Shown one piece after another: positions 1-64,000 of a DNA stretch of 64,000 nt. The stretch lies in the NCBI RefSeq assembly GCF_000350165.1, contig NZ_CAUI01000019.1, forward strand, positions 1 to 64,000. Reading direction: 5' to 3'. Source of the DNA: Halanaerobium saccharolyticum subsp. saccharolyticum DSM 6643. GTDB taxonomy: Bacteria > Bacillota > Halanaerobiia > Halanaerobiales > Halanaerobiaceae. How positions within the stretch are numbered: the stretch's first letter is position 1; every line of letters begins with the position of its first letter. Under the pieces are notes generated by a model. It was not told the DNA's origin. It did no database searches and saw nothing but the letters and a program-made list of their open reading frames with translations. Both the position numbers and the translations under genes were made by a program.

Positions 1-63
1 AATGAAATATGAATTCAAAGAAGAATTAAATTAAAAAGAAAGAAGTTTACAGGTGGACATAGA

Positions 64-945
64 ATGTGTGCAGGTTGTGGAGCCCCAGTAGCAGTAAGAA
101 CAGTGCTGAGAGCATTAGAAGAAGATGATGAAGCAGTAATAGGATGTGCAACAGGATGTTTAGAAGTATCAACATTTATGTATCCATATACATCCTGGAG
201 AGATTCATTTATTCATAATGCATTTGAAAACGTAGCAGCTACAACAAGTGGAGCAGAAGCAGCCTATAAATCCCTAAAAAAGCAGGGAAAAATAGATAAA
301 GATACAAATTATAAGTTCATAGCCTTTGGTGGAGATGGAGGAACATATGATATCGGATTCCAGTCATTATCAGGAGCAATGGAAAGAAACCATGATATGA
401 CATATGTTTGTTATGATAATGGAGCCTATATGAACACAGGAATCCAGAGATCATCAGCAACACCACGTTATGCAGATACAACAACAACACCAGTAGGAAA
501 AGAAGGAAGAGGAAAATCTGAATTCAGAAAAGACATGACAGCAATCATGGCAGATCACAACTTACCATATGTAGCTCAAACAACATTTATTGGTAACTTA
601 AAAGATCTGCATACAAAAGCAAAAAAAGCTATCTATACAGAAGGAGCGACCTTCTTAAACGTAATGGCACCATGTCCAAGAGGATGGAGATATCCACCAG
701 AAAAGTTAATGGAACTCTGTAAACTTGCAGTAGAGACATGTTACTGGCCAATGTATGAGATAGAAAACGGTGAGTGGAGATTAAACTACAAGCCAAAGAA
801 AAAGCTGCCTATCGAAGAATTCCTAAAAGCACAGGGACGCTTCAAGCATGTAACAAAAGCAGAAAAAAGAGATATGATAGAAGAGATCCAGGCAGAAGTA
901 GACCACCGCTGGGAACAGCTTTTAGTTAAGTGTGGAGAGAAGTAA
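64..945 (+). CDS. porB: 2-oxoacid (pyruvate):ferredoxin oxidoreductase, beta subunit
   Basis: TPP-binding beta subunit of a 2-oxoacid:ferredoxin oxidoreductase, which oxidatively decarboxylates pyruvate or a related 2-oxoacid to the acyl-CoA and reduced ferredoxin. Visible are the N-terminal CAGCG cysteine motif (residues 2-6), the TPP/Mg signature GDGGTYDIG with a downstream YDNGAYMNTGIQ, and the family-typical CPRGW near residue 200. The start is uncertain. The conserved TGGHR segment before CAGCG is open in the same frame from base 13 but has no start codon. An ATG at base 2 is one frame away and would join if one A were restored near bases 28-30. Alternatively ATG 64 is used, preceded by AGGTGG at 51-56. 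The alpha subunit would lie off the left edge. Pyruvate as the substrate is inferred from the downstream acetate kinase. Confidence 0.85.
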   Translation: MCAGCGAPVAVRTVLRALEEDDEAVIGCATGCLEVSTFMYPYTSWRDSFIHNAFENVAATTSGAEAAYKSLKKQGKIDKDTNYKFIAFGGDGGTYDIGFQSLSGAMERNHDMTYVCYDNGAYMNTGIQRSSATPRYADTTTTPVGKEGRGKSEFRKDMTAIMADHNLPYVAQTTFIGNLKDLHTKAKKAIYTEGATFLNVMAPCPRGWRYPPEKLMELCKLAVETCYWPMYEIENGEWRLNYKPKKKLPIEEFLKAQGRFKHVTKAEKRDMIEEIQAEVDHRWEQLLVKCGEK

Positions 946-980
946 AAAATAGCTATTTAGTTTTGTCATTATAAATAAAA

Positions 981-1016
981 GGCTGCTGGAGTCCAAACCA
1001 GCAGTCTCCTTTTTAA
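981..1016 (+). terminator. Rho-independent terminator after porB
   Basis: The stem CTGCTGG (983-989) pairs with CCAGCAG (998-1004), followed by a short T-rich run. It separates porB from ackA. Confidence 0.8.
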
Positions 1017-1101
1017 ATTAAATTTAAGAATTTTATCAAGCAGTTTAGAAGCGAGTATGGTACTAAAACCTAAGCAAATAAAGCAACCGGGAGTGATATT
1101 A

Positions 1102-2295
1102 ATGAAAATTTTTGTTATTAATTGTGGAAGTTCATCTTTAAAATATAAATTATTTGATATGAGAGATGAAGATGTTTTGGCTGAGGGGATTATTGAAAGA
1201 ATTGGAATTGAAAATTCATTTTTGCAATATGAAACAAAAGAAGGAACAGATATTAAAATTGAGCATGAAATACCAACTCATAAAGAAGGGATAGAATTAT
1301 TAATTGAGACACTTCTTTCTGATGAACACGGTGTTTTAAAAGATATGGATGAAATTAAAGCAGTTGGTCATAGAGTTGCTCATGGGGGAGAAAAATTTGC
1401 ACATTCTACTTTAATTGATGATGAAGTAATGAAAGAAATCGAAGATATTTCTGATTTAGCTCCACTTCATAATCCAGCAAATTTAATGGGGATTGAAGTT
1501 TGTAAAGAATTAATGCCTGAAACATCTCAGGTTGCTGTATTTGACACAGCATTCCATCAAACTATGCCAGAAGAAGCATATACTTATGCTCTTCCTTATG
1601 AATATTATGAAAAATATGGAGTAAGAAGATACGGATTTCATGGTACATCTCATGGTTATGTAGCTAGAAGAGCTGCTGAGATGATGGACAAAGATTTTGA
1701 AGATCTTAAAATTGTTACCTGTCATTTAGGAAATGGCGCAAGTATTGCTGCAGTAAAAAATGGTGAATCTATAGATACAAGTATGGGCTTTACTCCGCTT
1801 GAGGGTTTAGTAATGGGAACAAGATGTGGAGACATTGATCCAGCAATTGTTCCATTTATCATGGACAAAGAAGATATGACCGCTTCCGAAATTGACAGTG
1901 TTTTAAATAAAGAAAGTGGTCTTTATGGAGTGTCTGGAGTTAGTAGCGATATGAGAGATATTGAAGACGCTGCTGAAGAAGGAAATAATCAGGCTCAGGT
2001 AGCATTAGATATCTTTAATTATAGAGTGAAAAAATATATTGGATCTTATTCTGCAGCTATGGGTGGAGTAGATGCAGTAGTGTTTACAGCCGGTATTGGG
2101 GAAAATGCTATTGAAACTAGAGAAGAAATCCTGGCTGACTTAGAATATATGGGAATTAAAATCGATAAAGAAGCCAATGATATTAGAGGTAAAGCACAAA
2201 TTATTACAACTGATGATTCTAAAGTAAAAGCTATGGTTATTCCAACAAATGAAGAGTTAGTAATTGCTAAAGATACAAAAGCAATTGTAAGCTAG
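1102..2295 (+). CDS. ackA: Acetate kinase
   Basis: Converts acetyl phosphate and ADP to acetate and ATP in the cytosol, the energy-yielding last step of acetate fermentation. At 397 aa it has the normal family length. Acetate-kinase signatures are clear: [14 protein letters not shown] at the N-terminus, a GHRVAHGG segment, the [10 protein letters not shown] motif, [13 protein letters not shown] and the [11 protein letters not shown] loop, with VFTAGIGEN near the C-terminus. ATG 1102 is chosen over the in-frame ATG 1057 because GGGAG at 1089-1093 is well spaced before it and the family begins MKIFVIN. A phosphotransacetylase gene is not in the window. It follows porB, consistent with pyruvate to acetyl-CoA to acetate flow. 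Confidence 0.96.
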
Positions 2296-2323
2296 ATAAT
2301 TACTTATAATTAAATATGTTTTG

Positions 2324-2374
2324 AAGGCATTTATTGTTACTAGAGTTATTTTAGTTAATAATAAATGCTTTTTT
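2324..2374 (+). terminator. Terminator after ackA
   Basis: An imperfect long hairpin pairs GCATTTATTGTTACT with GTTAATAATAAATGC and is followed by a T run, between ackA and the DsrE-like gene. Confidence 0.75.
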
Positions 2375-2468
2375 CATTTTAATGAATTTTAGAAAAGATA
2401 TTTTTACTTCCAAATTAAAGGATTTTATTATTAAATAGAGAATTATATTAAAATGGGGGTGTTATAAA

Positions 2469-2807
2469 ATGAATAAATTTGCCTTTTTTGCTTTCAATAG
2501 TAATATGATGTGTTTTCAACATATCTTACTTAATGCTTTAGATCTAGCTGATAAAGGTAAGGAAGCTAAAATAATTATTGAAGGTGAAGCGGTAACCTTA
2601 GTTCAAAAATTAGAAGAGTCGAATAACAAACATTATTTTAAAGCAAAAGAAAGAGGATTGATTGACTGCATCTGTAAAGCTTGTTCAGCCAGTCTTGGAG
2701 TGCTGGAATATAATCAAAGCACGAATATTCCTTTAAAGGGAGATATGAGTGGACACCCTTCAATGGAAGCTTTTACAAAGCAGGGATATCAGATCATCAC
2801 TCTTTAA
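2469..2807 (+). CDS. DsrE-fold small protein, function unknown
   Basis: A soluble 112-aa protein that I place in the DsrE/DsrF-like fold from its N-terminus (KFAFFAFNSNMMCFQHILLNAL) and the segment with paired cysteines, CICKACSASLG, at about residues 66-76. DsrE-fold proteins are often sulfur carriers or accessory proteins, and the CKAC cysteines are plausible functional residues, but no partner gene confirms this. It is a single gene with its own ribosome-binding site (GGGGGTG) and terminator. The function is not known to me. Confidence 0.6.
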   Translation: MNKFAFFAFNSNMMCFQHILLNALDLADKGKEAKIIIEGEAVTLVQKLEESNNKHYFKAKERGLIDCICKACSASLGVLEYNQSTNIPLKGDMSGHPSMEAFTKQGYQIITL

Positions 2808-2824
2808 TTTAATAGTGAAATTTT

Positions 2825-2861
2825 AACCTATCAAGGCAATCTAATCTTGATAGGTTTTTTT
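2825..2861 (+). terminator. Terminator after the DsrE-like gene
   Basis: A perfect 11-bp stem, AACCTATCAAG (2825-2835) with CTTGATAGGTT (2846-2856), is followed by T5. An upstream in-frame TTG for the next gene (2847) lies inside this stem, which argues against that start. Confidence 0.9.
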
Positions 2862-2876
2862 GAAAGGAGAATAACT

Positions 2877-4130
2877 TTGTTAAGTATTGGAATTGGATTT
2901 GTTATCTTAATTACGCTTATTATTCTAAAAGTAAGCATAGTTATTGCTGCACCACTGTCATCCATAGTAATTTTATATTTGAACAACTTAAATGTTTTAG
3001 AAGTGCTGAATACTCAATACTTACCTGGTTTTGCAGCTTTTGTTCAAGACTATTTATTTATATTCCTTTTGAGTGCTATTTTAGGAAAAATAATGGAAGA
3101 ATCGGATGATGCCACTTCGATTGGAGAATTTGTTTTAAATGTTTTATCATATAAGTATGCAGCTGTAGGTATTTTTTTTGTTAGTGTGCTTTTGTCATTA
3201 GGGGGGATTTCTGGATTTGTATTAATTTTTACCATTTATCCAATAGCTAAATCTGTTTTTGAAGAAGCTAATCTACCAAAATCTCTCATCTTAGCTGCTA
3301 TAGCAGGTGGAACAGTTGTTGTTGGACTTCCTTTACCCGGGAGCCCCCAGGTTCATAATTTAATCATGATGGATTATCTAAACACTTCTGCTTTAGCTGG
3401 TCTGGGTTTAGGATTAGTTAGCGTTTCCGCTGGAGCCTTAGCTGCTGTTTTATATTTAAGACACAGGAGTATTTCATTTCTAGCCCAAAGTGGGGGTAAA
3501 ATAAGTAAAAGTGTTTTGAAGAAGCCAGAACTTGCTAAAATGATGAACTTTATTACAGCCACACTGCCTTTATTGACAGTCTTTATTTTACTTGCAGTTT
3601 TATCAAAAGATCCAGTGCTCGCATTATTTTTAGGGGTTATAGTTTCGATAATTAAAAACTTTAAAAAAATAGATTTGTTTAAAATTTTAAATGAGAGTAT
3701 TTCAAACGCAGTTTTACCCTTGATGTTTGCCGCTTCTGCCATGGGTTTTGGTCGAGTTATTTCTTCACTGCCAGTGTTTAAGGGTTTTCTGCAGACTTTA
3801 TTAAACCTTCCGTTACATCCTTATTTATTAGTTGGTTTAATTACCAATATTGCAGCAGGACTCTTAGGAAGTGCCTCCGGAGGAATACTTTTAACATTAA
3901 GTACTGTTGGAGAAAATATAGTTCAGTTAGTTGATCCAGAAAAATTACATAGAATTACAATTATTGCTTCAACTGGTTTAGATACACTCCCGCACAATAG
4001 TTCTTATCTGGCAATGCTTGCCTATACAGGGCTTAAATTTAGAGAAAGTTATTTTGATTACTTTATTGTTACTGTTGTAGCACCTCTAATTTCTTTTGCA
4101 GTTGCTGTAATCTTTGCTTTGAACTTTTAA
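2877..4130 (+). CDS. GntP-like integral membrane permease
   Basis: A very hydrophobic 417-aa protein with about 11-12 predicted membrane segments. It resembles the GntP/citrate-transporter-like superfamily (gluconate and other organic anions), with conserved-looking re-entrant loops such as VGLPLPGSPQVHN and AGLLGSASGGILL and a C-terminal GLDTLPHNS segment. The substrate cannot be read from sequence. I start it at TTG 2877 because AAAGGAG (2863-2869) is correctly spaced before it. It stands alone, between the DsrE-like gene and yjbQ. Confidence 0.65.
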   Translation: MLSIGIGFVILITLIILKVSIVIAAPLSSIVILYLNNLNVLEVLNTQYLPGFAAFVQDYLFIFLLSAILGKIMEESDDATSIGEFVLNVLSYKYAAVGIFFVSVLLSLGGISGFVLIFTIYPIAKSVFEEANLPKSLILAAIAGGTVVVGLPLPGSPQVHNLIMMDYLNTSALAGLGLGLVSVSAGALAAVLYLRHRSISFLAQSGGKISKSVLKKPELAKMMNFITATLPLLTVFILLAVLSKDPVLALFLGVIVSIIKNFKKIDLFKILNESISNAVLPLMFAASAMGFGRVISSLPVFKGFLQTLLNLPLHPYLLVGLITNIAAGLLGSASGGILLTLSTVGENIVQLVDPEKLHRITIIASTGLDTLPHNSSYLAMLAYTGLKFRESYFDYFIVTVVAPLISFAVAVIFALNF

Positions 4131-4180
4131 AAATTGATAAATTTTAAAACTTATAAAAAAATTAAATTTAGATTTAAATG

Positions 4181-4200
4181 GTGATATATTTCAATATCAC
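4181..4200. promoter_or_regulatory. Inverted repeat upstream of yjbQ
   Basis: GTGATAT (4181-4187) and ATATCAC (4194-4200) form a 7-6-7 dyad 28 bases before yjbQ, with no T run after it. It could be an operator or a small mRNA hairpin; no specific regulator can be named. Confidence 0.4.
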
Positions 4201-4228
4201 TAAGTATATTATAAGAGGAGTGAGTTAA

Positions 4229-4645
4229 ATGAAATCAATTAGAAAATATCTTTATTTTAACACTGAGGAGAGAGTTGAACTTCGCAATATCACTAAGCTG
4301 GTAAGGAAAGTTTTGAAAGATAGCGGTATTCAAGAAGGCTTATGTCTTGTTAATGCAATGCATATTACAGCTAGTGTTTTTATTAATGATGATGAGAGCG
4401 GTCTCCATCAAGATTATAAAGAATGGCTGGAAGAATTAGCTCCACATGAGCCAATATCACAGTATGCCCATAATGGATATGAAGAAAATGCTGATGCTCA
4501 TTTAAAGCGGCAGATCATGGGTCGTGAAGTAGTTGTTGCTGTAACTGATGGTAAACTTGATTTTGGGCCCTGGGAACAGATATTTTATGGTGAATTTGAT
4601 GGTCAGCGCGAAAAAAGAGTGTTAGTCAAAATTATAGGAGAATAA
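4229..4645 (+). CDS. yjbQ: YjbQ-family (UPF0047) protein
   Basis: A 138-aa single-domain protein matching the YjbQ/UPF0047 family over its full length. Recognisable are [21 protein letters not shown], a central YAHN segment, [35 protein letters not shown] and a basic C-terminal RVLVKIIGE. Members have been reported to have weak thiamine-phosphate synthase activity when overexpressed, but the physiological role is unclear. The start has a good GAGGAG ribosome-binding site. It is followed one base later by the Nudix gene, so the two are probably co-transcribed. Confidence 0.85.
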
Positions 4646-4646
4646 G

Positions 4647-5087
4647 ATGAGATATCCAGAAGCTACAGTAGGTGCGGTTATTTTAAATTCTGAAGCGAAA
4701 GTATTAATCTGCAAGTCAAATAAATGGAATCATAAATATGTAATCCCTGGTGGTCATATTGAGGCTGGAGAAAGTATGGAAGAAGCTCTTGTTAGAGAGG
4801 TAAAAGAGGAAACCGGACTCGATGTTTTTGAGATTGAACTGCTCGGTATTAATGAAAGCATTTATTCTGAATCATTTCAAAATAAGAAGCACTTCATCTT
4901 TGTTGATTTTATCTGTAGTAGTAAATCAAATGATGTAGTTTTGAACGAAGAGGCTCAGTCGTATGAATGGATTGATTTAACTGAAATTGAAAATTATAAT
5001 TTAGAAAAATTCACAACCAAGTTATTAAAAGAGTTAAGAAAAGGTAAAAAATCAAGATATAAAAAAGAAATAATTTATGGTCTTTAA
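4647..5087 (+). CDS. Nudix hydrolase
   Basis: A 146-aa Nudix-fold pyrophosphohydrolase. The Nudix box is complete at about residues 35-57: GGHIEAGES, then EALVREVKEETGL, supplying the REVxEE metal-binding glutamates. Substrates of such small Nudix proteins are nucleoside diphosphates linked to another moiety and cannot be assigned here. Its start lies one base after the yjbQ stop, suggesting translational coupling. The C-terminus is lysine-rich and without a recognisable extra domain. Confidence 0.85.
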   Translation: MRYPEATVGAVILNSEAKVLICKSNKWNHKYVIPGGHIEAGESMEEALVREVKEETGLDVFEIELLGINESIYSESFQNKKHFIFVDFICSSKSNDVVLNEEAQSYEWIDLTEIENYNLEKFTTKLLKELRKGKKSRYKKEIIYGL

Positions 5088-5138
5088 ATAAAAAATGACT
5101 CAGAAATTAATATAAAATATTAAACATAGGGGGATTTT

Positions 5139-6209
5139 ATGTATAACTTAGCAAAATATCAGAAGTTGAAAAATAAAATTAATAGGATAGAGCGAGCAGA
5201 ATTAGGATTTTTTCCGACTCAAATATATAAATTAGAGAATCTTTCTGCTCGCTATGGAGTAAATATATATTTAAAAAGAGATGATCTAAGTGGTTTTAGT
5301 ACTTTTGGTGGTAATAAAATCAGGAAATTAGAGTTTCTATTTGGAGAAATTCTAGAACAGGGAGCTCAAAATATATTTACTTATGGAGCGACTCAATCTA
5401 ATCATGCTTTACAGACTGCAATTGCCTGCCGTAGATATAATTTAAATCCAATATTATATCTGGTTGATGTGATTGGTGAAGGTATAAAAGATCCTAAAGC
5501 TAATATTTTACTTGATAAAGTATTAGGAGCTGAAATTAAAATCATTGAATTTAAAGAAAATGAAGATGAATTTGAAGCAATGTATAGAGCTAAAGCAGAA
5601 TCTAAAAATTATGCCCAAGAAATTTCTGAAAGTGAAGATGATTACTATTTAATTCCTCCAGGAGGCGCATCTCCTCTTGGTACTTTGGGATTTGTTAATG
5701 CTTATTTAGAGATGAAAGCACAGGAATTTAAGGAAGACTTGAACTTTAAAAATGTTTTTCATGCTACTGGTACTGGTGGAACACTGGGGGGCTTAACCGC
5801 AGCTAACAAATTCATAAATGATGATATTCAAGTTCATGGTATTAATGTTAGTCATAAGGATGACAGTTATCTAAAAGAAGTGGCTGAACTTTCTACAGCA
5901 GCGTTAAATCTTTTGGGTATTGATTTTAAATTAAGTGATAGAGATATAATAGTTGATAATAATTATGTTGGTGCTGGATATGAAATTCCATCCACTAGGG
6001 CTAATAGGGCTGTAAAGATTTTTGCAGAAGATGAAGGGATTTTTCTTGATCCAGTTTATACCGGGAAAGCAGCTGCTGGAATGATTGATTATTTAGAAAA
6101 AGGAAAAATAGAAAAGGGGTCAGATTTATTATTCTGGCATACCGGAGGCACAAATGCACTATTTGCAGAAAAAAAGATTTTAGGTAATTTATTAGATAAT
6201 CATATTTGA
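5139..6209 (+). CDS. D-cysteine desulfhydrase / ACC deaminase-family PLP enzyme
   Basis: A 356-aa fold-type II PLP enzyme of the D-cysteine desulfhydrase / 1-aminocyclopropane-1-carboxylate deaminase family. The PLP-binding lysine is in FGGNKIRKLE (Lys60), followed by the substrate loop YGATQSNHALQTA and the PLP-phosphate loop HATGTGGTLGGL. The C-terminal LDPVYTGKAAAGM segment is also typical. D-cysteine desulfhydrase, releasing pyruvate, sulfide and ammonia, is the more likely activity in an anaerobe; ACC deaminase and other D-amino acid lyases remain possible. The next gene starts about 10 bases downstream. Confidence 0.8.
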   Translation: MYNLAKYQKLKNKINRIERAELGFFPTQIYKLENLSARYGVNIYLKRDDLSGFSTFGGNKIRKLEFLFGEILEQGAQNIFTYGATQSNHALQTAIACRRYNLNPILYLVDVIGEGIKDPKANILLDKVLGAEIKIIEFKENEDEFEAMYRAKAESKNYAQEISESEDDYYLIPPGGASPLGTLGFVNAYLEMKAQEFKEDLNFKNVFHATGTGGTLGGLTAANKFINDDIQVHGINVSHKDDSYLKEVAELSTAALNLLGIDFKLSDRDIIVDNNYVGAGYEIPSTRANRAVKIFAEDEGIFLDPVYTGKAAAGMIDYLEKGKIEKGSDLLFWHTGGTNALFAEKKILGNLLDNHI

Positions 6210-6219
6210 GGTGAAGAAT

Positions 6220-6894
6220 ATGAGTTTATTAAGTGAAATCAATTTATATAAAATAAAAGATATTGATAATCAAGTCAGTATAATAAGCTTATTAGGAAAT
6301 AGAAAGGATAGACTTTTATTAAATAGAAATGAAGTGGGAAGTGCTGCTGTTATAGGAGACATTGTTTTATTAGTTAAAAATGATAAAGATAATAATTTAA
6401 AACAAAGAAAAGCTATAAATTATTCTGTTAAAAAAGTTAAAGGGCGTTTTTCCGATGTTAAGGAATATAAATATCTTAAAATGAAAGTATTATATGATTT
6501 TAACCGTTATTATTTGAATAAAAAAGAAATTGAAGCAGTAGAAAAAGACAAAGATCATATTAAATTTGAAAGATTAATGGACAATAATAAAGAAGATATT
6601 AAAAAATTAATCACTTATAACAAAGATGAGAATGTAGAGCCATTTAATCATACAAACTATGAAGTCGAGAATATTTTAAATTCTAAAAAAATATTCAGCC
6701 AGGAAATAGGAAATAAATTTGATTGGGGCTGGAGTTTAATGGAAATTTATCAGATTGATAACGACAATTTTGTTAGTTTTAAACAGAGCAGCTATTTTAG
6801 GGAAAGACAGCGAGGAGAATTTTTTAAGATTAATAAAAAAGCTGTTGATTTTATGAGGACATTTGAAGATGATAAAGCTGATTTTTTAGATTAA
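6220..6894 (+). CDS. Hypothetical protein, charged, unknown
   Basis: A 224-aa protein that I do not recognise. It is rich in Lys, Asp, Asn and Ile, has no signal peptide or membrane segment, and the middle (about 60-140) looks helical and highly charged. The C-terminus has aromatic-rich patches (KFDWGWSLMEIY, SSYFRERQRGEFF). ATG 6220 is preferred over GTG 6211, since GAGGTGAAG at 6208-6216 acts as the ribosome-binding site. It is tightly spaced behind the D-cysteine desulfhydrase gene and is probably co-transcribed with it. Confidence 0.6.
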   Translation: MSLLSEINLYKIKDIDNQVSIISLLGNRKDRLLLNRNEVGSAAVIGDIVLLVKNDKDNNLKQRKAINYSVKKVKGRFSDVKEYKYLKMKVLYDFNRYYLNKKEIEAVEKDKDHIKFERLMDNNKEDIKKLITYNKDENVEPFNHTNYEVENILNSKKIFSQEIGNKFDWGWSLMEIYQIDNDNFVSFKQSSYFRERQRGEFFKINKKAVDFMRTFEDDKADFLD

Positions 6895-6936
6895 AGAAAT
6901 TATTCAAAATATTAACTAATATTCCTTCAAAAAGTG

Positions 6937-6945
6937 TGGTATAAT
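6937..6945 (+). promoter_or_regulatory. Extended -10 promoter of the sirtuin gene
   Basis: TGGTATAAT, an extended -10 element, lies 18 bases before the chosen ATG. The same 12-base GTGTGGTATAAT precedes the diguanylate cyclase at 24036-24047. No good -35 is seen. The promoter would leave a very short leader. Confidence 0.6.
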
Positions 6946-6963
6946 ACTTATGAGGTGAAGAAT

Positions 6964-7707
6964 ATGAATAAATACCGAAAAGTAGCTGAGCTTATAAAAA
7001 ACTCTAAACATACAACAGTTTTTACTGGTGCCGGGGTTTCAGTTGAAAGTGGTGTACCTCCATTTAGAGGTGAAGACGGTCTTTGGAATGATTATGATCC
7101 AATTATTTTAGATCTTAAGAATTTTTATAAACATCCAGAAAAAAGCTGGGATACAATTAAAAAAATATTTTATGATTATTTTGGTAAGGCTGAACCAAAT
7201 GATGCTCATAAGGTTATTGCTAGATTAGAAAAAGAGGGATATGTTAAAGCAGTAATTACCCAAAATATAGATAATCTTCATCAAAATGCGGGGAGTAAAA
7301 ATGTATTTGAATTTCATGGTAATTCCCGTAATTTAATTTGTACTGAGTGTGGAGAAAAATATTCTGTTAATGATGAATTGTTATCAGAGCTGCCTCCAAA
7401 GTGTAAAAAATGTGGAGATGTATTAAAACCTGATTTTGTTTTTTTTGGTGAAGCGATACCAGAACGTGAAGAAAAGTTATCGTTTGAAGAAGCAGAAAAA
7501 GCAGAACTATTCATTATAATTGGTACAACTGGAGAAATCCAGCCTGCCTCTCTAATTCCTGTTGTAGCCAACAGTAAAGGAGCTAAAATAGTAGAAATTA
7601 ATATTAAAAAATCTAATTTCACTGATGATATAACAGAAATATTTATTAAAGAAAAAGCAAGTACAGCTATGAAAAAAATTGAGAAAGAATTAGATAAATT
7701 AAAGTAG
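6964..7707 (+). CDS. cobB: NAD-dependent protein deacylase (sirtuin)
   Basis: Sir2-family deacylase that removes acyl groups from protein lysines, consuming NAD. In 247 aa it shows the NAD-binding GAGVSVESGVPPFRG (from about residue 22), TQNIDNLHQNAG with the acceptor region, the FEFHG catalytic histidine, and a four-cysteine zinc site (CTECG and CKKCG, separated by about 20 residues). It ends with the KPDFVFFGEAIP and GTTGEIQPASLIP segments. ATG 6964 is chosen because GAGGTGAAG precedes it and the extended -10 box overlaps any earlier start. Cytosolic. Acetyl-CoA and acetyl phosphate metabolism nearby (ackA) gives a possible source of acylation, which is inference only. Confidence 0.93.
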   Translation: MNKYRKVAELIKNSKHTTVFTGAGVSVESGVPPFRGEDGLWNDYDPIILDLKNFYKHPEKSWDTIKKIFYDYFGKAEPNDAHKVIARLEKEGYVKAVITQNIDNLHQNAGSKNVFEFHGNSRNLICTECGEKYSVNDELLSELPPKCKKCGDVLKPDFVFFGEAIPEREEKLSFEEAEKAELFIIIGTTGEIQPASLIPVVANSKGAKIVEINIKKSNFTDDITEIFIKEKASTAMKKIEKELDKLK

Positions 7708-7716
7708 AATATATTA

Positions 7717-7745
7717 AATCCTCAGTTTTTGGACTGAGGATTTTC
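7717..7745. terminator. Bidirectional terminator between the sirtuin and HPRT-like genes
   Basis: AATCCTCAGT (7717-7726) pairs with ACTGAGGATT (7733-7742), T-rich on the plus side and A-rich on the other. It overlaps the end of the convergent HPRT-like gene. Confidence 0.85.
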
Positions 7746-8264
7746 TTTATATTCTGCAATATATGATAAATTTCTATACTGTTCTTTATAGTCAAGTCCA
7801 TATCCCACTACAAACTTATCTTCAATTTCAAAACCAGTATATTGGACCGGTAGATCTAAAAGTTTATTATCTGAAATATGGAGGAGAGTACAAATATTTA
7901 TACTTTTAGGATTCCGGGCACCAAGATTTTTTAATAAATAACTATGAGTTAAACCTGTTCTTATAATATTTTCAATAATCAAGACATTTTTTCCAGAAAT
8001 ACTAAATTCTAAATCTCTAGTTACTCTAATTACCCCTGAATTATCTTCATCCGCATAATGATTCAATTCCAAAAAATCAAGCCTAATTGGAAATTTGAGC
8101 TTGCGGCTGAGATCTGCCATAAAATAAAGTGAACTTTTCAAAATGCTGACCATAATTACTTCTTTATCTTTAAAGTCCTTATTTAATTGAGCTGCTAATT
8201 CATCAATTCTTTGAGAAATTTCTTCTTCAGAAATAATTATTTTTTCTAATTTTTGAGTGTCCAT
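7722..8264 (-). CDS. Hypoxanthine phosphoribosyltransferase homologue with altered PRPP motif
   Basis: At 180 aa it aligns over its whole length with bacterial hypoxanthine-guanine phosphoribosyltransferases: VSILKSSLYFMADLSRKL in the place of the usual ILKGS loop, LDFLEL, and DKFVVGYGLDYKEQYRNL near the C-terminus. The PRPP-binding motif, normally VEDIIDTG, reads IENIIRTG, so the second acidic residue and the catalytic aspartate are replaced by Asn and Arg. The ILKG loop also reads ILKS. This suggests loss of transferase activity or a changed role (binding, regulation). Its ATG directly follows the stop of the kinase/nuclease-like gene, so the two form one unit. A simple functional hpt is the alternative. 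Confidence 0.75.
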   Translation of the reverse strand: MDTQKLEKIIISEEEISQRIDELAAQLNKDFKDKEVIMVSILKSSLYFMADLSRKLKFPIRLDFLELNHYADEDNSGVIRVTRDLEFSISGKNVLIIENIIRTGLTHSYLLKNLGARNPKSINICTLLHISDNKLLDLPVQYTGFEIEDKFVVGYGLDYKEQYRNLSYIAEYKENPQSKN

Positions 8265-9224
8265 TTATTTATCACTCCCATTAAGTTCAAACTTTTCTGC
8301 CAGCTGCTCAAAATCCTTTTTATAAACAATCTTGATGTTAATGTGGGGGTATAGTTCCTGCAGCAGCCTTACTTTTTTGTTTTTTTCAGTAGTATACTTT
8401 CGTTTCATTGTTGTCAGTTCAACATAAGTTTTGTGTTCACTTAGATAGAAATCTGGTCTAAAGGCCATGATCACATTTCCCTCTGGATCCCATTCTAAAG
8501 GGAATTCACTGGGTTCATATTCCCATTTAATATGATGCATATCCAGTATTTTAGCAAATTCCTTTTCACTTTCATGACCAAAGTTTCTTTGACTGTTATT
8601 TTCAACCTTTTTTTCTTTTATTATTTTGTTATTTAGAGCTTGAGGGTTTTCCTTTTTTAGATCAACAATATTCATTATGATTGATAGGCTTTCTTCTAGA
8701 CTGAGACCATCCATATTTAATGTCAGGTGATAAAGAGTTGTTTGTTCCCAGTCTTTATTATGTATTCTCCAGACGTAGCGGCGGTGTTTACGGTCTGCCA
8801 ATTCAAGTTCTCTAATTGCTTCATTATGATGCAGACCATAATTTTTTTTCAACTGCTTGCAGCGATATTCTTCAGAAGCGACTATTTTAAAATGAAGAGC
8901 ATAAGGATTATTTTTAAATATTATTTGAGAACCCAATCCTAAAACAATTAAGTTTGTAGTTTTGGATTGTTTCTTTAATTTTTGAGCAATATAGCCGGCA
9001 AAACTAATCTGTTTATCTTGTTTATCGTTTGGATTCAAAATCTTAGTATAAAATTTTGAACTTTGCTCGAGCATGTGAAGCTGATGTTCATCAGCAACCT
9101 CAGGCAGCCATTCTTTTAATACATATTTGCGGTCAATTAATTGTAAACCAAGACGATTCGCTAGCTCTTGGGCAACTTCTTCACCACCACTTGCTGTTTG
9201 CCTTGAAATTGTTATTATTTGCAT
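8265..9224 (-). CDS. Cytidylate-kinase-like protein fused to a restriction-nuclease-like domain
   Basis: A 319-aa two-domain protein. Residues 1-190 resemble the cytidylate-kinase-like family: ITISRQTASGGEEVAQELANRL holds a modified P-loop region, then IVLGLGSQIIF, FKIVASEEYR and a DRKHRRYVW segment typical of that family. Residues about 205-310 look like a PD-(D/E)xK nuclease-like domain, with a helix containing ESEKEFAKIL, then RPDFYL and YVELTTMK, the usual final Lys being shifted or replaced. I take the second ATG (9224), which has GGTGG five bases upstream; ATG 9236 is the alternative. It is the first gene of a two-gene unit with the HPRT homologue. The function is unknown. Confidence 0.65.
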   Translation of the reverse strand: MQIITISRQTASGGEEVAQELANRLGLQLIDRKYVLKEWLPEVADEHQLHMLEQSSKFYTKILNPNDKQDKQISFAGYIAQKLKKQSKTTNLIVLGLGSQIIFKNNPYALHFKIVASEEYRCKQLKKNYGLHHNEAIRELELADRKHRRYVWRIHNKDWEQTTLYHLTLNMDGLSLEESLSIIMNIVDLKKENPQALNNKIIKEKKVENNSQRNFGHESEKEFAKILDMHHIKWEYEPSEFPLEWDPEGNVIMAFRPDFYLSEHKTYVELTTMKRKYTTEKNKKVRLLQELYPHINIKIVYKKDFEQLAEKFELNGSDK

Positions 9225-9428
9225 CTGTGCCACCATCCTTCTATAATAATATTATAGCATAAATATTATAAACAAACTATATTTATCAGAAAATTAAGGA
9301 AATAGATAATTTGACCATTAAATTATTAAAAGGCAAACAAAAAAATAAAGGATTCTACCTAATTTTGCCTAATATATAAATATGAGATGCATAAAAATTT
9401 TATAGTTATAAAAAATAGGGGGTATTCT

Positions 9429-10739
9429 ATGAAAACATTAGCATTAATTTTGGCAGGTGGTCGAGGAACTAGACTTGACATTTTATCAGCACATAGAGTT
9501 AAACCAAGTGTACCATTTGCAGGTAAGTTTAGACTTATTGATTTTGCTTTAAGTAACTGTGTTAACTCTGGTATCTATAATGTGGGAGTTTTAACCCAGT
9601 ATCTACCATTGTCATTAAATAATCATATAGGTATTGGAAAGCCATGGGACTTAGATCGTAGAATGGGTGGAGTTACAATTTTACAGCCATTTAGAGGTAA
9701 GCCAGGAAGTACAGATTGGTATGAAGGAACAGCTCATGCAATTTATAAAAATATGAGCTTTATTAAGAATAAAGATCCGGAAGATGTAGTTGTTTTATCC
9801 GGTGATCATGTATATGAGATGGATTATAGTAAAATGGTTGAGTATCATAAAGAAAAAGATGCAGATTTAACTATAGCTGCTCAACCTGTTCCTTATGAGG
9901 ATGCGAATCGTTTTGGTATTTTAGATTATAATGATGATATGAGAATTACAGATTTTGTAGAAAAACCAGAAAATCCACCCAGCAATTTGGCATCAATGGG
10001 TATCTATGTTTTCAAAAAAGAAGTTCTATTGGAAGTATTAGAAAAATACTGTAGTGAAGAAGATTCAGATTTCGGACATCATATTATACCACCAATGATT
10101 GAAAGAGAAGGTGTTTATCTTTATGAATTTGATGACTACTGGAAAGATGTAGGTACACTTGCTGCATACTGGGAAAGTAGTTTAGAGTTGACTGATCCAA
10201 TTCCAAGTCTAAATCTTTATAATGATGACTGGAAACTTCATACCAGAAGTGAGGAAAAACCTCCGGTTAAATTTGGAAAAGATGCCTGTGCTTCTAAAAG
10301 TCTTATTTCCAATGGATCTATAATTAATGGAGTTGTAGAAAACTCAATTATTAGTCCGGGTGTTTATGTTGAAGAAGGTGCTGTTGTTAAAGATTCAATC
10401 ATTTTTAATGACACAGTAATTAGGAGTAACACAGTTGTAGAAAAGGCTATAATTGATAAAGAAGTAGAAATTATGGCTAACTGTAAAATTGGTTATGGTG
10501 ACGATCTAACTCCAAATAAAGATAAGCCTGACCTTTTAGAAAATGGATTAAATGTAATTGCTAAGAGAGCTACAATACCAGAAGGAACAACAATAGGTAG
10601 AAATTGTAGAATTTTCTCTTATGTTGGAGTAGATGATTTTAGTTCTAAAAATATTGACAGTGGTAGTACAATAACATCTGAAATTGGAGAAAAAGTTGCT
10701 GCTGGAGACGAAACTCATGTTAGAGAATTAAACACTTAA
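9429..10739 (+). CDS. glgC: Glucose-1-phosphate adenylyltransferase
   Basis: Makes ADP-glucose from ATP and glucose 1-phosphate. The 436-aa protein has the nucleotidyltransferase N-terminus (LAGGRGTRLDIL, KPSVPFAGKFRLIDFALSNC), the GTAHAIY segment, VLSGDHVYEMDY and WKDVGT, and a C-terminal left-handed beta-helix (IINGVVENSIISPGVYVEEG). ATG 9429 follows GGGGG; an in-frame ATG at 9387 lacks a site. No glgA or glgD is in the window. Because otsAB lies 0.9 kb downstream, the ADP-glucose might serve trehalose synthesis rather than glycogen; this is inference. Confidence 0.92.
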   Translation: MKTLALILAGGRGTRLDILSAHRVKPSVPFAGKFRLIDFALSNCVNSGIYNVGVLTQYLPLSLNNHIGIGKPWDLDRRMGGVTILQPFRGKPGSTDWYEGTAHAIYKNMSFIKNKDPEDVVVLSGDHVYEMDYSKMVEYHKEKDADLTIAAQPVPYEDANRFGILDYNDDMRITDFVEKPENPPSNLASMGIYVFKKEVLLEVLEKYCSEEDSDFGHHIIPPMIEREGVYLYEFDDYWKDVGTLAAYWESSLELTDPIPSLNLYNDDWKLHTRSEEKPPVKFGKDACASKSLISNGSIINGVVENSIISPGVYVEEGAVVKDSIIFNDTVIRSNTVVEKAIIDKEVEIMANCKIGYGDDLTPNKDKPDLLENGLNVIAKRATIPEGTTIGRNCRIFSYVGVDDFSSKNIDSGSTITSEIGEKVAAGDETHVRELNT

Positions 10740-10760
10740 AAAGCATAGTTAATTATTAAG

Positions 10761-10786
10761 CCCCCTTCTTAGCTGAGGGGGTATTT
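10761..10786 (+). terminator. Terminator after glgC
   Basis: CCCCCTT pairs across a TCTTAGCT loop with GAGGGGG and is followed by a T-rich stretch (TATTTTATTT). Confidence 0.8.
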
Positions 10787-10846
10787 TATTTATTAGTTAA
10801 TTTGTGCTAAAATTAAGTTAGTTGAAATTAATATTTTTAATAGGAG

Positions 10847-11437
10847 ATGATTATTATCAAAGTTAAGTGGTTAGGTAATTCAGCTCTATTGGTTGATTCT
10901 GAGCAGAAAATTGTAATTGATCCCAGTTTTGAAATGGAAGCTGATTTTGAGGCAGATATTGTATTAATTACACATGAGCATGATGATCATATTAATTTAG
11001 ACGATTTAGAAACAGTAATAACAGAAGAGACAAAGGTTTATGCACCTCAATCAGTTTACGATAAATTTGATATCAAAGGGGAAGTTGTAAAAGCTGGAGA
11101 TTTAATTGAAGAGGAAATAAAGGTCTTAGATGTTGACTGTTATAATTCAGAAGGCTCTGTAGCTTATTATTATAAAGGTCTATATCAAACTGCTGATGCT
11201 TCAAATTATTCGGATCCTGGGGAAGAAATAGAACTATTATTTACTGCCTGTTTTAACGACCATTTTTCTGATTATTTAGAGAAAGTTATTAAACTCAATC
11301 CTAAAATGGCAGTGCCTTATCATTATGATCCAGAAGAAAGGCAGGAATTACTGCAGGCAAAAGGTTTGTCCAGTAAATTTGAACAGATAGGCTGTAAATC
11401 TAAGGTTATAGAAATTGGGGAAGAATTAGAGATTTAA
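10847..11437 (+). CDS. Metallo-beta-lactamase-fold hydrolase (UlaG-like)
   Basis: A 196-aa MBL-fold protein. KVKWLGNSALLVDSEQKIVIDPS is the family N-terminus, THEHDDHIN supplies the HxHxDH metal ligands (about residues 44-50), and PYHYDPEE near the C-terminus gives another histidine. It resembles the L-ascorbate-6-phosphate lactonase/UlaG-like group; the substrate is unknown. The start is odd: ATG 10847 has AGGAG (10842-10846) directly against it, too close to be used, whereas the same AGGAG is ideally placed for an ATT at 10853 or an ATC at 10856. Cytosolic, monocistronic. Confidence 0.8.
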   Translation: MIIIKVKWLGNSALLVDSEQKIVIDPSFEMEADFEADIVLITHEHDDHINLDDLETVITEETKVYAPQSVYDKFDIKGEVVKAGDLIEEEIKVLDVDCYNSEGSVAYYYKGLYQTADASNYSDPGEEIELLFTACFNDHFSDYLEKVIKLNPKMAVPYHYDPEERQELLQAKGLSSKFEQIGCKSKVIEIGEELEI

Positions 11438-11513
11438 ATATTAGTCAAATTAAAAATCATGAAAAAAGAATATAAATCTATCAATTAATCAGTAAAAAAA
11501 TAAAATCATCTAG

Positions 11514-11556
11514 GCGGCTAAGTCTCTTAATTCTAAAGGGCTTAAGCCGTTTATTT
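11514..11556 (+). terminator. Terminator after the MBL-fold gene
   Basis: CGGCTAAG pairs imperfectly with CTTAAGCCG across an AT-rich interior, followed by TTTATTTTTT. Bases 11557-11687 hold the promoter region for otsA; I see no consensus promoter in it. Confidence 0.65.
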
Positions 11557-11687
11557 TTTGCAGTTTTATTTTTCTATAAAATTTATCGAATTTTTTGTTA
11601 AATAATTACTTTTTTAAAGAGTGATTTTTGTTATGTTGATATTGTAGGATATTGAAAAAGTTTATGAAAGTTAGGAGGCAAAAAATT

Positions 11688-13100
11688 ATGGAAGCAGAAT
11701 TAGAAGGTAAAAGACTTGTTCTGGTTTCCAATGGTGAACCATACAAACATGTATATCAGAATCAAAATATAGAAATAGAAAAACTTGCAGGTGGTTTAAC
11801 AACCGGTCTTGATCCAATGATGCAAAAAGACAAAGGACTCTGGATTGCTTGGGGTAGAGGTGAAGCTGACTTTGAAGTAGTTGATCAGAACAATAAGGTT
11901 AAGGTACCTGATGCTGAAGGTTATACTTTAAAAAGGATTAAGCTTAGTAAAGAAGAAAAAAATGGGTTTTATTATGGATTTGCAAATGAAGTAATGTGGC
12001 CGATTAGTCACACTTTTATCTCAAAAGCTAATTTTAAAAAAGAATATTGGCAGAGTTATCAGAAAGTAAATAAAAAATATGCTGAAAGTATTAAAGAGGA
12101 ACTTCACTCAGATGATCTAGTCTGGATTCATGATTATCATTTAGCATTAGTTCCAGGATTCCTATCTGAAAGCAATGCTAAAACTTCTCTTTTCTGGCAC
12201 ATACCTTGGCCGGCTTGGGAAGCTTTTAGAACTATTCCCTGGCGTCAAAAGATTTTAGAAGGGATGCTGGCTTCAGATTTCATAGCATTTCATACTGATT
12301 TATTTGTTTTTAACTTCTTAAGCTGTGCTAAAAAAATTGGTGCAAAAGTTGATTTTTCTGCTAGAGAAGTTTTTTATCAGGGATCTAAAACCAAGGTAGA
12401 AAGTGTTCCTCTGGGAATTGATTATCAGCGGTTCAATAATCTGGCTCAGGATGATGACTATCTTGCAGAAGCAGAAGCTGTGAAAGCAAGTTATGATACT
12501 GAAAAATTAATTTTTGCTGTGGACAGATTAGATTATACTAAAGGTATAGAAGAAAGGCTAAAAGGAATTGATAAGTTTTTCGAAAAATATCCTGAATATA
12601 AAGGAAAGGTTACATTTGTCCAGAGAGTTGCTCCCAGTAGAACAGGAATTGAAGAATATCAGCAAATGAAAGAAAGAATAGAGAAAAAGATAGCTGAAAT
12701 TAATGGTAAATATCAAAAAGATCAGTGGGCACCTGTTAAGTATTTTTACGGTTCAGTGCCTCAGGCCGAGCTTCTACCATATTATAAAGCAGCAGATTTA
12801 GCTTTAATCACAGCTTTAATTGATGGTATGAATCTTGTAGCCAAAGAATATCTGGCTGTTCAAGATTCAGGTGTGCTTTTGCTCTCCGAATTTGCAGGGG
12901 CAGCCGAATACTTGGACAGTGCACTTAAAGTAAATCCTTATAATACCGAAGCGTTAGCTGATAGTATTTATCAGGGCTTAGAAATGCCAGAAACCGAAAA
13001 GAAAAAGAGGCTGCAGAAAGCTGAAGCTGATCTTAAAGAATATGATATTAACTGGTGGCGTGACTATTTTCTGAAAAAATGGGTGGAATCTTATGAATAA
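11688..13100 (+). CDS. otsA: Trehalose-6-phosphate synthase (GT20)
   Basis: Glycosyltransferase family 20 enzyme forming trehalose 6-phosphate from a nucleotide-activated glucose and glucose 6-phosphate. The 470-aa protein shows VWIHDYHLALVPGFL, the FWHIPWPAWEAFRTIPWR acceptor/active-site segment, FHTDLFVFNFL, FAVDRLDYTKGIEERL and LITALIDGMNLVAKEYLA. Start ATG 11688 follows AGGAGG at 11672-11677; an in-frame TTG at 11652 lies upstream of that site and is rejected. It overlaps otsB by 8 bases. Trehalose is a compatible solute, fitting a halophile. The preferred donor (UDP- or ADP-glucose) cannot be read from sequence. Confidence 0.93.
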   Translation: MEAELEGKRLVLVSNGEPYKHVYQNQNIEIEKLAGGLTTGLDPMMQKDKGLWIAWGRGEADFEVVDQNNKVKVPDAEGYTLKRIKLSKEEKNGFYYGFANEVMWPISHTFISKANFKKEYWQSYQKVNKKYAESIKEELHSDDLVWIHDYHLALVPGFLSESNAKTSLFWHIPWPAWEAFRTIPWRQKILEGMLASDFIAFHTDLFVFNFLSCAKKIGAKVDFSAREVFYQGSKTKVESVPLGIDYQRFNNLAQDDDYLAEAEAVKASYDTEKLIFAVDRLDYTKGIEERLKGIDKFFEKYPEYKGKVTFVQRVAPSRTGIEEYQQMKERIEKKIAEINGKYQKDQWAPVKYFYGSVPQAELLPYYKAADLALITALIDGMNLVAKEYLAVQDSGVLLLSEFAGAAEYLDSALKVNPYNTEALADSIYQGLEMPETEKKKRLQKAEADLKEYDINWWRDYFLKKWVESYE

Positions 13101-13887
13101 AAAATATATTTTAGATGTAAACAATTTAGATTTGCTTAAAAGAAAAATATCAAAAGCAGAAAGAACATTGCTATTTTTAGATTATGATGGGACCCTAGCT
13201 CCTTTTAAAGCTGATCCACTTTCTGCTTTTGCTCTGCCTGAAACTGAAAAAATTTTAAAGAAATTAGAAAAAAGCACTAATTATTATATAAGCCTTGTTT
13301 CAGGCAGAAAATTAAAGGAGCTAAAAAAGATGATTAACCTTAGTCACAGTAATTATGCCGGCAGCCATGGTTTAGAAATCGATATGTTTTTTACAAAAGA
13401 AGTGATTTATCCTCATCAAAATCAAAAAATTGATGTATTAAGCAAAAAAAAATATCAGACCATTAAAGAAAGATTTCTGAAATCAGAATCGGTTGAGCTA
13501 GAAGATAAAGGTTTTGGCTTGGCACTTCATTTTAATTCTGAAGAAAAACAGTCTGAAGAAGAAAAAAAATTTAAAGCTTTATTTGAAAACACTGCCTATC
13601 AAGTTCTTTCGGGCAGGAAAATCTTAGAGATTAGACCGGCTGGTTGGGATAAAGGGAAAGCAATTAATTATATTAGTGATCAAATCAAAGCTCATTTTAA
13701 TTTGGATAATGTACTAAGAATATATATTGGAGATGATCGGACAGATGAAGATGCTTTTAAAGCTTTAGAAGATGGAGTTACAGTATATGTCCAGAATGAA
13801 GATGATTTGAATACAGAAGCAGAATTTTACCTTGAAGATCCAGCCGATACAGCAAAATTATTAAAAAAATTAGCAGGAGAGTCTTAG
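13093..13887 (+). CDS. otsB: Trehalose-6-phosphate phosphatase
   Basis: HAD-superfamily phosphatase completing trehalose synthesis. In 264 aa it carries the nucleophile motif FLDYDGTLAPF (first Asp near residue 28), VSGRKLKEL, GSHGLEI, KGKAI and the Mg-binding GDDRTDEDAF. Its ATG lies inside the last codons of otsA (8-base overlap), so translation is coupled. A hairpin including its stop codon closes the unit. Confidence 0.93.
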   Translation: MNKKYILDVNNLDLLKRKISKAERTLLFLDYDGTLAPFKADPLSAFALPETEKILKKLEKSTNYYISLVSGRKLKELKKMINLSHSNYAGSHGLEIDMFFTKEVIYPHQNQKIDVLSKKKYQTIKERFLKSESVELEDKGFGLALHFNSEEKQSEEEKKFKALFENTAYQVLSGRKILEIRPAGWDKGKAINYISDQIKAHFNLDNVLRIYIGDDRTDEDAFKALEDGVTVYVQNEDDLNTEAEFYLEDPADTAKLLKKLAGES

Positions 13888-13899
13888 GCTCCTGCTTTA
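13873..13899 (+). terminator. Hairpin at the end of otsB
   Basis: GCAGGAG (13873-13879) pairs with CTCCTGC (13889-13895), with the otsB stop in the loop and a weak T tract after it. A probable, not strong, terminator. Confidence 0.6.
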
Positions 13900-13937
13900 A
13901 ATTCATATATATTTGATTTAATTTTTTAAAAGATAAC

Positions 13938-14741
13938 TTATATTTTGTGGGGTATTGCTTTCATTTTATTAAAAGTAGTTAGTTCTTCAAAACCAATTTC
14001 TTTAAGTTTTTGAATAGTATAATCAAATTTTTGCGCAATATCTTTAGTTTTATGGCTGTCTGAGCCTATAGTTAAAATTTGGCCCCCAAGTTCATAATAT
14101 AGTTTTAAAATATCAAAACTGGGGAGTGGATTTTCCCCATCCAATCTATAGCCAGAAGTGTTTACTTCAAGGCCTTTGTCTTTTTGAATAATTGTTTTTA
14201 AGATACTTTCTATGATTGAAGCGGCTTCCTTATTTTCTAGTAGTTTGGGTTTGTTTTCAAAATCACCATAACGTCTAATGATATCAAGATGTCCCAGTAC
14301 ATTATAATTATCATATTTTCTTACTACTTTAGATACAGTTTTTAAATATTTAATATAGGACTCCCACTGACTGTATCCCTCAAAAAAATCACCATTATAT
14401 AAATCAGATTTTTCCACAGTATGAAAAGATCCAATCACAAAATCAAAATCATCTTTAAGGTATAGCTGGGATTCTTTAAGAATATGTGATTGGAGTCCCA
14501 TTTCTATGCCTTTTTTGATAGTTAATTTATTTTCATATTTTTTTTGCATTTTTTTTATCTCTTGTAAATATTTATCTTTATCAATTAAAAACTCGATTGT
14601 ATCATCTTGATAATCAATATCGTGATGGTCAGTTATAGCTATTTCATTTAAACCTTTTCGAATCGCTGCCTGACAAAGTTCGTCCATTGTCATATCTGAA
14701 TCAGCAGAAAAATGTGAGTGTAGGTGATAGTCAAAAAACAT
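13938..14741 (-). CDS. hisJ: PHP-domain phosphatase, probable histidinol-phosphatase
   Basis: A 267-aa PHP-family metal-dependent phosphoesterase. Metal ligands are seen in YHLHSHFSADS at the N-terminus, ITDHHDIDY, GSFHTVE, GHLDIIRRYG and TIGSDSHK near the C-terminus. Length and motif order fit HisJ-type histidinol-phosphate phosphatases. The nearby his operon has no hisN/hisJ of its own, so this gene could supply that step; other PHP phosphoesterase activities are possible. ATG 14741 is chosen because GAGGAGAGGAAGG precedes it, whereas the longer frame would add a hydrophobic, poorly supported N-terminus. Divergent from the aldo-keto reductase. Confidence 0.72.
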   Translation of the reverse strand: MFFDYHLHSHFSADSDMTMDELCQAAIRKGLNEIAITDHHDIDYQDDTIEFLIDKDKYLQEIKKMQKKYENKLTIKKGIEMGLQSHILKESQLYLKDDFDFVIGSFHTVEKSDLYNGDFFEGYSQWESYIKYLKTVSKVVRKYDNYNVLGHLDIIRRYGDFENKPKLLENKEAASIIESILKTIIQKDKGLEVNTSGYRLDGENPLPSFDILKLYYELGGQILTIGSDSHKTKDIAQKFDYTIQKLKEIGFEELTTFNKMKAIPHKI

Positions 14742-14859
14742 ATTTTTCCTTCCTCTCCTCGATACTTTTATAATGTGTAAAATTAAATTTAATCTTAAAA
14801 TGAGTATCTTTATATCTATCATAGCATAACAGAAGAGGAAAGCAAATTTTAAGAATAAT

Positions 14860-14888
14860 TTGTATTCAGCTGTCAAATTGAATATAAT
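14860..14888 (+). promoter_or_regulatory. Promoter of the aldo-keto reductase gene
   Basis: TTGTAT (14860-14865), a 17-base spacer and TATAAT (14883-14888), 36 bases before the start codon. Confidence 0.7.
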
Positions 14889-14924
14889 AAGAATAGATAG
14901 CAAACAATTTGGGAGGGGTTAATT

Positions 14925-15917
14925 ATGGAATATAGGACTATTGGTAAAACCGGAGTGCAGGTTTCTTCACTTTGCTTTGGGACAATGCCTTTTGGTGGAC
15001 TTGCTGATGAAGAAATGTCGCGTAAAATGTTTAAAGCAGCACTTGAGCGGGGAATTAATTTTTTTGATTCAGCAGATGTCTATAATGAAGGGCGCTCAGA
15101 AGAACTGTTAGGTAAATTTATGCAGGAAAACAACTGTAGGGATGAATTAGTTATCACCTCTAAAGTTTTTGGGAAAACTGCTGCAGATGTTAATGCCAAA
15201 GGTCTTTCTCGTCGACATATTAAAGTTGGGGTGGAAGAAAGTTTAAAAAGATTAAAGACTGACCGGATAGATTTTTATTTTGTACATAGTTTTGATTCTA
15301 AGACAGATATGATTCAGACTCTAAGAGCTATGGATGATTTAGTTAAAGAGGGTAAAATATTATATCCAGCAGTTAGTAATTGGGCAGCCTGGCAGATAGA
15401 AAAAGCATTAGGGATTTCTAGGCGTGAGAGTTTATCCCGCTTTGAATGTGTACAGCCCATGTATAATCTGGCCAAAAGACAGGCAGAGGTTGAAATATTG
15501 CCGATGGCTGAAGCAGAAGATTTAGGTGTTGTTTCTTACAGTCCTTTAGGTGGCGGGCTTTTAACCGGCAAATATGGCAAAGATAAGCGGCCCAGTAAAG
15601 GAAGATTAGTAGATAGAGAAGATTATGCAGCTCGCTATGGCTTAAAACAATATTATCAAATTGCTGAAGATTTTACTAATCATGCTGATAAAAGAGGCGT
15701 TGATCCTGTTTCTTTAGCAGTAGCCTGGGTTATGTCCAATCCTATAATTACATCGGCGATTATAGGGGCTCGTAATTTAGAACAACTTAAAGGTTCTCTT
15801 GGAGCACTGGATATAGAAATGAATGAAAAGTGGAGGAAGGAAATAACAGAACTTTCTATTACTCCTCCCCCTGCAACAGATAGATTGGAAGAACAAAAAA
15901 ACCTGAGTTATTTTTAA
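14925..15917 (+). CDS. Aldo/keto reductase
   Basis: A 330-aa NAD(P)H-dependent oxidoreductase of the AKR superfamily. The catalytic set is visible: Asp and Tyr in FFDSADVYNEGRSEELLG, Lys in VITSKVFG and His in FYFVHSFD. The C-terminal cofactor loop reads SAIIGARNLEQLKGSLGAL. It resembles the YajO/Tas/potassium-channel-beta-like group that acts on varied aldehydes and ketones; the substrate is not predictable. GGGAGGGG ribosome-binding site, own promoter and terminator, so it is monocistronic. Confidence 0.9.
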   Translation: MEYRTIGKTGVQVSSLCFGTMPFGGLADEEMSRKMFKAALERGINFFDSADVYNEGRSEELLGKFMQENNCRDELVITSKVFGKTAADVNAKGLSRRHIKVGVEESLKRLKTDRIDFYFVHSFDSKTDMIQTLRAMDDLVKEGKILYPAVSNWAAWQIEKALGISRRESLSRFECVQPMYNLAKRQAEVEILPMAEAEDLGVVSYSPLGGGLLTGKYGKDKRPSKGRLVDREDYAARYGLKQYYQIAEDFTNHADKRGVDPVSLAVAWVMSNPIITSAIIGARNLEQLKGSLGALDIEMNEKWRKEITELSITPPPATDRLEEQKNLSYF

Positions 15918-15936
15918 ATTAATATTTGGTAAAAAC

Positions 15937-15976
15937 AAAGGTCTGTCAGGGTTTAATTTCCCGGCAGACCTTTATT
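15937..15976 (+). terminator. Terminator after the aldo-keto reductase gene
   Basis: AAAGGTCTG and GCAGACCTTT form an extended stem with an inner GGG/CCC, followed by a short T-rich tail. Confidence 0.85.
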
Positions 15977-16038
15977 GATTTTAAATCAAAGTCAAATAGT
16001 GTTAAAATTAAGACATCAAAAGAAATTGCTTAAATAAC

Positions 16039-16067
16039 TTGACAGCTGACTTAAATATAATTATAAT
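16039..16067 (+). promoter_or_regulatory. Consensus promoter of the his operon
   Basis: TTGACA (16039-16044), a 17-base spacer and TATAAT (16062-16067), a perfect vegetative promoter 65 bases before hisZ. The leader has no His-rich peptide or T-box that I can see. Confidence 0.85.
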
Positions 16068-16131
16068 TAATACAACATTTTAATACTTTAATATGATAAA
16101 GCACTAAAATAATAGGTGGGAGGCAAAATAG

Positions 16132-17397
16132 ATGAATGCATTTGTAGAAGGTGTTAGAGATATTTTACCAGCAGAATTAAGAAAGAGAAAAACTATTTAT
16201 AAAATAATTAGAGAGGTTTTTGAGGCAAATGCCTATAGAGAAGTAATTACTCCAACTTTGGAGTCATTAGAATTATATGCGGGTATTGAGGGTTTGGTTG
16301 ATAAAAGTGAGATGTTTAAAGTTGTTGATGATAAAGGACAAATTTTAGTTTTAAGGCCTGACTTGACAATGCCAATTGCTCGATTGGCAGCAAGTCGCTT
16401 TCAAGATAGTCCACGCCCTTTAAAGTTTTCTTATTTGAGTTCAGCTTTTCAATCAAAGAATTCCCAAAGTTTAAGTCTTAAAGAAAAAACTCAGGCTGGA
16501 GTCGAACTGATAGGTTCGGCAGCTTTGAAATCTGATTTAGAAATGATTCTACTTTTAATAAAAACAATGAAAAAAGTAGGAGTAGAAAAACCATTGATTG
16601 ATATAGGACATGCTGATTTAATAAATGAAATATTTACAGATTTAAAAATTGCAGAAAATGAAAAGAGAGACCTAAGAGAGCTTTTGGCTGCTAAAAATAG
16701 AATTGGAATAAAAAATTATATTAAAGAGATTGAGCTTAGCAAAAATGCAGAAGAAGTGTTGTTAAGATTGCCATCATTATTTGGTGATCCGAAAGAGGTT
16801 GTTAAAGAATTAAAGAATATGCCTTTATCATCTGAAACAAAAGAAGCTTTAAAAAAATTAGAAGAACTATTTAATAAATTAGCAATTTTTGATGCTCTTA
16901 AATATATTACTTTTGATCCAATGTTAATTTCTCGGCATGGTTATTATACAGGACTTATATTTAAAGGTTATGCAAAAGGATATAGTAATTTACTGGCAAG
17001 TGGTGGGCGTTATGATAATTTAACAGAAAAATTTGGCGTTGAAGAACCAGCAGTTGGTTTTGCTTTAGAAATAGAAAATCTTCTTGATTATTTAAATAAA
17101 ACTGAAAATTTTAGTGAGAACATACAAAAAAGATTTTTGATCTCTTTTGAAAAAGAAAATGATTTCAAACTTGCTTATGAGTTGGCCGAAGATTTAAGAA
17201 ATATTGGTTTTGTAGCAGAGGTCTATAATAAGGCAGATAGAGAATATTTAGACTTTCAGCAGGTAGATTACAAAATTTATTTAAAAGCTGATACACTAAA
17301 ATTAAGAAAAAATAATGGGGAAGAATCCATAATTGAAAAAAACAAGAAAGAAGCACTGGAGTATTTGATCTTAAATAAAATAGAGGAGTGGGAATAA
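16132..17397 (+). CDS. hisZ: ATP phosphoribosyltransferase regulatory subunit
   Basis: HisZ is a histidyl-tRNA-synthetase-like protein without tRNA charging that forms the active, feedback-regulated complex with short-form HisG. The 421-aa sequence has class II synthetase motif 2-like LRPDLTMPIARLAASRF and the HisZ-style GGRYDNLTEKFGVEEPAVGFALEIE. VRDILPAE at the N-terminus fits. Its presence matches the short HisG next to it. Its stop TAA overlaps the ATG of hisG by one base. First gene of the operon, GGTGGGAGG ribosome-binding site. Confidence 0.92.
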   Translation: MNAFVEGVRDILPAELRKRKTIYKIIREVFEANAYREVITPTLESLELYAGIEGLVDKSEMFKVVDDKGQILVLRPDLTMPIARLAASRFQDSPRPLKFSYLSSAFQSKNSQSLSLKEKTQAGVELIGSAALKSDLEMILLLIKTMKKVGVEKPLIDIGHADLINEIFTDLKIAENEKRDLRELLAAKNRIGIKNYIKEIELSKNAEEVLLRLPSLFGDPKEVVKELKNMPLSSETKEALKKLEELFNKLAIFDALKYITFDPMLISRHGYYTGLIFKGYAKGYSNLLASGGRYDNLTEKFGVEEPAVGFALEIENLLDYLNKTENFSENIQKRFLISFEKENDFKLAYELAEDLRNIGFVAEVYNKADREYLDFQQVDYKIYLKADTLKLRKNNGEESIIEKNKKEALEYLILNKIEEWE

Positions 17398-18038
17398 TGG
17401 ATAATCTCTGTATTGCCATGGCTAAAGGAAGACTGGCTAAAGAAGCAGTTAAGCTTTTTCGTCAGGCTGATTATAATTTACCCGAAAATATGCTTAAATC
17501 ACGTAAGTTGATTTTTGAAATAGAAAGTGAAAAATTAGAAATTATTCTTGTTAAACCAGCTGATGTGCCGATTTACGTAGAGTATGGCACTGCTGACTTA
17601 GGAATTGTGGGGAAAGACACATTATTAGAAGAAAATCGCGATCTTTATGAAGTCTTAGATTTGAAATATGGAGTCTGTGAATTTGCATTAGCGGGATTGC
17701 CGGATCGTAAAGATACATTACTGGAGCGAAAAGTTGCAACCAAATATCCTGATTTTACTCGACGCTATTTTAGAAGCAAAGGTGAACCAGTAGAAATAAT
17801 AAAACTTAATGGGTCAATTGAGCTGGCTCCTTTAACTGGACTTGCGGACACGATTTTGGATATTGTAGAGACTGGCAGAACCTTAAAGGAAAACGGGCTT
17901 GTGATTTATGAGAGTATTAGAGATTTATCTGCTCGTTTAATTGTAAATAAAGTAAGTATGAAAACAAGACAAAAAGAAATTGAAATTATTATTGAAGCTT
18001 TAGATAAAGTAGTTAATGGAGATGATAATAATGCTTAA
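17397..18038 (+). CDS. hisG: ATP phosphoribosyltransferase, short form
   Basis: First step of histidine synthesis: condenses ATP with PRPP. At 213 aa it is the short HisG form, lacking the C-terminal regulatory domain, and depends on HisZ. Motifs: IAMAKGRLAKEAV, YGTADLGIVGKDTL, the PRPP-binding segment ending GLADTILDIVETGRTL, and NGLVIYESIRDLSARLIVN. ATG 17397 overlaps the hisZ stop; the upstream in-frame GTG 17388 is rejected. Confidence 0.95.
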   Translation: MDNLCIAMAKGRLAKEAVKLFRQADYNLPENMLKSRKLIFEIESEKLEIILVKPADVPIYVEYGTADLGIVGKDTLLEENRDLYEVLDLKYGVCEFALAGLPDRKDTLLERKVATKYPDFTRRYFRSKGEPVEIIKLNGSIELAPLTGLADTILDIVETGRTLKENGLVIYESIRDLSARLIVNKVSMKTRQKEIEIIIEALDKVVNGDDNNA

Positions 18039-19332
18039 AATTAAAAGAATTAAAGATGGCCGAAAAAATGTTGATCAAGTTAAGGAATTATTGGATAGTC
18101 GCTCTGGAGATAACCTAGCTAAATATAGAGATGTTGCAGCAGATGTTTTAAAGAAGGTAAAAGCAGAAGGAGATCAAGCAGTTTTAGATTATACTTCTCG
18201 TTTTGATGGAGTTGAATTTGATGCTTCAGAACTTGAAGTAACTGAGGCAGAAATCAAAGCTGCTTTAAAAGAGGTGGATACTGATTTTATTGAAGCTTTA
18301 AAAAATGCAGCAGTAAATATAGAAGAGTTTCATGCTGAACAAAAAGATAAGTCCTGGCAGAAGCAAAAAAAGCCTGGAATTATTACCGGTCAGGTCTGTA
18401 GACCACTAAAAAAGGCGGGAGTCTATGTACCTGGAGGTAGAGCAGCTTATCCGTCTTCTGTTTTAATGACTGTTATTCCAGCTAAAGTAGCTGGGGTTGA
18501 AGAAATAATAATGCTAACACCTCCTGATAAAGAGGGAAAGGTAAGTCCAGTAATTCTAGCAGCAGCTGAAATTGCCGGTGCTGATAGGATCTTTAAAGTT
18601 GGTGGAGCTCAGGCAGTGGCTGCAGCAGCTTATGGAACTGAAACAATTCCTGGTGTTGATATTATTGTTGGGCCAGGTAATATTTATGTTTCAATGGCCA
18701 AAGAACTAGTTTTTGGACAAGTTAAAATCGATATGATTGCTGGTCCCAGTGAAATTATGATTATGGCAGAAAAAGATTCTAATCCAGCTTATATAGCAGC
18801 TGATTTAATGAGTCAGGCGGAACATGATCCGCTTGCATCTTCAATTTTGGTTACCGATGCACCAGAGCTGATTGGAGAAGTGGAAAGAGAATTAGAAAAG
18901 CAAATTGAAAAAATGAGCAAAAAAGATATTATCAAAGAATCACTGGAAAACTTTGGTTTGATGATTGAAGTTGAAAACCAGAAAGCAGCAATGGAAATGA
19001 TTAATTTGGTTGCACCTGAACATTTAGAATTGGCAGTTAAAAATCCATTTGAACTACTGCCAGCAGTAGAAAATGCAGGTTCGATCTTTTTAGGGGAATA
19101 TACGCCTGAGCCAATTGGCGATTATTATGCAGGACCAAATCATGTGCTGCCAACAAATTCTACCGCCCGATTCTTTTCACCTTTATCTGTCAGAGATTTC
19201 GTTAAGTACTCAGGATTTATTCATTACAGTAAAGAGGCACTTAAAGAAGCCAGTGGCGATGTAATTTGTTTGGCAGAGGGAGAAGGACTCGATGCTCATG
19301 CTAACTCAGTTAGAATTAGAAAAGAAAATTAA
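18031..19332 (+). CDS. hisD: Histidinol dehydrogenase
   Basis: NAD- and zinc-dependent enzyme for the last two oxidations, L-histidinol to L-histidine. 433 aa, normal length. Motifs: RPLKKAGVYVPGGRAAYPS, VGGAQAVAAAAYGTE, VGPGNIYV, MIAGPSEI, QAEHDPLASSIL, APEHLEL and GPNHVLPTNSTARF, which include zinc ligands and catalytic histidines. ATG 18031 is chosen (GGAG upstream within hisG); it overlaps the hisG end by 8 bases. Confidence 0.96.
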   Translation: MLKIKRIKDGRKNVDQVKELLDSRSGDNLAKYRDVAADVLKKVKAEGDQAVLDYTSRFDGVEFDASELEVTEAEIKAALKEVDTDFIEALKNAAVNIEEFHAEQKDKSWQKQKKPGIITGQVCRPLKKAGVYVPGGRAAYPSSVLMTVIPAKVAGVEEIIMLTPPDKEGKVSPVILAAAEIAGADRIFKVGGAQAVAAAAYGTETIPGVDIIVGPGNIYVSMAKELVFGQVKIDMIAGPSEIMIMAEKDSNPAYIAADLMSQAEHDPLASSILVTDAPELIGEVERELEKQIEKMSKKDIIKESLENFGLMIEVENQKAAMEMINLVAPEHLELAVKNPFELLPAVENAGSIFLGEYTPEPIGDYYAGPNHVLPTNSTARFFSPLSVRDFVKYSGFIHYSKEALKEASGDVICLAEGEGLDAHANSVRIRKEN

Positions 19333-19396
19333 ATTATTAGAATATAAATATAGATTTTAGTACTCAAATAAGTATTAAAAATTGAAGGAGGAAATA

Positions 19397-20509
19397 ATGA
19401 GCAGTAATAATTTAAATAAAAAAGAGCAAAACTTAAAAGAACTGCTGAGACCTGAAGTTAAAGAAATTTCTCCTTACTATGGGGAAGAAGACAACTTTGA
19501 GGTTGAAATTAATTTAGCAGGTAATGAATCTCCCTTTGATTTGCCGCAGGAAATTAAGAAAAAATTTAAGGCAGAATTTGATAAGCATGATATAAACCGC
19601 TATCCTGAAATTTACTCGGAACGTTTACATCAGACTTTAGCTGATTATCTAAGCAGAGAACTGAATCAAGAAGTCAATACCAAAGAAGTAATAGTTGGTA
19701 ATGGTTCAGATGAAATCCTTGATATGCTGATTAGAACTTTTGTTGAATCTGGAGATGTTGTGCTTTCACAGGCCCCAACTTTTTCGATGTATAAATATTT
19801 CACCAAATTAAACAGTGGGCAGTATCAGGAAATTTTCTTAGATGAAGAATTTGATTTTAAAAATTTAAAAGAAAAAATTGATAAATTAAAACCGAAACTG
19901 ATTTTTCTCTGTTCTCCCAATAATCCAACTGGTGAAACTATAGAAAAAGATTTGGTTTTAAAGTTGGCTGATTATTTTGCTGGACCGGTTATAGTAGATG
20001 AGGCTTATGCAGACTTCAGTGAAATTGATCTGATGCCTGATGTTAAAAACTATCCTAATTTAGCAGTGACTAGAACTTTTTCTAAAGCTTTTGGTCTAGC
20101 AGGCATTCGTTTTGGTTATTTATATGGGAATGAAGTCTTAGTCGAAGAGCTAAAAAAAGTATTAAAACCTTATAATTTAAACTCTTTAACTGATATGTTG
20201 GCTTGTTTAATACTCAACAATAATGATATTATAAAAGAAAGAATTGAATTTATTAAAAAAGAAAGACAAAAGCTTTATCAAAATTTAAATCAGTATCAAA
20301 ACTGGCAGCTTTATCCTTCGATGGCCAATTTTTTGTATATTGAAGGGGAAAAAACTTTAGAATTTAAAAAGATTTTAAATCAGCGTGGGATAAAAATAAG
20401 ATCTTATTCAAAAAAGAATCCAGCAATTAGAATTACTGTTGGTAGTCAAGAAGAAAATAAAGCTGTTTTAGAAGCTTTTGCAGAATTTAAAGAAAAAAAT
20501 TGGGAGTGA
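19397..20509 (+). CDS. hisC: Histidinol-phosphate aminotransferase
   Basis: Class I/II PLP aminotransferase converting imidazole acetol phosphate to histidinol phosphate. In 370 aa: NLAGNESPFD, VGNGSDEILDML, CSPNNPTGE, VDEAYADF, and the PLP lysine in TRTFSKAFGLAGIRFGY. ATG 19397 follows AAGGAGG; there is a 64-base gap after hisD without a terminator, so the operon continues. Confidence 0.94.
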   Translation: MSSNNLNKKEQNLKELLRPEVKEISPYYGEEDNFEVEINLAGNESPFDLPQEIKKKFKAEFDKHDINRYPEIYSERLHQTLADYLSRELNQEVNTKEVIVGNGSDEILDMLIRTFVESGDVVLSQAPTFSMYKYFTKLNSGQYQEIFLDEEFDFKNLKEKIDKLKPKLIFLCSPNNPTGETIEKDLVLKLADYFAGPVIVDEAYADFSEIDLMPDVKNYPNLAVTRTFSKAFGLAGIRFGYLYGNEVLVEELKKVLKPYNLNSLTDMLACLILNNNDIIKERIEFIKKERQKLYQNLNQYQNWQLYPSMANFLYIEGEKTLEFKKILNQRGIKIRSYSKKNPAIRITVGSQEENKAVLEAFAEFKEKNWE

Positions 20510-20515
20510 TTTAAG

Positions 20516-21103
20516 ATGAGTAGAGATCGGGTAGCAGTTGAGCAGCGCAAAACTACAGAAACAGAAATTATTGCCAGTGTAAATTTAGATGGGGAAGGTC
20601 GAAGTGAAATAAAAACTGGAATCGGATTTTTTGACCATATGCTGGAGCAAATTGCCCGCCACGGCAATATTGATCTGGAGCTTTCGGCAAAAGGTGATCT
20701 TCATATTGATACTCACCACAGCATCGAAGATACAGGTATTGCTTTAGGTAAGGCTTTTGCTAAGGCAATAGGTAACAAGAAGGGAATAACCCGTTTTAGT
20801 AGTGCTTTAGTTCCGTTGGACGAAACTTTAGTGAGAGCAGTTGTTGATATTAGTGGCCGTCCTTATTTATATACCGATTTACCATTCAGCAGAGAAATGG
20901 TTGGAGATTTCCCTTCTGAAATGGTAAATGAATTTATGCGGGCTTTTGCTTTTAATGCAGGGATTACACTACATTTAGAGATACTACATGGTGAGAACTG
21001 CCACCATCAGATTGAGGCTGTATTTAAAGCACTAGCTCGAGCACTTAAAGATGCAGTTGAAATTGAGTCAGATAAAATTCCGTCAACGAAAGGCGTGCTT
21101 TAA
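20516..21103 (+). CDS. hisB: Imidazoleglycerol-phosphate dehydratase
   Basis: Mn-dependent dehydratase; the 195-aa monofunctional type without a HisN phosphatase domain. Motifs: GIGFFDHMLEQIARHG, DTHHSIEDTGIALGKAF, DISGRPYL, ENCHHQIEAVFKALARAL. Six bases after hisC and immediately before hisH. The missing phosphatase domain means histidinol phosphatase must come from elsewhere, for example the PHP protein at 13938-14741. Confidence 0.95.
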   Translation: MSRDRVAVEQRKTTETEIIASVNLDGEGRSEIKTGIGFFDHMLEQIARHGNIDLELSAKGDLHIDTHHSIEDTGIALGKAFAKAIGNKKGITRFSSALVPLDETLVRAVVDISGRPYLYTDLPFSREMVGDFPSEMVNEFMRAFAFNAGITLHLEILHGENCHHQIEAVFKALARALKDAVEIESDKIPSTKGVL

Positions 21104-21709
21104 ATGATAGCGATTATAGATTATGGAGCAGGAAATTTAAATAGCATTCAAAAAGCGCTGGAGTTTATAGGAGAAAAGACTATTATTTTAGAAACAGGAA
21201 ATTTAAAGGAAATAGATAAATATTCAGGGCTGGTTTTGCCAGGAGTAGGTGCTTTTCCAGGAGCAATGAAAAGATTAAAAGAAAATAAATTTGATGAATT
21301 TATAGATGCTTTTGTGGCTACTGGCAAACCATTTTTAGGAGTTTGTTTAGGGATGCAGCTTTTATTTGAGTGGGGTTTTGAGGATCAAAAAACAGAAGGG
21401 CTGGGACTTCTTAAAGGAGATATTATCAAAATGAAGACTGAATACAAGATTCCACATATGGGATGGAATCAGCTGGAAATAGTTAAAAATGATCCATTAT
21501 TTGAAGGGCTGCCAGAAAACCCCCATTTTTATTTTGTGCATTCCTATCAGTTAGCTGAGATTACAGATGAGGTATTGGCTACAGTTGGTTATGGGACTAC
21601 AATTCCAGCAGTTATCAGAAAAGATAATGTTATTGCTTTTCAGTTTCATCCCGAAAAAAGTGGAGATAATGGAATTAAACTTTTAAAAAATTTTAGGGAG
21701 CTGTTATAG
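21104..21709 (+). CDS. hisH: Imidazole glycerol phosphate synthase, glutaminase subunit
   Basis: Class I glutamine amidotransferase that feeds ammonia to HisF. 201 aa with YGAGNL at the start, the PGVGAFPGAM loop, the nucleophile Cys in GVCLGMQLLF, and the His/Glu pair in FQFHPEKS. ATG follows the hisB stop directly. Confidence 0.95.
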   Translation: MIAIIDYGAGNLNSIQKALEFIGEKTIILETGNLKEIDKYSGLVLPGVGAFPGAMKRLKENKFDEFIDAFVATGKPFLGVCLGMQLLFEWGFEDQKTEGLGLLKGDIIKMKTEYKIPHMGWNQLEIVKNDPLFEGLPENPHFYFVHSYQLAEITDEVLATVGYGTTIPAVIRKDNVIAFQFHPEKSGDNGIKLLKNFRELL

Positions 21710-22438
21710 ATGATAGTATTGCCGGCAATTGATTTGAAAGCAGGTGAGGTAGTTAGACTGAAGCAGGGTGATTTTAAACGCAAAACTGTTTATAGTCAGA
21801 ATCCACTTCAGATTGCAAAAGATTTTGCGGCGAATGGAGCTAATTGGCTTCATTTAGTTGATTTAGATGGTGCCTCGGCAGGTGAGAGTAAAAATTTTAA
21901 TGTTATCAAAAAAATTGCAGCAGAAACTGAGCTTAAGATTCAGACTGGGGGCGGTGTCCGAAAAAAAGAAGACGTAAAACGCCTGTTAGATCTGGGAGTA
22001 AAAAGAGCTATAATTGGGACTCTGGCAGTTAAAGATCCAGAAATTCTATCAGAGATAATTGAAGAATTTGGAGCAGAAAGTATTTTAGTTAGTATTGATG
22101 CCCGGGATGGAAAAGTTGCAACCTCTGGTTGGCTGGAAGCAAGTGAAAGAGATATGCTCGATTTTGCTCAAGAAATGGAAGCTCTAGGTGTGAAATATAT
22201 ATTATATACTGATATCGGCCGAGATGGCATGCTCAGCGGACCTGATTTTGAAGGTTTAAAAAAGTTAAAAGCGGAAACCAATTTAAAGATTATTGCTTCT
22301 GGTGGAGTCAGTTCGAATCAAGACTTATATGATCTGGCTGCTGAAGATTTTTATGGTGCAATTACCGGTCAGGCGATTTATCAAGATAAAGTAAATTTGA
22401 AAAAAGTTTTAAAAAAGCTGGGTGAAGTAAATGCTTAA
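21710..22438 (+). CDS. hisA: ProFAR isomerase
   Basis: TIM-barrel isomerase converting ProFAR to PRFAR. 242 aa, with [57 protein letters not shown] and [13 protein letters not shown]. Starts directly after hisH; ends overlapping hisF by 8 bases. Confidence 0.95.
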
Positions 22439-23207
22439 AAAAAGAATTATACCTTGTTTGGATATCAAAGATGGCAGGGTTGTAAAAGGTGTAAATTTTG
22501 TTGGCCTAAGAGATGCTGGAGATCCAGTCGAATCTGCTAAAGAATATAATGATCTGGGAGCAGATGAGCTTGTTTTTTTAGATATTACTGCAACTAAGGA
22601 AAAGCGTAAAACTTTAGCTGAACTGGTAGAAAAAGTTGCAGCACAGGTCTTTATTCCGCTGACAGTTGGTGGTGGAATCAGAACTGTAGAAGATATGCAG
22701 TTTATTTTAAGAGCTGGAGCTGATAAAGTTTCAGTAAATTCAGCTGCAGTCAAAAACCCAGAGCTGGTAAAAGAGGGTGCACTTAAATTCGGTTCTCAGT
22801 GTATTGTTGGAGCTGTTGATGCAGCTAAAAGAGATTCGGGTAATGGCTGGGAAATTTTCATTCACGGCGGCAGTAAGGAAACAGGGATTGATTTAATTGA
22901 CTGGGTTAAAGAGCTGGAAGAGCTGGGAGCTGGGGAAATTTTATTGACCAGTATTAATTCTGATGGTACCAAAGATGGTTTTGATTTGGAGATGTTAAAA
23001 GCTGTAACAGAGGCAGTTAATATTCCAGTTATTGCTTCTGGTGGTGCTGGTAGTATTCAACATTTTATAGATGTTTTTAAAAATACAGGAGCAGATGCAG
23101 CTTTAGCAGCTTCGATTTTTCATTTTGGGGAAATAGCTATCAGAGATGTAAAATTTGAGCTTAAAAAAGAAGAGATACCAGTCAGAATTGAAAAAAATAA
23201 ATCATAA
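22431..23207 (+). CDS. hisF: Imidazole glycerol phosphate synthase, cyclase subunit
   Basis: TIM-barrel cyclase of the HisHF complex, releasing AICAR and imidazole glycerol phosphate. 258 aa: [63 protein letters not shown] and VIASGGAGS. The catalytic aspartates fall in CLDI and NSDGT. Confidence 0.96.
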
Positions 23208-23241
23208 AAGTTTTATATATCAGAACAGAAAGGGTGATTTA

Positions 23242-23934
23242 GTGTTAGAAATTATTAATCAATTAGAAGAGATTGATTTTAAATATAATTCTCAGGAATT
23301 AATGCCTGCAGTTGTTCAAGATTATCAGACTAAAGAGGTACTGATGGTGGCATATGTAAATGAGCAGTCACTTAATTTAAGTTTAAAAAAGGGAGAAACA
23401 GTTTTTTACAGCCGCTCTCGGCAGGAACTATGGCATAAAGGGGAAAGTTCCGGCAATACACAAGAAATTAAAGAAATTTATTATGACTGTGACCAGGACA
23501 CTATTTTGTTTATGGTTGATCCGGCTGGACCTGCTTGTCATACAGGGGAAAATTCATGTTTTTATCGTAAAATTGCAGAGGAAACTGAGGCAAAGGCTGA
23601 GAAAATGATGGAAATGCAGCAGCAGGCTCAGAGCATAGAAACTGACTTTAAAATTGATCAAGTAGTAGATTTTCTTTATGATTTGATTTTACAAAGAAAA
23701 GAAGAAAGGCCGGAAGAATCTTATACTACTTACCTTTTTGAAGAGGGGATAGATAAAATTTTAAAAAAGGTTGGAGAGGAATCAGCAGAAGTAATTATTG
23801 CTTCTAAAAATGATCCAGATCAAGAATTGGTTTATGAAACTGCTGATTTAGTTTATCATATGCTGGTTTTACTGGCTGAAAAAGGAATAACACCGGATCA
23901 GATAAGAGAAGAATTAAAAAAGCGACATAAATAG
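23242..23934 (+). CDS. hisI: Bifunctional phosphoribosyl-AMP cyclohydrolase / phosphoribosyl-ATP pyrophosphatase
   Basis: HisIE fusion for the second and third steps. Residues 1-115 are the HisI cyclohydrolase with FYSRSRQELWHKGESSGNTQ, DQDTILF and the zinc cysteines of GPACHTGENSCF; residues 135-230 are HisE with EESYTTYLFEEGIDKILKKV and GEESAEVIIASK. GTG 23242 is chosen because AAGGGTGA lies 5-6 bases before it; the longer in-frame start (23155) would read through the end of hisF. Last gene of the operon. Confidence 0.93.
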   Translation: MLEIINQLEEIDFKYNSQELMPAVVQDYQTKEVLMVAYVNEQSLNLSLKKGETVFYSRSRQELWHKGESSGNTQEIKEIYYDCDQDTILFMVDPAGPACHTGENSCFYRKIAEETEAKAEKMMEMQQQAQSIETDFKIDQVVDFLYDLILQRKEERPEESYTTYLFEEGIDKILKKVGEESAEVIIASKNDPDQELVYETADLVYHMLVLLAEKGITPDQIREELKKRHK

Positions 23935-23997
23935 GTAAATATATATATCTGCCAGATAGCAAGATCTAGCTTGTTTATTTGGAACTTTATTTCAAAA

Positions 23998-24031
23998 AGA
24001 CGGTTCTGTAGATCAGGGCTGTCTTTTTTTT
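23998..24031 (+). terminator. Terminator of the his operon
   Basis: AGACGGTTCTG pairs with CAGGGCTGTCT (with G-T pairs) around a TAGAT loop, followed by T8. Confidence 0.88.
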
Positions 24032-24038
24032 AATTGTG

Positions 24039-24047
24039 TGGTATAAT
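24039..24047 (+). promoter_or_regulatory. Extended -10 promoter of the diguanylate cyclase gene
   Basis: TGGTATAAT, identical in context to the sirtuin promoter; no clear -35. Confidence 0.6.
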
Positions 24048-24081
24048 ATAGAAAAATAATTATCTTTTAGGAGGAGGTAGT

Positions 24082-25581
24082 TTGGACAAATTATTTAAAA
24101 ATTTTAAATATATAATCATAATACTTTTAGCAATGATTATGATTTTTATTTTTTCTAGTCAATACAGCAGTATTAAAAATATTATTATAGACAAGTATAA
24201 GAGCCATCAGCAGTTAGTGGAAAAAAATATCATTCAAACTGTTAATTATATAGATAGTTCTTATAAAGTAGTGGAGCAGGAATTAAATCAAGAGATGAAG
24301 GAATATTCAAAGTTAATAGTAGATAAGTATCAAAATAATTCTGATATTATGGGCTGGAATTTAGAAGAATTAAAAGAAAAATTTAAGTACTATGATATTT
24401 ATATTATAAACACTGATTTAAAAATAATAAGGACGACTAATGAGGATGATTTAGGACTTGATTTTTCTAAATTTGGAAATTTTGCTAATATAGTCAAGAA
24501 GCGGCTTGAAGGGGATTCTTTTGAGGCTGACCGTATTGATTTGTCAACCCAGACTGGTGAAGTAAAAAAGTATAGCTATCTGCCAACTCCTGATAATAAA
24601 TATCTAATAGAGCTTAGTATAGCGGTTGAGGATAAGTATCCAAGTTTTAAACAATTAAACATGTTTACAGATGCAGGCGAATTAACTAAAGAATATGAGA
24701 TAGTAGAAGAAATTGCTTTTTACAGTGTTGAGCCGATCAATTATGGTGTGGCCAAATTGAGAAGCAGCAAAAAACCTTATTTAGATCCTGATGTGTCAGA
24801 CGTAAGAGAAGATTTAGCTCGAAAGGCTGTTTTAACTGGCAAAATGCAGTCAGCAGAGATTGAAGAAGATAATTTAAAGTACAGCCTTAGATTTTTTCCA
24901 ACTTTAGTCAGTAATCAAGATAAACATCAGGGATGGAATTCATATGTTGTTGGAATTACTTATAACGATCAAGTAATGGCAGCTGAATTAAATAAACATC
25001 AATATTTATTTGGTATTAATATTTTGTTAATGAGTATTTTCTTTATTGCTTTTGTTATAATTGTTATTTATTTAATAAATAAGTTCGAACATCAGGCCAA
25101 TCATGATAAGCTAACAGGACTAGCAAATAGAAAATTATTTGTAAATGAATTTAAAGAGATTGAAACAGAAGCAAATAAATTAAATTCTAAAGCAGCCATT
25201 ATTTTCATAGATATTGATAAATTTAAGGAAATCAATGATAATTATGGACACGATTTTGGAGATAGAGTTTTAGAAAAAATTGCTTTTAGAATGAAAAATA
25301 ATTTAAAGTCCGAAGACAAACTGGCAAGAATGGGTGGAGATGAATTTGTTTTAGCTTTAAGTAACATTTCTTCTCAAGAAGAAGCAATAAAAATTACTCA
25401 GCGTTTGATAAATAAATTTAATGAACCATTGTCAATAAAAGGAGAAAAAATAAATATTAGCCTGAGTGCTGGTATTAGTATTTATCCTAATGATGGTAAA
25501 AATCTAGAAGATTTAATTAAAAATGCTGATTATGCAATGTATCAGGCTAAAAAAAATAATAAAGATTTAGAAATTAGGTAA
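24082..25581 (+). CDS. Membrane diguanylate cyclase (GGDEF)
   Basis: Makes cyclic di-GMP. The 499-aa protein has a membrane segment at about 9-25, an extracytoplasmic sensor-like region (about 30-305, probably Cache/dCache-like), a second membrane segment at about 310-332, then a GGDEF domain: HDKLTGLANRKLF, FIDIDKFKEINDNYGHDFGD, and the intact active site RMGGDEFV. ISLSAGISIYPNDG and ADYAMYQAKK complete the domain. Starts at TTG with GGAGGAGG before it. Monocistronic, with its own promoter and terminator. The signal sensed is unknown, and no EAL or PilZ gene is nearby. Confidence 0.92.
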   Translation: MDKLFKNFKYIIIILLAMIMIFIFSSQYSSIKNIIIDKYKSHQQLVEKNIIQTVNYIDSSYKVVEQELNQEMKEYSKLIVDKYQNNSDIMGWNLEELKEKFKYYDIYIINTDLKIIRTTNEDDLGLDFSKFGNFANIVKKRLEGDSFEADRIDLSTQTGEVKKYSYLPTPDNKYLIELSIAVEDKYPSFKQLNMFTDAGELTKEYEIVEEIAFYSVEPINYGVAKLRSSKKPYLDPDVSDVREDLARKAVLTGKMQSAEIEEDNLKYSLRFFPTLVSNQDKHQGWNSYVVGITYNDQVMAAELNKHQYLFGINILLMSIFFIAFVIIVIYLINKFEHQANHDKLTGLANRKLFVNEFKEIETEANKLNSKAAIIFIDIDKFKEINDNYGHDFGDRVLEKIAFRMKNNLKSEDKLARMGGDEFVLALSNISSQEEAIKITQRLINKFNEPLSIKGEKINISLSAGISIYPNDGKNLEDLIKNADYAMYQAKKNNKDLEIR

Positions 25582-25594
25582 ATATAATTTTGGG

Positions 25595-25618
25595 AGGCGG
25601 ATAATTCCGCCTTTTTTT
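25595..25618. terminator. Terminator between convergent genes
   Basis: AGGCGG, an ATAATT loop and CCGCCT, followed by T7. It ends the diguanylate cyclase gene, and its T run overlaps the last codons of the convergent regulator. Confidence 0.88.
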
Positions 25619-26393
25619 AATGGATTGTATCCAGATGCAAGTATCCCATCTTAATAGATCTAGCTATTGCTTGCACTATATTTGCTGCACATAATTTTTG
25701 ACAGATTTTATTGCGGTGGTATTTAATTGCAGCTTCAGATAGATTTAAATTTTCACTAATTTCTTTAATAGTTAAACCATTTGCAGAAAGCTTTAAAATT
25801 TTACTTCTAATTTCAGTAAGCGAATCACTATTTTCTTTGTAATAATTAATTGAATTTAAATCATTGCTAATTTTGCTGCGTAAGAGCTCTAGAATTAGTC
25901 GTAAATCTTCTTTTTTATTCTTAGTCAAATTGTCATTTAAAATGCACAAATAGGCACTTTTATTATTTGTTTTAACTGGAGCAGTTATACTCATCCAATG
26001 CTGTAAAAATTCGCAATAATTTTCATCCCCTAAAAAACAAACTGTTTCCTCTGTTTCCATTGCCAGAGAAACTGAATTAGTTCCACAACTTTTTTCTGTG
26101 AAGTATACTCCTTCTTTGAGTTTATCTAAGTAACTTATCTTTTTAATTTTTTTAGGTATATATGATTTAATTAAAATGCCTTTTTCATCAAATAATAAAT
26201 AGCAATTATTATCTAGATGATAATTTTTAACAATATATTCAACGTTATGATTAAAGCTTTTGATTAGCTTCTCATTTGAGTTATGGGATTGTTCCAAAAT
26301 TTCTCTAGCTGCAGTTTCTTGAGGGAAATTTATTTTTTTGGAAATACCCATTTGGTAACATCTGAACCAAGAATTTTTTAAGCTGCTTAACAT
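25617..26393 (-). CDS. GAF-like/LuxR-type transcriptional regulator
   Basis: A 258-aa regulator. Residues 1-180 resemble the GAF-type sensory N-terminus of AcoR-like sigma-54 activators: SWFRCYQMGI, then LLFDEKGILI, KLKEGVYFTEKSCGTNSVSLA and VCFLGDENYCEFLQHWMSITAPV. Instead of an AAA+ domain, the C-terminus (about 195-255) is a LuxR-type helix-turn-helix: ILKLSANGLTIKEISENLNLSEAAIKYHRNKI. It is the last gene of the minus-strand unit containing the HAMP-DUF4388 and binding-protein genes, so it probably reads the same signal. The target may be the divergent ABC operon; this is inference. Confidence 0.78.
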   Translation of the reverse strand: MLSSLKNSWFRCYQMGISKKINFPQETAAREILEQSHNSNEKLIKSFNHNVEYIVKNYHLDNNCYLLFDEKGILIKSYIPKKIKKISYLDKLKEGVYFTEKSCGTNSVSLAMETEETVCFLGDENYCEFLQHWMSITAPVKTNNKSAYLCILNDNLTKNKKEDLRLILELLRSKISNDLNSINYYKENSDSLTEIRSKILKLSANGLTIKEISENLNLSEAAIKYHRNKICQKLCAANIVQAIARSIKMGYLHLDTIH

Positions 26394-26416
26394 AAACTTG
26401 CCTCCTTTGAAGTATA

Positions 26417-27748
26417 TTACATTTTTTGTGGAAAAGGTATAATATTGTCTAAATTATAATCTTTGCTTTTATTTAATTCTTCTGCTCTTATTGTAATTAG
26501 TCCAGCTACTATTAAACGATAAGCAATTTCAAAAGTTTTTTCTGGATTCCAAGCTAAAATTTTTCTTAAATCTTGTAGTGTTTTTTGACCATTAATCAGA
26601 TTGAGAATAGTTTCTTCATCACTGTTGAGATTAATCGAATCAGCAGCTCTTTTAATTTTTGATACAGCTGGGTAGATAATAATATTTTCTGAAGGAATTA
26701 ACTGCTTGAAAATTTTTTGACTCTGAACTTGTCGAGCCAGATTTAATAATAACTCATTAAACTTATTATCAATAATTTTTTTATCGCTTTTTAAATTGGG
26801 GCTAAATTTAAATTCTCCCCTTTGCCAGTGCAAAAATTCAAAAAGGGCTTTTTCACCTTTTGAATCATCTAAAATAGCATTAATAATCTCTCCATTTTTA
26901 AAATAGATTATTCCGAATTTATTCTTTTGCTTTAAGACAAGGCCTCCATTATGTTTAGCAGTATTTAATAATTTTAAGAGAGTAGTAATATTAAAGATCT
27001 TCAAATCTCCTTCATAACTGATAGCTTTTTTTGCAACTTTACTGACAAAATATTTTAAATCTATTCTCATTTCTTCAAGTGTTTCTGCTAAAAAAGAAAA
27101 TTCATCTTTGCTTTTGACTGAGATAGGATTATTAAAATCTCCCTCAGCAATTTTTCTTGAACTTTCAACTAATTTATTAATTGGTTTAACTATATTCTTA
27201 GAAATAATTAATGAAATTAGGAGTCCGAAAATTATAAAAATTATAGACATTAGATATATCTGATAACGAGTATTATAAATCATCTGGTTTAGAAATGATA
27301 AAGAATATCTAAATTCTAAAAATCCCCAAAGGTTGTCATATGCAATTATTGGAGCTTTAACATTCAAATAGTCATTATTAAATTCTAATCGATTGCTTTT
27401 CGCATTAGAATCAATATTTATTTTCTGTCCAATAGTCGATTCATCAGTAGAAATTTCGATTATACCCTGAGCATTTGTCACAGAAACTCTGTTTATATTA
27501 GAATCAGGGTCATTTTTTAAGTTGTTAATAATGCTTGTAAGGGAGGAATAGTTTTCCATAACTATTGGTTCAGCACTATATTTTACTATTATATTTGCCA
27601 GCAAATTACTACTTGAAGTAATCTGATCCTTATAAGCTTGTTTTGTCTCTTTTAAGAGGGTATAACTTATACCAGTAACAGTTGTGATTATTAAAAGCGA
27701 GATTATTATACTTAATTTTAAATAAAAAGGAATTTTAATATCACTCAA
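26417..27748 (-). CDS. HAMP-DUF4388 membrane signalling protein without kinase domain
   Basis: 443 aa: a membrane segment at about 10-30, an extracytoplasmic loop (about 30-165), a second membrane segment (about 165-187), a HAMP linker (KNIVKPINKLVESSRKIAEGDF) and a DUF4388/PATAN-like domain (about 250-325: GDLKIFNITTLLKLL, GIIYFKNGEIINAI, KGEKALFEFLHWQRGEFKF). No histidine kinase, GGDEF or methyl-accepting domain follows; the tail resembles a helical winged-type region. It starts at TTG 27748 after GGAGGAG, overlapping the end of the binding-protein gene by 8 bases. It probably relays the state of that binding protein. Confidence 0.72.
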   Translation of the reverse strand: MSDIKIPFYLKLSIIISLLIITTVTGISYTLLKETKQAYKDQITSSSNLLANIIVKYSAEPIVMENYSSLTSIINNLKNDPDSNINRVSVTNAQGIIEISTDESTIGQKINIDSNAKSNRLEFNNDYLNVKAPIIAYDNLWGFLEFRYSLSFLNQMIYNTRYQIYLMSIIFIIFGLLISLIISKNIVKPINKLVESSRKIAEGDFNNPISVKSKDEFSFLAETLEEMRIDLKYFVSKVAKKAISYEGDLKIFNITTLLKLLNTAKHNGGLVLKQKNKFGIIYFKNGEIINAILDDSKGEKALFEFLHWQRGEFKFSPNLKSDKKIIDNKFNELLLNLARQVQSQKIFKQLIPSENIIIYPAVSKIKRAADSINLNSDEETILNLINGQKTLQDLRKILAWNPEKTFEIAYRLIVAGLITIRAEELNKSKDYNLDNIIPFPQKM

Positions 27749-28763
27749 TATTTTCTCCTCCAAAATATATTTCCTGCTGCCAGAAAGCAAGGTTCTTTTT
27801 TTTATTTAGTGCAGATGATTTTAAATTATAATCAATTAAATTAGCATTTTCTAATTTAATTGATGCTTCAGGTATTTTAGCTAAAAAATTTGTAGGTAAA
27901 CGATATTCTCCAATTTCAGAATAGAGATTTTGTCCTTTTTCACTTAACATAAAATCAACAAAGCTTTTTGCTTTATCCAGATTATGACTGTCTTTAATAA
28001 TTGCCATACCACCAATTTCATAACCGGTTCCTTCGGCTGGTATAATTAGTTCTAACTTATAGCCCTCTTTTTGAAGCTTTTGTATATCATGGCTAAAAGA
28101 AATTCCAACTGCAGAATGACCTAAAGCAGTTAATTTACTAGCCATAGCGCCACTGTTTGTATACTCTTTGATATTTTGACTAATCTGTTTAAGTATTATT
28201 TTAGCTTCTTCATTTGAGAAACTTTGCAAGACTGTAGAAAGAATTGTATAACCGGTTCCGGAAGAAACTGGGTTGGGAATAGTAATTAAATTTTTATACT
28301 GAGGATCTGCTAAATCGCGCCAGCTTTTGGGTGGATTAATCCCTAGCTTTTCTAGTTTTTTATTATTAACAGCAAAACCAATAGAGCCAATATAGATTCC
28401 CCACCAGCGATCTTGATTATCCATATATTCATAAGGTATCTGATCTTTATAAGGGGATGAATATTTATAGAATCGATCTTCTTCTGCAGCTAAATAATAT
28501 AGTTCAGCTGGACCACCAAATAGAATATCAACTTCCGGTCTATAGTCTTTTTGTCTTCTTAAAATATTCAATAAAATTCCGGTTGATTTGCGAACTAATT
28601 TGGTTTTAATACCACTATAGTTTTCAAAAGCATTAATATAGGTTTGGGCCTCATTTTGCTGTAAAGCAGTATAAATTATTAATTTATCTTCTGCAGCTTT
28701 AGTAGTAGAACTGAGTAAAGAAAGTAATAAAAAAGCAATTAATAATTTTCTGCATGTTTTCAT
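27741..28763 (-). CDS. Exported ABC-type solute-binding protein, probable sensor partner
   Basis: A 340-aa binding protein with an N-terminal signal peptide (LLIAFLLLSLLSSTTKAA). The fold family is the iron(III)/Fbp-type extracellular binding proteins: IIYTALQQNEAQTY, VDILFGGPAEL, GIYIGSIGFAVN, PPKSWRDLADPQY, PVSSGTGYTILS and GTGYEIGGMAI. It is clearly homologous to the transporter binding protein at 30031-31023. Unlike that one it has no permease or ATPase beside it, but overlaps the HAMP-DUF4388 gene (8 bases) and the DUF2294 gene (4 bases). That argues it presents the ligand to a membrane sensor rather than a transporter. Confidence 0.8.
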   Translation of the reverse strand: MKTCRKLLIAFLLLSLLSSTTKAAEDKLIIYTALQQNEAQTYINAFENYSGIKTKLVRKSTGILLNILRRQKDYRPEVDILFGGPAELYYLAAEEDRFYKYSSPYKDQIPYEYMDNQDRWWGIYIGSIGFAVNNKKLEKLGINPPKSWRDLADPQYKNLITIPNPVSSGTGYTILSTVLQSFSNEEAKIILKQISQNIKEYTNSGAMASKLTALGHSAVGISFSHDIQKLQKEGYKLELIIPAEGTGYEIGGMAIIKDSHNLDKAKSFVDFMLSEKGQNLYSEIGEYRLPTNFLAKIPEASIKLENANLIDYNLKSSALNKKKNLAFWQQEIYFGGENIE

Positions 28764-29140
28764 TTCAACTGTTCCTTTAATCTTGAAATAATAATTGTTT
28801 CATTTAACTCTGGATTAGTATCGATAGTAAGAGATAAGACCTGAGTATTTAATTTGTTTTCTAACATAAACTTGAGTACATTTTTTATTCCGTTCATTTC
28901 TTTTATTTTTAATTGTTTTAATAAAATCCTGCCCTCTTCCGTCTTTGCGAATTCTTCTTCAGCTGGGCTTAAATTACCGCAGCTTCTTATTATAATCAAA
29001 TCATCAACTAAATATATTTTTAAATGATTTGATTTTTTACCCCAGTATTTTTTTTCTACTTTCCTAAAAATAACAGCGATTTCTTTCTCCCGAGGAGACA
29101 TTTCTTCTTTATCAGTGTTTCTAACAGAATTACTCTTCAT
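28760..29140 (-). CDS. DUF2294-like protein, downstream of the leader RNA
   Basis: A 126-aa soluble protein that I assign to DUF2294 from its paralogy with the gene at 29361-29735: IYLVDDLIIIRSCGNLSPAEEEFAKTEEG matches the paralogue's IIEDNILIKEKGVLTLAEQQLAKEETG. It ends with LSLTIDTNPELNETIIISRL. Function unknown. It overlaps the binding-protein gene by 4 bases and is preceded by a structured leader with a terminator, so expression of this whole unit appears conditional. Confidence 0.7.
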   Translation of the reverse strand: MKSNSVRNTDKEEMSPREKEIAVIFRKVEKKYWGKKSNHLKIYLVDDLIIIRSCGNLSPAEEEFAKTEEGRILLKQLKIKEMNGIKNVLKFMLENKLNTQVLSLTIDTNPELNETIIISRLKEQLK

Positions 29141-29175
29141 ATTAACACCTCTTTATAAAATTGGAATTTTTATCT

Positions 29176-29240
29176 AAAAAACAGAAAAACCATCACCAAA
29201 AAATCCCATAGAAAAAGCAAGGAATTATTTGATGATGGTT
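29176..29240 (-). terminator. Terminator in the leader of the second DUF2294 gene
   Basis: A 13-bp stem (29240-29228 with 29200-29188, one G-T pair) and a U-rich tail, 36 bases before the coding sequence. This is the off state of the leader RNA. Confidence 0.82.
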
Positions 29241-29293
29241 ACTCTCTAGACAGCCCCCTACCTAAAGTAGTTTGCCGTGTATCTAGTTACCAT
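29176..29293 (-). ncRNA. Structured leader RNA with mutually exclusive terminator (candidate riboswitch)
   Basis: Read on the minus strand, nested helices occur: ATGGT (29293-29289) with ACCAT (29239-29235), CTAGA (29286-29282) with TCTAG (29250-29246), CGGC with GCTG, and CTAC with GTAG. The ACCAT strand is also the start of a 13-bp terminator arm (29240-29228) pairing with TTTGGTGATGGTT (29200-29188), followed by TTTCTGTTTTTT. Both folds cannot form together. I do not recognise the family; the GGCAAAC segment only faintly recalls the GEMM class. The same bases also encode a possible 11-codon peptide (29293-29258), but without a ribosome-binding site. Confidence 0.7.
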
Positions 29294-29310
29294 TTTGTTG
29301 TGTCTAATAT

Positions 29311-29339
29311 ATATTAACATTAAATTTAATTAAAAGCAA
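29311..29339 (-). promoter_or_regulatory. Putative promoter of the leader RNA
   Basis: On the minus strand: TTGCTT (29339-29334), a 17-base spacer and TAATAT (29316-29311). Transcription would start about 10 bases before the first helix. Confidence 0.5.
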
Positions 29340-29360
29340 GCTATAATTAGAATTTTTACA

Positions 29361-29735
29361 CTATTTGCTCATTATCTTTCTTTCTAAATTTTCTTCTAGA
29401 GAAAAAACAATTATTCTTTCACCATTTTCTGTGCTGATATCAGAATGAACAGCTAGTACATCAAGAGAGGTAATATCTTTGATTAGAGTTGATAAAATTT
29501 CACGAGAGTTTTCTATTAACTTTACTCTTAGTTCTTTGATTAATTTAACACCCGTTTCTTCTTTAGCAAGTTGTTGCTCTGCTAGAGTTAAAACTCCCTT
29601 TTCCTTGATTAAAATATTGTCCTCTATAATATATGTTTTAATATTCTGTGGTCCTCGCCCAATATATTCTTTTTCAAATTTCATTATAAGTTCTGAGATT
29701 TCAGCTTCAATTTGTCCTTTAGTCTTTTTTGACAT
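29361..29735 (-). CDS. DUF2294 family protein
   Basis: A 124-aa soluble protein with the DUF2294 layout: KTKGQIEAEISELIMKFEKEYIGRGP, TYIIEDNILIKEKGVLTLAEQQLA, and a C-terminal LDVLAVHSDISTENGERIIVF. The biochemical role of DUF2294 is not established. ATG 29735 follows AAGGTGAA; the longer frame to 29765 has no site. It is a paralogue of the next gene in this direction, with the leader RNA lying between them. Confidence 0.75.
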   Translation of the reverse strand: MSKKTKGQIEAEISELIMKFEKEYIGRGPQNIKTYIIEDNILIKEKGVLTLAEQQLAKEETGVKLIKELRVKLIENSREILSTLIKDITSLDVLAVHSDISTENGERIIVFSLEENLERKIMSK

Positions 29736-29814
29736 AATTAAATTCACCTTTCTAAAAATCTTCACTTAAATATTTATTCTTCAGAAATAGTAGATTTCCT
29801 TTAAAAAATTTGGA

Positions 29815-29880
29815 TTAGTTTAAACAAAAGTATAAAAGCAATGGTTTTTTTTAAAAAAATTATACTTTTGTTTAAACTAA
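29815..29880. repeat. 21-bp perfect inverted repeat in the divergent intergenic region
   Basis: Bases 29815-29835 are the exact reverse complement of 29860-29880, with a 24-base spacer that itself holds T8 and A7 runs. Each arm contains the palindrome GTTTAAAC, and a third copy sits at 29899-29906. It lies between two divergent units, so it could be a cooperative operator, a fold-back terminator or attenuator, or a small fold-back element. The rest of 29736-30030 has no gene. Confidence 0.8.
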
Positions 29881-30030
29881 AAATTAGTCTTAAAAAAAGT
29901 TTAAACCTTTGCTTATTGTTTTCATAATTTTCTTGTGTTAGTGTTGAAGATAGTTAATCTAACGGGAGGTGAAAAGTAACTTCTATTAGTTTTTTCAATA
30001 AACATAAAAAAAATTAGGAGGAATTTATTT

Positions 30031-31023
30031 ATGAAAAATTTATTTTTAAGTTTATTATTAGCAGTTTTAATTATTGGTTTAATGTCAGCACCAATTTTAG
30101 CAGAAAGTGTTAATGTTTATACCAGTCTTGACGAAGAGTTAGCCCGTACAGTATTCGAAAGGTATCAAGACGAGACAGGTGTAGAGATTAGATGGGTTCG
30201 TTTATCTACAGGAGAAGCAGTTTCTAGAATGATGGCAGAGTCTGCAAATCCTCAGGCCAGCATCTGGGTTGGGGGAGTAGGACTTGGACATATTCAGGCT
30301 AAAGATAGTGGACTTACAATTCCATTTGAAGCAGAAAATGCACAGCATGTTCCAGCAAACTTTAAAGATCCAGATAATTATTGGACAGGGATTTATGCTG
30401 GTCCACTTTGTTTTGTAAGCAACACTGGTCGTTTAGAAGAGCTTGGTTTAGAAGCGCCTAAATCTTGGGCAGACATAGTAAAGCCAGAATATGAAAATCA
30501 AGTTCAGGTTGCAAATCCAGGAACATCTGGAACATCTTATAATGTTTTAGCTACTATGGTACAAATCATGGGTGAAGACGAAGCTTTTGAATATATGAAG
30601 AAGTTAGATAGAAGTGTAGTTCAGTATACAAGATCAGGTTCAGCTCCTGGTAAAAACGCAGCTATTGGTGAAGTACCAATTGGAATTGGGTATGCACATG
30701 ATCAGGTAAAACTTAAATCACAAGGTTATCCTCTAGAAATCACTTTCCCAGAAGAAGGTACAGGTTATGAGGTAGCATCTATTTCTTTAATCAAAGGTGG
30801 CGACGAAACTGAAACAGCTAAAGAGTTATATAACTGGTTGTTAAGTGAAGAAGCAGCACAAATATATGCTGATACATTTGTAGTGCCCTTTAGAGATGCT
30901 GAATTACAGCCTGGTGCAGTTCCAATTTCTGAAGTAAACACAATTGATCAGGATGATGTTTGGGCAGGAAAAAATAAAGAAAGACTTGTTGAAAGATGGA
31001 ATGATGAGATTTATAGCCAGTAA
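30031..31023 (+). CDS. ABC importer solute-binding protein (iron(III)-type family)
   Basis: A 330-aa exported binding protein with a signal peptide (residues 1-24, ending PILAES). Family features: VNVYTSLDEELARTVFERY, WIVGGVGLG-type loop, PKSWADIVKPEYENQVQVANPGTSGTSYN, GIGYAHDQVKLKSQGYPLE and EEGTGYEVASISLIKGG. The family transports ferric iron and also some organic anions and polyamines, so iron is likely but not certain. First gene of the operon with permease and ATPase; a hairpin after it would raise its level relative to the membrane parts. AGGAGG ribosome-binding site. Confidence 0.88.
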   Translation: MKNLFLSLLLAVLIIGLMSAPILAESVNVYTSLDEELARTVFERYQDETGVEIRWVRLSTGEAVSRMMAESANPQASIWVGGVGLGHIQAKDSGLTIPFEAENAQHVPANFKDPDNYWTGIYAGPLCFVSNTGRLEELGLEAPKSWADIVKPEYENQVQVANPGTSGTSYNVLATMVQIMGEDEAFEYMKKLDRSVVQYTRSGSAPGKNAAIGEVPIGIGYAHDQVKLKSQGYPLEITFPEEGTGYEVASISLIKGGDETETAKELYNWLLSEEAAQIYADTFVVPFRDAELQPGAVPISEVNTIDQDDVWAGKNKERLVERWNDEIYSQ

Positions 31024-31048
31024 CTTTTAGATAGAAAGATATAGGAAA

Positions 31049-31084
31049 TTGATGGGCGGATTAATTTCTGCCCATCAAAATTTT
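31049..31084 (+). terminator. Attenuating hairpin between binding-protein and permease genes
   Basis: TTGATGGGCGG (31049-31059) pairs with CTGCCCATCAA (31068-31078), followed by a weak T tract. It probably allows partial read-through. Confidence 0.75.
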
Positions 31085-31098
31085 AAAGGGGTGAAAAG

Positions 31099-32739
31099 AT
31101 GCAAAGAAATAAAGATTCTATTACTAGAATAACTGTAACAGTGATATTTTCTTTAATTGCTTTATTTGTGGTATATCCTTTAATCAAAGTAATTATAGAA
31201 AGTGTCATGCCAAATGGCAGTTTTTCTTTATCTGAATATAAATACATATTTGAAAAAGAATGGCTACGTAGAACATTCTTTAATAGTATAAGATTGGGAG
31301 TTATTGTTGCAACTTCATCAACTATTGTGGGTTATATAGCAGCTTATAGTCTTTATAAAGTTAAATTACCAGGTCGTGGTTTTTTTAGACAAATTGTTAT
31401 GTTACCCCTTATTTCTCCACCTTTTATGCTTACAATTTCAATAATTTTACTTTTAGGGAGAAATGGTTTAATTACAAAAAAGATTTTAGGAATTACTAGT
31501 TATAGCATTTATGGGCTGCATGGTTTAGTTCTTGTTCAGACTTTATGTATGTTTCCAATCGCTTATCGAGTTTTAACAGGTGTTTTAGCAAGGATAAGTC
31601 CGGAGCTAGAAAATGCTGCTTTAAATTTAGGGAGTACAAAATCTTATGTTTTTCGCTCAATAACTTTTCCACTATCTATTCCAGGAGTAGCAAGTGCCTG
31701 GCTTTTAGTATTTGTAACATCTATAGCTGATTTTGCTAACCCAATGGTTATTGCAGGTAATTATGATGTACTTTCGGTTCAAGCTTACCTCCAATTTACA
31801 GGTATGTACAATATTCCAAGAGGTTCAGCTTTAGCAATTATGCTCTTGATCCCAGCTCTAATTGCTTTTATAGTAGAAAAATATTGGATTTCAAGAAAAT
31901 CATTTATAACAGTAACTGGAAAGCCAACTGGGGCTAAACAAGATATGGTCTCAAAGACCACTAAAAATTTATTGCTTGGATTTTTATCTTCTCTAACATT
32001 TATTATACTTTTATTTTATTTAACAGTGATAGCAGGTTCTTTCTTTAAATTATGGGGAATTGACTATTCTTTGACATTAGAACATTTCAAATATTCTTGG
32101 GATGTAGGTTTTAATAGTATTAAAGATACTATATTCCTAGCGAGTGTAGCAACACCATTTACTGGTCTTTTAGGGATGATAGTTGCTTACTTAGTTGTTC
32201 GTAAAAACTTTTATGGAAAACATATACTACAATTTTCTTCATTACTAAGTTTTGCAGTGCCTGGAACTGTTGTTGGTATAGGATATGTTTTAGCTTTTAA
32301 TGAAAAACCATTTCTATTAACTGGTACGGCAGCAATAATAATCCTATGTTTTATTTTTAGAAATATGCCGGTTGGTTTAGAAGCAGGGATTGCCTCCTTA
32401 AAGCAGATTGATCCTTCTATAGAAGAAGCTTCCACAGATTTAGGTGCAGATAGTGCTTATACTTTTAGTAAAATTACTTTACCACTAATTAAGCCAGCTT
32501 TCTTTTCAGGACTTTCTTATAGTTTTGTTAGAGCTATGACTGCAGTAAGTGCGATTATCTTTTTAGTTTCTGCAAGATGGAACCATCTGACAACTCTAAT
32601 TTTAGCTCAGACAGAGATTATGAGATTGGGAGCAGCAAGTGTATTATCCTTAATTTTAATAGCGATAGTTATGTTTGTCTTTTATTTAATGGGTAAATTT
32701 ATTGGTGATGATGAAGATTTAAGTGAAATGATGACTTAA
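31099..32739 (+). CDS. ABC importer permease, fused double-module (FbpB-like)
   Basis: 546 aa with about 12 membrane segments in two homologous halves, the FbpB/AfuB arrangement of iron(III) importers. Each half carries an EAA-type loop contacting the ATPase: ENAALNLGSTKSYVFRSITFPLSIPG in the first and IEEASTDLGADSAYTFSKITLPLIKP in the second. Membrane protein of the cytoplasmic membrane. Starts after AAAGGGGTG; 17 bases separate it from the ATPase gene. Confidence 0.9.
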   Translation: MQRNKDSITRITVTVIFSLIALFVVYPLIKVIIESVMPNGSFSLSEYKYIFEKEWLRRTFFNSIRLGVIVATSSTIVGYIAAYSLYKVKLPGRGFFRQIVMLPLISPPFMLTISIILLLGRNGLITKKILGITSYSIYGLHGLVLVQTLCMFPIAYRVLTGVLARISPELENAALNLGSTKSYVFRSITFPLSIPGVASAWLLVFVTSIADFANPMVIAGNYDVLSVQAYLQFTGMYNIPRGSALAIMLLIPALIAFIVEKYWISRKSFITVTGKPTGAKQDMVSKTTKNLLLGFLSSLTFIILLFYLTVIAGSFFKLWGIDYSLTLEHFKYSWDVGFNSIKDTIFLASVATPFTGLLGMIVAYLVVRKNFYGKHILQFSSLLSFAVPGTVVGIGYVLAFNEKPFLLTGTAAIIILCFIFRNMPVGLEAGIASLKQIDPSIEEASTDLGADSAYTFSKITLPLIKPAFFSGLSYSFVRAMTAVSAIIFLVSARWNHLTTLILAQTEIMRLGAASVLSLILIAIVMFVFYLMGKFIGDDEDLSEMMT

Positions 32740-32756
32740 TTGTAGGAGGAATAAAA

Positions 32757-33848
32757 ATGAATGATACAGCAGTTAAATTAACTGATATTACAAAAATATT
32801 TAAATCAAAAAAATCAGATGATAAAGTCATTGCAGTTAATGACTTTGACTTAAATATAGAAGAGGGAGAACTTGTAACGCTTTTAGGACCTTCTGGATGT
32901 GGAAAAACTACAACTTTAAGAATGGTTGCTGGATTTGAGACTCCAAGCTCAGGTAGCATATATTTAGGTGGAGAAGATGTTGTTAATAGGCCTGCCAATA
33001 AAAGGGATACAGCAATGGTTTTTCAAAGTTATGGTCTCTTTCCCCATATGACCATTTTTGAGAATATAACCTATGGTTTAAGATTTAAAGATATGAATAA
33101 AAAAGCTGTTAAAGAAAAAGCAGCAGAAATTATGGAACTTGTAGGATTAAGTGGTTATGGTAATAGAAACCCAGGAGAGTTATCAGGAGGTCAGCAGCAG
33201 CGGGTTGCACTTGCAAGAGCTTTAGTAGTTGAACCAAAAGTTTTATTATTTGATGAGCCGCTTTCTAATCTTGATGCAAAATTAAGAGAATCAATGCGGG
33301 ATGAAATTAGGAAACTTCAAAAAAGGCTTTCGATTACCTCTTTATATGTAACTCATGATCAGATTGAAGCAATGAGTATTTCAGATAGAATTGTAGTTAT
33401 GAATAAAGGTGAAATTGAACAGATTGGATCTCCAGAAGAAATTTATTATAAACCTGACACAAAATTTGTAGCTGATTTCATTGGTAAGGTTAACTTTCTG
33501 AGTGGAAAAGTCAGTAAAAAAGAAGGAAACTTAATCGATATTGATTTAGGTTACAATAAAATTGAAGGAATTGAACAAAAAATAGAATTAAATAAAAACG
33601 AAGAAGTTACAATTGCAGTAAGACCTGAATCATTAATTGTGGATGAACAGGGTAAAGGTTTTCTAGATGCTGAAGTAATAAGAAAAACATATCTAGGATC
33701 TTATTATCAATATGTACTAAAAATGCCTGATGGAAATATTATTACGGTTGATGTAGTTAATCCAATTAATAAAAAAGAATATAATGTTGGCGGGGAAGTA
33801 AGCATTTCTTTTCCTGTTGATGAGCTTCATGTTATAGCAGAAGCCTAG
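32757..33848 (+). CDS. ABC importer ATP-binding protein
   Basis: 363 aa. Walker A GPSGCGKTT, Q-loop MVFQSYGLFPHM, signature LSGGQQQRVALARAL, Walker B VLLFDEPLSNLDA and the switch histidine in YVTHDQIEA. A C-terminal TOBE-like region follows from about residue 240 (VRPESLIVD). It belongs to the FbpC/PotA-type group and energises the permease next to it. Confidence 0.92.
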   Translation: MNDTAVKLTDITKIFKSKKSDDKVIAVNDFDLNIEEGELVTLLGPSGCGKTTTLRMVAGFETPSSGSIYLGGEDVVNRPANKRDTAMVFQSYGLFPHMTIFENITYGLRFKDMNKKAVKEKAAEIMELVGLSGYGNRNPGELSGGQQQRVALARALVVEPKVLLFDEPLSNLDAKLRESMRDEIRKLQKRLSITSLYVTHDQIEAMSISDRIVVMNKGEIEQIGSPEEIYYKPDTKFVADFIGKVNFLSGKVSKKEGNLIDIDLGYNKIEGIEQKIELNKNEEVTIAVRPESLIVDEQGKGFLDAEVIRKTYLGSYYQYVLKMPDGNIITVDVVNPINKKEYNVGGEVSISFPVDELHVIAEA

Positions 33849-33865
33849 CAAAAATTATTTTCAAA

Positions 33866-34279
33866 ATGAGAGGTGAGGTTATAATTTTCGAATATGCTTT
33901 AAGACTTTTTTTATCGGCTATTTTGGGTGGCATAGTAGGTACCGAAAGAGAAAAAAGAGATAAAGCTGCAGGTATCAGAACTTATGCTTTAGTGGCTGTA
34001 ACATCATGTTTAATTATGCTCACTTCTTATAATTTAGCAATGGATTTAGGTGATGAAAAGGCCTATGCTGATGCTGCTAGAATTGCAGCTCAGGTTGTAA
34101 GTGGTGTTGGATTTTTAGGTGCAGGGACAATACTTAAAAATGATAATAAAATTAGAGGACTGACCACAGCTGCAGGACTCTGGTCTGTTGCTGGAATTGG
34201 CCTTGCTGTTGGGATGGGTTATTATTTTATAGCAATTATAACTACATTAATAATTGTGGTAACTCTAGCTTTTATATAA
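33866..34279 (+). CDS. MgtC/SapB-family membrane protein
   Basis: A 137-aa membrane protein with four predicted helices, matching the N-terminal MgtC domain: FEYALRLFLSAILGGIVGTEREKRDKAAGIRTYALVAV and VVSGVGFLGAGTILK, ending AAGLWSVAGIGLAVGMGYY. MgtC proteins affect Mg homeostasis and ATPase activity in some bacteria; the role here is unknown. Start is doubtful: ATG 33866 has no ribosome-binding site, while AGGTGAGG (33871-33878) lies 5 bases before an ATT at 33884 that begins the conserved N-terminus. Last gene of the ABC operon. Confidence 0.82.
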   Translation: MRGEVIIFEYALRLFLSAILGGIVGTEREKRDKAAGIRTYALVAVTSCLIMLTSYNLAMDLGDEKAYADAARIAAQVVSGVGFLGAGTILKNDNKIRGLTTAAGLWSVAGIGLAVGMGYYFIAIITTLIIVVTLAFI

Positions 34280-34306
34280 TTTAATAGTAAAAAAAAATAA
34301 AAAATC

Positions 34307-34347
34307 AAGCCTTCTTTGACTGTGAAATAAGCAAAGAAGGCTTTTTA
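34307..34347. terminator. Strong terminator after the MgtC-like gene
   Basis: AAGCCTTCTTTG (34307-34318) and CAAAGAAGGCTT (34332-34343), perfect 12 bp, with T-rich ends on both sides; likely shared by the convergent gene. Confidence 0.9.
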
Positions 34348-34351
34348 TTTA

Positions 34352-35494
34352 TCAAAGTACATTACTGGTAAAATATTCAATTGCCTGTATCACAGCCATT
34401 TTTTTAATTATTCTATTATTTATTTTATCAGAACTGTAGATTCCTAAAGAACAGTAAAGGCCAGTATAATAATGTGGATTCCAGCTGCTGCTGTAATATT
34501 CAGCAAATAATCTGTGGAGATGACTGACAGTTTGTGTATAGTTCTGATCTAAATTATAAAAGAGAAAGTCAAGATTGTCTTTATAATTTTCTAGAGAAAA
34601 ATCATCTTTAAACTGCTGATAATTATCTGCGATATTTGCTTTATCATTATTTGAATCAGCAAGTTCCAGGCGCTGTTGATCGATATTTTTACTGCCAAAG
34701 TAACTTTCTAAAATACTGTAGGGTGGTAGCTCCTCATAAAATGAACTTTCTTCCAGCATGAAAAAGATATAGTAGGTAATCATATGGTGTAAGTTAACTA
34801 TTCCACCACCCGAGGCTGCTTTTAAGCCTAAGTCCTCTAGCTTATCTGGAGAGGGTTTTTCCCGTTTTTCTTGATCAGCATTATATTTCCCCTGATAGCT
34901 GTAGCGGCTTAAATACATTACATAACTTAAAACAGCAGTTGCCGAAAGATCCTGATGATGATTGATCAGATCTCTCATTACCGGAAAGAAACAGCTGACA
35001 CTGTGGCCCAGGCTGTCTGGAATTCTTTCCATTCCGAGGTTCAAAAGAAATTCTTTTAGTTTTTTCGGTTCTTTTTCCAGAATTCCCAGTGCATAGTAGA
35101 AAGCATTATGGGTGTTGCCTTTGTTTATTTCTTCAGCCAGTTTAGCGAAAGTTTTTTGATTTATCCTCTCTTCTTTATAGCCGCTGCTGTCAGCTTCAAG
35201 CTTAATAAAGTGTCTTTCGGATAGACCAAGCAGTACAACTCTTGCCATTTCCAGTTCAGATTCTCTGGAAAAGTATTTTTTCTGCGAAAGCTCTCTCAAA
35301 AACAGACTCATTTTCACAAAATGAAAGGATCCATAACGCAGACTGCACTCCATTAGCATTAAATCCAGCAACTCATCAATAAGTGAAGCCAGCGAAAAGC
35401 TTCTATCATTTTCTAATTCTTTGAGATAATTCTTGATTTTTTCTTGCCTGTGGTTAATGACTGCCTTTTTGAGTTGAGATTCCATATTTTTCAC
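34352..35494 (-). CDS. Unknown helical protein overlapping the sugar dehydrogenase gene
   Basis: A 380-aa protein that I do not recognise. No signal peptide or membrane segment; mostly helical, rich in Leu, Tyr and Ser, with several histidines in hydrophobic settings: LGHSVSCFFPVMRDLINHHQ (about 158-177) and GGGIVNLHHMITYYIFFML (about 225-243). The length and spacing of the His residues vaguely recall metal- or haem-free oxidase-like helical proteins, but I cannot assign a family. Its ATG overlaps the stop of the PQQ-type sugar dehydrogenase by 4 bases, so the two are translated together and may act in one process despite different locations. Confidence 0.55.
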   Translation of the reverse strand: MKNMESQLKKAVINHRQEKIKNYLKELENDRSFSLASLIDELLDLMLMECSLRYGSFHFVKMSLFLRELSQKKYFSRESELEMARVVLLGLSERHFIKLEADSSGYKEERINQKTFAKLAEEINKGNTHNAFYYALGILEKEPKKLKEFLLNLGMERIPDSLGHSVSCFFPVMRDLINHHQDLSATAVLSYVMYLSRYSYQGKYNADQEKREKPSPDKLEDLGLKAASGGGIVNLHHMITYYIFFMLEESSFYEELPPYSILESYFGSKNIDQQRLELADSNNDKANIADNYQQFKDDFSLENYKDNLDFLFYNLDQNYTQTVSHLHRLFAEYYSSSWNPHYYTGLYCSLGIYSSDKINNRIIKKMAVIQAIEYFTSNVL

Positions 35495-36636
35495 TCCTCA
35501 ATTTTAAACCTTAAAATCTTATCATCACCTTCTCGTGGTCTGCCTCTACCGTCACGGTTATTGGTTAAGAAATAAAGATAGCCATCTGGACCGGCAACAG
35601 CAGTTCTGATTCTACCATAAATAGAGCTATTGGCATTGCGGAATAGATGTTCAATTTTTTCTACTTCAAAAGTATTGTTTTTCCTGTTAAGTCCTATTCT
35701 GACTAAAGACTGGCTGCGGAGAGTTCCAACATACAAATTTCCACGATAAAAGGTCATACCCGAGGGTGGAACGGCTTCTTCCCACATTATCAGTGGATTC
35801 GCATATTCTTCAGCTTCAAAATAGCCGATTTTATCCGGCCAACCAAAGTTACTGCCGGCTTTAACAACTTTAATTCTGTCTTTTGCTCTCAGACCATCTT
35901 CACCAGAAGGGCCGTGGTCAGAAATAAAGAGATCACCTGTTTCTGGATGCCAGGCCAGTCCCTGAGGGTTGCGGTGACCGAGACTATAAACTGGAGAATT
36001 ATCAAATGGATTATCCGCGGGAATCTTTCCCTCAGGTGTTAGGCGGAGGATTTTACCTCCAAGGTTATCTAAATCCTGAGCAATTTCTCTATTGAAAGTA
36101 TCTCCTGTTGTAATATAGAGCATTTCATCCGGACCAAAAGCAATTCTGCCCCCATTATGATTATTACCAGCAGGAATTTGATCAATAAGAATCTCTTCTT
36201 CAACTCCTTGTTGACCCTGATCTTTAAATCGGGAAACTCTATTATATAAAGTCCTATTACTTCTAGTATAAGTATACATTAAATAGATATATGGTTTTTC
36301 TGGAAAGTCTGGATGATGGGCCATTCCCATGAGGCCACCTTCTCCTCGAGAATTAATATCGAGATCCAGATAATTTTCTGACTGGAGCTTACCATCAATA
36401 ATTTGTTTTACCACTCCGTCCCTTTCTGTAACTAAAACTCTATCGCTTTTGGGTAGAAAAACCAATTCCCAGGGCACGTCTAAATTCTGCTGCCAGACTT
36501 CAACTTCAATTGCTTCCGGTTCTAGATTAAACTCATCTTCTACATTCTGTGGAAACTCACCAACTCTAATTTGAGCCTGAACTGAAAGTGAAAAAGCTAT
36601 AATAACTATTAAGCTCAGAAAAAAGAATCTCCTCAT
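35491..36636 (-). CDS. Exported PQQ-type sugar dehydrogenase
   Basis: A 381-aa six-bladed beta-propeller of the soluble aldose/glucose dehydrogenase (Asd, YliI) family. Signal peptide at 1-22 (FFFLSLIVIIAFSLSVQA). Motifs: LDVPWELVFLPKSDRVLVTERDG, GEGGLMGMAHHPDF with the active-site His region, NHNGGRIAFGPDEMLYITTGD, LGHRNPQGLAWHPETGDLFISDHGPSGED and KAGSNFGWP. Known members oxidise sugars with PQQ; no PQQ synthesis genes are visible here. In an anaerobe the cofactor source and electron acceptor are open questions. Confidence 0.85.
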   Translation of the reverse strand: MRRFFFLSLIVIIAFSLSVQAQIRVGEFPQNVEDEFNLEPEAIEVEVWQQNLDVPWELVFLPKSDRVLVTERDGVVKQIIDGKLQSENYLDLDINSRGEGGLMGMAHHPDFPEKPYIYLMYTYTRSNRTLYNRVSRFKDQGQQGVEEEILIDQIPAGNNHNGGRIAFGPDEMLYITTGDTFNREIAQDLDNLGGKILRLTPEGKIPADNPFDNSPVYSLGHRNPQGLAWHPETGDLFISDHGPSGEDGLRAKDRIKVVKAGSNFGWPDKIGYFEAEEYANPLIMWEEAVPPSGMTFYRGNLYVGTLRSQSLVRIGLNRKNNTFEVEKIEHLFRNANSSIYGRIRTAVAGPDGYLYFLTNNRDGRGRPREGDDKILRFKIEE

Positions 36637-36953
36637 GATTTTTACCTCCCAGTATTTTGAGATTTAATTCATTATATATTTTAATTGTATTACTTTTTTA
36701 CTTTATAATCTAAAAAGTAGTTAACATATTAGAAAATTATTTACAGGCTTTTAATTTATAATTTACAATCCTGTAATAATAAGCTGATATAATTTAAGCA
36801 AGCGACAGTTTCTATTTTTAGCTGAGACTTTTTTTTATTGACAAACTAACAAACGTTAGTTATAATTAAATTGTAAGACAGCTGAAAGTATTTCTACTTA
36901 AGCAGAAGTTACATAATATAAAATAATTATATTTTAATTCTGGAGGTGAGTTG
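36637..36953. other. Intergenic region between divergent sugar dehydrogenase and tetR units
   Basis: No gene. It contains the tetR promoter/operator (36838-36866) and a 7-bp inverted repeat TTACAGG (36741-36747) / CCTGTAA (36770-36776) in otherwise very AT-rich DNA, which probably also holds the minus-strand promoter. Confidence 0.6.
36838..36866 (+). promoter_or_regulatory. tetR promoter with operator filling the spacer
   Basis: TTGACA (36838-36843), a 17-base spacer and TATAAT (36861-36866). The spacer is occupied by the dyad AACTAAC-AAAC-GTTAGTT (36844-36861). A regulator bound there would block RNA polymerase, so the TetR gene downstream is probably self-repressed. Confidence 0.85.
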
Positions 36954-37544
36954 GTGATTTCTACTAGAGAAAAGATTTTGAATGAGTCTTTAGATTTATT
37001 CGCAGCCAAAGGATATCACGGCACTTCAATGCGGGAGATAGCTAAAGCAGTTGGGATTAAAGGCAGCTCAATTTATAATCATTTCAGCGGCAAAGAAGAT
37101 ATTTTTTCAGAACTTTTTAATTATCTGGCACCTTTGAATCTGGAGTCTGAAAAATTTCAAGAAAAATTTATGGCAGCAGATACTGATCCGCTTAAAGTTT
37201 TAAATTATTTTGCCAATATTGTTATTGAAGAAATGCAGGATAATAATAAAGTTAAACTATTAAAAATGATGCTTCGCGAGAATAATAATCCGGTTGTTAA
37301 AAAAAGGCTGCAGAGCCGCATGAAAAATAATATAGAAAGAATCACTAAATTTTTTGCTCAACTGCAGCAGCAGGGAAAAATAAAAAGCAATTTAGAGCCA
37401 GCATTTACTGCTAATGAATTTGTCAGTGCTCTGATATATTACCGTATGCGTTATCTGCTCTTTGAACTGGACAGCTTTGAAGAGCTGAAAGAGGCAACTC
37501 AAAAACACATTTGTTTTTTCTGGGAGAATATCAGGGAAAAATAA
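36954..37544 (+). CDS. TetR-family transcriptional repressor
   Basis: A 196-aa repressor with the TetR N-terminal helix-turn-helix: STREKILNESLDLFAAKGYHGTSMREIAKAVGIKGSSIYNHF, then a helical ligand-binding domain without recognisable specificity. GTG 36954 is chosen with GGAGG at 36942-36946; TTG 36951 is an alternative. The next three genes follow closely, so it most likely controls them and itself through the dyad in its promoter. Confidence 0.9.
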   Translation: MISTREKILNESLDLFAAKGYHGTSMREIAKAVGIKGSSIYNHFSGKEDIFSELFNYLAPLNLESEKFQEKFMAADTDPLKVLNYFANIVIEEMQDNNKVKLLKMMLRENNNPVVKKRLQSRMKNNIERITKFFAQLQQQGKIKSNLEPAFTANEFVSALIYYRMRYLLFELDSFEELKEATQKHICFFWENIREK

Positions 37545-37561
37545 AAGGAGGAAGCTTAAAA

Positions 37562-38332
37562 ATGCTTAAAAAAATCTCGATTTTCTTAATTTCATTACTT
37601 GTTTTGAGCACATCATTCAGTCTGGCCCAGGAATTAGATGGAGCAGAGGTTTTAAAAAGACTGGAGGCTTCCAGACAGGCTAAAAGTCATCAGATGCTAA
37701 TGGAAATGGAACTCTACAGCAGCTCTGGTGATATGAGAAGCAGAAAGCTTAACAACTATCGTCAGGAGGGAGAAGTTGATCGCTCACTGATGCAGTTTAC
37801 TGAGCCAGCAGATATAGAAGGCACTTCATTTTTGCTATTAGATGATCAGGCAAATGATCAGGAAGATATGTATTTATATTTGCCAGCTTTAGGTGGAGTT
37901 AGAAAAATATCAGGCAGCCAGAAGAATGGTAGTTTTGTTGGCTCAGATTTGACATACAATGATATCAGTATTTTTAGTGGATCCAATTTCAGTGATAATT
38001 ATCGGGCAGAAATTATATCAGAAAATGAAGAAATAATAGAGCTGTATTTAGAAATTATTGATCCAGATATTGACTACAGCTATGGGAAAATGTGGGTTAG
38101 AAAAGACCTCTGGTTAGGAGAAAAAATAGAATATTATAATCAGCAAGAGGAGTTAATTAAGGTTATTAATTTAAGCAGCTATGATGAAATTGATGGTAAC
38201 CGCCTGGCCAGAAAAATTGAAGTTAAAAATGTTCAGAAAGGAAGCAGTACAATTTTGAAAATGCTGGAAGTAGAATTTGATCCTGAGCTTGATCCCAATA
38301 TATTTACAACCCGCTATCTGCAGCGTCAGTAA
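37562..38332 (+). CDS. LolA-like outer membrane lipoprotein-sorting protein
   Basis: A 256-aa exported protein with a signal peptide (ISIFLISLLVLSTSFSLAQ). It resembles the LolA-like 'outer membrane lipoprotein-sorting' family that accompanies RND/MMPL exporters: MLMEMELYSSSGDMRSRKL, QFTEPADIEGTSFLLLDD, MYLYLPALGGVRKISG, SQKNGSFVGSDLTYND, and a terminal FDPELDPNIFTTRYLQR. Such proteins are thought to carry lipid or lipoprotein through the periplasm. AAGGAGG ribosome-binding site. It lies between tetR and the barrel gene, supporting an inner-to-outer-membrane export pathway. Confidence 0.8.
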   Translation: MLKKISIFLISLLVLSTSFSLAQELDGAEVLKRLEASRQAKSHQMLMEMELYSSSGDMRSRKLNNYRQEGEVDRSLMQFTEPADIEGTSFLLLDDQANDQEDMYLYLPALGGVRKISGSQKNGSFVGSDLTYNDISIFSGSNFSDNYRAEIISENEEIIELYLEIIDPDIDYSYGKMWVRKDLWLGEKIEYYNQQEELIKVINLSSYDEIDGNRLARKIEVKNVQKGSSTILKMLEVEFDPELDPNIFTTRYLQRQ

Positions 38333-38366
38333 AATGGTGATAGATGATTTTAGAGGAGGGCAGAGA

Positions 38367-39467
38367 ATGCTTAATTTTAAAGCGGATAATATATTAATCA
38401 CAATAATTTTTATTTTAGTTTTGACTTTAATATTAAATTTTATATTTACACTTAGTCTAACTGCAGCTTCCTTGAGTGGAGAATTAAGTACTTCAGTAAT
38501 TTATGAGCTGGAGTCTGAGCGCTGGCGGGATCAAAGCTTTTTGGAATTAGATTATCAGCATGATTTAAATTTTGATTTAAACTATTATATAAAAGGCGCC
38601 TTAATTTTTGAGAGTTATTACCAGCAGGATAAAAAGGAGCGGGAAGTTGATTTAGAACTTAAAGAAGCCTATTTAAATTATTATACAGATAAGATCGACT
38701 GGCGGCTTGGAAGGCAAAGTTTCAGCTGGGGGAGTTCCTATAATATTAATCCCCTAAATTATTTTAACCCTGTTGACAGGAATGCCTTGGACCCCTTTGA
38801 AGCCAGAGAGTCAGTTGATGGAATCAGCGCCTCCTATTATCCAGCTTTTGATTGGCAGCTGACAGGAGTTTTAACTCAGCATGCAGAAGTCGATGAACTG
38901 CAGGCCGCAGTTCAGCTGATCCGCAGGCGCTGGCGGGGTTATGATCTTGCCGCATCTGTTTTTAGCGGTAATAGTTTAAATGTACTTCCAAAGCCTCGAC
39001 AGAGAAATTTTTATCCGGCAGTAAATAAAGTTGGATTTGATTTTAAAGGTGATTTTAGCAGTAAAAATATAGGTCTTTTTTCTGAATTTGTTTACAGTGA
39101 CTATCAGAATAATGGATTAGAAAATACAAATGAAATAATTATCGGCATGGATTATAAATTTGAGAATAACCTTTATCTTTTGGGACAGTATTATTATCAG
39201 GAATTAGCTCCAGCTCAAGCTTCAGTAAATAAATTATTAATTTTTCGGGTCGAAAAACCCTTTGCCTATTTTCATAACTGGGAGCTCAATCTAATTTCTG
39301 ATCTTAAAAGTGGGATGTCTCTAGTCAGACCTAAACTTATATTTTCTTTAAAAGAAGGCCTTGATTTAGAAACTGGAGCGGTAATCAAGCTCAATCAAAA
39401 AAGAGAAAGCAGTTTAAATCAATTGAATCAAGAACTTATATATCTTTCTTTAAGTAAATACTTTTAG
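38367..39467 (+). CDS. Outer-membrane beta-barrel protein (DUF1302-like)
   Basis: A 366-aa protein with an N-terminal signal/anchor (about 8-36) and then many alternating beta-strands of the type YELESERWRDQSFLELDY and LGLF-like turns, ending in the aromatic tail SLSKYF typical of outer-membrane barrels. The WRLGRQSFSWGSSYNINPLNYFNPVD segment is typical of DUF1302-like barrels that accompany LolA-like and RND proteins. ATG 38367 follows GGAGGG. Likely the outer-membrane pore or acceptor of this export cassette. Confidence 0.72.
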   Translation: MLNFKADNILITIIFILVLTLILNFIFTLSLTAASLSGELSTSVIYELESERWRDQSFLELDYQHDLNFDLNYYIKGALIFESYYQQDKKEREVDLELKEAYLNYYTDKIDWRLGRQSFSWGSSYNINPLNYFNPVDRNALDPFEARESVDGISASYYPAFDWQLTGVLTQHAEVDELQAAVQLIRRRWRGYDLAASVFSGNSLNVLPKPRQRNFYPAVNKVGFDFKGDFSSKNIGLFSEFVYSDYQNNGLENTNEIIIGMDYKFENNLYLLGQYYYQELAPAQASVNKLLIFRVEKPFAYFHNWELNLISDLKSGMSLVRPKLIFSLKEGLDLETGAVIKLNQKRESSLNQLNQELIYLSLSKYF

Positions 39468-39484
39468 TACAGGAGCTGATCTGA

Positions 39485-41782
39485 ATGCTGAAAAAAATAA
39501 TAGAAAAAATAGCATCCCTGGCAGTAGAACACCCGCTTCCAATAATCATCATTTTTATTTTAATTACACTTTTTTCTCTCTATAATTTACAGGCTATAGA
39601 GTTTGATACAGCAATTAAAAGTCAGATTCCAGAATCTATGCCTTCTCGAAGCCGACTGGAAGAAATCGAAAATATCTTTGGTGGTACAGAAATGATCATG
39701 CTTACAGTTGAGGCAGAAGATGTGTTGGAAGCTGAGCTGCTGAAAAAACTTAAGTTTATTTCAGATGAACTAACTAAATTAGGAGAAGTTGATCAGGTTA
39801 ACAGTCCTTTTACTGTAAATATTATTGAGGGTAGAAATGATGAACTGCTGATAGAAAGTGCTGTTAATAAAATCCCGGCCGATGAGGCTGAAAAAGAAAG
39901 TTTAAGAGCAAGGCTTAAAAATAGTGAGTTGGTGATGGGATCAGTTTTTGCAAAAAACTTTAAAGCGGTTAATATCGCTGTTATTCTATCTGATAATTTT
40001 GATGATGCAGAGGTCATGGGAAAAATTGATAATATTTTAGCAGAGGCAGATGAGAAATATGGAACAGAAACACGGGTTTTAAAAACGGGACTGCCCATTA
40101 TTAGAGCCTTAAATGCAGAAATAATGCAGCATGACATGAGGCTTTTAATGCCATTTGGTTTAGTTATTATGTTGATTTTTCTTTTTCTCTGTTTCAAACA
40201 GCTGCGGGGAGTATTTTTACCTTTTATAGTTGTTGTAATGTCAATAATTTTTTCTCTGTCTTTGCTGCCAACTCTGGGCTGGAAGTTTCAGCTGCTGACA
40301 GTTATTTTGCCGGTAATTTTAATTGCTGTAACTAATGATTATGGAATCCATATTATAGCTGCTTATCAGGAGCTTGCAGTCGGAGAAAAAAATTCAGTTC
40401 AGCTCAGTAAAGATTCAGTATTAAAGCTGGGAGCTCCGGTAATTATTGCTGGAATTACAACGGTTGTTGGGTTGCTCTCACTTTCTACTCATTTAATAGT
40501 TCCAGCCAGAGAGCTGGGAGTCTTGGCAGGAGCTGGGATCACCTTTGCTCTTTTTGCAAGTCTGTTATTTATTCCGGCAGTTTTATCTCTGCTTAAAGTT
40601 AAAACACCACTGCAGAATTATCGGGTTGAGGCTCAAAACAATAAAGAAAGTATAAAAAAAGGAATTATAGCTGCAATTCTTTTTAAAACAGCAGAACTGG
40701 TCGGCAAAAAAGCTAAAATGATTTTAATTCTAAGTTCTTTGTTTGTTCTAGTTATTTCTTTTGGAATTTTCATGCTTAATGTTGACACCAATCCAATCAG
40801 CTTTTATGATAAGGAATCTGATATTGTTCAAGCAACCGAGATAGTTAATCAAAACTTTGGTGGTGCAAATACTATTTCTGTAGTTGCCAGGGGCAATATC
40901 ACTCAGTCTGAAATGATGCAGAAAATTAGTGATTTTGAACTTAAAATTAAGGAATTTGAAAATGTAGGAGAAGTAAATGCAGTTTCCAAAATTATCAGGA
41001 CAATTAATAGAGAATTCCATAATGGTCAGGCAGAATTTGAAAAGATCCCAGCTGATGATTTTGCTTTATCCCAGTATTTACTGCTATTTTCAATGTCAGG
41101 TGACCTTGATAAAATGATTGATTTTAAAGAAGAAAATGCTCTCTTGACTGCCAGAATTGAAACTAATAGTACTGAAGAAATTAGTGAAGTTTTAAAACAA
41201 ATTCGAAGTGAAGCTAAAAATTATGGAGAGGGTATTTTTCCTTTAGTAGGTGGTTTTGGTGATCTTCTTTCCGAACTGGTTAATGCAGTTGTTCGGGGTC
41301 AGATAATTAGTCTTTTTCTATCAATAATTCTTGTGATAGCTGTAGTGATGATCCTATTTAAATCTTTTACAGCTGGTTTTTATGCAGCAGTTCCCTTGGT
41401 AACAGCTTTAGTTTCTCTATTTTCTTTAATGGGATTTTTAAATATCAAACTTGATATGATTACAGCAATGCTTTCTTCAATTATGATTGGGGTTGGAATT
41501 GATTATACAATTCATTTTCTCTGGCGCTATCGAGAGGAAAGAAGAAACTTAGATAAAAAAGAGGCTGTGATTCAAACCCTGACAACCTCAGGCCGGGGTA
41601 TAACTTTTAATGCTCTTTCTGTAATAGTAGGGTTTTCAATACTTTTTGTTTCTGGCTTTTTACCGGTTAAATTCTTTGCTTTTTTGGTAACAGTTTCTAT
41701 TGCTGCCTGTTTAGTGGGTGCCTTATTAATTCTTCCTGCGCTAGTCTTAATTTTTGAGCCGGAATTTTTGGAAAGCGATTAA
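39485..41782 (+). CDS. RND/MMPL-family exporter
   Basis: A 765-aa inner-membrane exporter of the MMPL/HAE3 group, with two halves of six membrane helices, each preceded by a large periplasmic loop. Features: QIPESMPSRSRLEEIENIFGG in the first loop, TNDYGIHIIAAYQE and the matching GIGVDYTIHFLWRYREE-like segment (IMIGVGIDYTIHF) in the helix-4 positions of the two halves, the latter carrying the proton-relay acids. Family members export lipids and hydrophobic compounds. It is the last gene of the TetR-controlled set; no MFP-type adaptor is present, so the LolA-like protein may take that role. Confidence 0.88.
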   Translation: MLKKIIEKIASLAVEHPLPIIIIFILITLFSLYNLQAIEFDTAIKSQIPESMPSRSRLEEIENIFGGTEMIMLTVEAEDVLEAELLKKLKFISDELTKLGEVDQVNSPFTVNIIEGRNDELLIESAVNKIPADEAEKESLRARLKNSELVMGSVFAKNFKAVNIAVILSDNFDDAEVMGKIDNILAEADEKYGTETRVLKTGLPIIRALNAEIMQHDMRLLMPFGLVIMLIFLFLCFKQLRGVFLPFIVVVMSIIFSLSLLPTLGWKFQLLTVILPVILIAVTNDYGIHIIAAYQELAVGEKNSVQLSKDSVLKLGAPVIIAGITTVVGLLSLSTHLIVPARELGVLAGAGITFALFASLLFIPAVLSLLKVKTPLQNYRVEAQNNKESIKKGIIAAILFKTAELVGKKAKMILILSSLFVLVISFGIFMLNVDTNPISFYDKESDIVQATEIVNQNFGGANTISVVARGNITQSEMMQKISDFELKIKEFENVGEVNAVSKIIRTINREFHNGQAEFEKIPADDFALSQYLLLFSMSGDLDKMIDFKEENALLTARIETNSTEEISEVLKQIRSEAKNYGEGIFPLVGGFGDLLSELVNAVVRGQIISLFLSIILVIAVVMILFKSFTAGFYAAVPLVTALVSLFSLMGFLNIKLDMITAMLSSIMIGVGIDYTIHFLWRYREERRNLDKKEAVIQTLTTSGRGITFNALSVIVGFSILFVSGFLPVKFFAFLVTVSIAACLVGALLILPALVLIFEPEFLESD

Positions 41783-41861
41783 AGTTTGATATTATTAGAG
41801 GTATCAGTTATTAAAATGGTTTAAGGTATTTGCTATCTAAGAATAAAGGAGATGAAAATAG

Positions 41862-42497
41862 ATGTTAAAAAATATTTTAGATGAATTAACTTTATTATAT
41901 TCAAAAGAATTATCATTTGTTAAATCTAATTTTCCAAAAGAAGACACAATTATTTTAAAGCATCTTAAGTTTATTGTAGGAAAACTTGAAAAATTAAAGA
42001 ATCAATTAGAAATTATTGAAATTAAATCCGAAACAAAGCCAGTTGTCTCTTATCTTTCTCAGATTAGTCTTGAAAATAAAGCTGATGATTATAAAATGAT
42101 TATAAACCACTTAAAGAAATTGAAGGACAAACTTTTTTGGAGATATGGTTATCAAGCGCCTTCCCAAGAAATGATTGAAAAATATGCGTATACTGAAATT
42201 ATCGGTCCTGAAGGCCCTATTTATTCGGAGGAGATGATAATAGGTTTTGTTTTATTGGCCCCAGATTTTTATTATCCTAAACATAGACACTCTCAAATTG
42301 AGGAAAGTTACCTTTTTTTAACGGGAAAAACTATTTATAATAAGCAGGCAATTTTAGCAGAACGATCATTTATTTTAAATAAAGCCGGTAAAGTACATGA
42401 ACTAAAATCAGACTCTGATCAAGCAACTTTGATCTTATATACCTGGATAAACAAGGGGGCAGGAAGCTTAAAGGATTATCAGCTTAATTTAGAGTAA
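41862..42497 (+). CDS. DMSP-lyase-family cupin protein
   Basis: A 211-aa protein whose C-terminal cupin matches the dimethylsulfoniopropionate lyase family (DddL/DddQ type): YAYTEIIGPEGPIYS, then GFVLLAPDFYYPKHRHSQIEESYLFLTG with the HxHx4Ex6G metal motif, and KAGKVHELKSD supplying the second-motif histidine (the usual final Asn is Ser). Known members cleave DMSP to dimethyl sulfide and acrylate with an Fe, Zn or Mn centre. The helical N-terminus (1-95) also fits. A LysR regulator follows in the same direction. A related lyase or isomerase on another substrate is possible. Confidence 0.7.
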   Translation: MLKNILDELTLLYSKELSFVKSNFPKEDTIILKHLKFIVGKLEKLKNQLEIIEIKSETKPVVSYLSQISLENKADDYKMIINHLKKLKDKLFWRYGYQAPSQEMIEKYAYTEIIGPEGPIYSEEMIIGFVLLAPDFYYPKHRHSQIEESYLFLTGKTIYNKQAILAERSFILNKAGKVHELKSDSDQATLILYTWINKGAGSLKDYQLNLE

Positions 42498-42643
42498 GTT
42501 TGTTCTTAGCAGGAATTTAAATTTAAATCTAAGGCTAGAAAGCTTAAAAAATCTGATATTAGTGATATAATAATAATTAAGATCAAAACTATTAGATAAA
42601 TTTAAATTTATTATAATCATATATTTAAAAAAGGAATGATAAA

Positions 42644-43534
42644 ATGAAAATTGAAAGGATAAAAACTTTTATTAATTTAGTTGATTTAGAAAGTTATTCG
42701 CTGACAGCTGAAAAGTTTGAGATTAGCCAGCCAGCCGTAAGTATGCAGATTAAATCTCTTGAAAAATATTTTGAGACAGAATTGATTCATAAAGAAAAAG
42801 GTCAGATTAATCTTAGCCCTGCCGGCAAAATTGTTTATCAGGAAGGTAAAAAGATTTTGAAAAGATGGGGATACTTAAAGCAGAGAGTTGAAAGTAAAAA
42901 AAACATGAAGATCAAGAAGCTGAAAATTGCTTCCAGTACTATTCCTTCGGTATATTTACTGCCAGAGATAATTTCAACTTTAAATAAAAATATTGATGAT
43001 TTAAAAACAGAAGTTTCAGTTGGTGACAGTAGAGCGATGATTAATTTATTGGAAAATAGTGAGGTGGATTTAATAATAGTTGGTTCTAAACCTCAAAATA
43101 ATAAATTTAACGCAATAGAACTTTGTAGTGATCACTTAAGTTTGATAGCACCTTTAAACCATGCTTTAATTGAACAAGAAAAAGTTTTTTTAGCTGAACT
43201 TCAAAATCAAAATTTATTAATGAGAGAAGAAGGGTCAGGAACTAGAAAAGCTACCATTTCTGCTTTTGAAGAAGCAGGTCTTAAAACGGATGATTTTAAT
43301 GTAATAAGTCAGCTGGGAAGTACAGAGGCTGTTATTTCTGCTGTTGAATCTGGGCTTGGTATTTCTTTTATTTCAAAAATAGCAGCTAAAAAAGCTGCTA
43401 TTTGTAGAAGAGTTGCTGAAATAAAAATTGCAGATGTAGAATATGAACGCAAATTTTATTTAGCCTATAATAAAAATCGTCATGATGACTATTTAATTAA
43501 TATTTTTATTGAATCTGCTAAGAATATTTTATAG
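42644..43534 (+). CDS. LysR-family transcriptional regulator
   Basis: A 296-aa regulator. N-terminal winged helix: IERIKTFINLVDLESYSLTAEKFEISQPAVSMQIKSLEKYF; then a periplasmic-binding-like effector domain with STIPSVYLLPEIIS and EEGSGTRKATISAF. The effector may be a sulfur compound or amino acid (CysB/CysL-like), only a guess. It ends 6 bases past the stop of the convergent aminotransferase-type gene, and follows the DMSP-lyase-like gene by 146 bases. Confidence 0.9.
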   Translation: MKIERIKTFINLVDLESYSLTAEKFEISQPAVSMQIKSLEKYFETELIHKEKGQINLSPAGKIVYQEGKKILKRWGYLKQRVESKKNMKIKKLKIASSTIPSVYLLPEIISTLNKNIDDLKTEVSVGDSRAMINLLENSEVDLIIVGSKPQNNKFNAIELCSDHLSLIAPLNHALIEQEKVFLAELQNQNLLMREEGSGTRKATISAFEEAGLKTDDFNVISQLGSTEAVISAVESGLGISFISKIAAKKAAICRRVAEIKIADVEYERKFYLAYNKNRHDDYLINIFIESAKNIL

Positions 43535-44677
43535 AATATTTTTGAGAGCATTTAAAGCAAATTCTATTTCTTCGATGGTATTAAAATAACCGATGCTGAA
43601 ACGAAGGCTTCCTGCCGGGAAAGTACCTAATGTTTTGTGAGCAAATGGTGCACAATGTAGTCCAGATCTAGTCATAACATTATATTTTTCATCTAATTCG
43701 AAACTTAACTGCCCCAAATCTCTATCACCGGCTGTTATAGAAAATGTTGGCACCTGTTCTTTAAGATTGGCAGGGCCAATTATCTTTATTTCAGGTATTT
43801 TCTTTAGGCCTTCTAAAAATAATTTCCCCAATTTGTGTTCATGTTCTCTTATTTTCTCAATTCCTATTTTTTGTATGAATTCTACCCCTGCTTTTAAACC
43901 ACTGATTCCCATGGTATTCATGGTTCCACTTTCAAATTTATCTGGCAAAAAATTAGGCTGTGTTTCCTGATCAGATTTACTACCAGTTCCCCCTTCAATT
44001 AAAGGTTCCATTTCTGCAGCCATTTTTTTACTTATCGCAAAACCACCAGTTCCTGTTGGTCCCATTAGGGCTTTGTGACCTGTAAAAGCTAAAAAATCTA
44101 CTTTAAGTTTTTTGAAATCAATACCATAAACACCTGCAGCCTGAGCCGTGTCAAGCATAAAATAAACATTATTTTTAGCTGCAATTTCCCCTACTTCTTG
44201 AACTGGCATTATTGTACCACTTACATTTGAAGCATATGTTAAAATGATTAGTTTAGTTTTCTTATTAATAGCTGCTTTAACTTTCGCTGGATTCAATCTT
44301 CCTTTCTGATCACATTGTATGTAATCAACATCTATAATTCCATTCTTTTCAAGTCTATTTAATGGTCTTAAAACAGAATTATGTTCCATAGTTGAGGTTA
44401 TAACATGATCTCCTTTTTTCAAAATCCCTTTAATTCCAATATTTAGAGCATAAGTTATGTTGTGAGTAAAAATTATTTGTTTTATATTGTCAACATTAAA
44501 AAAATCAGCAATTGTGTTTCTGGCTTCAATAATTATTCGACCTGCTTTAAGAGAATCTTCATAGCCTCCGCGCCCTGGACTACAGCCAATATTGTCATAA
44601 TAGTTCAGGATTGCTTTTTTTACTACAGCCGCTTTATCTCTGCTTGTTGCTGCATTATCAAGATAAATCTTATCCAT
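43529..44677 (-). CDS. Class V aminotransferase, cysteine desulfurase family (selenium-linked type)
   Basis: A 382-aa PLP enzyme of the cysteine desulfurase group, resembling the EF2568-type subfamily found near selenium-dependent enzymes. Motifs: IYLDNAATSRDKAAVVKKAI, HNITYALNIGIKGI, ITSTMEHNSVLRPL, LDTAQAAGV, the PLP lysine in FTGHKALMGPTGTGG, and the catalytic Cys in SGLHCAPFAHKTLGTFP. It would release sulfur or selenium from cysteine or selenocysteine. It is transcribed divergently from the YedE transporter, at the border of the selenium/sulfur island, which suggests selenium mobilisation (inference). Confidence 0.83.
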   Translation of the reverse strand: MDKIYLDNAATSRDKAAVVKKAILNYYDNIGCSPGRGGYEDSLKAGRIIIEARNTIADFFNVDNIKQIIFTHNITYALNIGIKGILKKGDHVITSTMEHNSVLRPLNRLEKNGIIDVDYIQCDQKGRLNPAKVKAAINKKTKLIILTYASNVSGTIMPVQEVGEIAAKNNVYFMLDTAQAAGVYGIDFKKLKVDFLAFTGHKALMGPTGTGGFAISKKMAAEMEPLIEGGTGSKSDQETQPNFLPDKFESGTMNTMGISGLKAGVEFIQKIGIEKIREHEHKLGKLFLEGLKKIPEIKIIGPANLKEQVPTFSITAGDRDLGQLSFELDEKYNVMTRSGLHCAPFAHKTLGTFPAGSLRFSIGYFNTIEEIEFALNALKNIL

Positions 44678-44830
44678 TTTTATTCCTCCTCAGTTTTTTA
44701 TTAATGATTATTTTACTACAAATATTGCTAATTATAATCTTAAATATCAGCACCAACTGTTTTTATTATATGCTCATAACTATTATATTTCAAGAATTAT
44801 AAGAAAATATTATAAAAATAATAATATTAC

Positions 44831-44859
44831 TTTATATCGATAATAATTTATGCTATAAT
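44831..44859 (+). promoter_or_regulatory. Putative promoter of the yedE unit
   Basis: TTTATA (44831-44836), a 17-base spacer and TATAAT (44854-44859); the -35 is weak. Two small palindromes (TATCGATA at 44834-44841 and AATCATGATT at 44877-44886) flank it. Confidence 0.45.
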
Positions 44860-44907
44860 TTATGTGAAAGAAATAATAATCATGATTATGTCTTGGGGGA
44901 GGTAAAA

Positions 44908-45966
44908 ATGAATAGTAAAAAAGGTATTATTTTCACAGGGGGAATTATTGGTATTTTAGGAGGTTTACTAGTGGTCTTTGGTAACCCAGCTAACATGGGG
45001 ATTTGTGTAGCCTGTTTTATCAGAGACATTGCTGGTGCAGTTGGATTACATAGAGCGGCAGTTGTTCAAAACATAAGACCAGAAATTATAGGCTTTATTT
45101 TAGGAGCTTTTTTGATTGCTCGCAGTACAGGTGAATTCAAAGTTAAAGGTGGTTCTTCACCTATAACAAGATTTGTAATAGCTATGTTTGTGATGATTGG
45201 AGCCCTTGTATTTTTAGGGTGTCCTTTACGGATGGTGCTTAGATTAGCCGGAGGCGATTGGAATGCTATTGCCGGAATTATAGGTTTTGTTTTAGGGGTT
45301 TTAGCTGGCTCCCAACTTCTTAAAAAAGGTTTCACATTAGGTAGGAGTTATAAAATTAATCAGATAAATGGATATATACTACCAATTATTGCAGTTGTTT
45401 TATTGATTTTTAGAATAGTAAGACCTTCTTTTATAATTTTTAGTGAGAAGGGTCCTGGTGCAAGCTATGCATTCTGGGCAATTGCACTTGCAGCAGGGAT
45501 AATTATTGGAATTTTGGCTCAGAGAAGTAGAATTTGTATGGCCGGAGGAATTAGAGATCTTTATTTAATCAAAGATTCTCATTTAATTACTGGTTTTATT
45601 TCAATTTTTATTTTTGCTTTTATAGTGAACCTAATTTTTGGTAATTTCAATCCAGGTTTTGCAGGCCAGCCAGCAGCCCACAGTCAGTGGCTCTGGAATC
45701 TTTTAGGTATGTTTTTAACTGGTCTTGGTTCAGTAATGCTTGGTGGCTGTCCACTTCGTCAAACTATTTTAGCAGGTGAAGGTAATACTGATTCGGCTGT
45801 AGCTTTTGTTGGTTATTTAGTGGGAGCAGCTATTTCTCATAATTTTGGATTGGCTGGATCAGGTAGTGGAGTGTCTACTAATGGTAGAATAGCTGTAATC
45901 AGTGGGATTGTAATTTTATTTATAATTGCCTATAGCAGCATTCAATTTAATAAAAAAGCAGTATAA
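44908..45966 (+). CDS. yedE: YedE-family putative selenium transporter
   Basis: A 352-aa membrane protein with about ten helices of the YeeE/YedE sulfur-transport superfamily; the length and motif set match the selenium-associated YedE subgroup. Two repeats each carry a conserved Cys-containing signature: NPANMGICVACFIRDI with LGCPLRMVLRLAGGDWNA, and RSRICMAGGIRDLYLIKD with LGGCPLRQTILAGEGNTDS. Such transporters are thought to move selenium or thiosulfate-type sulfur across the membrane. ATG 44908 follows GGGGGAGG. It heads a long co-directional series that ends with selD. Confidence 0.88.
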   Translation: MNSKKGIIFTGGIIGILGGLLVVFGNPANMGICVACFIRDIAGAVGLHRAAVVQNIRPEIIGFILGAFLIARSTGEFKVKGGSSPITRFVIAMFVMIGALVFLGCPLRMVLRLAGGDWNAIAGIIGFVLGVLAGSQLLKKGFTLGRSYKINQINGYILPIIAVVLLIFRIVRPSFIIFSEKGPGASYAFWAIALAAGIIIGILAQRSRICMAGGIRDLYLIKDSHLITGFISIFIFAFIVNLIFGNFNPGFAGQPAAHSQWLWNLLGMFLTGLGSVMLGGCPLRQTILAGEGNTDSAVAFVGYLVGAAISHNFGLAGSGSGVSTNGRIAVISGIVILFIIAYSSIQFNKKAV

Positions 45967-45997
45967 AGTATTTTTTAAAACACTAAGGAGGAAAACA

Positions 45998-46783
45998 ATG
46001 AAAAATAAAAATGTAATAGCGGTAGTTTTATTAACAGCAGTATTTTTATCAATTAATCTTATTGGGGCAGCACAGGTGGGTGCTGAGGATTTAATAGTTG
46101 TAGGTACAGGTGGTAATTATAACCCCTGGTGTTTCCAAAAAAATGGTAAATTACAAGGCTTCGAAATTGATGTTTGGAATGAGATATCTAAAAGGACAGG
46201 TTATAAGGTTGAGTTTAAGATTGCTGAATTTAGTGGACTAATGGGAATGTTAGATACAAATAAAGTTGACACTGTTGCCCATCAGATGTCTATTACACCA
46301 GAAAGAGAAAAAAAGTATGTTTTTACTACACCATATGCTTATAGTAAATATGATTTTATAGTAAAAAAAGATAGTTCTTATCAATCTATGGAAGATTTAA
46401 AAAATAAGAAAATTGGTGCTTGGTTGGGTGGAAATGGCCAAAGAACTTTAGAAAATTTAGATAAAGAAAAAGAACTTAAATTAAATAAAAAATATTACGA
46501 TGGTGCTCCTTTAGAAAAACTAGTTGAATCTGGAAGACTTGATGCTTGTTGGCAGTCAGCTGTTAAATCTAAATCTGTAATTGAACAAGAAAATATGGAT
46601 TTAAGATTAATGGGGGTAAATACAACAATTGGAACTGAAATTAATGCTTATGCATTTACCAAAAATAGTGATAGTCAAAATAAAATAACTGAAATAAATA
46701 AAGCCATTAATGCCATGCATGATGATGGAACATTATCTTCTTTATCAATGAAATGGTTCGATATTGAAACAACTACAAAATAA
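45998..46783 (+). CDS. Amino-acid ABC transporter solute-binding protein
   Basis: A 261-aa family 3 binding protein with a signal peptide (1-29, VLLTAVFLSINLIGAAQVGA). Features: GNYNPWCFQKNGKLQGFEIDVWNEI, KIAEFSGLMGMLDTNKVDTVAHQMSITPEREKKYVF. Ligand class: polar amino acids, possibly cystine, given the FliY-like style and the sulfur/selenium surroundings; this is inference. AAGGAGG ribosome-binding site. Its permease and ATPase lie downstream, past the symporter gene. Confidence 0.87.
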   Translation: MKNKNVIAVVLLTAVFLSINLIGAAQVGAEDLIVVGTGGNYNPWCFQKNGKLQGFEIDVWNEISKRTGYKVEFKIAEFSGLMGMLDTNKVDTVAHQMSITPEREKKYVFTTPYAYSKYDFIVKKDSSYQSMEDLKNKKIGAWLGGNGQRTLENLDKEKELKLNKKYYDGAPLEKLVESGRLDACWQSAVKSKSVIEQENMDLRLMGVNTTIGTEINAYAFTKNSDSQNKITEINKAINAMHDDGTLSSLSMKWFDIETTTK

Positions 46784-46826
46784 TCAATTATTAATTAAAA
46801 TAGATATTTTGGAGGAGTAATTTAAT

Positions 46827-48008
46827 ATGAGCAAAAAGAAATTAACAGATCACCTGGTATTTAGGCTGGTAATAGCTGTTTTTACAGGTGTTCTTTTAGG
46901 TGTTTTTGTAAATAAAGATTTAATGCAAATTATTTCTACTATTAAGTATGTTTTAGGACAACTGATTTTTTATTCTGTACCACTTGTTATTATCGGATTT
47001 ATAGCACCTTCAATAACTAGACTAAAGGAAAAAGCAAGCAAATTATTAGGACAGGCTGTTTCAATTGCTTATTTGTCGTCAGTTGGGGCTGCAATATTTT
47101 CTATTCTGGCAGGTAAAATAATAATTCCATATTTACAGATAGCAGAAGAAACAACTGCATTAAAAGAGCTTCCAGAAATTATGTTTCAGCTTGATATACC
47201 ATCGATTATGCCGGTAATGAGTGCTCTTGTACTCGCTCTTTTTGTTGGATTATCAGCTGCCTGGACTAAGGCAGAAATAGTTCCTGAGATCCTAGAAGAA
47301 ATTCAGAATATGATTTTATCATTAGTAGAAAAAATAATTATTCCAATTTTACCATTTTTCATTGCAACAACATTTGCTGAGCTGGCATATGAAGGAACGA
47401 TAACTGAGCACTTACCAGTTTTTCTGACAGTGATAATTTTAGTTTTAATTGGACATTATATTTGGTTAACTGTACTTTATTCTATTGCAGGAATGATATC
47501 AGGCGAGAATCCAATTGAAGTTGTAAAACATTACTTACCGGCATATTTAACTGCTATTGGTACAATGTCTAGTGCTGCAACACTACCAGTGTCATTAAAA
47601 TCTGCTAATAAGTCTAAGGTATTAGAAAAAGAAATAACCAATTTTGCGATACCACTTGGAGCAACTATCCACCTATGTGGTTCAGTTTTAACAGAGACCT
47701 TTTTTGTTATGGTAATTTCTAAAGTTCTTTATGGAAGTGTACCACCACTTCCTACTATGTTTTTATTTGCTTTATTACTCGGTATATTTGCAATTGGAGC
47801 TCCTGGTGTTCCGGGAGGGACTGTTATGGCTTCCTTGGGTTTGGTTACTGGTATATTAGGTTTTGATCAGACAGGTGTAGGTCTAGTTTTAACAATATTT
47901 GCTATTCAAGATAGTTTTGGAACTGCCTGTAATATAACAGGAGATGGAGCTATTGCTCTAATGCTTACTGGTTTGAATAAAAAGAAAGCTGCAAAAAAGG
48001 CTGCGTAA
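46827..48008 (+). CDS. Dicarboxylate/amino-acid:cation symporter (DAACS)
   Basis: A 393-aa secondary transporter of the DAACS family, with eight membrane helices and two hairpins. The serine-rich hairpin reads IGTMSSAATLPVSLKSA, followed by FAIPLGATIHLCGSV; the second hairpin has GAPGVPGGTVM and the helix-8 motif is ACNITGDGAIAL. Substrates in the family are Asp/Glu, dicarboxylates, Ser/Thr or cystine. It is inserted between the binding protein and the permease of an ABC importer, so both systems may handle the same amino acid. Confidence 0.88.
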   Translation: MSKKKLTDHLVFRLVIAVFTGVLLGVFVNKDLMQIISTIKYVLGQLIFYSVPLVIIGFIAPSITRLKEKASKLLGQAVSIAYLSSVGAAIFSILAGKIIIPYLQIAEETTALKELPEIMFQLDIPSIMPVMSALVLALFVGLSAAWTKAEIVPEILEEIQNMILSLVEKIIIPILPFFIATTFAELAYEGTITEHLPVFLTVIILVLIGHYIWLTVLYSIAGMISGENPIEVVKHYLPAYLTAIGTMSSAATLPVSLKSANKSKVLEKEITNFAIPLGATIHLCGSVLTETFFVMVISKVLYGSVPPLPTMFLFALLLGIFAIGAPGVPGGTVMASLGLVTGILGFDQTGVGLVLTIFAIQDSFGTACNITGDGAIALMLTGLNKKKAAKKAA

Positions 48009-48069
48009 TTTCAAATTATCCTTTTAAATTTAATAATATATATAATAATGAGTGAGGCTGAAAATAATA

Positions 48070-48732
48070 ATGTTTGATATTAATTATGCTATAAATTTAT
48101 TCCCGTTTATGCTTAAAAAATTAAATATAACCTTAAGTATATCTTTATTATCACTAATCTTTGGTTTAATAATAGCTTTAATTATTGCCTTTATCTGCAA
48201 TTGCAAATTTAAAGGTTTGTATTCTCTGGCAAAGATATATGTCTCATTTTTTAGGGGAACACCTTTAATTACCCAATTGTTTTTTCTATATTTTGGTCTT
48301 CCGCAAATCATACCTTTTTTTAATAGAGTTAATGGTTTTACAATTGCAATAATTGGTCTAAGCCTTAATTCAGGAGCTTATATGTCTGAAGCGATTAGGG
48401 GAGCTATTTCATCTATAGACAAAGGCCAGATGGAAGCTTCCTTGTCTGTTGGAATGAGTTATTTTCAGGCTATGAGGCGGATAATAATGCCTCAAGCCGC
48501 CCGAGTTGCAATCCCAACTCTTTTTAATAGCTTTATTAATATTATAAAAGGAACCGCCTTAACTTTTACAATAGGAGTAACTGAGGTTATGGCTACTGCA
48601 AAAATGGAAGGTGCTTCTTCTTACAGATATTTTGAAGCTTTTGCAAATGTAATAATAATATACTGGATTGTTGTTCAGTTATTTAGCTTTATCCAGCAAA
48701 AAATTGAAATAAAGATGAGCAAAGCATATTAA
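48070..48732 (+). CDS. Amino-acid ABC transporter permease
   Basis: A 220-aa HisM/ArtM-type permease with five membrane segments: [47 protein letters not shown], and the EAA loop [38 protein letters not shown]. Start ATG 48070 is taken; GTGAGG at 48052-48057 is a weak, distant ribosome-binding site. Pairs with the ATPase 11 bases downstream. Confidence 0.88.
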
Positions 48733-48743
48733 GGTGGTTATAT

Positions 48744-49475
48744 ATGATAAAAATTGAAAAACTCTATAAAAAATTTAATAATCTTGAAGTATTAAAGGGA
48801 ATTGATTTAGAAATCAAAAAAGGTGAAGTTATAGTAGTTATAGGTCCATCAGGTACAGGTAAATCGACACTGTTAAGATGCTTAAATTATTTAGAAAGTC
48901 CAGATAGTGGGATAATTGAAATTGGAAATATGAAAATAGACACTGAAAATGTGAATAAACATGAAATTTCTGCACTGAGAAGAAATAGTTCTATGGTTTT
49001 TCAAACTTATAATTTATTTAAAAACAAAACAGCTCTAGAAAATATAACTGAATCTTTGATTACTGTAAAAAAAATAAATAAACAAAAAGCAGAAAAAATT
49101 GGTCTAAATATCTTAGCCCAGATAGGTTTAAGTGATAAAAAAGATAATTACCCTTCTCAATTATCCGGAGGACAGAAACAACGAATCGGAATTGGAAGAG
49201 CAATGGCAGTAAATCCAGAAGTAATTTTATTTGATGAACCTACTTCATCTTTAGATCCTGAACTTGTTGGCGAAGTTTTAGATGTTATAAAATCTTTAGC
49301 AAAAAATAATATGACGATGTTAATTGTCACTCATGAAATGGGTTTTGCTAAAGAAGCTGCAGATAGAGTTATTTTTATGGATGAAGGAAAAATAATTGAA
49401 GAAAATAAAGCAGATATAATATTTAATAATCCTCAAAATGAAAGAACAAAGGAATTTTTAAATAAAGTATTATAA
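48744..49475 (+). CDS. Amino-acid ABC transporter ATP-binding protein
   Basis: 243 aa of the GlnQ/ArtP type. Walker [21 protein letters not shown]-loop [18 protein letters not shown], signature [17 protein letters not shown], Walker [21 protein letters not shown] and the switch [12 protein letters not shown]. It energises the permease before it and presumably uses the binding protein at 45998-46783. Confidence 0.92.
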
Positions 49476-49571
49476 CTCTAATTTTAAAATTTAATTATAA
49501 TTTTGGCTGATATATTGGATTTGAAAAATTAATAATTAAAATCTAGAATAACACAATAGGAGGAAATAATA

Positions 49572-49778
49572 ATGAAAAAGGTAGATGCTCGTGGACGTTC
49601 TTGTCCTGAACCTGTTGTAATGACAAAAGAAGCATTAGAAAATAGTCAAGAAGATTTAGAGATACTTGTTGGAGAAGAAGTTGCAAAAGAAAATGTGAGC
49701 CGTTTTGTCAGAAAATCAGGAGCTGAAGTTGAAGAAAGTGAAATTGAAGATGGCTATAAGCTGATTGTAACAAGATAA
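49572..49778 (+). CDS. tusA: TusA-family sulfurtransferase (SirA-like)
   Basis: A 68-aa TusA/SirA-fold protein: KVDARGRSCPEPVVMTKEAL carries the CPxP motif (Cys11 or so) that binds persulfide sulfur or perhaps selenium. The C-terminus KSGAEVEESEIEDGYKLIVTR is typical. TusA-like carriers relay sulfur between desulfurases and acceptors; here, with YedE, YedF and SelD, transport of selenium to selenophosphate synthetase is likely (inference). Confidence 0.9.
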   Translation: MKKVDARGRSCPEPVVMTKEALENSQEDLEILVGEEVAKENVSRFVRKSGAEVEESEIEDGYKLIVTR

Positions 49779-49817
49779 TAAAAATATTTGATGTGTTAGA
49801 GGGTTGGAGGATTAAAA

Positions 49818-50444
49818 ATGCTAATCGATATTCATATGCATGAAAGTAGATATTCTTCTGATAGTTATGTTTCTTTAGAAGAAATAGTTGCTAAAGCAAA
49901 GTCTATAGGTTTAGACGGAATCTGTATAACTGATCATGAGAGTAATCAAATTAAAGCTGAAGCAACTAAGTTATCCGTTCAAGAAGATTTTCCAATTATA
50001 GTGGGTGCAGAAGTTTTGACTCAAGCAGGTGATATTCTTGTTTTTGGATTGAATGACTTACCTAAAGAGAAGATTCCAGCTCAGGATTTAATTGATTCAG
50101 TTAATAGAGCTGGAGGGGTTGCTATTGCTGCCCATCCTTTTAGAGATAATGGAAGAGGAATTGGTGAAGAAATAAGAAAATTAACTGGTTTAGCTGGAAT
50201 AGAAACTTTTAATGGCAGTACTAAACCCGATCATAACTTTCAAGCTTACAGTTTGGCCTTAGAATTAGAGCTACCCTGCTTAGGTGGTAGCGATACTCAT
50301 GTAATTGAGAGAGTAGGTAAATTTGTTACTTCTTTTCCTGACTGGGTTAGTACTACTAAAGATTTAATTAAAGCAGTAAAAAATGGTAAAGTTAAACCGG
50401 TTAAATATAATCATAAAGATAGATCAAATCGTGAGATCAGCTAA
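49818..50444 (+). CDS. PHP-domain metal-dependent hydrolase
   Basis: A 208-aa PHP protein: LIDIHMHESRYSSDSYVSLEEI, CITDHESNQIKAEA, AAHPFRDNGRG and CLGGSDTHVIERVG carry the metal-binding His/Asp/Glu set. It may be a phosphatase, phosphoesterase or nuclease; the substrate is unknown. It lies 17 bases before the glycosyltransferase gene and in the selenium/sulfur series, so an unusual sugar-linked step in that series is conceivable. Confidence 0.8.
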   Translation: MLIDIHMHESRYSSDSYVSLEEIVAKAKSIGLDGICITDHESNQIKAEATKLSVQEDFPIIVGAEVLTQAGDILVFGLNDLPKEKIPAQDLIDSVNRAGGVAIAAHPFRDNGRGIGEEIRKLTGLAGIETFNGSTKPDHNFQAYSLALELELPCLGGSDTHVIERVGKFVTSFPDWVSTTKDLIKAVKNGKVKPVKYNHKDRSNREIS

Positions 50445-50461
50445 GATTGAGGTGAGATAAG

Positions 50462-51685
50462 ATGAAAAAGATACTTCATATTTTAGCTCAAAGGCCTGAA
50501 AAAACAGGCAGCGGTATTTTCTTGCAGAATATAGTCAAAATAGCAGCTAAAAATGGATATGAACAAGCAGTTATTAGTGGAGTTCCGGCTAATTTAGAAG
50601 AAGTTGATCTTGGAGCTATAGATAAACAGAAGTTTTATCCAGTTAAATTTGGGACAGACAAAATTCCTTTTCCGGTAGTTGGAATGAGTAATGTTATGCC
50701 ATATCGGAGTGAAAAGTATAAAAATTTAACAGTTGAGATGCTTAAAAAATGGAAAACGGCTTTCAAAGAACAGATAATTAAAGCAGTAGAAGAGTTTAAG
50801 CCAGATGTGATTCTAGTCCATCATCTTTGGATCTTGACTTCTTTGCTTTCGGATTTAGTGACTGAGATTCCGATTAAAGCTATCTGTCATGGAACTGGAT
50901 TAAGACAGTTAAACCAAGCCGAAAAATTTGCTGATTATGTTATTGCAGGTTGTAAAAAGGTTGATACAATTTTTGCACTCCATAGCGATCAGAAGCAAAA
51001 AATAAGTCGTCTTTATGATATTAATTCTGATAGGATTACAGTCGTTGGCAGTGGTTATGATTCTGATATCTTTTATCCTTCAGATAACAGTCAGATTGTA
51101 AAGCCAATACAGATTGTTTATGCCGGTAAGCTAAGCTATGCTAAAGGACTTAAATCGCTAATTTATGTCTGCAGCAACCTTAGTTCTGAATTTGATTTAG
51201 AACTTAAACTTGTAGGTGGGGGTAGTGGAGAAGAGGCAGAATGTATAAAAGAGTTAGCAATGGCAGCCGACTGTTCGATTGAAATGCCGGGCCTTGTTTC
51301 TCAAGCTCAATTAGGGAAGATTTTTAGGAAATCTGATATTTTTTGTTTACCTTCTTTTTACGAAGGACTGCCGCTAGTATTAATTGAAGCTTTAGCTTCT
51401 GGCTTGCAAGTAGTAACTACTGATCTAGAAGGAGTTAAAAGCTGGCTGGGAGATCAGATAAATAAGACTGGAGCTGTCGAATATGTAGAACTTCCTGAAT
51501 TAAAAAAATCACATATTCCAGTTGAATCCGAACTGCCTGATTTTGAAAACCGCTTAAAGACTGGAATTGAAAGCCAGATTGATAGACTAAGAAGTGGAAA
51601 TGATTTGAATGGGCCAAAGTTTAGAGAAAAAGTTGAAAGATGGTCCTGGGCTGAGGTATTTAAAAAAATGGAAGATTACTTTTAA
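50462..51685 (+). CDS. GT4-type glycosyltransferase
   Basis: A 407-aa GT-B glycosyltransferase. N-terminal half: ILHILAQRPEKTGSGIFLQNIVKIAAKNGY and HHLWILTS; C-terminal half: IVYAGKLSYAKGLKSLI, LVGGGSGEEAECIK, FCLPSFYEGLPLVLIEALASGLQVVTT, including the glutamates (E-x7-E) of retaining enzymes. The acceptor is unknown. Its place in a selenium/sulfur cluster between TusA/PHP and a cysteine-rich reductase is unexpected; cell-wall or exopolysaccharide genes are absent nearby. Selenosugar-type synthesis is one speculative role. Confidence 0.8.
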   Translation: MKKILHILAQRPEKTGSGIFLQNIVKIAAKNGYEQAVISGVPANLEEVDLGAIDKQKFYPVKFGTDKIPFPVVGMSNVMPYRSEKYKNLTVEMLKKWKTAFKEQIIKAVEEFKPDVILVHHLWILTSLLSDLVTEIPIKAICHGTGLRQLNQAEKFADYVIAGCKKVDTIFALHSDQKQKISRLYDINSDRITVVGSGYDSDIFYPSDNSQIVKPIQIVYAGKLSYAKGLKSLIYVCSNLSSEFDLELKLVGGGSGEEAECIKELAMAADCSIEMPGLVSQAQLGKIFRKSDIFCLPSFYEGLPLVLIEALASGLQVVTTDLEGVKSWLGDQINKTGAVEYVELPELKKSHIPVESELPDFENRLKTGIESQIDRLRSGNDLNGPKFREKVERWSWAEVFKKMEDYF

Positions 51686-51779
51686 AAATATTAAAATTCG
51701 AGAAATTATTCAAATATTATTTGGACTTATTTATGAAAAGCAAAAAACACTAAACTAGAAAATTGGAGGAAAATAATTT

Positions 51780-52931
51780 ATGCAGAGTATAGAAGAAATT
51801 TTTGATGTTTTAGATGGAGAGTTAGAAGGACATGGTCCCATTGCAATGAAAAATATGGTAGAAAATGAAGGAAAAAATGTTGTAGGTACCTATTGTGTTT
51901 TCACACCTTATGAGGTGATAAGGGCTGCTGATGCAGTTCCGGTAACCCTCTGCAGTACCAGCAATGATACTATTGACGAAGCAGAAAAAGATTTGCCCAG
52001 AAATTTATGTCCGCTGATCAAATCAAGTTATGGCTTTGCAATTACCGATAAATGCCCCTATTTCCATTTTGCAGATATTATTGTTGGTGAAACAACCTGT
52101 GATGGTAAGAAAAAAATGTACGAATACTTAGATGAAGTGACACCTGTGCATGTTATGCAGCTGCCTCAATCAGCTGAGCGGGAAGCTGATTTTGATTTTT
52201 GGAAAAATGAAGTAGTCTTATTAAAAGAACGATTAGAAGAAAAATTTGAGACAGAAATTACTGAAGAGCGTTTAGAAAAAGAAATAAAAATCAAAAATGA
52301 GGAAAGAAATACCTTAAAAGAATTTTATGAACTGGCAAAATTGAATCCTGCTCCGATTTATGGAACTGAAATTTTTAAAGTTTTAAATAGATCTAACTAT
52401 ACCTTTGATAAAGAAATTGCAAATAAGAGGACAAAAGCAATTACTGAAAAAGTTTTAGCTAAGTATAATCAGGGAGAAAAAAGAATCAGCGAAAATGCAC
52501 CGAGAATTTTAGTTACTGGCTGCCCAATGGGTGCTGCTACACTAAAAGTTATTGAAGCAATTGAAAATAATGGCGGTTCAGTAGTTTGTTTGGAAAACTG
52601 TACTGGCTTAAAACCTAATGAAGAGACTGTAGATCAGGACAAAAGTCCAATCGATGCAATTGCAGAAAAATATTTAAATACTCCTTGTTCCTGTATGAGT
52701 CCTAATGATAACAGGGTGGAGCTAATAAACAGATTGGTAGAAGAGTACCAGGTTGATGGAGTTGTAGACATGATTTTGCAGGCCTGCCATACTTATAATG
52801 TTGAGACAAAAAGAATTAAAGACGAGCTGAAAGAATCTAATACTCCTTATATCAATATTGAAACCGATTATTCGGAATCAGATAAGGGTCAATTAGGAAC
52901 TCGCTTAACTGCATTTTTAGAAATGCTGTAA
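51780..52931 (+). CDS. Double-cubane-cluster reductase (2-hydroxyacyl-CoA dehydratase-like)
   Basis: 383 aa of the HgdB/FldB-like family, most like the double-cubane-cluster-containing anaerobic reductases. Cluster cysteines appear at NLCPLIKS, TDKCPYFHFAD, ETTCDGKKKMYE, and in the C-terminal half VTGCPMG, ENCTGLK, TPCSCMSPNDNR and QACHTY. Together with the downstream activator it would use ATP to drive low-potential electrons onto a substrate. Such pairs are often found in anaerobes with unknown substrates. AGGAGG-like GGAGG ribosome-binding site. The position in a selenium/sulfur island suggests a sulfur- or selenium-containing substrate (inference). Confidence 0.85.
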   Translation: MQSIEEIFDVLDGELEGHGPIAMKNMVENEGKNVVGTYCVFTPYEVIRAADAVPVTLCSTSNDTIDEAEKDLPRNLCPLIKSSYGFAITDKCPYFHFADIIVGETTCDGKKKMYEYLDEVTPVHVMQLPQSAEREADFDFWKNEVVLLKERLEEKFETEITEERLEKEIKIKNEERNTLKEFYELAKLNPAPIYGTEIFKVLNRSNYTFDKEIANKRTKAITEKVLAKYNQGEKRISENAPRILVTGCPMGAATLKVIEAIENNGGSVVCLENCTGLKPNEETVDQDKSPIDAIAEKYLNTPCSCMSPNDNRVELINRLVEEYQVDGVVDMILQACHTYNVETKRIKDELKESNTPYINIETDYSESDKGQLGTRLTAFLEML

Positions 52932-52943
52932 AGGAGCTACAAA

Positions 52944-53708
52944 ATGTATTATATTGGTATTGATATTGGTTCAGTTGGCTGTAAAGGAGTTCTTTTTAAA
53001 GATCAGATTGTAGATAAAAAACTATTACCTACAGGCTGGAATCCTCAAAGAAGTGGAGAACAGACGCTTAATTATTTATTAGAGGCTAATGACTTAAAAG
53101 CCAAAGATATAGAGGGAGTAGTAGCCACTGGTTATGGTCGGGTTTCGCAGCAGTTTGCTGATAAAACAGTAACAGAAATAACCTGTCATGGTAAGGGTGG
53201 TTATTATCTTAATAATAAGATTAGAACGATCATTGATATAGGAGGTCAGGACAGCAAAGTAATATCTTTAAATGATGAGGGTAAGGTTATTGATTTCGTG
53301 ATGAATGATAAATGTGCTGCTGGAACAGGAAAATTTTTGGAGATGACAATTAATTCTCTAGAAGAACAAATTGATAACCTGGATAATTTAGTTAAAGATG
53401 ATAAAAAAGCTGAGATTAGCAGTATGTGTGCTGTTTTTGCAGAGTCAGAAATAATTTCTCTCTTAGCTGATGGAGTTAGCAAAAGCGAAATAGCTGGGGG
53501 TATTATTGATTCGATTATCAATAGAATTAACATTTTGCTGAGCAAGATAACTTTCCAGAAAGATGTTCTTTTCACTGGTGGTTTGGCCCAAAGTGAAGTT
53601 ATTAGAAATCAGCTGAGCAAAAAGCTGCAAACAGAAGTTTTTAGTTATTCAGATTCTCAATTTGCTGGTGCTATTGGGGCAGCTTTAATCTCGAAGAACA
53701 TCGATTAA
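52944..53708 (+). CDS. Acyl-CoA dehydratase activase (BadF/HgdC-type ATPase)
   Basis: A 254-aa ASKHA-fold ATPase that activates the preceding reductase. Motifs: YIGIDIGSVGCKGVLF (phosphate 1), VATGYGRV, IDIGGQDSKVISL, DKCAAGTGKFLEM and SSMCAVFAESEII, the two cysteines binding the 4Fe-4S cluster between subunits, and FTGGLAQSEVIR. Starts 12 bases after the reductase stop. Confidence 0.9.
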   Translation: MYYIGIDIGSVGCKGVLFKDQIVDKKLLPTGWNPQRSGEQTLNYLLEANDLKAKDIEGVVATGYGRVSQQFADKTVTEITCHGKGGYYLNNKIRTIIDIGGQDSKVISLNDEGKVIDFVMNDKCAAGTGKFLEMTINSLEEQIDNLDNLVKDDKKAEISSMCAVFAESEIISLLADGVSKSEIAGGIIDSIINRINILLSKITFQKDVLFTGGLAQSEVIRNQLSKKLQTEVFSYSDSQFAGAIGAALISKNID

Positions 53709-53799
53709 ATAAGATACTGAAAATCTAGAAAAATAAATTTTTAATTTATAATTATTTTTAGTTTTACGACATTAAATTTATCATAAAGGAGCAAAAATT

Positions 53800-54054
53800 T
53801 TGAAAGAGTATAATATACTATTTACTTTTTATTCGACTCATCTGGCTTTAGCATTTGAACGAGAGTTAAAAAGTAGTGAAATAAATTTAAAAATAACTCC
53901 AGTGCCCAGGCAGATTAGTTCTTCCTGTGGTTTATCAGGAAGAATTAGTGGACAAGATTTAGAAAAAGTTAAAAAAGTTTGTAGTGATAATCAAATAGAA
54001 TATGAGGATATATACCAAATTAAGGGAGAAAACTTCAAAAAGATTTCTGAATAA
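53800..54054 (+). CDS. DUF3343 putative Se/S carrier protein
   Basis: An 84-aa protein matching DUF3343, a family named as a putative selenium/sulfur carrier because of its association with YedE/YedF and cysteine desulfurases. N-terminus YNILFTFYSTHLALAFERELKS; central PVPRQISSSCGLSGRISG with the conserved Cys near residue 50. TTG 53800 start after AAAGGAG. Located between the activase and the rhodanese gene. Confidence 0.8.
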   Translation: MKEYNILFTFYSTHLALAFERELKSSEINLKITPVPRQISSSCGLSGRISGQDLEKVKKVCSDNQIEYEDIYQIKGENFKKISE

Positions 54055-54079
54055 ATAATTTAAGTGGGAGCTGTTTTTA

Positions 54080-55315
54080 ATGAAAAAATCAATATTTGTT
54101 TTTGCTTGTGTATTTCTAACATTGTTTTTAATATCAGGTACTATTTTAGCGGAAGCTCAAATTGGTGAAATAGTTGAATCTGATGATATGATATTAATTG
54201 ATTCTAGATCTCCATATTCCTATAATGGTTGGGCGATTGATGGAAAAGCAGGAGGACATATTCCTGGAGCTGTTTTGTTTTCTTCAAAGTGGCTCAAAAA
54301 TTTAGAAACTAATCAGGCAATTAAGGATGAACTCAAAAGATTTGAGATAGCTCAAGATAAAGAGCTTTATGTTTACGGAGATAATTCAGAAGTATTAGTA
54401 AATAAATTAAATGAATTAGGTTACAACTCTTCCCAAATCGAAGTTGATCTGAAAGAATATAATGACTTAGCTAAAATGGAAAATTTTGAAATGCTTGTCC
54501 CACCAAGTTGGTTAAACGAAAAAATTAAAGCTGATCAGGTTTTTGTCTTAGAAGCTTCCTGGGGAGATGAAGCTGAATATCTGAAAGGACATATATCTGG
54601 GAGTATACATATCAATACTGATGCAATCGAAGAAGGTCCGATCTGGAATAGAAAAAGTGATAGAGAAATTATTAAAGCACTTGGTCAACACGGGATAAAT
54701 AAAGAACAGACAGTAGTTGTTTATAGTGTAGCAGATACCACACCTGCAGCTCGTCTTGCTTCAATTTTAAAATATGCTGGTGTTGACGATGTTAGAATCT
54801 TAGATGGTAACCTTACAGCCTGGAAGGCTGCCGGTTATGAACTAAAAACAAAAAAAGTTGAAGTCGAGCCAGTAGAGTTTGGGGCTAAAAAAGCAGAAAA
54901 CCCAGAATATATTATTGACTTAAAAAAAGCAAAAGAAGTTTATAACAATCAAAATGCAGATTTTATAGATGTTAGAAGCCCAGAAGAATTTAGGGGTGAA
55001 ACAACAGGTTATGATTATATTCCAAAAGCCGGCAGAATTAAAGGTGCAATTTATGGTTATGGTGGTAAAAATGCTTATGATATGAGTGACTACCGCAATC
55101 CTGATAATACAATGGTTAGTTATACCTTTATGGAGTCCAGATGGTTGGACCAGGAAATAAAGCCAGAAAATCATAATAATTTTTATTGTGGAACCGGTTG
55201 GAGAGCTTCGGAAGTTTGGTTTTATGCTTTAGCCTTAGGTTGGGATAATGTTTCAGTCTATGATGGAGGCTGGTTTGAATGGAGCGAAAATAAGCAGCCA
55301 GTTATTAAAGAGTAG
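54080..55315 (+). CDS. Exported triple-rhodanese protein
   Basis: A 411-aa protein with a signal peptide (1-24, VFLTLFLISGTILAE) and three rhodanese modules: about 28-130 (LIDSRSPYSYNGWAIDGKAGG), 145-260 (GDEAEYLKGHISGSIHI and RILDGNLTAWKAAGYEL) and 280-411. Only the third has the catalytic-loop cysteine (FYCGTGWRASEVW); the first two lack it. It resembles thiosulfate:acceptor sulfurtransferases that act outside the cytoplasmic membrane. In this setting it could handle external sulfur or selenium before uptake (inference). Confidence 0.8.
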   Translation: MKKSIFVFACVFLTLFLISGTILAEAQIGEIVESDDMILIDSRSPYSYNGWAIDGKAGGHIPGAVLFSSKWLKNLETNQAIKDELKRFEIAQDKELYVYGDNSEVLVNKLNELGYNSSQIEVDLKEYNDLAKMENFEMLVPPSWLNEKIKADQVFVLEASWGDEAEYLKGHISGSIHINTDAIEEGPIWNRKSDREIIKALGQHGINKEQTVVVYSVADTTPAARLASILKYAGVDDVRILDGNLTAWKAAGYELKTKKVEVEPVEFGAKKAENPEYIIDLKKAKEVYNNQNADFIDVRSPEEFRGETTGYDYIPKAGRIKGAIYGYGGKNAYDMSDYRNPDNTMVSYTFMESRWLDQEIKPENHNNFYCGTGWRASEVWFYALALGWDNVSVYDGGWFEWSENKQPVIKE

Positions 55316-55320
55316 TCAAA

Positions 55321-55707
55321 ATGAAATCTAATATAAAACGAATATTGTTTTTTATAGCATATATTTGCGTAGCAGCTAGTTTAATTTTAACTAAGCTGGC
55401 TGCTAATTATCAGGGAGTAAACCGCAGTTTGGTAACCAGAAGTTATAGATTGGAAAAGACACTTTTCAGTAATTTTAATTTGAAACTACTGCAAATTTTA
55501 TTGGTTTTAACTTTTATATTTCTTGTTTATAAATTACTTCAAACTAAAAATTTACTTAGCTATATTAGTTCTTTCTTCTGGAATGTTTTGCTTTTATATC
55601 TTTTATTTAAATATCACCAGATCAATATTTTAGGCCTGCCCTATCTTACACTGACGATGTTTTTAGTTTTTTTGCTCCACTTTATTTATTCTTTTAGACA
55701 AAATTAA
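55321..55707 (+). CDS. Small integral membrane protein, unknown
   Basis: A 128-aa hydrophobic protein with four likely membrane segments (about 8-26, 58-76, 82-100 and 106-124), otherwise unrecognised. Its ATG begins 5 bases after the stop of the exported rhodanese, so the two may be coupled; a partner role for that protein at the membrane is possible. No ribosome-binding site of its own is obvious. Confidence 0.6.
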   Translation: MKSNIKRILFFIAYICVAASLILTKLAANYQGVNRSLVTRSYRLEKTLFSNFNLKLLQILLVLTFIFLVYKLLQTKNLLSYISSFFWNVLLLYLLFKYHQINILGLPYLTLTMFLVFLLHFIYSFRQN

Positions 55708-55801
55708 GATCTAAAAATAGTTAGACAAAATTGAAATTAAATCTTATCACTGATAAAATCAATAAAGTAGTCATATAATCTTAGAATAGAGGGATGTTAG
55801 G

Positions 55802-56326
55802 ATGATAAACAAATTAAAATCAATCATTTTTGGCCCAGATTACAGCGAGATGCAGAAAAATTTTGAAGATGATATAATTGATCTCAGCAGTATCAAAGAA
55901 AAAGCAGAAAACTATTATCAAAACGGTGATTTTTACTGTTCGGAATCGATAATTAAAACTTTTATTGAAGAATTTGATCTTGATCTTCCCGATGATGTAA
56001 TAGCTATGGCTTCTGCGTTTCCTGTTGGCATGGGTAATTCTGGCTGCAGTTGTGGAGCAGTTATTGGAGCTCAGATGATGCTTGGTTATTTTTTTGGCAG
56101 AAGGCAGGCGGGAAGTAATAAAGTAAATAAAACGATGGAGCTGTCAGCTGAATTACATGATTATTTTAGAGAAGAACATGGTTCTCTCTGCTGCAGAGTT
56201 TTAACTAAAGATTACAAGCTTGGCTCTAAAGATCATATTAAACAATGTGTTGATTTCACGGGTGAGATGGCCTATGTAGCTGCTGAAAAAATATGTAAAG
56301 AATTAGAGATAGAATATAAAGAGTGA
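55802..56326 (+). CDS. C_GCAxxG_C_C family protein
   Basis: A 174-aa protein of the C_GCAxxG_C_C family, which has widely spaced conserved cysteines and often accompanies sulfur- or selenium-related and redox proteins. Seen: YCSESIIKTFIEEF, the core GNSGCSCGAVIGAQMMLGY, HGSLCCRVLT and IKQCVDFTG. The role is not established; an iron-sulfur or sulfur/selenium-carrying function is suggested by the four cysteine positions. It lies just before yedF. Confidence 0.82.
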   Translation: MINKLKSIIFGPDYSEMQKNFEDDIIDLSSIKEKAENYYQNGDFYCSESIIKTFIEEFDLDLPDDVIAMASAFPVGMGNSGCSCGAVIGAQMMLGYFFGRRQAGSNKVNKTMELSAELHDYFREEHGSLCCRVLTKDYKLGSKDHIKQCVDFTGEMAYVAAEKICKELEIEYKE

Positions 56327-56368
56327 AATTTGAGATTGTAATTAATTTAAAAATTGGAGGAATTGATA

Positions 56369-56950
56369 ATGAAAGAAATTGATGCTAAAGGTTTAGCCTG
56401 TCCCAAACCAGTTGTACTTGCTAAAAAGGCTATAACTTCTAATCAAGAAGTGCTAATAATTGTTGATAATCAGACTGCTGCTTCCAACTTAACTAAATTA
56501 GGCAAGAAAATGGGAGCAGAAGTTTCAGTTGTCGAAGAATCTGAAACTGAATTTAGAGTCATGTTTAAAAAAACTAAAAGTACTGACAGCGAAAACGCTG
56601 ACTCAGAATCAGAAACTAGTGGAGCTAAAATTTATTTAATTCCATCAGATACTATGGGAGATGGAGAGCGCGAATTGGGGCAAATCTTAATTAAAGGTTT
56701 TATTTCTACTATCAAAGAATTAGACCCCCTACCTGAAAAAATTATTTTCCTTAATTCTGGAGTTAAATTAGCGACAAAAGAAGATATTATTTTTTATTTA
56801 AAAGAACTTGAAGAGCAGGGAGTTGAAATTCTTCTTTGCGGAACCTGTGTTGATTATTATGAACTACAGGAAGAAGTGGGAGTAGGAGATATAAGTAATA
56901 TGTTTGAAATTGCTGATAATTTGAACCGCGGAGATGTTGTTACAATTTAA
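56369..56950 (+). CDS. yedF: Selenium metabolism protein YedF
   Basis: A 193-aa fusion of an N-terminal TusA-like domain (EIDAKGLACPKPVVLAKKAI with the CPxP motif, residues 1-70) and a C-terminal DsrE-like domain (about 90-193: IYLIPSDTMGDGERELGQIL, IFLNSGVKLAT, LCGTCVDYYELQEEVGVG). This is the selenium-associated YedF architecture. It probably passes selenium to SelD, whose gene follows. ATG 56369 chosen with GGAGG upstream. Confidence 0.92.
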   Translation: MKEIDAKGLACPKPVVLAKKAITSNQEVLIIVDNQTAASNLTKLGKKMGAEVSVVEESETEFRVMFKKTKSTDSENADSESETSGAKIYLIPSDTMGDGERELGQILIKGFISTIKELDPLPEKIIFLNSGVKLATKEDIIFYLKELEEQGVEILLCGTCVDYYELQEEVGVGDISNMFEIADNLNRGDVVTI

Positions 56951-57016
56951 GCTTGGACAAGGTTTAATTTTTTTGAGATAAATTATTAGATTTACAATTA
57001 GAAAGTTGGTGTTAAA

Positions 57017-58057
57017 ATGGAAAAAATAAAATTAACTGATTACAGTAAAACTTCTGGTTGAGCAGCTAAGATGGGCCCTAGGGCTCTGGCGCAGGTTCTG
57101 CGTCACGTTGATTTTCCTGCTGATCCGGAAAAATTACTGATTGGTTTAGATAAAGCAGATGATGCGGCTGTTTATAGTTTAACTGATGATATTGCTTTGA
57201 TTCAGACTCTTGATTTTTTCACACCAGTTGTAGACGACCCTTATTTATTTGGTCAGATTGCTGCTGCAAATGCTTTAAGTGATGTATATGCGATGGGGGG
57301 TCAGCCCATTTTAGCAATGAATATTGTAGGTTTTCCTTCCTGTTTAGAGGGAGAAATTCTTTCGCGTATTCTGCAGGGTGGTGCTGATAAGGTAAAAGAA
57401 GCAGGAGCCAATTTATGTGGTGGTCACACTGTAGTAGATGAAGAACCTAAATATGGGCTTTCTGTAACAGGAATAGTTCACCCAGATGATTTGCTCAGTA
57501 ACTCTGGCATTAAAGAAGGGGACCTTATTCTCTTAACGAAACCACTGGGAACAGGTGTTATGATTTCTGCACTTAAAGGTGGCTTTATAGAAGATGCTGA
57601 AAATAATCCAGCAGTAAAGTCGATGTTAACTTTAAATAACAGAGCTTTAAACTATTTTGATCATTATCAGATCAATGCCTGTACAGATGTAACCGGTTTT
57701 GGCTTGATTGGACATTTACTTGAAATGTCTGAAAACAGCAGTTTAGAAATTCAAATTGATGCTGAAGAAATCCCTGTTTTTGCAGATGCAAGAGAATTTA
57801 GTGAATTTGGCCTGCTGCCAGCTGGTGCTTATAAGAATAGAGATAATTATCAGGAATTTGTAGCTGAAAGTGGTGAAAGAGATCAGACACTTTATGATTT
57901 AATGTATGATCCCCAGACTTCAGGTGGGCTTTTAATTTCAGTGGCGGAAGAGGATGCTGCCGATTTACTAATTGATCTTTATACTGAAGATATTGAAGCT
58001 GCTGTGATTGCAAAAGCTAAAAAAGGTGAAAAAGGTATTAAAATAAATTGGAACTAA
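57017..58057 (+). CDS. selD: Selenophosphate synthetase, selenocysteine-containing
   Basis: Makes selenophosphate from selenide and ATP. The 346-aa reading frame crosses an in-frame TGA at 57059-57061 (residue 15): LTDYSKTSG-Sec-AAKMGPRAL places it exactly at the active-site Cys/Sec of SelD. Further motifs: LIGLDKADDAAVYSL, QTLDFFTPVVDDPYLFGQIAAANALSDVYAMGG, LCGGHTVVDEEPKYGLSVTG and DVTGFGLIGHLLE. A hairpin CGCAG-GTT-CTGCG (57090-57102) lies about 30 bases after the TGA and is a possible SECIS. ATG 57017 at the expected position; without Sec decoding the gene would look truncated to start at 57071. Confidence 0.95.
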
Positions 58058-58094
58058 TAAAAACTTAATATTATAAAAATTTCTGAAAAATAAA

Positions 58095-58123
58095 TTGACA
58101 AAACAATTTTCTTTCGGTATAAT
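58095..58123 (+). promoter_or_regulatory. Consensus promoter of the glycine reductase operon
   Basis: TTGACA (58095-58100), 17 bases, TATAAT (58118-58123). Transcription would start near 58130, upstream of the riboswitch. Confidence 0.88.
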
Positions 58124-58185
58124 AATAGTTGCAATTGATTGTGAAAAAAATAATTTTATGAAAATAGAATATTATGGTTGAAGGA

Positions 58186-58370
58186 TACAGGAGAGAGCAT
58201 AATATTATGCCACCGAAGGAGTAAAATTTTTATTTGCTCAAAATAGAAATTGAAACTCTCAGGTAAAAGGACCGTATCTGGACATAACTCTGGAAAGTTT
58301 GTTATTTCAAAAACACCGACGGAGCAGTCTGTTTTATACAGATAATCTCTCAGGTTTACGGACAGAGCAG
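58186..58370 (+). promoter_or_regulatory. Tandem glycine riboswitch
   Basis: Two glycine aptamers in tandem. Core segments: GGAGAGAGC, CACCGAAGGAGTAA, ACTCTCAGGTAAAAGGAC, then CACCGACGGAGCAGT, ATCTCTCAGGTTTACGGAC. The end of the second aptamer runs into the arm of a terminator. The unit probably acts as an on-switch with glycine, so that glycine reductase is made when glycine is available. Confidence 0.92.
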
Positions 58371-58408
58371 TAATGGGTTGATTACTCCATTGCTGCTCTG
58401 TTTTTTTT
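58362..58408 (+). terminator. Riboswitch-controlled terminator before grdX
   Basis: A 15-bp stem, 58362-58376 with 58387-58401 (one G-T pair), and T8. It overlaps the 3' end of the second glycine aptamer, giving the usual alternative-fold control. Confidence 0.9.
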
Positions 58409-58428
58409 GTTCCCAAAAGGAGGAGTTT

Positions 58429-58794
58429 ATGAAAGATCAAGTTATTATTACCAATAATCCCAGGGTAAAAAAAGAATTTCAAGATTTAAAAATTGATTTT
58501 GTAAATAATCTCTCTGATGTTTATAGTAAAAGTAGGAATTTAGTACATCAAAATTGGAAATTAGTATCTCATCCACTGGCAGGGAGTGTTAAACCGGCTC
58601 AGAATCCCTACCGGAGTATTATTTTAGCTCCGTCAAATAAATTAGATTTTTATAGTTTAAATACTATAGAAAATGCTATTCAAAAATTAAATCAGTTCAG
58701 TAAAAATCATAAAAAGAGGGAATATTCGCAAAAAATAAAAGATGATTATCAGGTCATTGATCTGACATTAATAAACTCTGCCCTGAAGAATTAA
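58429..58794 (+). CDS. grdX: GrdX family protein
   Basis: A 121-aa protein of the GrdX family, which commonly begins glycine/sarcosine/betaine reductase operons; its function is not known. Features: VIITNNPRVKKEF, and LVSHPLAGSVKPAQNPYRSIIL with a terminal acidic/basic tail. ATG 58429 follows AAAGGAGGAG, just after the riboswitch terminator; the longer frame (58378) starts inside it. Confidence 0.9.
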   Translation: MKDQVIITNNPRVKKEFQDLKIDFVNNLSDVYSKSRNLVHQNWKLVSHPLAGSVKPAQNPYRSIILAPSNKLDFYSLNTIENAIQKLNQFSKNHKKREYSQKIKDDYQVIDLTLINSALKN

Positions 58795-58820
58795 ATTTAA
58801 AATTAGAAAGGAGGTAAATT

Positions 58821-59138
58821 ATGTTAGAATTAACAAAAGATAATTTTGAAAAAGAAGTAACAAAAAGTGAGGGTCTTGTTGTTGTTGATTTCTGGAGTGA
58901 AAGCTGTGATCGCTGTTTAGAAATTATGCCTGATGTTAAAGAGTTAGCTGAAAATTATTCAGATAGTGCTAAATTTGCTAAGTTAGATATTAAGGGGAAT
59001 AGAAGGCTTGCTATTGGTCAAAAAGTACTTGGCTTACCTTCAATAGTATTTTATAAAGACGGCGAGAAAGTTGAACATCTTTCTGGTGAAGATTTAGAAA
59101 TTGAAGATATTGAAAATACTTTGAATGAAATGATTTAA
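58821..59138 (+). CDS. trxA: Thioredoxin-like protein of the glycine reductase operon
   Basis: A 105-aa thioredoxin. The active site is FWSESCDRCLEIMP, so CDRC rather than the usual CGPC, with the cis-proline loop LGLPSIVFY. In glycine reductase the thioredoxin system supplies electrons that re-reduce the selenoprotein. AGGAGG ribosome-binding site; between grdX and grdE. Confidence 0.92.
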   Translation: MLELTKDNFEKEVTKSEGLVVVDFWSESCDRCLEIMPDVKELAENYSDSAKFAKLDIKGNRRLAIGQKVLGLPSIVFYKDGEKVEHLSGEDLEIEDIENTLNEMI

Positions 59139-59159
59139 TCAGTAAAAGGAGGTGAAATA

Positions 59160-60446
59160 ATGCAATTAGAATTAGGTAAAATCAAAATTGAAGATATTCA
59201 ATTTGCTGCTGAAACTAAAGTTTCTGACTCCACACTTTATATTAATCAAGAGGAACTTTTGGAAATTATAGGTGAAGACAGCAGAATAACTAATATTAAT
59301 TTAGATATAGTTCACCCGGGTGATAGTGTAAGAATTATCCCTGTAAAAGATGTTATTGAGCCAAGAGTTAAAGTTGAAGGACCAGGTGGCGTATTCCCTG
59401 GCTTTATCAGCAGTGAAGAAATGGTTGGCTCAGGTCGTACCCATGTGCTTAAGGGTGCTGCAGTTGTAACAACAGGTGAAATTGTTGGGTTTCAGGAAGG
59501 TATTATTGATATGACTGGTCCAGGATCAGAGTACACTCCGTTTTCTAAATTTCATAATCTAGTTGTTGATTGTGATGTAAAAGAAGATATTAAACAGCAT
59601 GAACACGAAGAAATTCTAAGAATGGTTGGACTTAAAACTGCCAGTTATTTAGGAAAAGCTGCTAAGGATATTGAACCTGATGAGTTAGAAACTTATGAAC
59701 ATAAACCATTTTTAGAAGCTGCTGCTGAATATCCAGATCTTCCTAAAGTAGGCTATGTGTATATGCTTCAGAGTCAGGGTTTACTGCATGATACCTATGT
59801 TTATGGTGTTGATGCAAAAGAAATAATTCCAACGTTAATGTCTCCAACAGAAATAATGGATGGTGCGATATTGAGTGGTAACTGTGTATCTGCTTGTGAT
59901 AAAAATGCAACTTATGTACATCAAAATAATCCTGTAATTGAGGAACTCTATAAGTATCATGGAGAAAAATATAATTTTATGGGAGTTATTATCACAAATG
60001 AAAATGTTACCCTGGCAGATAAAGAAAGATCATCAAATTTCACTGCAAAATTAGCAGAAATGTTGAGTTTAGATGCCGCAGTTGTTTCTGAAGAAGGTTT
60101 TGGAAATCCTGATGCAGATTTGATTATGAACAGTAAAAAGCTGGCTGCAAAAGGTATTGAAACTGTACTTTTAACTGATGAATATGCAGGACGGGATGGA
60201 GCTTCTCAGTCACTTGCAGATGCAGATCCTTCGGCAGATGCTGTTGTAACTGCAGGAAATGCAAATGAAGTAATAACTCTGCCTCCAATGGAAAAAGTTA
60301 TTGGGCATCAGAATTTTGCAGATGTAATTGCTGGGGGGTTTGATGGAAGCCTTGAAGATGATGGTTCTATTTCAGTTGAGATTCAGGCTATTACTGGTTC
60401 AACAAATGAATTAGGATTTCATAATTTAACAGCTAAAACTTATTAA
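59160..60446 (+). CDS. grdE: Glycine reductase protein B, proprotein GrdE
   Basis: A 428-aa proprotein of the substrate-specific protein B. The chain is cut before Cys242, in ILSGN-CVSACDKN, to give two subunits, the larger with a pyruvoyl group that forms a Schiff base with the substrate. Also seen: VHPGDSVRIIPVKDVIEPRVKV, GPGGVFPGF and PKVGYVYMLQSQGLLHDTY. Sarcosine- or betaine-specific paralogues (GrdG, GrdI) look alike, but the glycine riboswitch favours glycine. AGGAGGTG ribosome-binding site. Confidence 0.93.
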   Translation: MQLELGKIKIEDIQFAAETKVSDSTLYINQEELLEIIGEDSRITNINLDIVHPGDSVRIIPVKDVIEPRVKVEGPGGVFPGFISSEEMVGSGRTHVLKGAAVVTTGEIVGFQEGIIDMTGPGSEYTPFSKFHNLVVDCDVKEDIKQHEHEEILRMVGLKTASYLGKAAKDIEPDELETYEHKPFLEAAAEYPDLPKVGYVYMLQSQGLLHDTYVYGVDAKEIIPTLMSPTEIMDGAILSGNCVSACDKNATYVHQNNPVIEELYKYHGEKYNFMGVIITNENVTLADKERSSNFTAKLAEMLSLDAAVVSEEGFGNPDADLIMNSKKLAAKGIETVLLTDEYAGRDGASQSLADADPSADAVVTAGNANEVITLPPMEKVIGHQNFADVIAGGFDGSLEDDGSISVEIQAITGSTNELGFHNLTAKTY

Positions 60447-60497
60447 AAAAATTAAAATAATGATAATATTCTTAAAAAAATATGGAGGTGTAAGATA

Positions 60498-60968
60498 ATG
60501 CTTAAAGGGAAAAAAATTGCCATTTTAGGCGATAGAGATGGAATTCCAGGACCAGCGATTGAAGAATGTATTGAGACAACTGGTGCTGAAGTGGTTTTTA
60601 CGACAACTGAGTGTTTTGTCTGAACAAGCGCAGGAGCTATGGACTTAGAAAATCAGCAGAGAATAAAAGATCTTGCTGAAAAAGAAGGTGCGGAAAATCT
60701 CGTTGTTATCTTAGGTGGTGCAGAAGCAGAAGCTTCTGGATTAGCTTGTGAAACAGTAACAAATGGAGATCCAACTTTCGCAGGACCATTAGCAGGAGTT
60801 CCGTTGGGACTCGCGTGTTATCATATAGTTGAAGAAGAAATAAAGAGTGAAGTTGACGCAGAAGTATACGAAGATCAGATTAGTATGATGGAAATGGTAA
60901 TAGATGTTGATGCTATTACAGAAGAAGTAAAAACTTATAGAGACAAGTATTCAAAATATAAACTTTAA
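60498..60968 (+). CDS. grdA: Glycine reductase selenoprotein A
   Basis: A 156-aa selenoprotein, the common electron carrier that takes the carboxymethyl group from protein B to protein C. The in-frame TGA at 60621-60623 is residue 42, in ECFV[12 protein letters not shown], the known Cys-x-x-Sec site. Other family features are [57 protein letters not shown] and [16 protein letters not shown] ribosome-binding site. A gene finder without Sec decoding would report only the part from 60639. Confidence 0.96.
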
Positions 60969-61006
60969 GGATTTAAAATAAACAACCCTTAAGAAAGGGG
61001 GCAGAC

Positions 61007-62332
61007 ATGAGTAATAAACTTAAAATTGTTCATTATTTAAATCAGTTTTTTGGACAGATTGGGGGAGAAGACAAAGCAGATATTCCACCACGTATAGAAG
61101 AAGGATCTATAGGTCCCGGAACTGCTTTAAATAATTCCTTAGGTGAAGATGCAGAAATTGTGAATACAATTATTTGTGGTGACACATTTTTTAATGAAAA
61201 TCTTGAAGAAAGCAAAAGTGAAATAAAAGAAATGTTAGAAGAAATAAAACCGGATTTATTAATCGCAGGACCTGCCTTTAATGCAGGTAGATATGGTGTA
61301 GCCTGTGGAACAGTTGCTGAGATTGCTAAAACTGAATTAGGGATAGATGTAGTTTCTGGTATTTATCCAGAAAATCCTGGTTATGAAATGTTTAAACAGT
61401 ATGCATATTTTGTTGAAACTCCTGATTCTGCAGCGGGAATGAGATCTGCACTTCCTGACATGATAAAAATTGTTAAGAGCTATATTGAAAAAAATGGTGA
61501 ATTAGGCAGTCCTGAAGAAGAGGGATATATGTCTCGAGGAGTCAGAAAAAATATTTTTGCTGAAGAAAGAGGAGCAGCTAGAGCTATTAAAATGCTTGTA
61601 AAAAAACTGGATGGGAAAGAATTTGAAACTGAATATCCAATGCCTGTTTTTGACAGAGTAGATCCAGTTGATCCAATTAGTAACATGACTGAGACCAAGG
61701 TTGCTCTTGTTACTTCAGGAGGTATTGTTCCTAAAGGAAATCCAGATCATATTGAATCTTCCAGTGCTTCAAAATATGGAGAGTACAGCTTGGAAGGTGT
61801 AATGGATCTTGATGAAGCTAGCTATGAAACTGCTCATGGTGGATATGATCCAGTATGTGCAAATAAAGATTCCGATCGTGTTCTTCCTGTAGATGTTATA
61901 AGAGATCTTGAAAAAGAAGGAGTAATTGGTGAACTTCACAATAAATTTTATACAACAGTAGGTAATGGTACATCTGTTGCAAATGCAAAAGCATATGCAC
62001 AGGAGATCGCGGAAAATTTACTTGCTGATGGGGTTCAGGCAGTTATATTAACTTCTACTTGAGGTACCTGTACACGTTGCGGTGCAACAATGGTGAAAGA
62101 AATTGAAAGATCTGGTATTCCAGTTGTTCATGTGGCAACAGTAGTTCCAATTTCAATGACAGTAGGAGCAAATCGAATTGTTCCAGCTATTGCCATTCCA
62201 TATCCTCTAGGGGATCCTGATTTAGGCAAAAAAGAAGAAAAAAAATTAAGAAGAGATATTGTGGAAAAAGCATTAGATGCTCTGCAGACTGATATTGATG
62301 AGCAGACAGTTTTTTCTGTTAATGAAGAATAG
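61007..62332 (+). CDS. grdB: Glycine reductase protein B, selenoprotein GrdB
   Basis: A 441-aa selenoprotein subunit of protein B. The in-frame TGA at 62060-62062 is residue 352, in ILTST-Sec-GTCTRCGATMVKEIERSG, the usual Sec position. A hairpin GTTGC-GGT-GCAAC (62076-62088) about 14 bases after the TGA, with a GGT apical loop like that of the E. coli fdhF SECIS, is a good candidate element. N-terminus KIVHYLNQFFGQIGGEDKA and VALVTSGGIVPKGNPDHIESSSASKYG are family-typical. Without Sec decoding it appears as two fragments. Glycine rather than sarcosine/betaine as substrate is inferred from the riboswitch. Confidence 0.95.
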
Positions 62333-62349
62333 CTAAATAATATAAAGAT

Positions 62350-62381
62350 GATACAGGCATAGCTCTATGCCTGTATCTTTT
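62350..62381 (+). terminator. Hairpin between grdB and trxB
   Basis: GATACAGGCATAG (62350-62362) and CTATGCCTGTATC (62365-62377), followed by TTTT. It looks like a strong intra-operon terminator or attenuator, which would lower trxB and grdC relative to grdEAB. Confidence 0.8.
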
Positions 62382-62418
62382 AATTCTAATAAATAAAAAT
62401 ATCCATAGGAGGAAAAAT

Positions 62419-63624
62419 ATGAGTCAAGAATATGATCTGATTGTACTTGGTGGTGGACCAGCTGGAATGGCCTCAGCAATTTATGGTTCTCGTTCCAGAC
62501 TAAACACCTTAGTTTTAGAAGCCAAGAGAAAAACTGGCGGTCAGCCAAGTACTTATCATGATATGGAAAATTATCCTGGAGTACCAGAAACCACTGCTTC
62601 TGAATTGATGGAAAACTTCCGCAGTCATGCCGAAAAATTTGGTACTGAATTTAAGCGGGGGGAAGTTAAATCTCTAGAAGTTAATGGTTTCGAAAAAGTA
62701 GTAAAATGTAAAAAGGGCGAAGAGTACAAAACAAAAAGTGTTGTAATTGCTACAGGTGCTGAACCCAGAAAGTTAGGAATTAAAGGTGAAGAAGAATTTA
62801 AAGGTAAGGGAGTATCTTACTGTGCAACCTGTGATGCAGATCTTTTTACAGATTTAGATATAGTTGTAGTTGGTAATGGAAACTCAGCTGTTGAAGAATC
62901 AATTTATCTGAGTAAATTTGTCAACAAGATTACAATGATAGTCATTCATGATGAAGGTGTAATGGATGCTGAAAAGATTCTGCAGGAAAAAGCAATGGAA
63001 AATGAAAAAATTGATTTTGTCTGGAATTCTGTTCTAGAAGAAATCAAGGGGGATGGACTGGTAGAAAAGGCTGTTGTTAAAAATATTAAAAATGGTGAAA
63101 AATCTGAGCTTGACTGTTCAGGCGTCTTCTTTTTTGTAGGAAGAGTTCCCAGCACTGACTTTTTAGAAGGTGTTGTTGATTTAACAGAGCATGGTTATGT
63201 TGAAACAACAAAACAGATGGAAACAAACCAACCGGGAGTTTATGCAGTTGGTGATGTGAGAAATAAAGTTGTACGTCAGGTAATAACAGCAGCTGGTGAT
63301 GGAGCGACTGCAGCTGTAATGGCTCAGGGCTATATTGAAGAAGAAGAATACTGGCAGAATCATGTTGTTGAGGCTGATAAACCAGCTTTAGTAGCTTTCT
63401 GGAGTGTTACCGATCAAGAAAGCATGGATCTGGTGAGTCAATTAGAAAATATGGAACTTGAAGACAAGGGCTATAAGTTCTTAAAGATTGATACTTATAA
63501 AAATAGACTTATTTCTGGTCGATATGATATTGAAGAAATACCAACAATATTAAAACTTGAAGATGGTAAAGTTGCTGAAAAGCTAGTTGCGCCAACTGAA
63601 AAAGAATTAAAGAATATATTTTAA
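62419..63624 (+). CDS. trxB: Thioredoxin reductase with C-terminal thioredoxin-like domain
   Basis: A 401-aa protein. Residues 1-305 are a flavoprotein thioredoxin reductase: LIVLGGGPAGMASAIYGSR (FAD), the redox-active CATC in VSYCATCDADLF, VVVGNGNSAVEE (NAD(P)H-type site) and VYAVGDVRNKVVRQVITAAGDGA. Residues about 310-401 add a thioredoxin-like domain in which the active-site CxxC is replaced: FWSVTDQES aligns with FWSESCDRC of TrxA here, and the cis-Pro region EEIPTIL is kept. It probably reduces the operon's TrxA; the extra domain may bind a partner. Confidence 0.9.
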   Translation: MSQEYDLIVLGGGPAGMASAIYGSRSRLNTLVLEAKRKTGGQPSTYHDMENYPGVPETTASELMENFRSHAEKFGTEFKRGEVKSLEVNGFEKVVKCKKGEEYKTKSVVIATGAEPRKLGIKGEEEFKGKGVSYCATCDADLFTDLDIVVVGNGNSAVEESIYLSKFVNKITMIVIHDEGVMDAEKILQEKAMENEKIDFVWNSVLEEIKGDGLVEKAVVKNIKNGEKSELDCSGVFFFVGRVPSTDFLEGVVDLTEHGYVETTKQMETNQPGVYAVGDVRNKVVRQVITAAGDGATAAVMAQGYIEEEEYWQNHVVEADKPALVAFWSVTDQESMDLVSQLENMELEDKGYKFLKIDTYKNRLISGRYDIEEIPTILKLEDGKVAEKLVAPTEKELKNIF

Positions 63625-63656
63625 AGAGTATTTCTAAATTTTGTGGAGGTGGGAAA

Positions 63657-64000
63657 ATGGATTTTCCAGTAATTAAAGGTTCAGGTTATGTTTTAGTACA
63701 TACACCAAACATCTTAAAGGAGGGCGGCTCTACCCAGACAACAACCAGAGCTAAAAATCCTGATGATGAGTATTTAAAGAAGTTGGATGACTATCTAAGA
63801 ACTTTTGCAGAAGTGGTTTCTTATGCGCCTAATCAGGCTTATATAGGTAATATTTTACCTGATGAGCTAAAAGATATTGAAACACCCTGGTATGAAAAAG
63901 AAAACTTTGTTGAAAGCGGCAGGTATGGCGATTTTGGTGAAATAATGCCCGAAGATGAGTTTTATGCTTTAATCAAACATGTTGACGTTTTTGATTTAGT
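63657..64000 (+). CDS. grdC: Glycine reductase protein C, beta subunit (partial)
   Basis: The first 114 codons of GrdC, cut by the window edge. Protein C releases acetyl phosphate from the selenoprotein-bound carboxymethyl group; acetate kinase can then make ATP from it. Seen: PVIKGSGYVLVHTPNIL, GGSTQTTTRAKNPDDEYLKKL and VSYAPNQAYIGNILPDEL. GGAGGTGGG ribosome-binding site. The alpha subunit grdD is expected just beyond the edge. Confidence 0.93.
   Translation, partial: MDFPVIKGSGYVLVHTPNILKEGGSTQTTTRAKNPDDEYLKKLDDYLRTFAEVVSYAPNQAYIGNILPDELKDIETPWYEKENFVESGRYGDFGEIMPEDEFYALIKHVDVFDL

Follow-up and report, generated by a model that had tools for sequence, protein, structure and literature searches.

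A terminator-overlapping RNA leader beside mpsC genes, a probable transcription-attenuation switch of an inorganic-carbon locus in several bacterial phyla

The window, i.e., the whole stretch of 64,000 nt of Halanaerobium saccharolyticum DNA that was analysed, carries two DUF2294/MpsC genes on the minus strand, with a leader RNA between them on the same strand. The gene upstream of the leader is mpsC1 (29361-29732; PF10057, Pfam E 4.8e-34), and the first gene past its terminator is mpsC2 (28760-29140; Pfam E 3e-19). The operon of mpsC2 continues on the minus strand with an exported solute-binding protein (27741-28763; SBP_bac_6, E 1.1e-30), a HAMP and DUF4388 membrane protein (26417-27790; Pfam) and a LuxR-type (GerE) regulator with a DhaR-like N-terminal part (25617-26393; Pfam and neighbour annotation). 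No obvious carbon enzyme was found among these four products, and the target genes of the window alone do not display a carbon theme. The MpsC family was named after the mpsABC operon of S. aureus, which serves bicarbonate supply and in which mpsC is dispensable (PMC6689103). A divergent ABC transporter was located at 30031-33848 of the plus strand, i.e., a 2-aminoethylphosphonate-like binding protein, a fused permease and an ATPase. An ABC binding protein and permease also adjoin the mpsC operon at two other loci (L041 and L042).

The switch hairpin, an aptamer- or antiterminator-like leader of nested helices, was placed at 29293-29235 of the minus strand (AUGGUAACUAGAUACACGGCAAACUACUUUAGGUAGGGGGCUGUCUAGAGAGUAACCAU) by folding and by matches of the covariance models R2 and R3 described below. 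The P1 5' strand (AUGGU-A-ACU, 29293-29285), read from the sequence, has pairs that are kept in homologues. Folding and comparison with a homologue assigned the next three segments, i.e., a purine-rich internal loop with the P2 5' strand (AGA UA C ACGGC, 29284-29274), the AAA of an AAA/GGG internal loop with the P3 hairpin (CUAC-UUUAG-GUAG, 29273-29258), and the GGG of that loop with the P2 3' strand GCUGU and the loop CUAGAG (29257-29244). The P1 3' strand (AGU-A-ACCAU, 29243-29235) is common to leader and terminator, as judged from sequence, terminator overlap and energies, and P1 is closed by AUGGU (29293-29289) with ACCAU (29239-29235). The intrinsic terminator hairpin (29240-29188), recognized by sequence, folding and the overlap, pairs AACCAUCAUCAAA (29240-29228) with UUUGGUGAUGGUU (29200-29188) over 13 bp, and a U-rich tail follows in the sequence (29187-29175).

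Without the terminator, the 71-nt leader folded at -19.8 kcal/mol, against -9.9 (sd 2.4) for shuffled sequences (z -4.2), and none of 200 shuffles was as good. When the terminator was included, the ACCAU strand passed into it in the minimum free energy (MFE) structure (-40.4, z -4.7), and forcing P1 cost about 5 kcal/mol. An earlier note on this DNA had described nested helices with an ATGGT/ACCAT closing stem here, and had taken the ACCAT strand as the first part of a 13-bp terminator that excludes the other fold. The coordinates and helices were correct, and the mutual exclusion was borne out by the sequence and the MFE shift. The overall claim of that note is supported: the two DUF2294 (MpsC) genes enclose an unrecognised leader whose two folds exclude each other.

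In two related genera this leader occurs at the corresponding place, between the two mpsC genes, with compensatory changes. In a genome of the same family (G012; MAG Halanaerobiales bacterium Soudan_29, L032/L043), the whole divergent locus is kept, i.e., the ABC transporter in one direction and MpsC1-leader-MpsC2-binding protein-HAMP protein-LuxR regulator in the other. This leader and that of the window could be aligned over 55 nt with no gap, and they show five double-sided changes with the pairs kept. A covariance model built from these two Halanaerobiales leaders (R1) matched a third copy at the same place in a genome of another family (G026; E 6e-7). In searches of genome contigs, MpsC2 as query gave no match and the MpsC1 query succeeded. 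Searching relatives for the leader at the DNA level returned AT-rich chance matches only, and these were discarded.

A plausible promoter had been proposed directly upstream of the leader (TTGCTT-17-TAATAT). This promoter proved weak, because it matches the consensus at only 3+4 of 12 positions and was missed by the promoter scan. Among the homologous leaders, a promoter with at least 10/12 positions lies upstream in 8 of 26, compared with 0.8 expected. Attenuation through translation of a short peptide, MVTRYTANYFR, had been offered as a second explanation, and its frame is indeed present in the window. However, this ORF is not conserved in the homologues, since the G012 leader has no ATG start codon and the G026 leader reads ATG GTT AAC TAG, i.e., it stops at once, and no ribosome-binding site was recognized. 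A conserved short ORF with start codon and ribosome-binding site, the mark of a leader-peptide attenuator, was not found in the homologous leaders, and we give this explanation almost no credence.

Known RNA families were searched in Rfam. At the gathering cut-off, the whole window gave a tandem glycine riboswitch and a SECIS element only, with none at the leader, and twelve homologous loci gave no leader family. Relaxed searches of the window leader and two homologues returned sub-threshold chance matches only. The Rfam check proposed in the earlier note thus found no known riboswitch at the leader even at relaxed E-values, in agreement with its statement that the leader could not be matched to a known class. 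A resemblance to ykkC (CUAG...GUCCGAGAG) was dropped as no Rfam signal accompanied it. A PRD/CAT RNA-binding regulator, of the kind encoded at a BglG/LicT RAT locus, was not found by Pfam among nine neighbouring window proteins. No paper naming a leader of DUF2294/MpsC genes or an RNA that senses bicarbonate was found in a literature search that reached a minority of subscription papers and no bioRxiv preprints.

The tandem glycine riboswitch (RF00504 twice) was located at 58178-58367 of the plus strand, with a thioredoxin-like and glycine-reductase-like gene cluster 3' of it. The SECIS_4 element (62063-62100, plus strand) lies beside genes resembling selenoprotein glycine reductase, and a selD-like gene was found at 57071-58057. 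Because of the SECIS_4 element and the selD-like gene, genes with UGA-encoded selenocysteine are expected in the window, and the ORF calls would be cut there.

Twenty MpsC1 loci from many phyla were collected by MpsC1 search. Outside the order, R1 matched L048 alone (20.5 bits, E 0.027), where the leader sits exactly between two mpsC genes and overlaps the terminator that follows it. The same arrangement was recognised by eye 3' of mpsC1 in Elusimicrobia, Omnitrophota, Saganbacteria and Neomarinimicrobiota. A seven-sequence covariance model (R2) recovered L061 and L045, neither of which was in the model. With R2 and a 14-sequence model (R3), the range covers Omnitrophota, Elusimicrobiota, Saganbacteria, other Bacillota and further MAG lineages, and the element adjoins mpsC genes in five or more phyla of bacteria. 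RNA-only whole-genome searches with R2 and R3 gave matches in 17 new genomes, and an MpsC1 gene adjoins the match in 16 of the 17, although seven of these 16 come from one genus and the independent lineages are fewer. The sole blind match not near MpsC (L075, 24.7 bits) is a long palindrome and was not believed.

In the phylum of L048, the leader was detected after mpsC1 in four of six MpsC genomes (L048/L082, L083/L058, L084, L085), with a marginal match in L086 (E 0.76) and none detected in L087; the filters for large genome sets drop weak matches, and absence counts are unreliable. The L052 leader is weak (14.9 bits), and an RNA match in L070 (E 0.67) was not believed. Leaders in L050 and L056, which look right by eye and are unsupported by the models, were left out of the counts. 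So was a hairpin after mpsC1 in L051 (about 6465-6492, plus strand; UUCAA-AG-UCCUA...UAGGA-AG-UUGAA), which by eye is like the inner part of the leader, has no recognisable P1 and lacks model support. No match to MpsC1 was found in viral contigs. Each genome has one leader locus, and extra copies occur only inside that locus. In most genomes the leader follows mpsC1; in L098 and L099 it precedes that gene. The gene for PEP carboxykinase in L081 is preceded by two complete leader-terminator units in tandem (4838-4891 and 4952-5001, plus strand).

When 25 leaders were aligned to R3, an alignment that is fitted to the model, 77.4% of cells were paired, against 24-32% with the 3' partner slid. Double-sided changes were counted in 74 cells, against 6-15 when slid, and in none of 500 shuffles was the value reached. 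A MAFFT alignment, which is not fitted to the model, gave eight consensus pairs, five of them with double-sided changes. The covariation check proposed earlier therefore came out clearly positive. The intrinsic terminator starts inside the last leader strand in all 26 leaders tested, compared with 28 of 520 in a downstream-shuffled control. P1 forms in 29 of 29 hairpins folded alone, and the full-length MFE structure with the terminator loses it in 26 of the 29. A strand common to a conserved helix and a terminator, and a covarying secondary structure, i.e., the marks of a terminator/antiterminator leader, were both found.

Outside the Halanaerobiales, the leaders follow a plan of about GGN-AG-ACY-AA-GCAA-(AG or G)-hairpin-(AG or G)-UUGC-AA-RGU-AR-GCC, and the purines at unpaired positions are highly conserved. 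Halanaerobiales leaders do not have the G of the first mismatch, a G-A tandem mismatch in other phyla, so the window leader is a variant. This missing G-A mismatch after GGU, the AAA/GGG rather than AG/AG inner loop, and the failure of R1 alone to match any locus outside the order except L048 could mean that the two groups are separate look-alike inventions. However, L048 bridges them, sharing AGAUA/CUAGAG with the window and GGUUGAC/GUAAGCC with the others, and both groups have the position after mpsC1 and the terminator overlap in common. A separate origin is therefore improbable.

The genes directly 3' of the leaders are varied. MpsC2 was found there in the window and at seven loci (L041, L043, L048, L052, L079, L105, L106), GTP-dependent PEP carboxykinase at six (L045, L049, L078, L080, L081, and L077, which is cut by the contig end), and DUF4914 at three (L047, L100, L110); in L101 and its genus one small gene lies between. 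A gamma carbonic anhydrase-like protein (L044), a Na/Ca exchanger (L061), purE-mpsC1-accC (L102) and mpsC1-accC (L103) were also found in this place. Farther downstream are purC, purE, purK, beta and putative carbonic anhydrases, and accC. In L098/L102 a second leader precedes the gene for SbtA, a Na-dependent bicarbonate transporter; in L102 it lies at 2978-3039 of the minus strand (E 0.001), before SbtA (Sbt_1, E 2.5e-116), and is divergent from leader-purE-mpsC1-accC. Most enzymes beside the leaders use or make CO2 or bicarbonate. It is not obvious that an importer such as SbtA and the carboxylases would be wanted ON under the same condition. Similar carbon genes also adjoin MpsC1 without a detected leader (L053, L054, L059), so the theme may belong to MpsC1 and not to the RNA. 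DUF4914 (about 620 aa, without NCBIfam name) recurs beside MpsC1 (L047, L050, L100, L101, L111); it stands where other loci have PEP carboxykinase and may have a similar job.

We conclude that the leader is a candidate RNA family unlisted in Rfam, of the class of terminator/antiterminator leaders of an inorganic-carbon locus. Judged by sequence analysis, which supplied the folds, their mutual exclusion, conservation and covariation, the terminator overlap and the gene context, it probably acts as a transcription-attenuation switch of that conserved locus. From this evidence we infer the switching itself, its direction, its signal and its effector. During transcription by RNA polymerase, the nested hairpin would fold first. 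Without effector, the downstream terminator would capture the last strand of the hairpin, and transcription would end before mpsC2. An effector that stabilises the hairpin would block the terminator and let the operon be read, i.e., an ON switch. The most likely signal would be the supply of CO2 or bicarbonate. A small molecule bound directly, i.e., bicarbonate or a linked metabolite, comes near an even chance as the effector, and the MpsC1 protein encoded next to the leader is about equally likely. The riboswitch-like switching of the earlier note stands as far as the exclusive folds go, and homologues share the terminator overlap. Riboswitch in the strict sense, i.e., direct ligand binding, goes beyond this evidence, with a protein-bound antiterminator nearly as likely.

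MpsC1 as the effector would be an RNA-binding antiterminator acting on the hairpin as BglG/LicT act on RAT, with MpsC1 as the sensor and the RNA as its target site. We regard this as a serious possibility, although below an even chance. The adjacency of mpsC1 in 16 of the 17 blind matches and the single locus per genome, with extra leader copies confined to it, favour such a protein effector, and a single locus is unusual for a metabolite riboswitch. The hairpin is rod-like with purine internal loops, and its place mostly after mpsC1 and in L098/L099 before it recalls bglG, which is flanked by two RAT-terminators. However, MpsC1 as a whole is not a basic protein (median pI 7.9; 5.6 in the window) and is present in genomes without a detectable leader, which favours a small molecule. 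Its predicted fold (pLDDT 93.5) also has no clear PDB match; Foldseek gave no PDB match with E below 0.001 (best VIA Z 6.9), and no PDB chain was found by sequence. RAT hairpins of BglG/LicT/SacY likewise have internal loops, overlap a terminator and may adjoin their regulator gene, whereas the present hairpin is larger, the window neighbours include no such protein, and binding by MpsC1 is hypothetical. The ON-type terminating riboswitches, such as guanidine-I (ykkC) and fluoride, are similar in that the final strand of an aptamer-like hairpin competes with an intrinsic terminator, unpaired purines are conserved, copies occur in tandem and the genes belong to one physiological theme. They differ from this leader, which has no Rfam match, is a simple unbranched hairpin and is always beside one gene family.

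A fixed attenuator, in which the overlap sets a constant read-through ratio between mpsC1 and the downstream genes with no effector, would suit L093-L096 and L110, where the leader starts within a few bases of the mpsC1 stop codon and a polar terminator would suffice. We consider it a minor contender, because sequence and structure of the upstream hairpin, unpaired purines included, are kept over phyla, which a fixed terminator does not need, and some leaders are preceded by promoters of their own. In the mpsABC system of Staphylococcus, an MpsC family protein is likewise encoded next to a system for dissolved inorganic carbon, mpsC is preceded by a weak terminator and mpsA is lowered by 5% CO2, but MpsC was found dispensable there (PMC6689103, PMC8552792).

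The wide distribution of the element and its association with inorganic-carbon genes go beyond the earlier note. Outside cyanobacteria, little is known of how bacteria sense dissolved inorganic carbon. The leader may be a way in which these bacteria adjust carbon genes to carbon supply. It is a doubtful possibility that this hairpin represents the first RNA known to sense bicarbonate/CO2 or a metabolite reporting them. If true, it would control, in distant phyla, bicarbonate uptake along with PEP carboxykinase, carbonic anhydrases and the carboxylation enzymes of the biotin and purine pathways. The presence of the leader in several phyla, its readable ON fold and its coherent carbon genes make the carbon-sensing question directly testable, and provide a lead to the function of MpsC (DUF2294) and DUF4914, two uncharacterised families.
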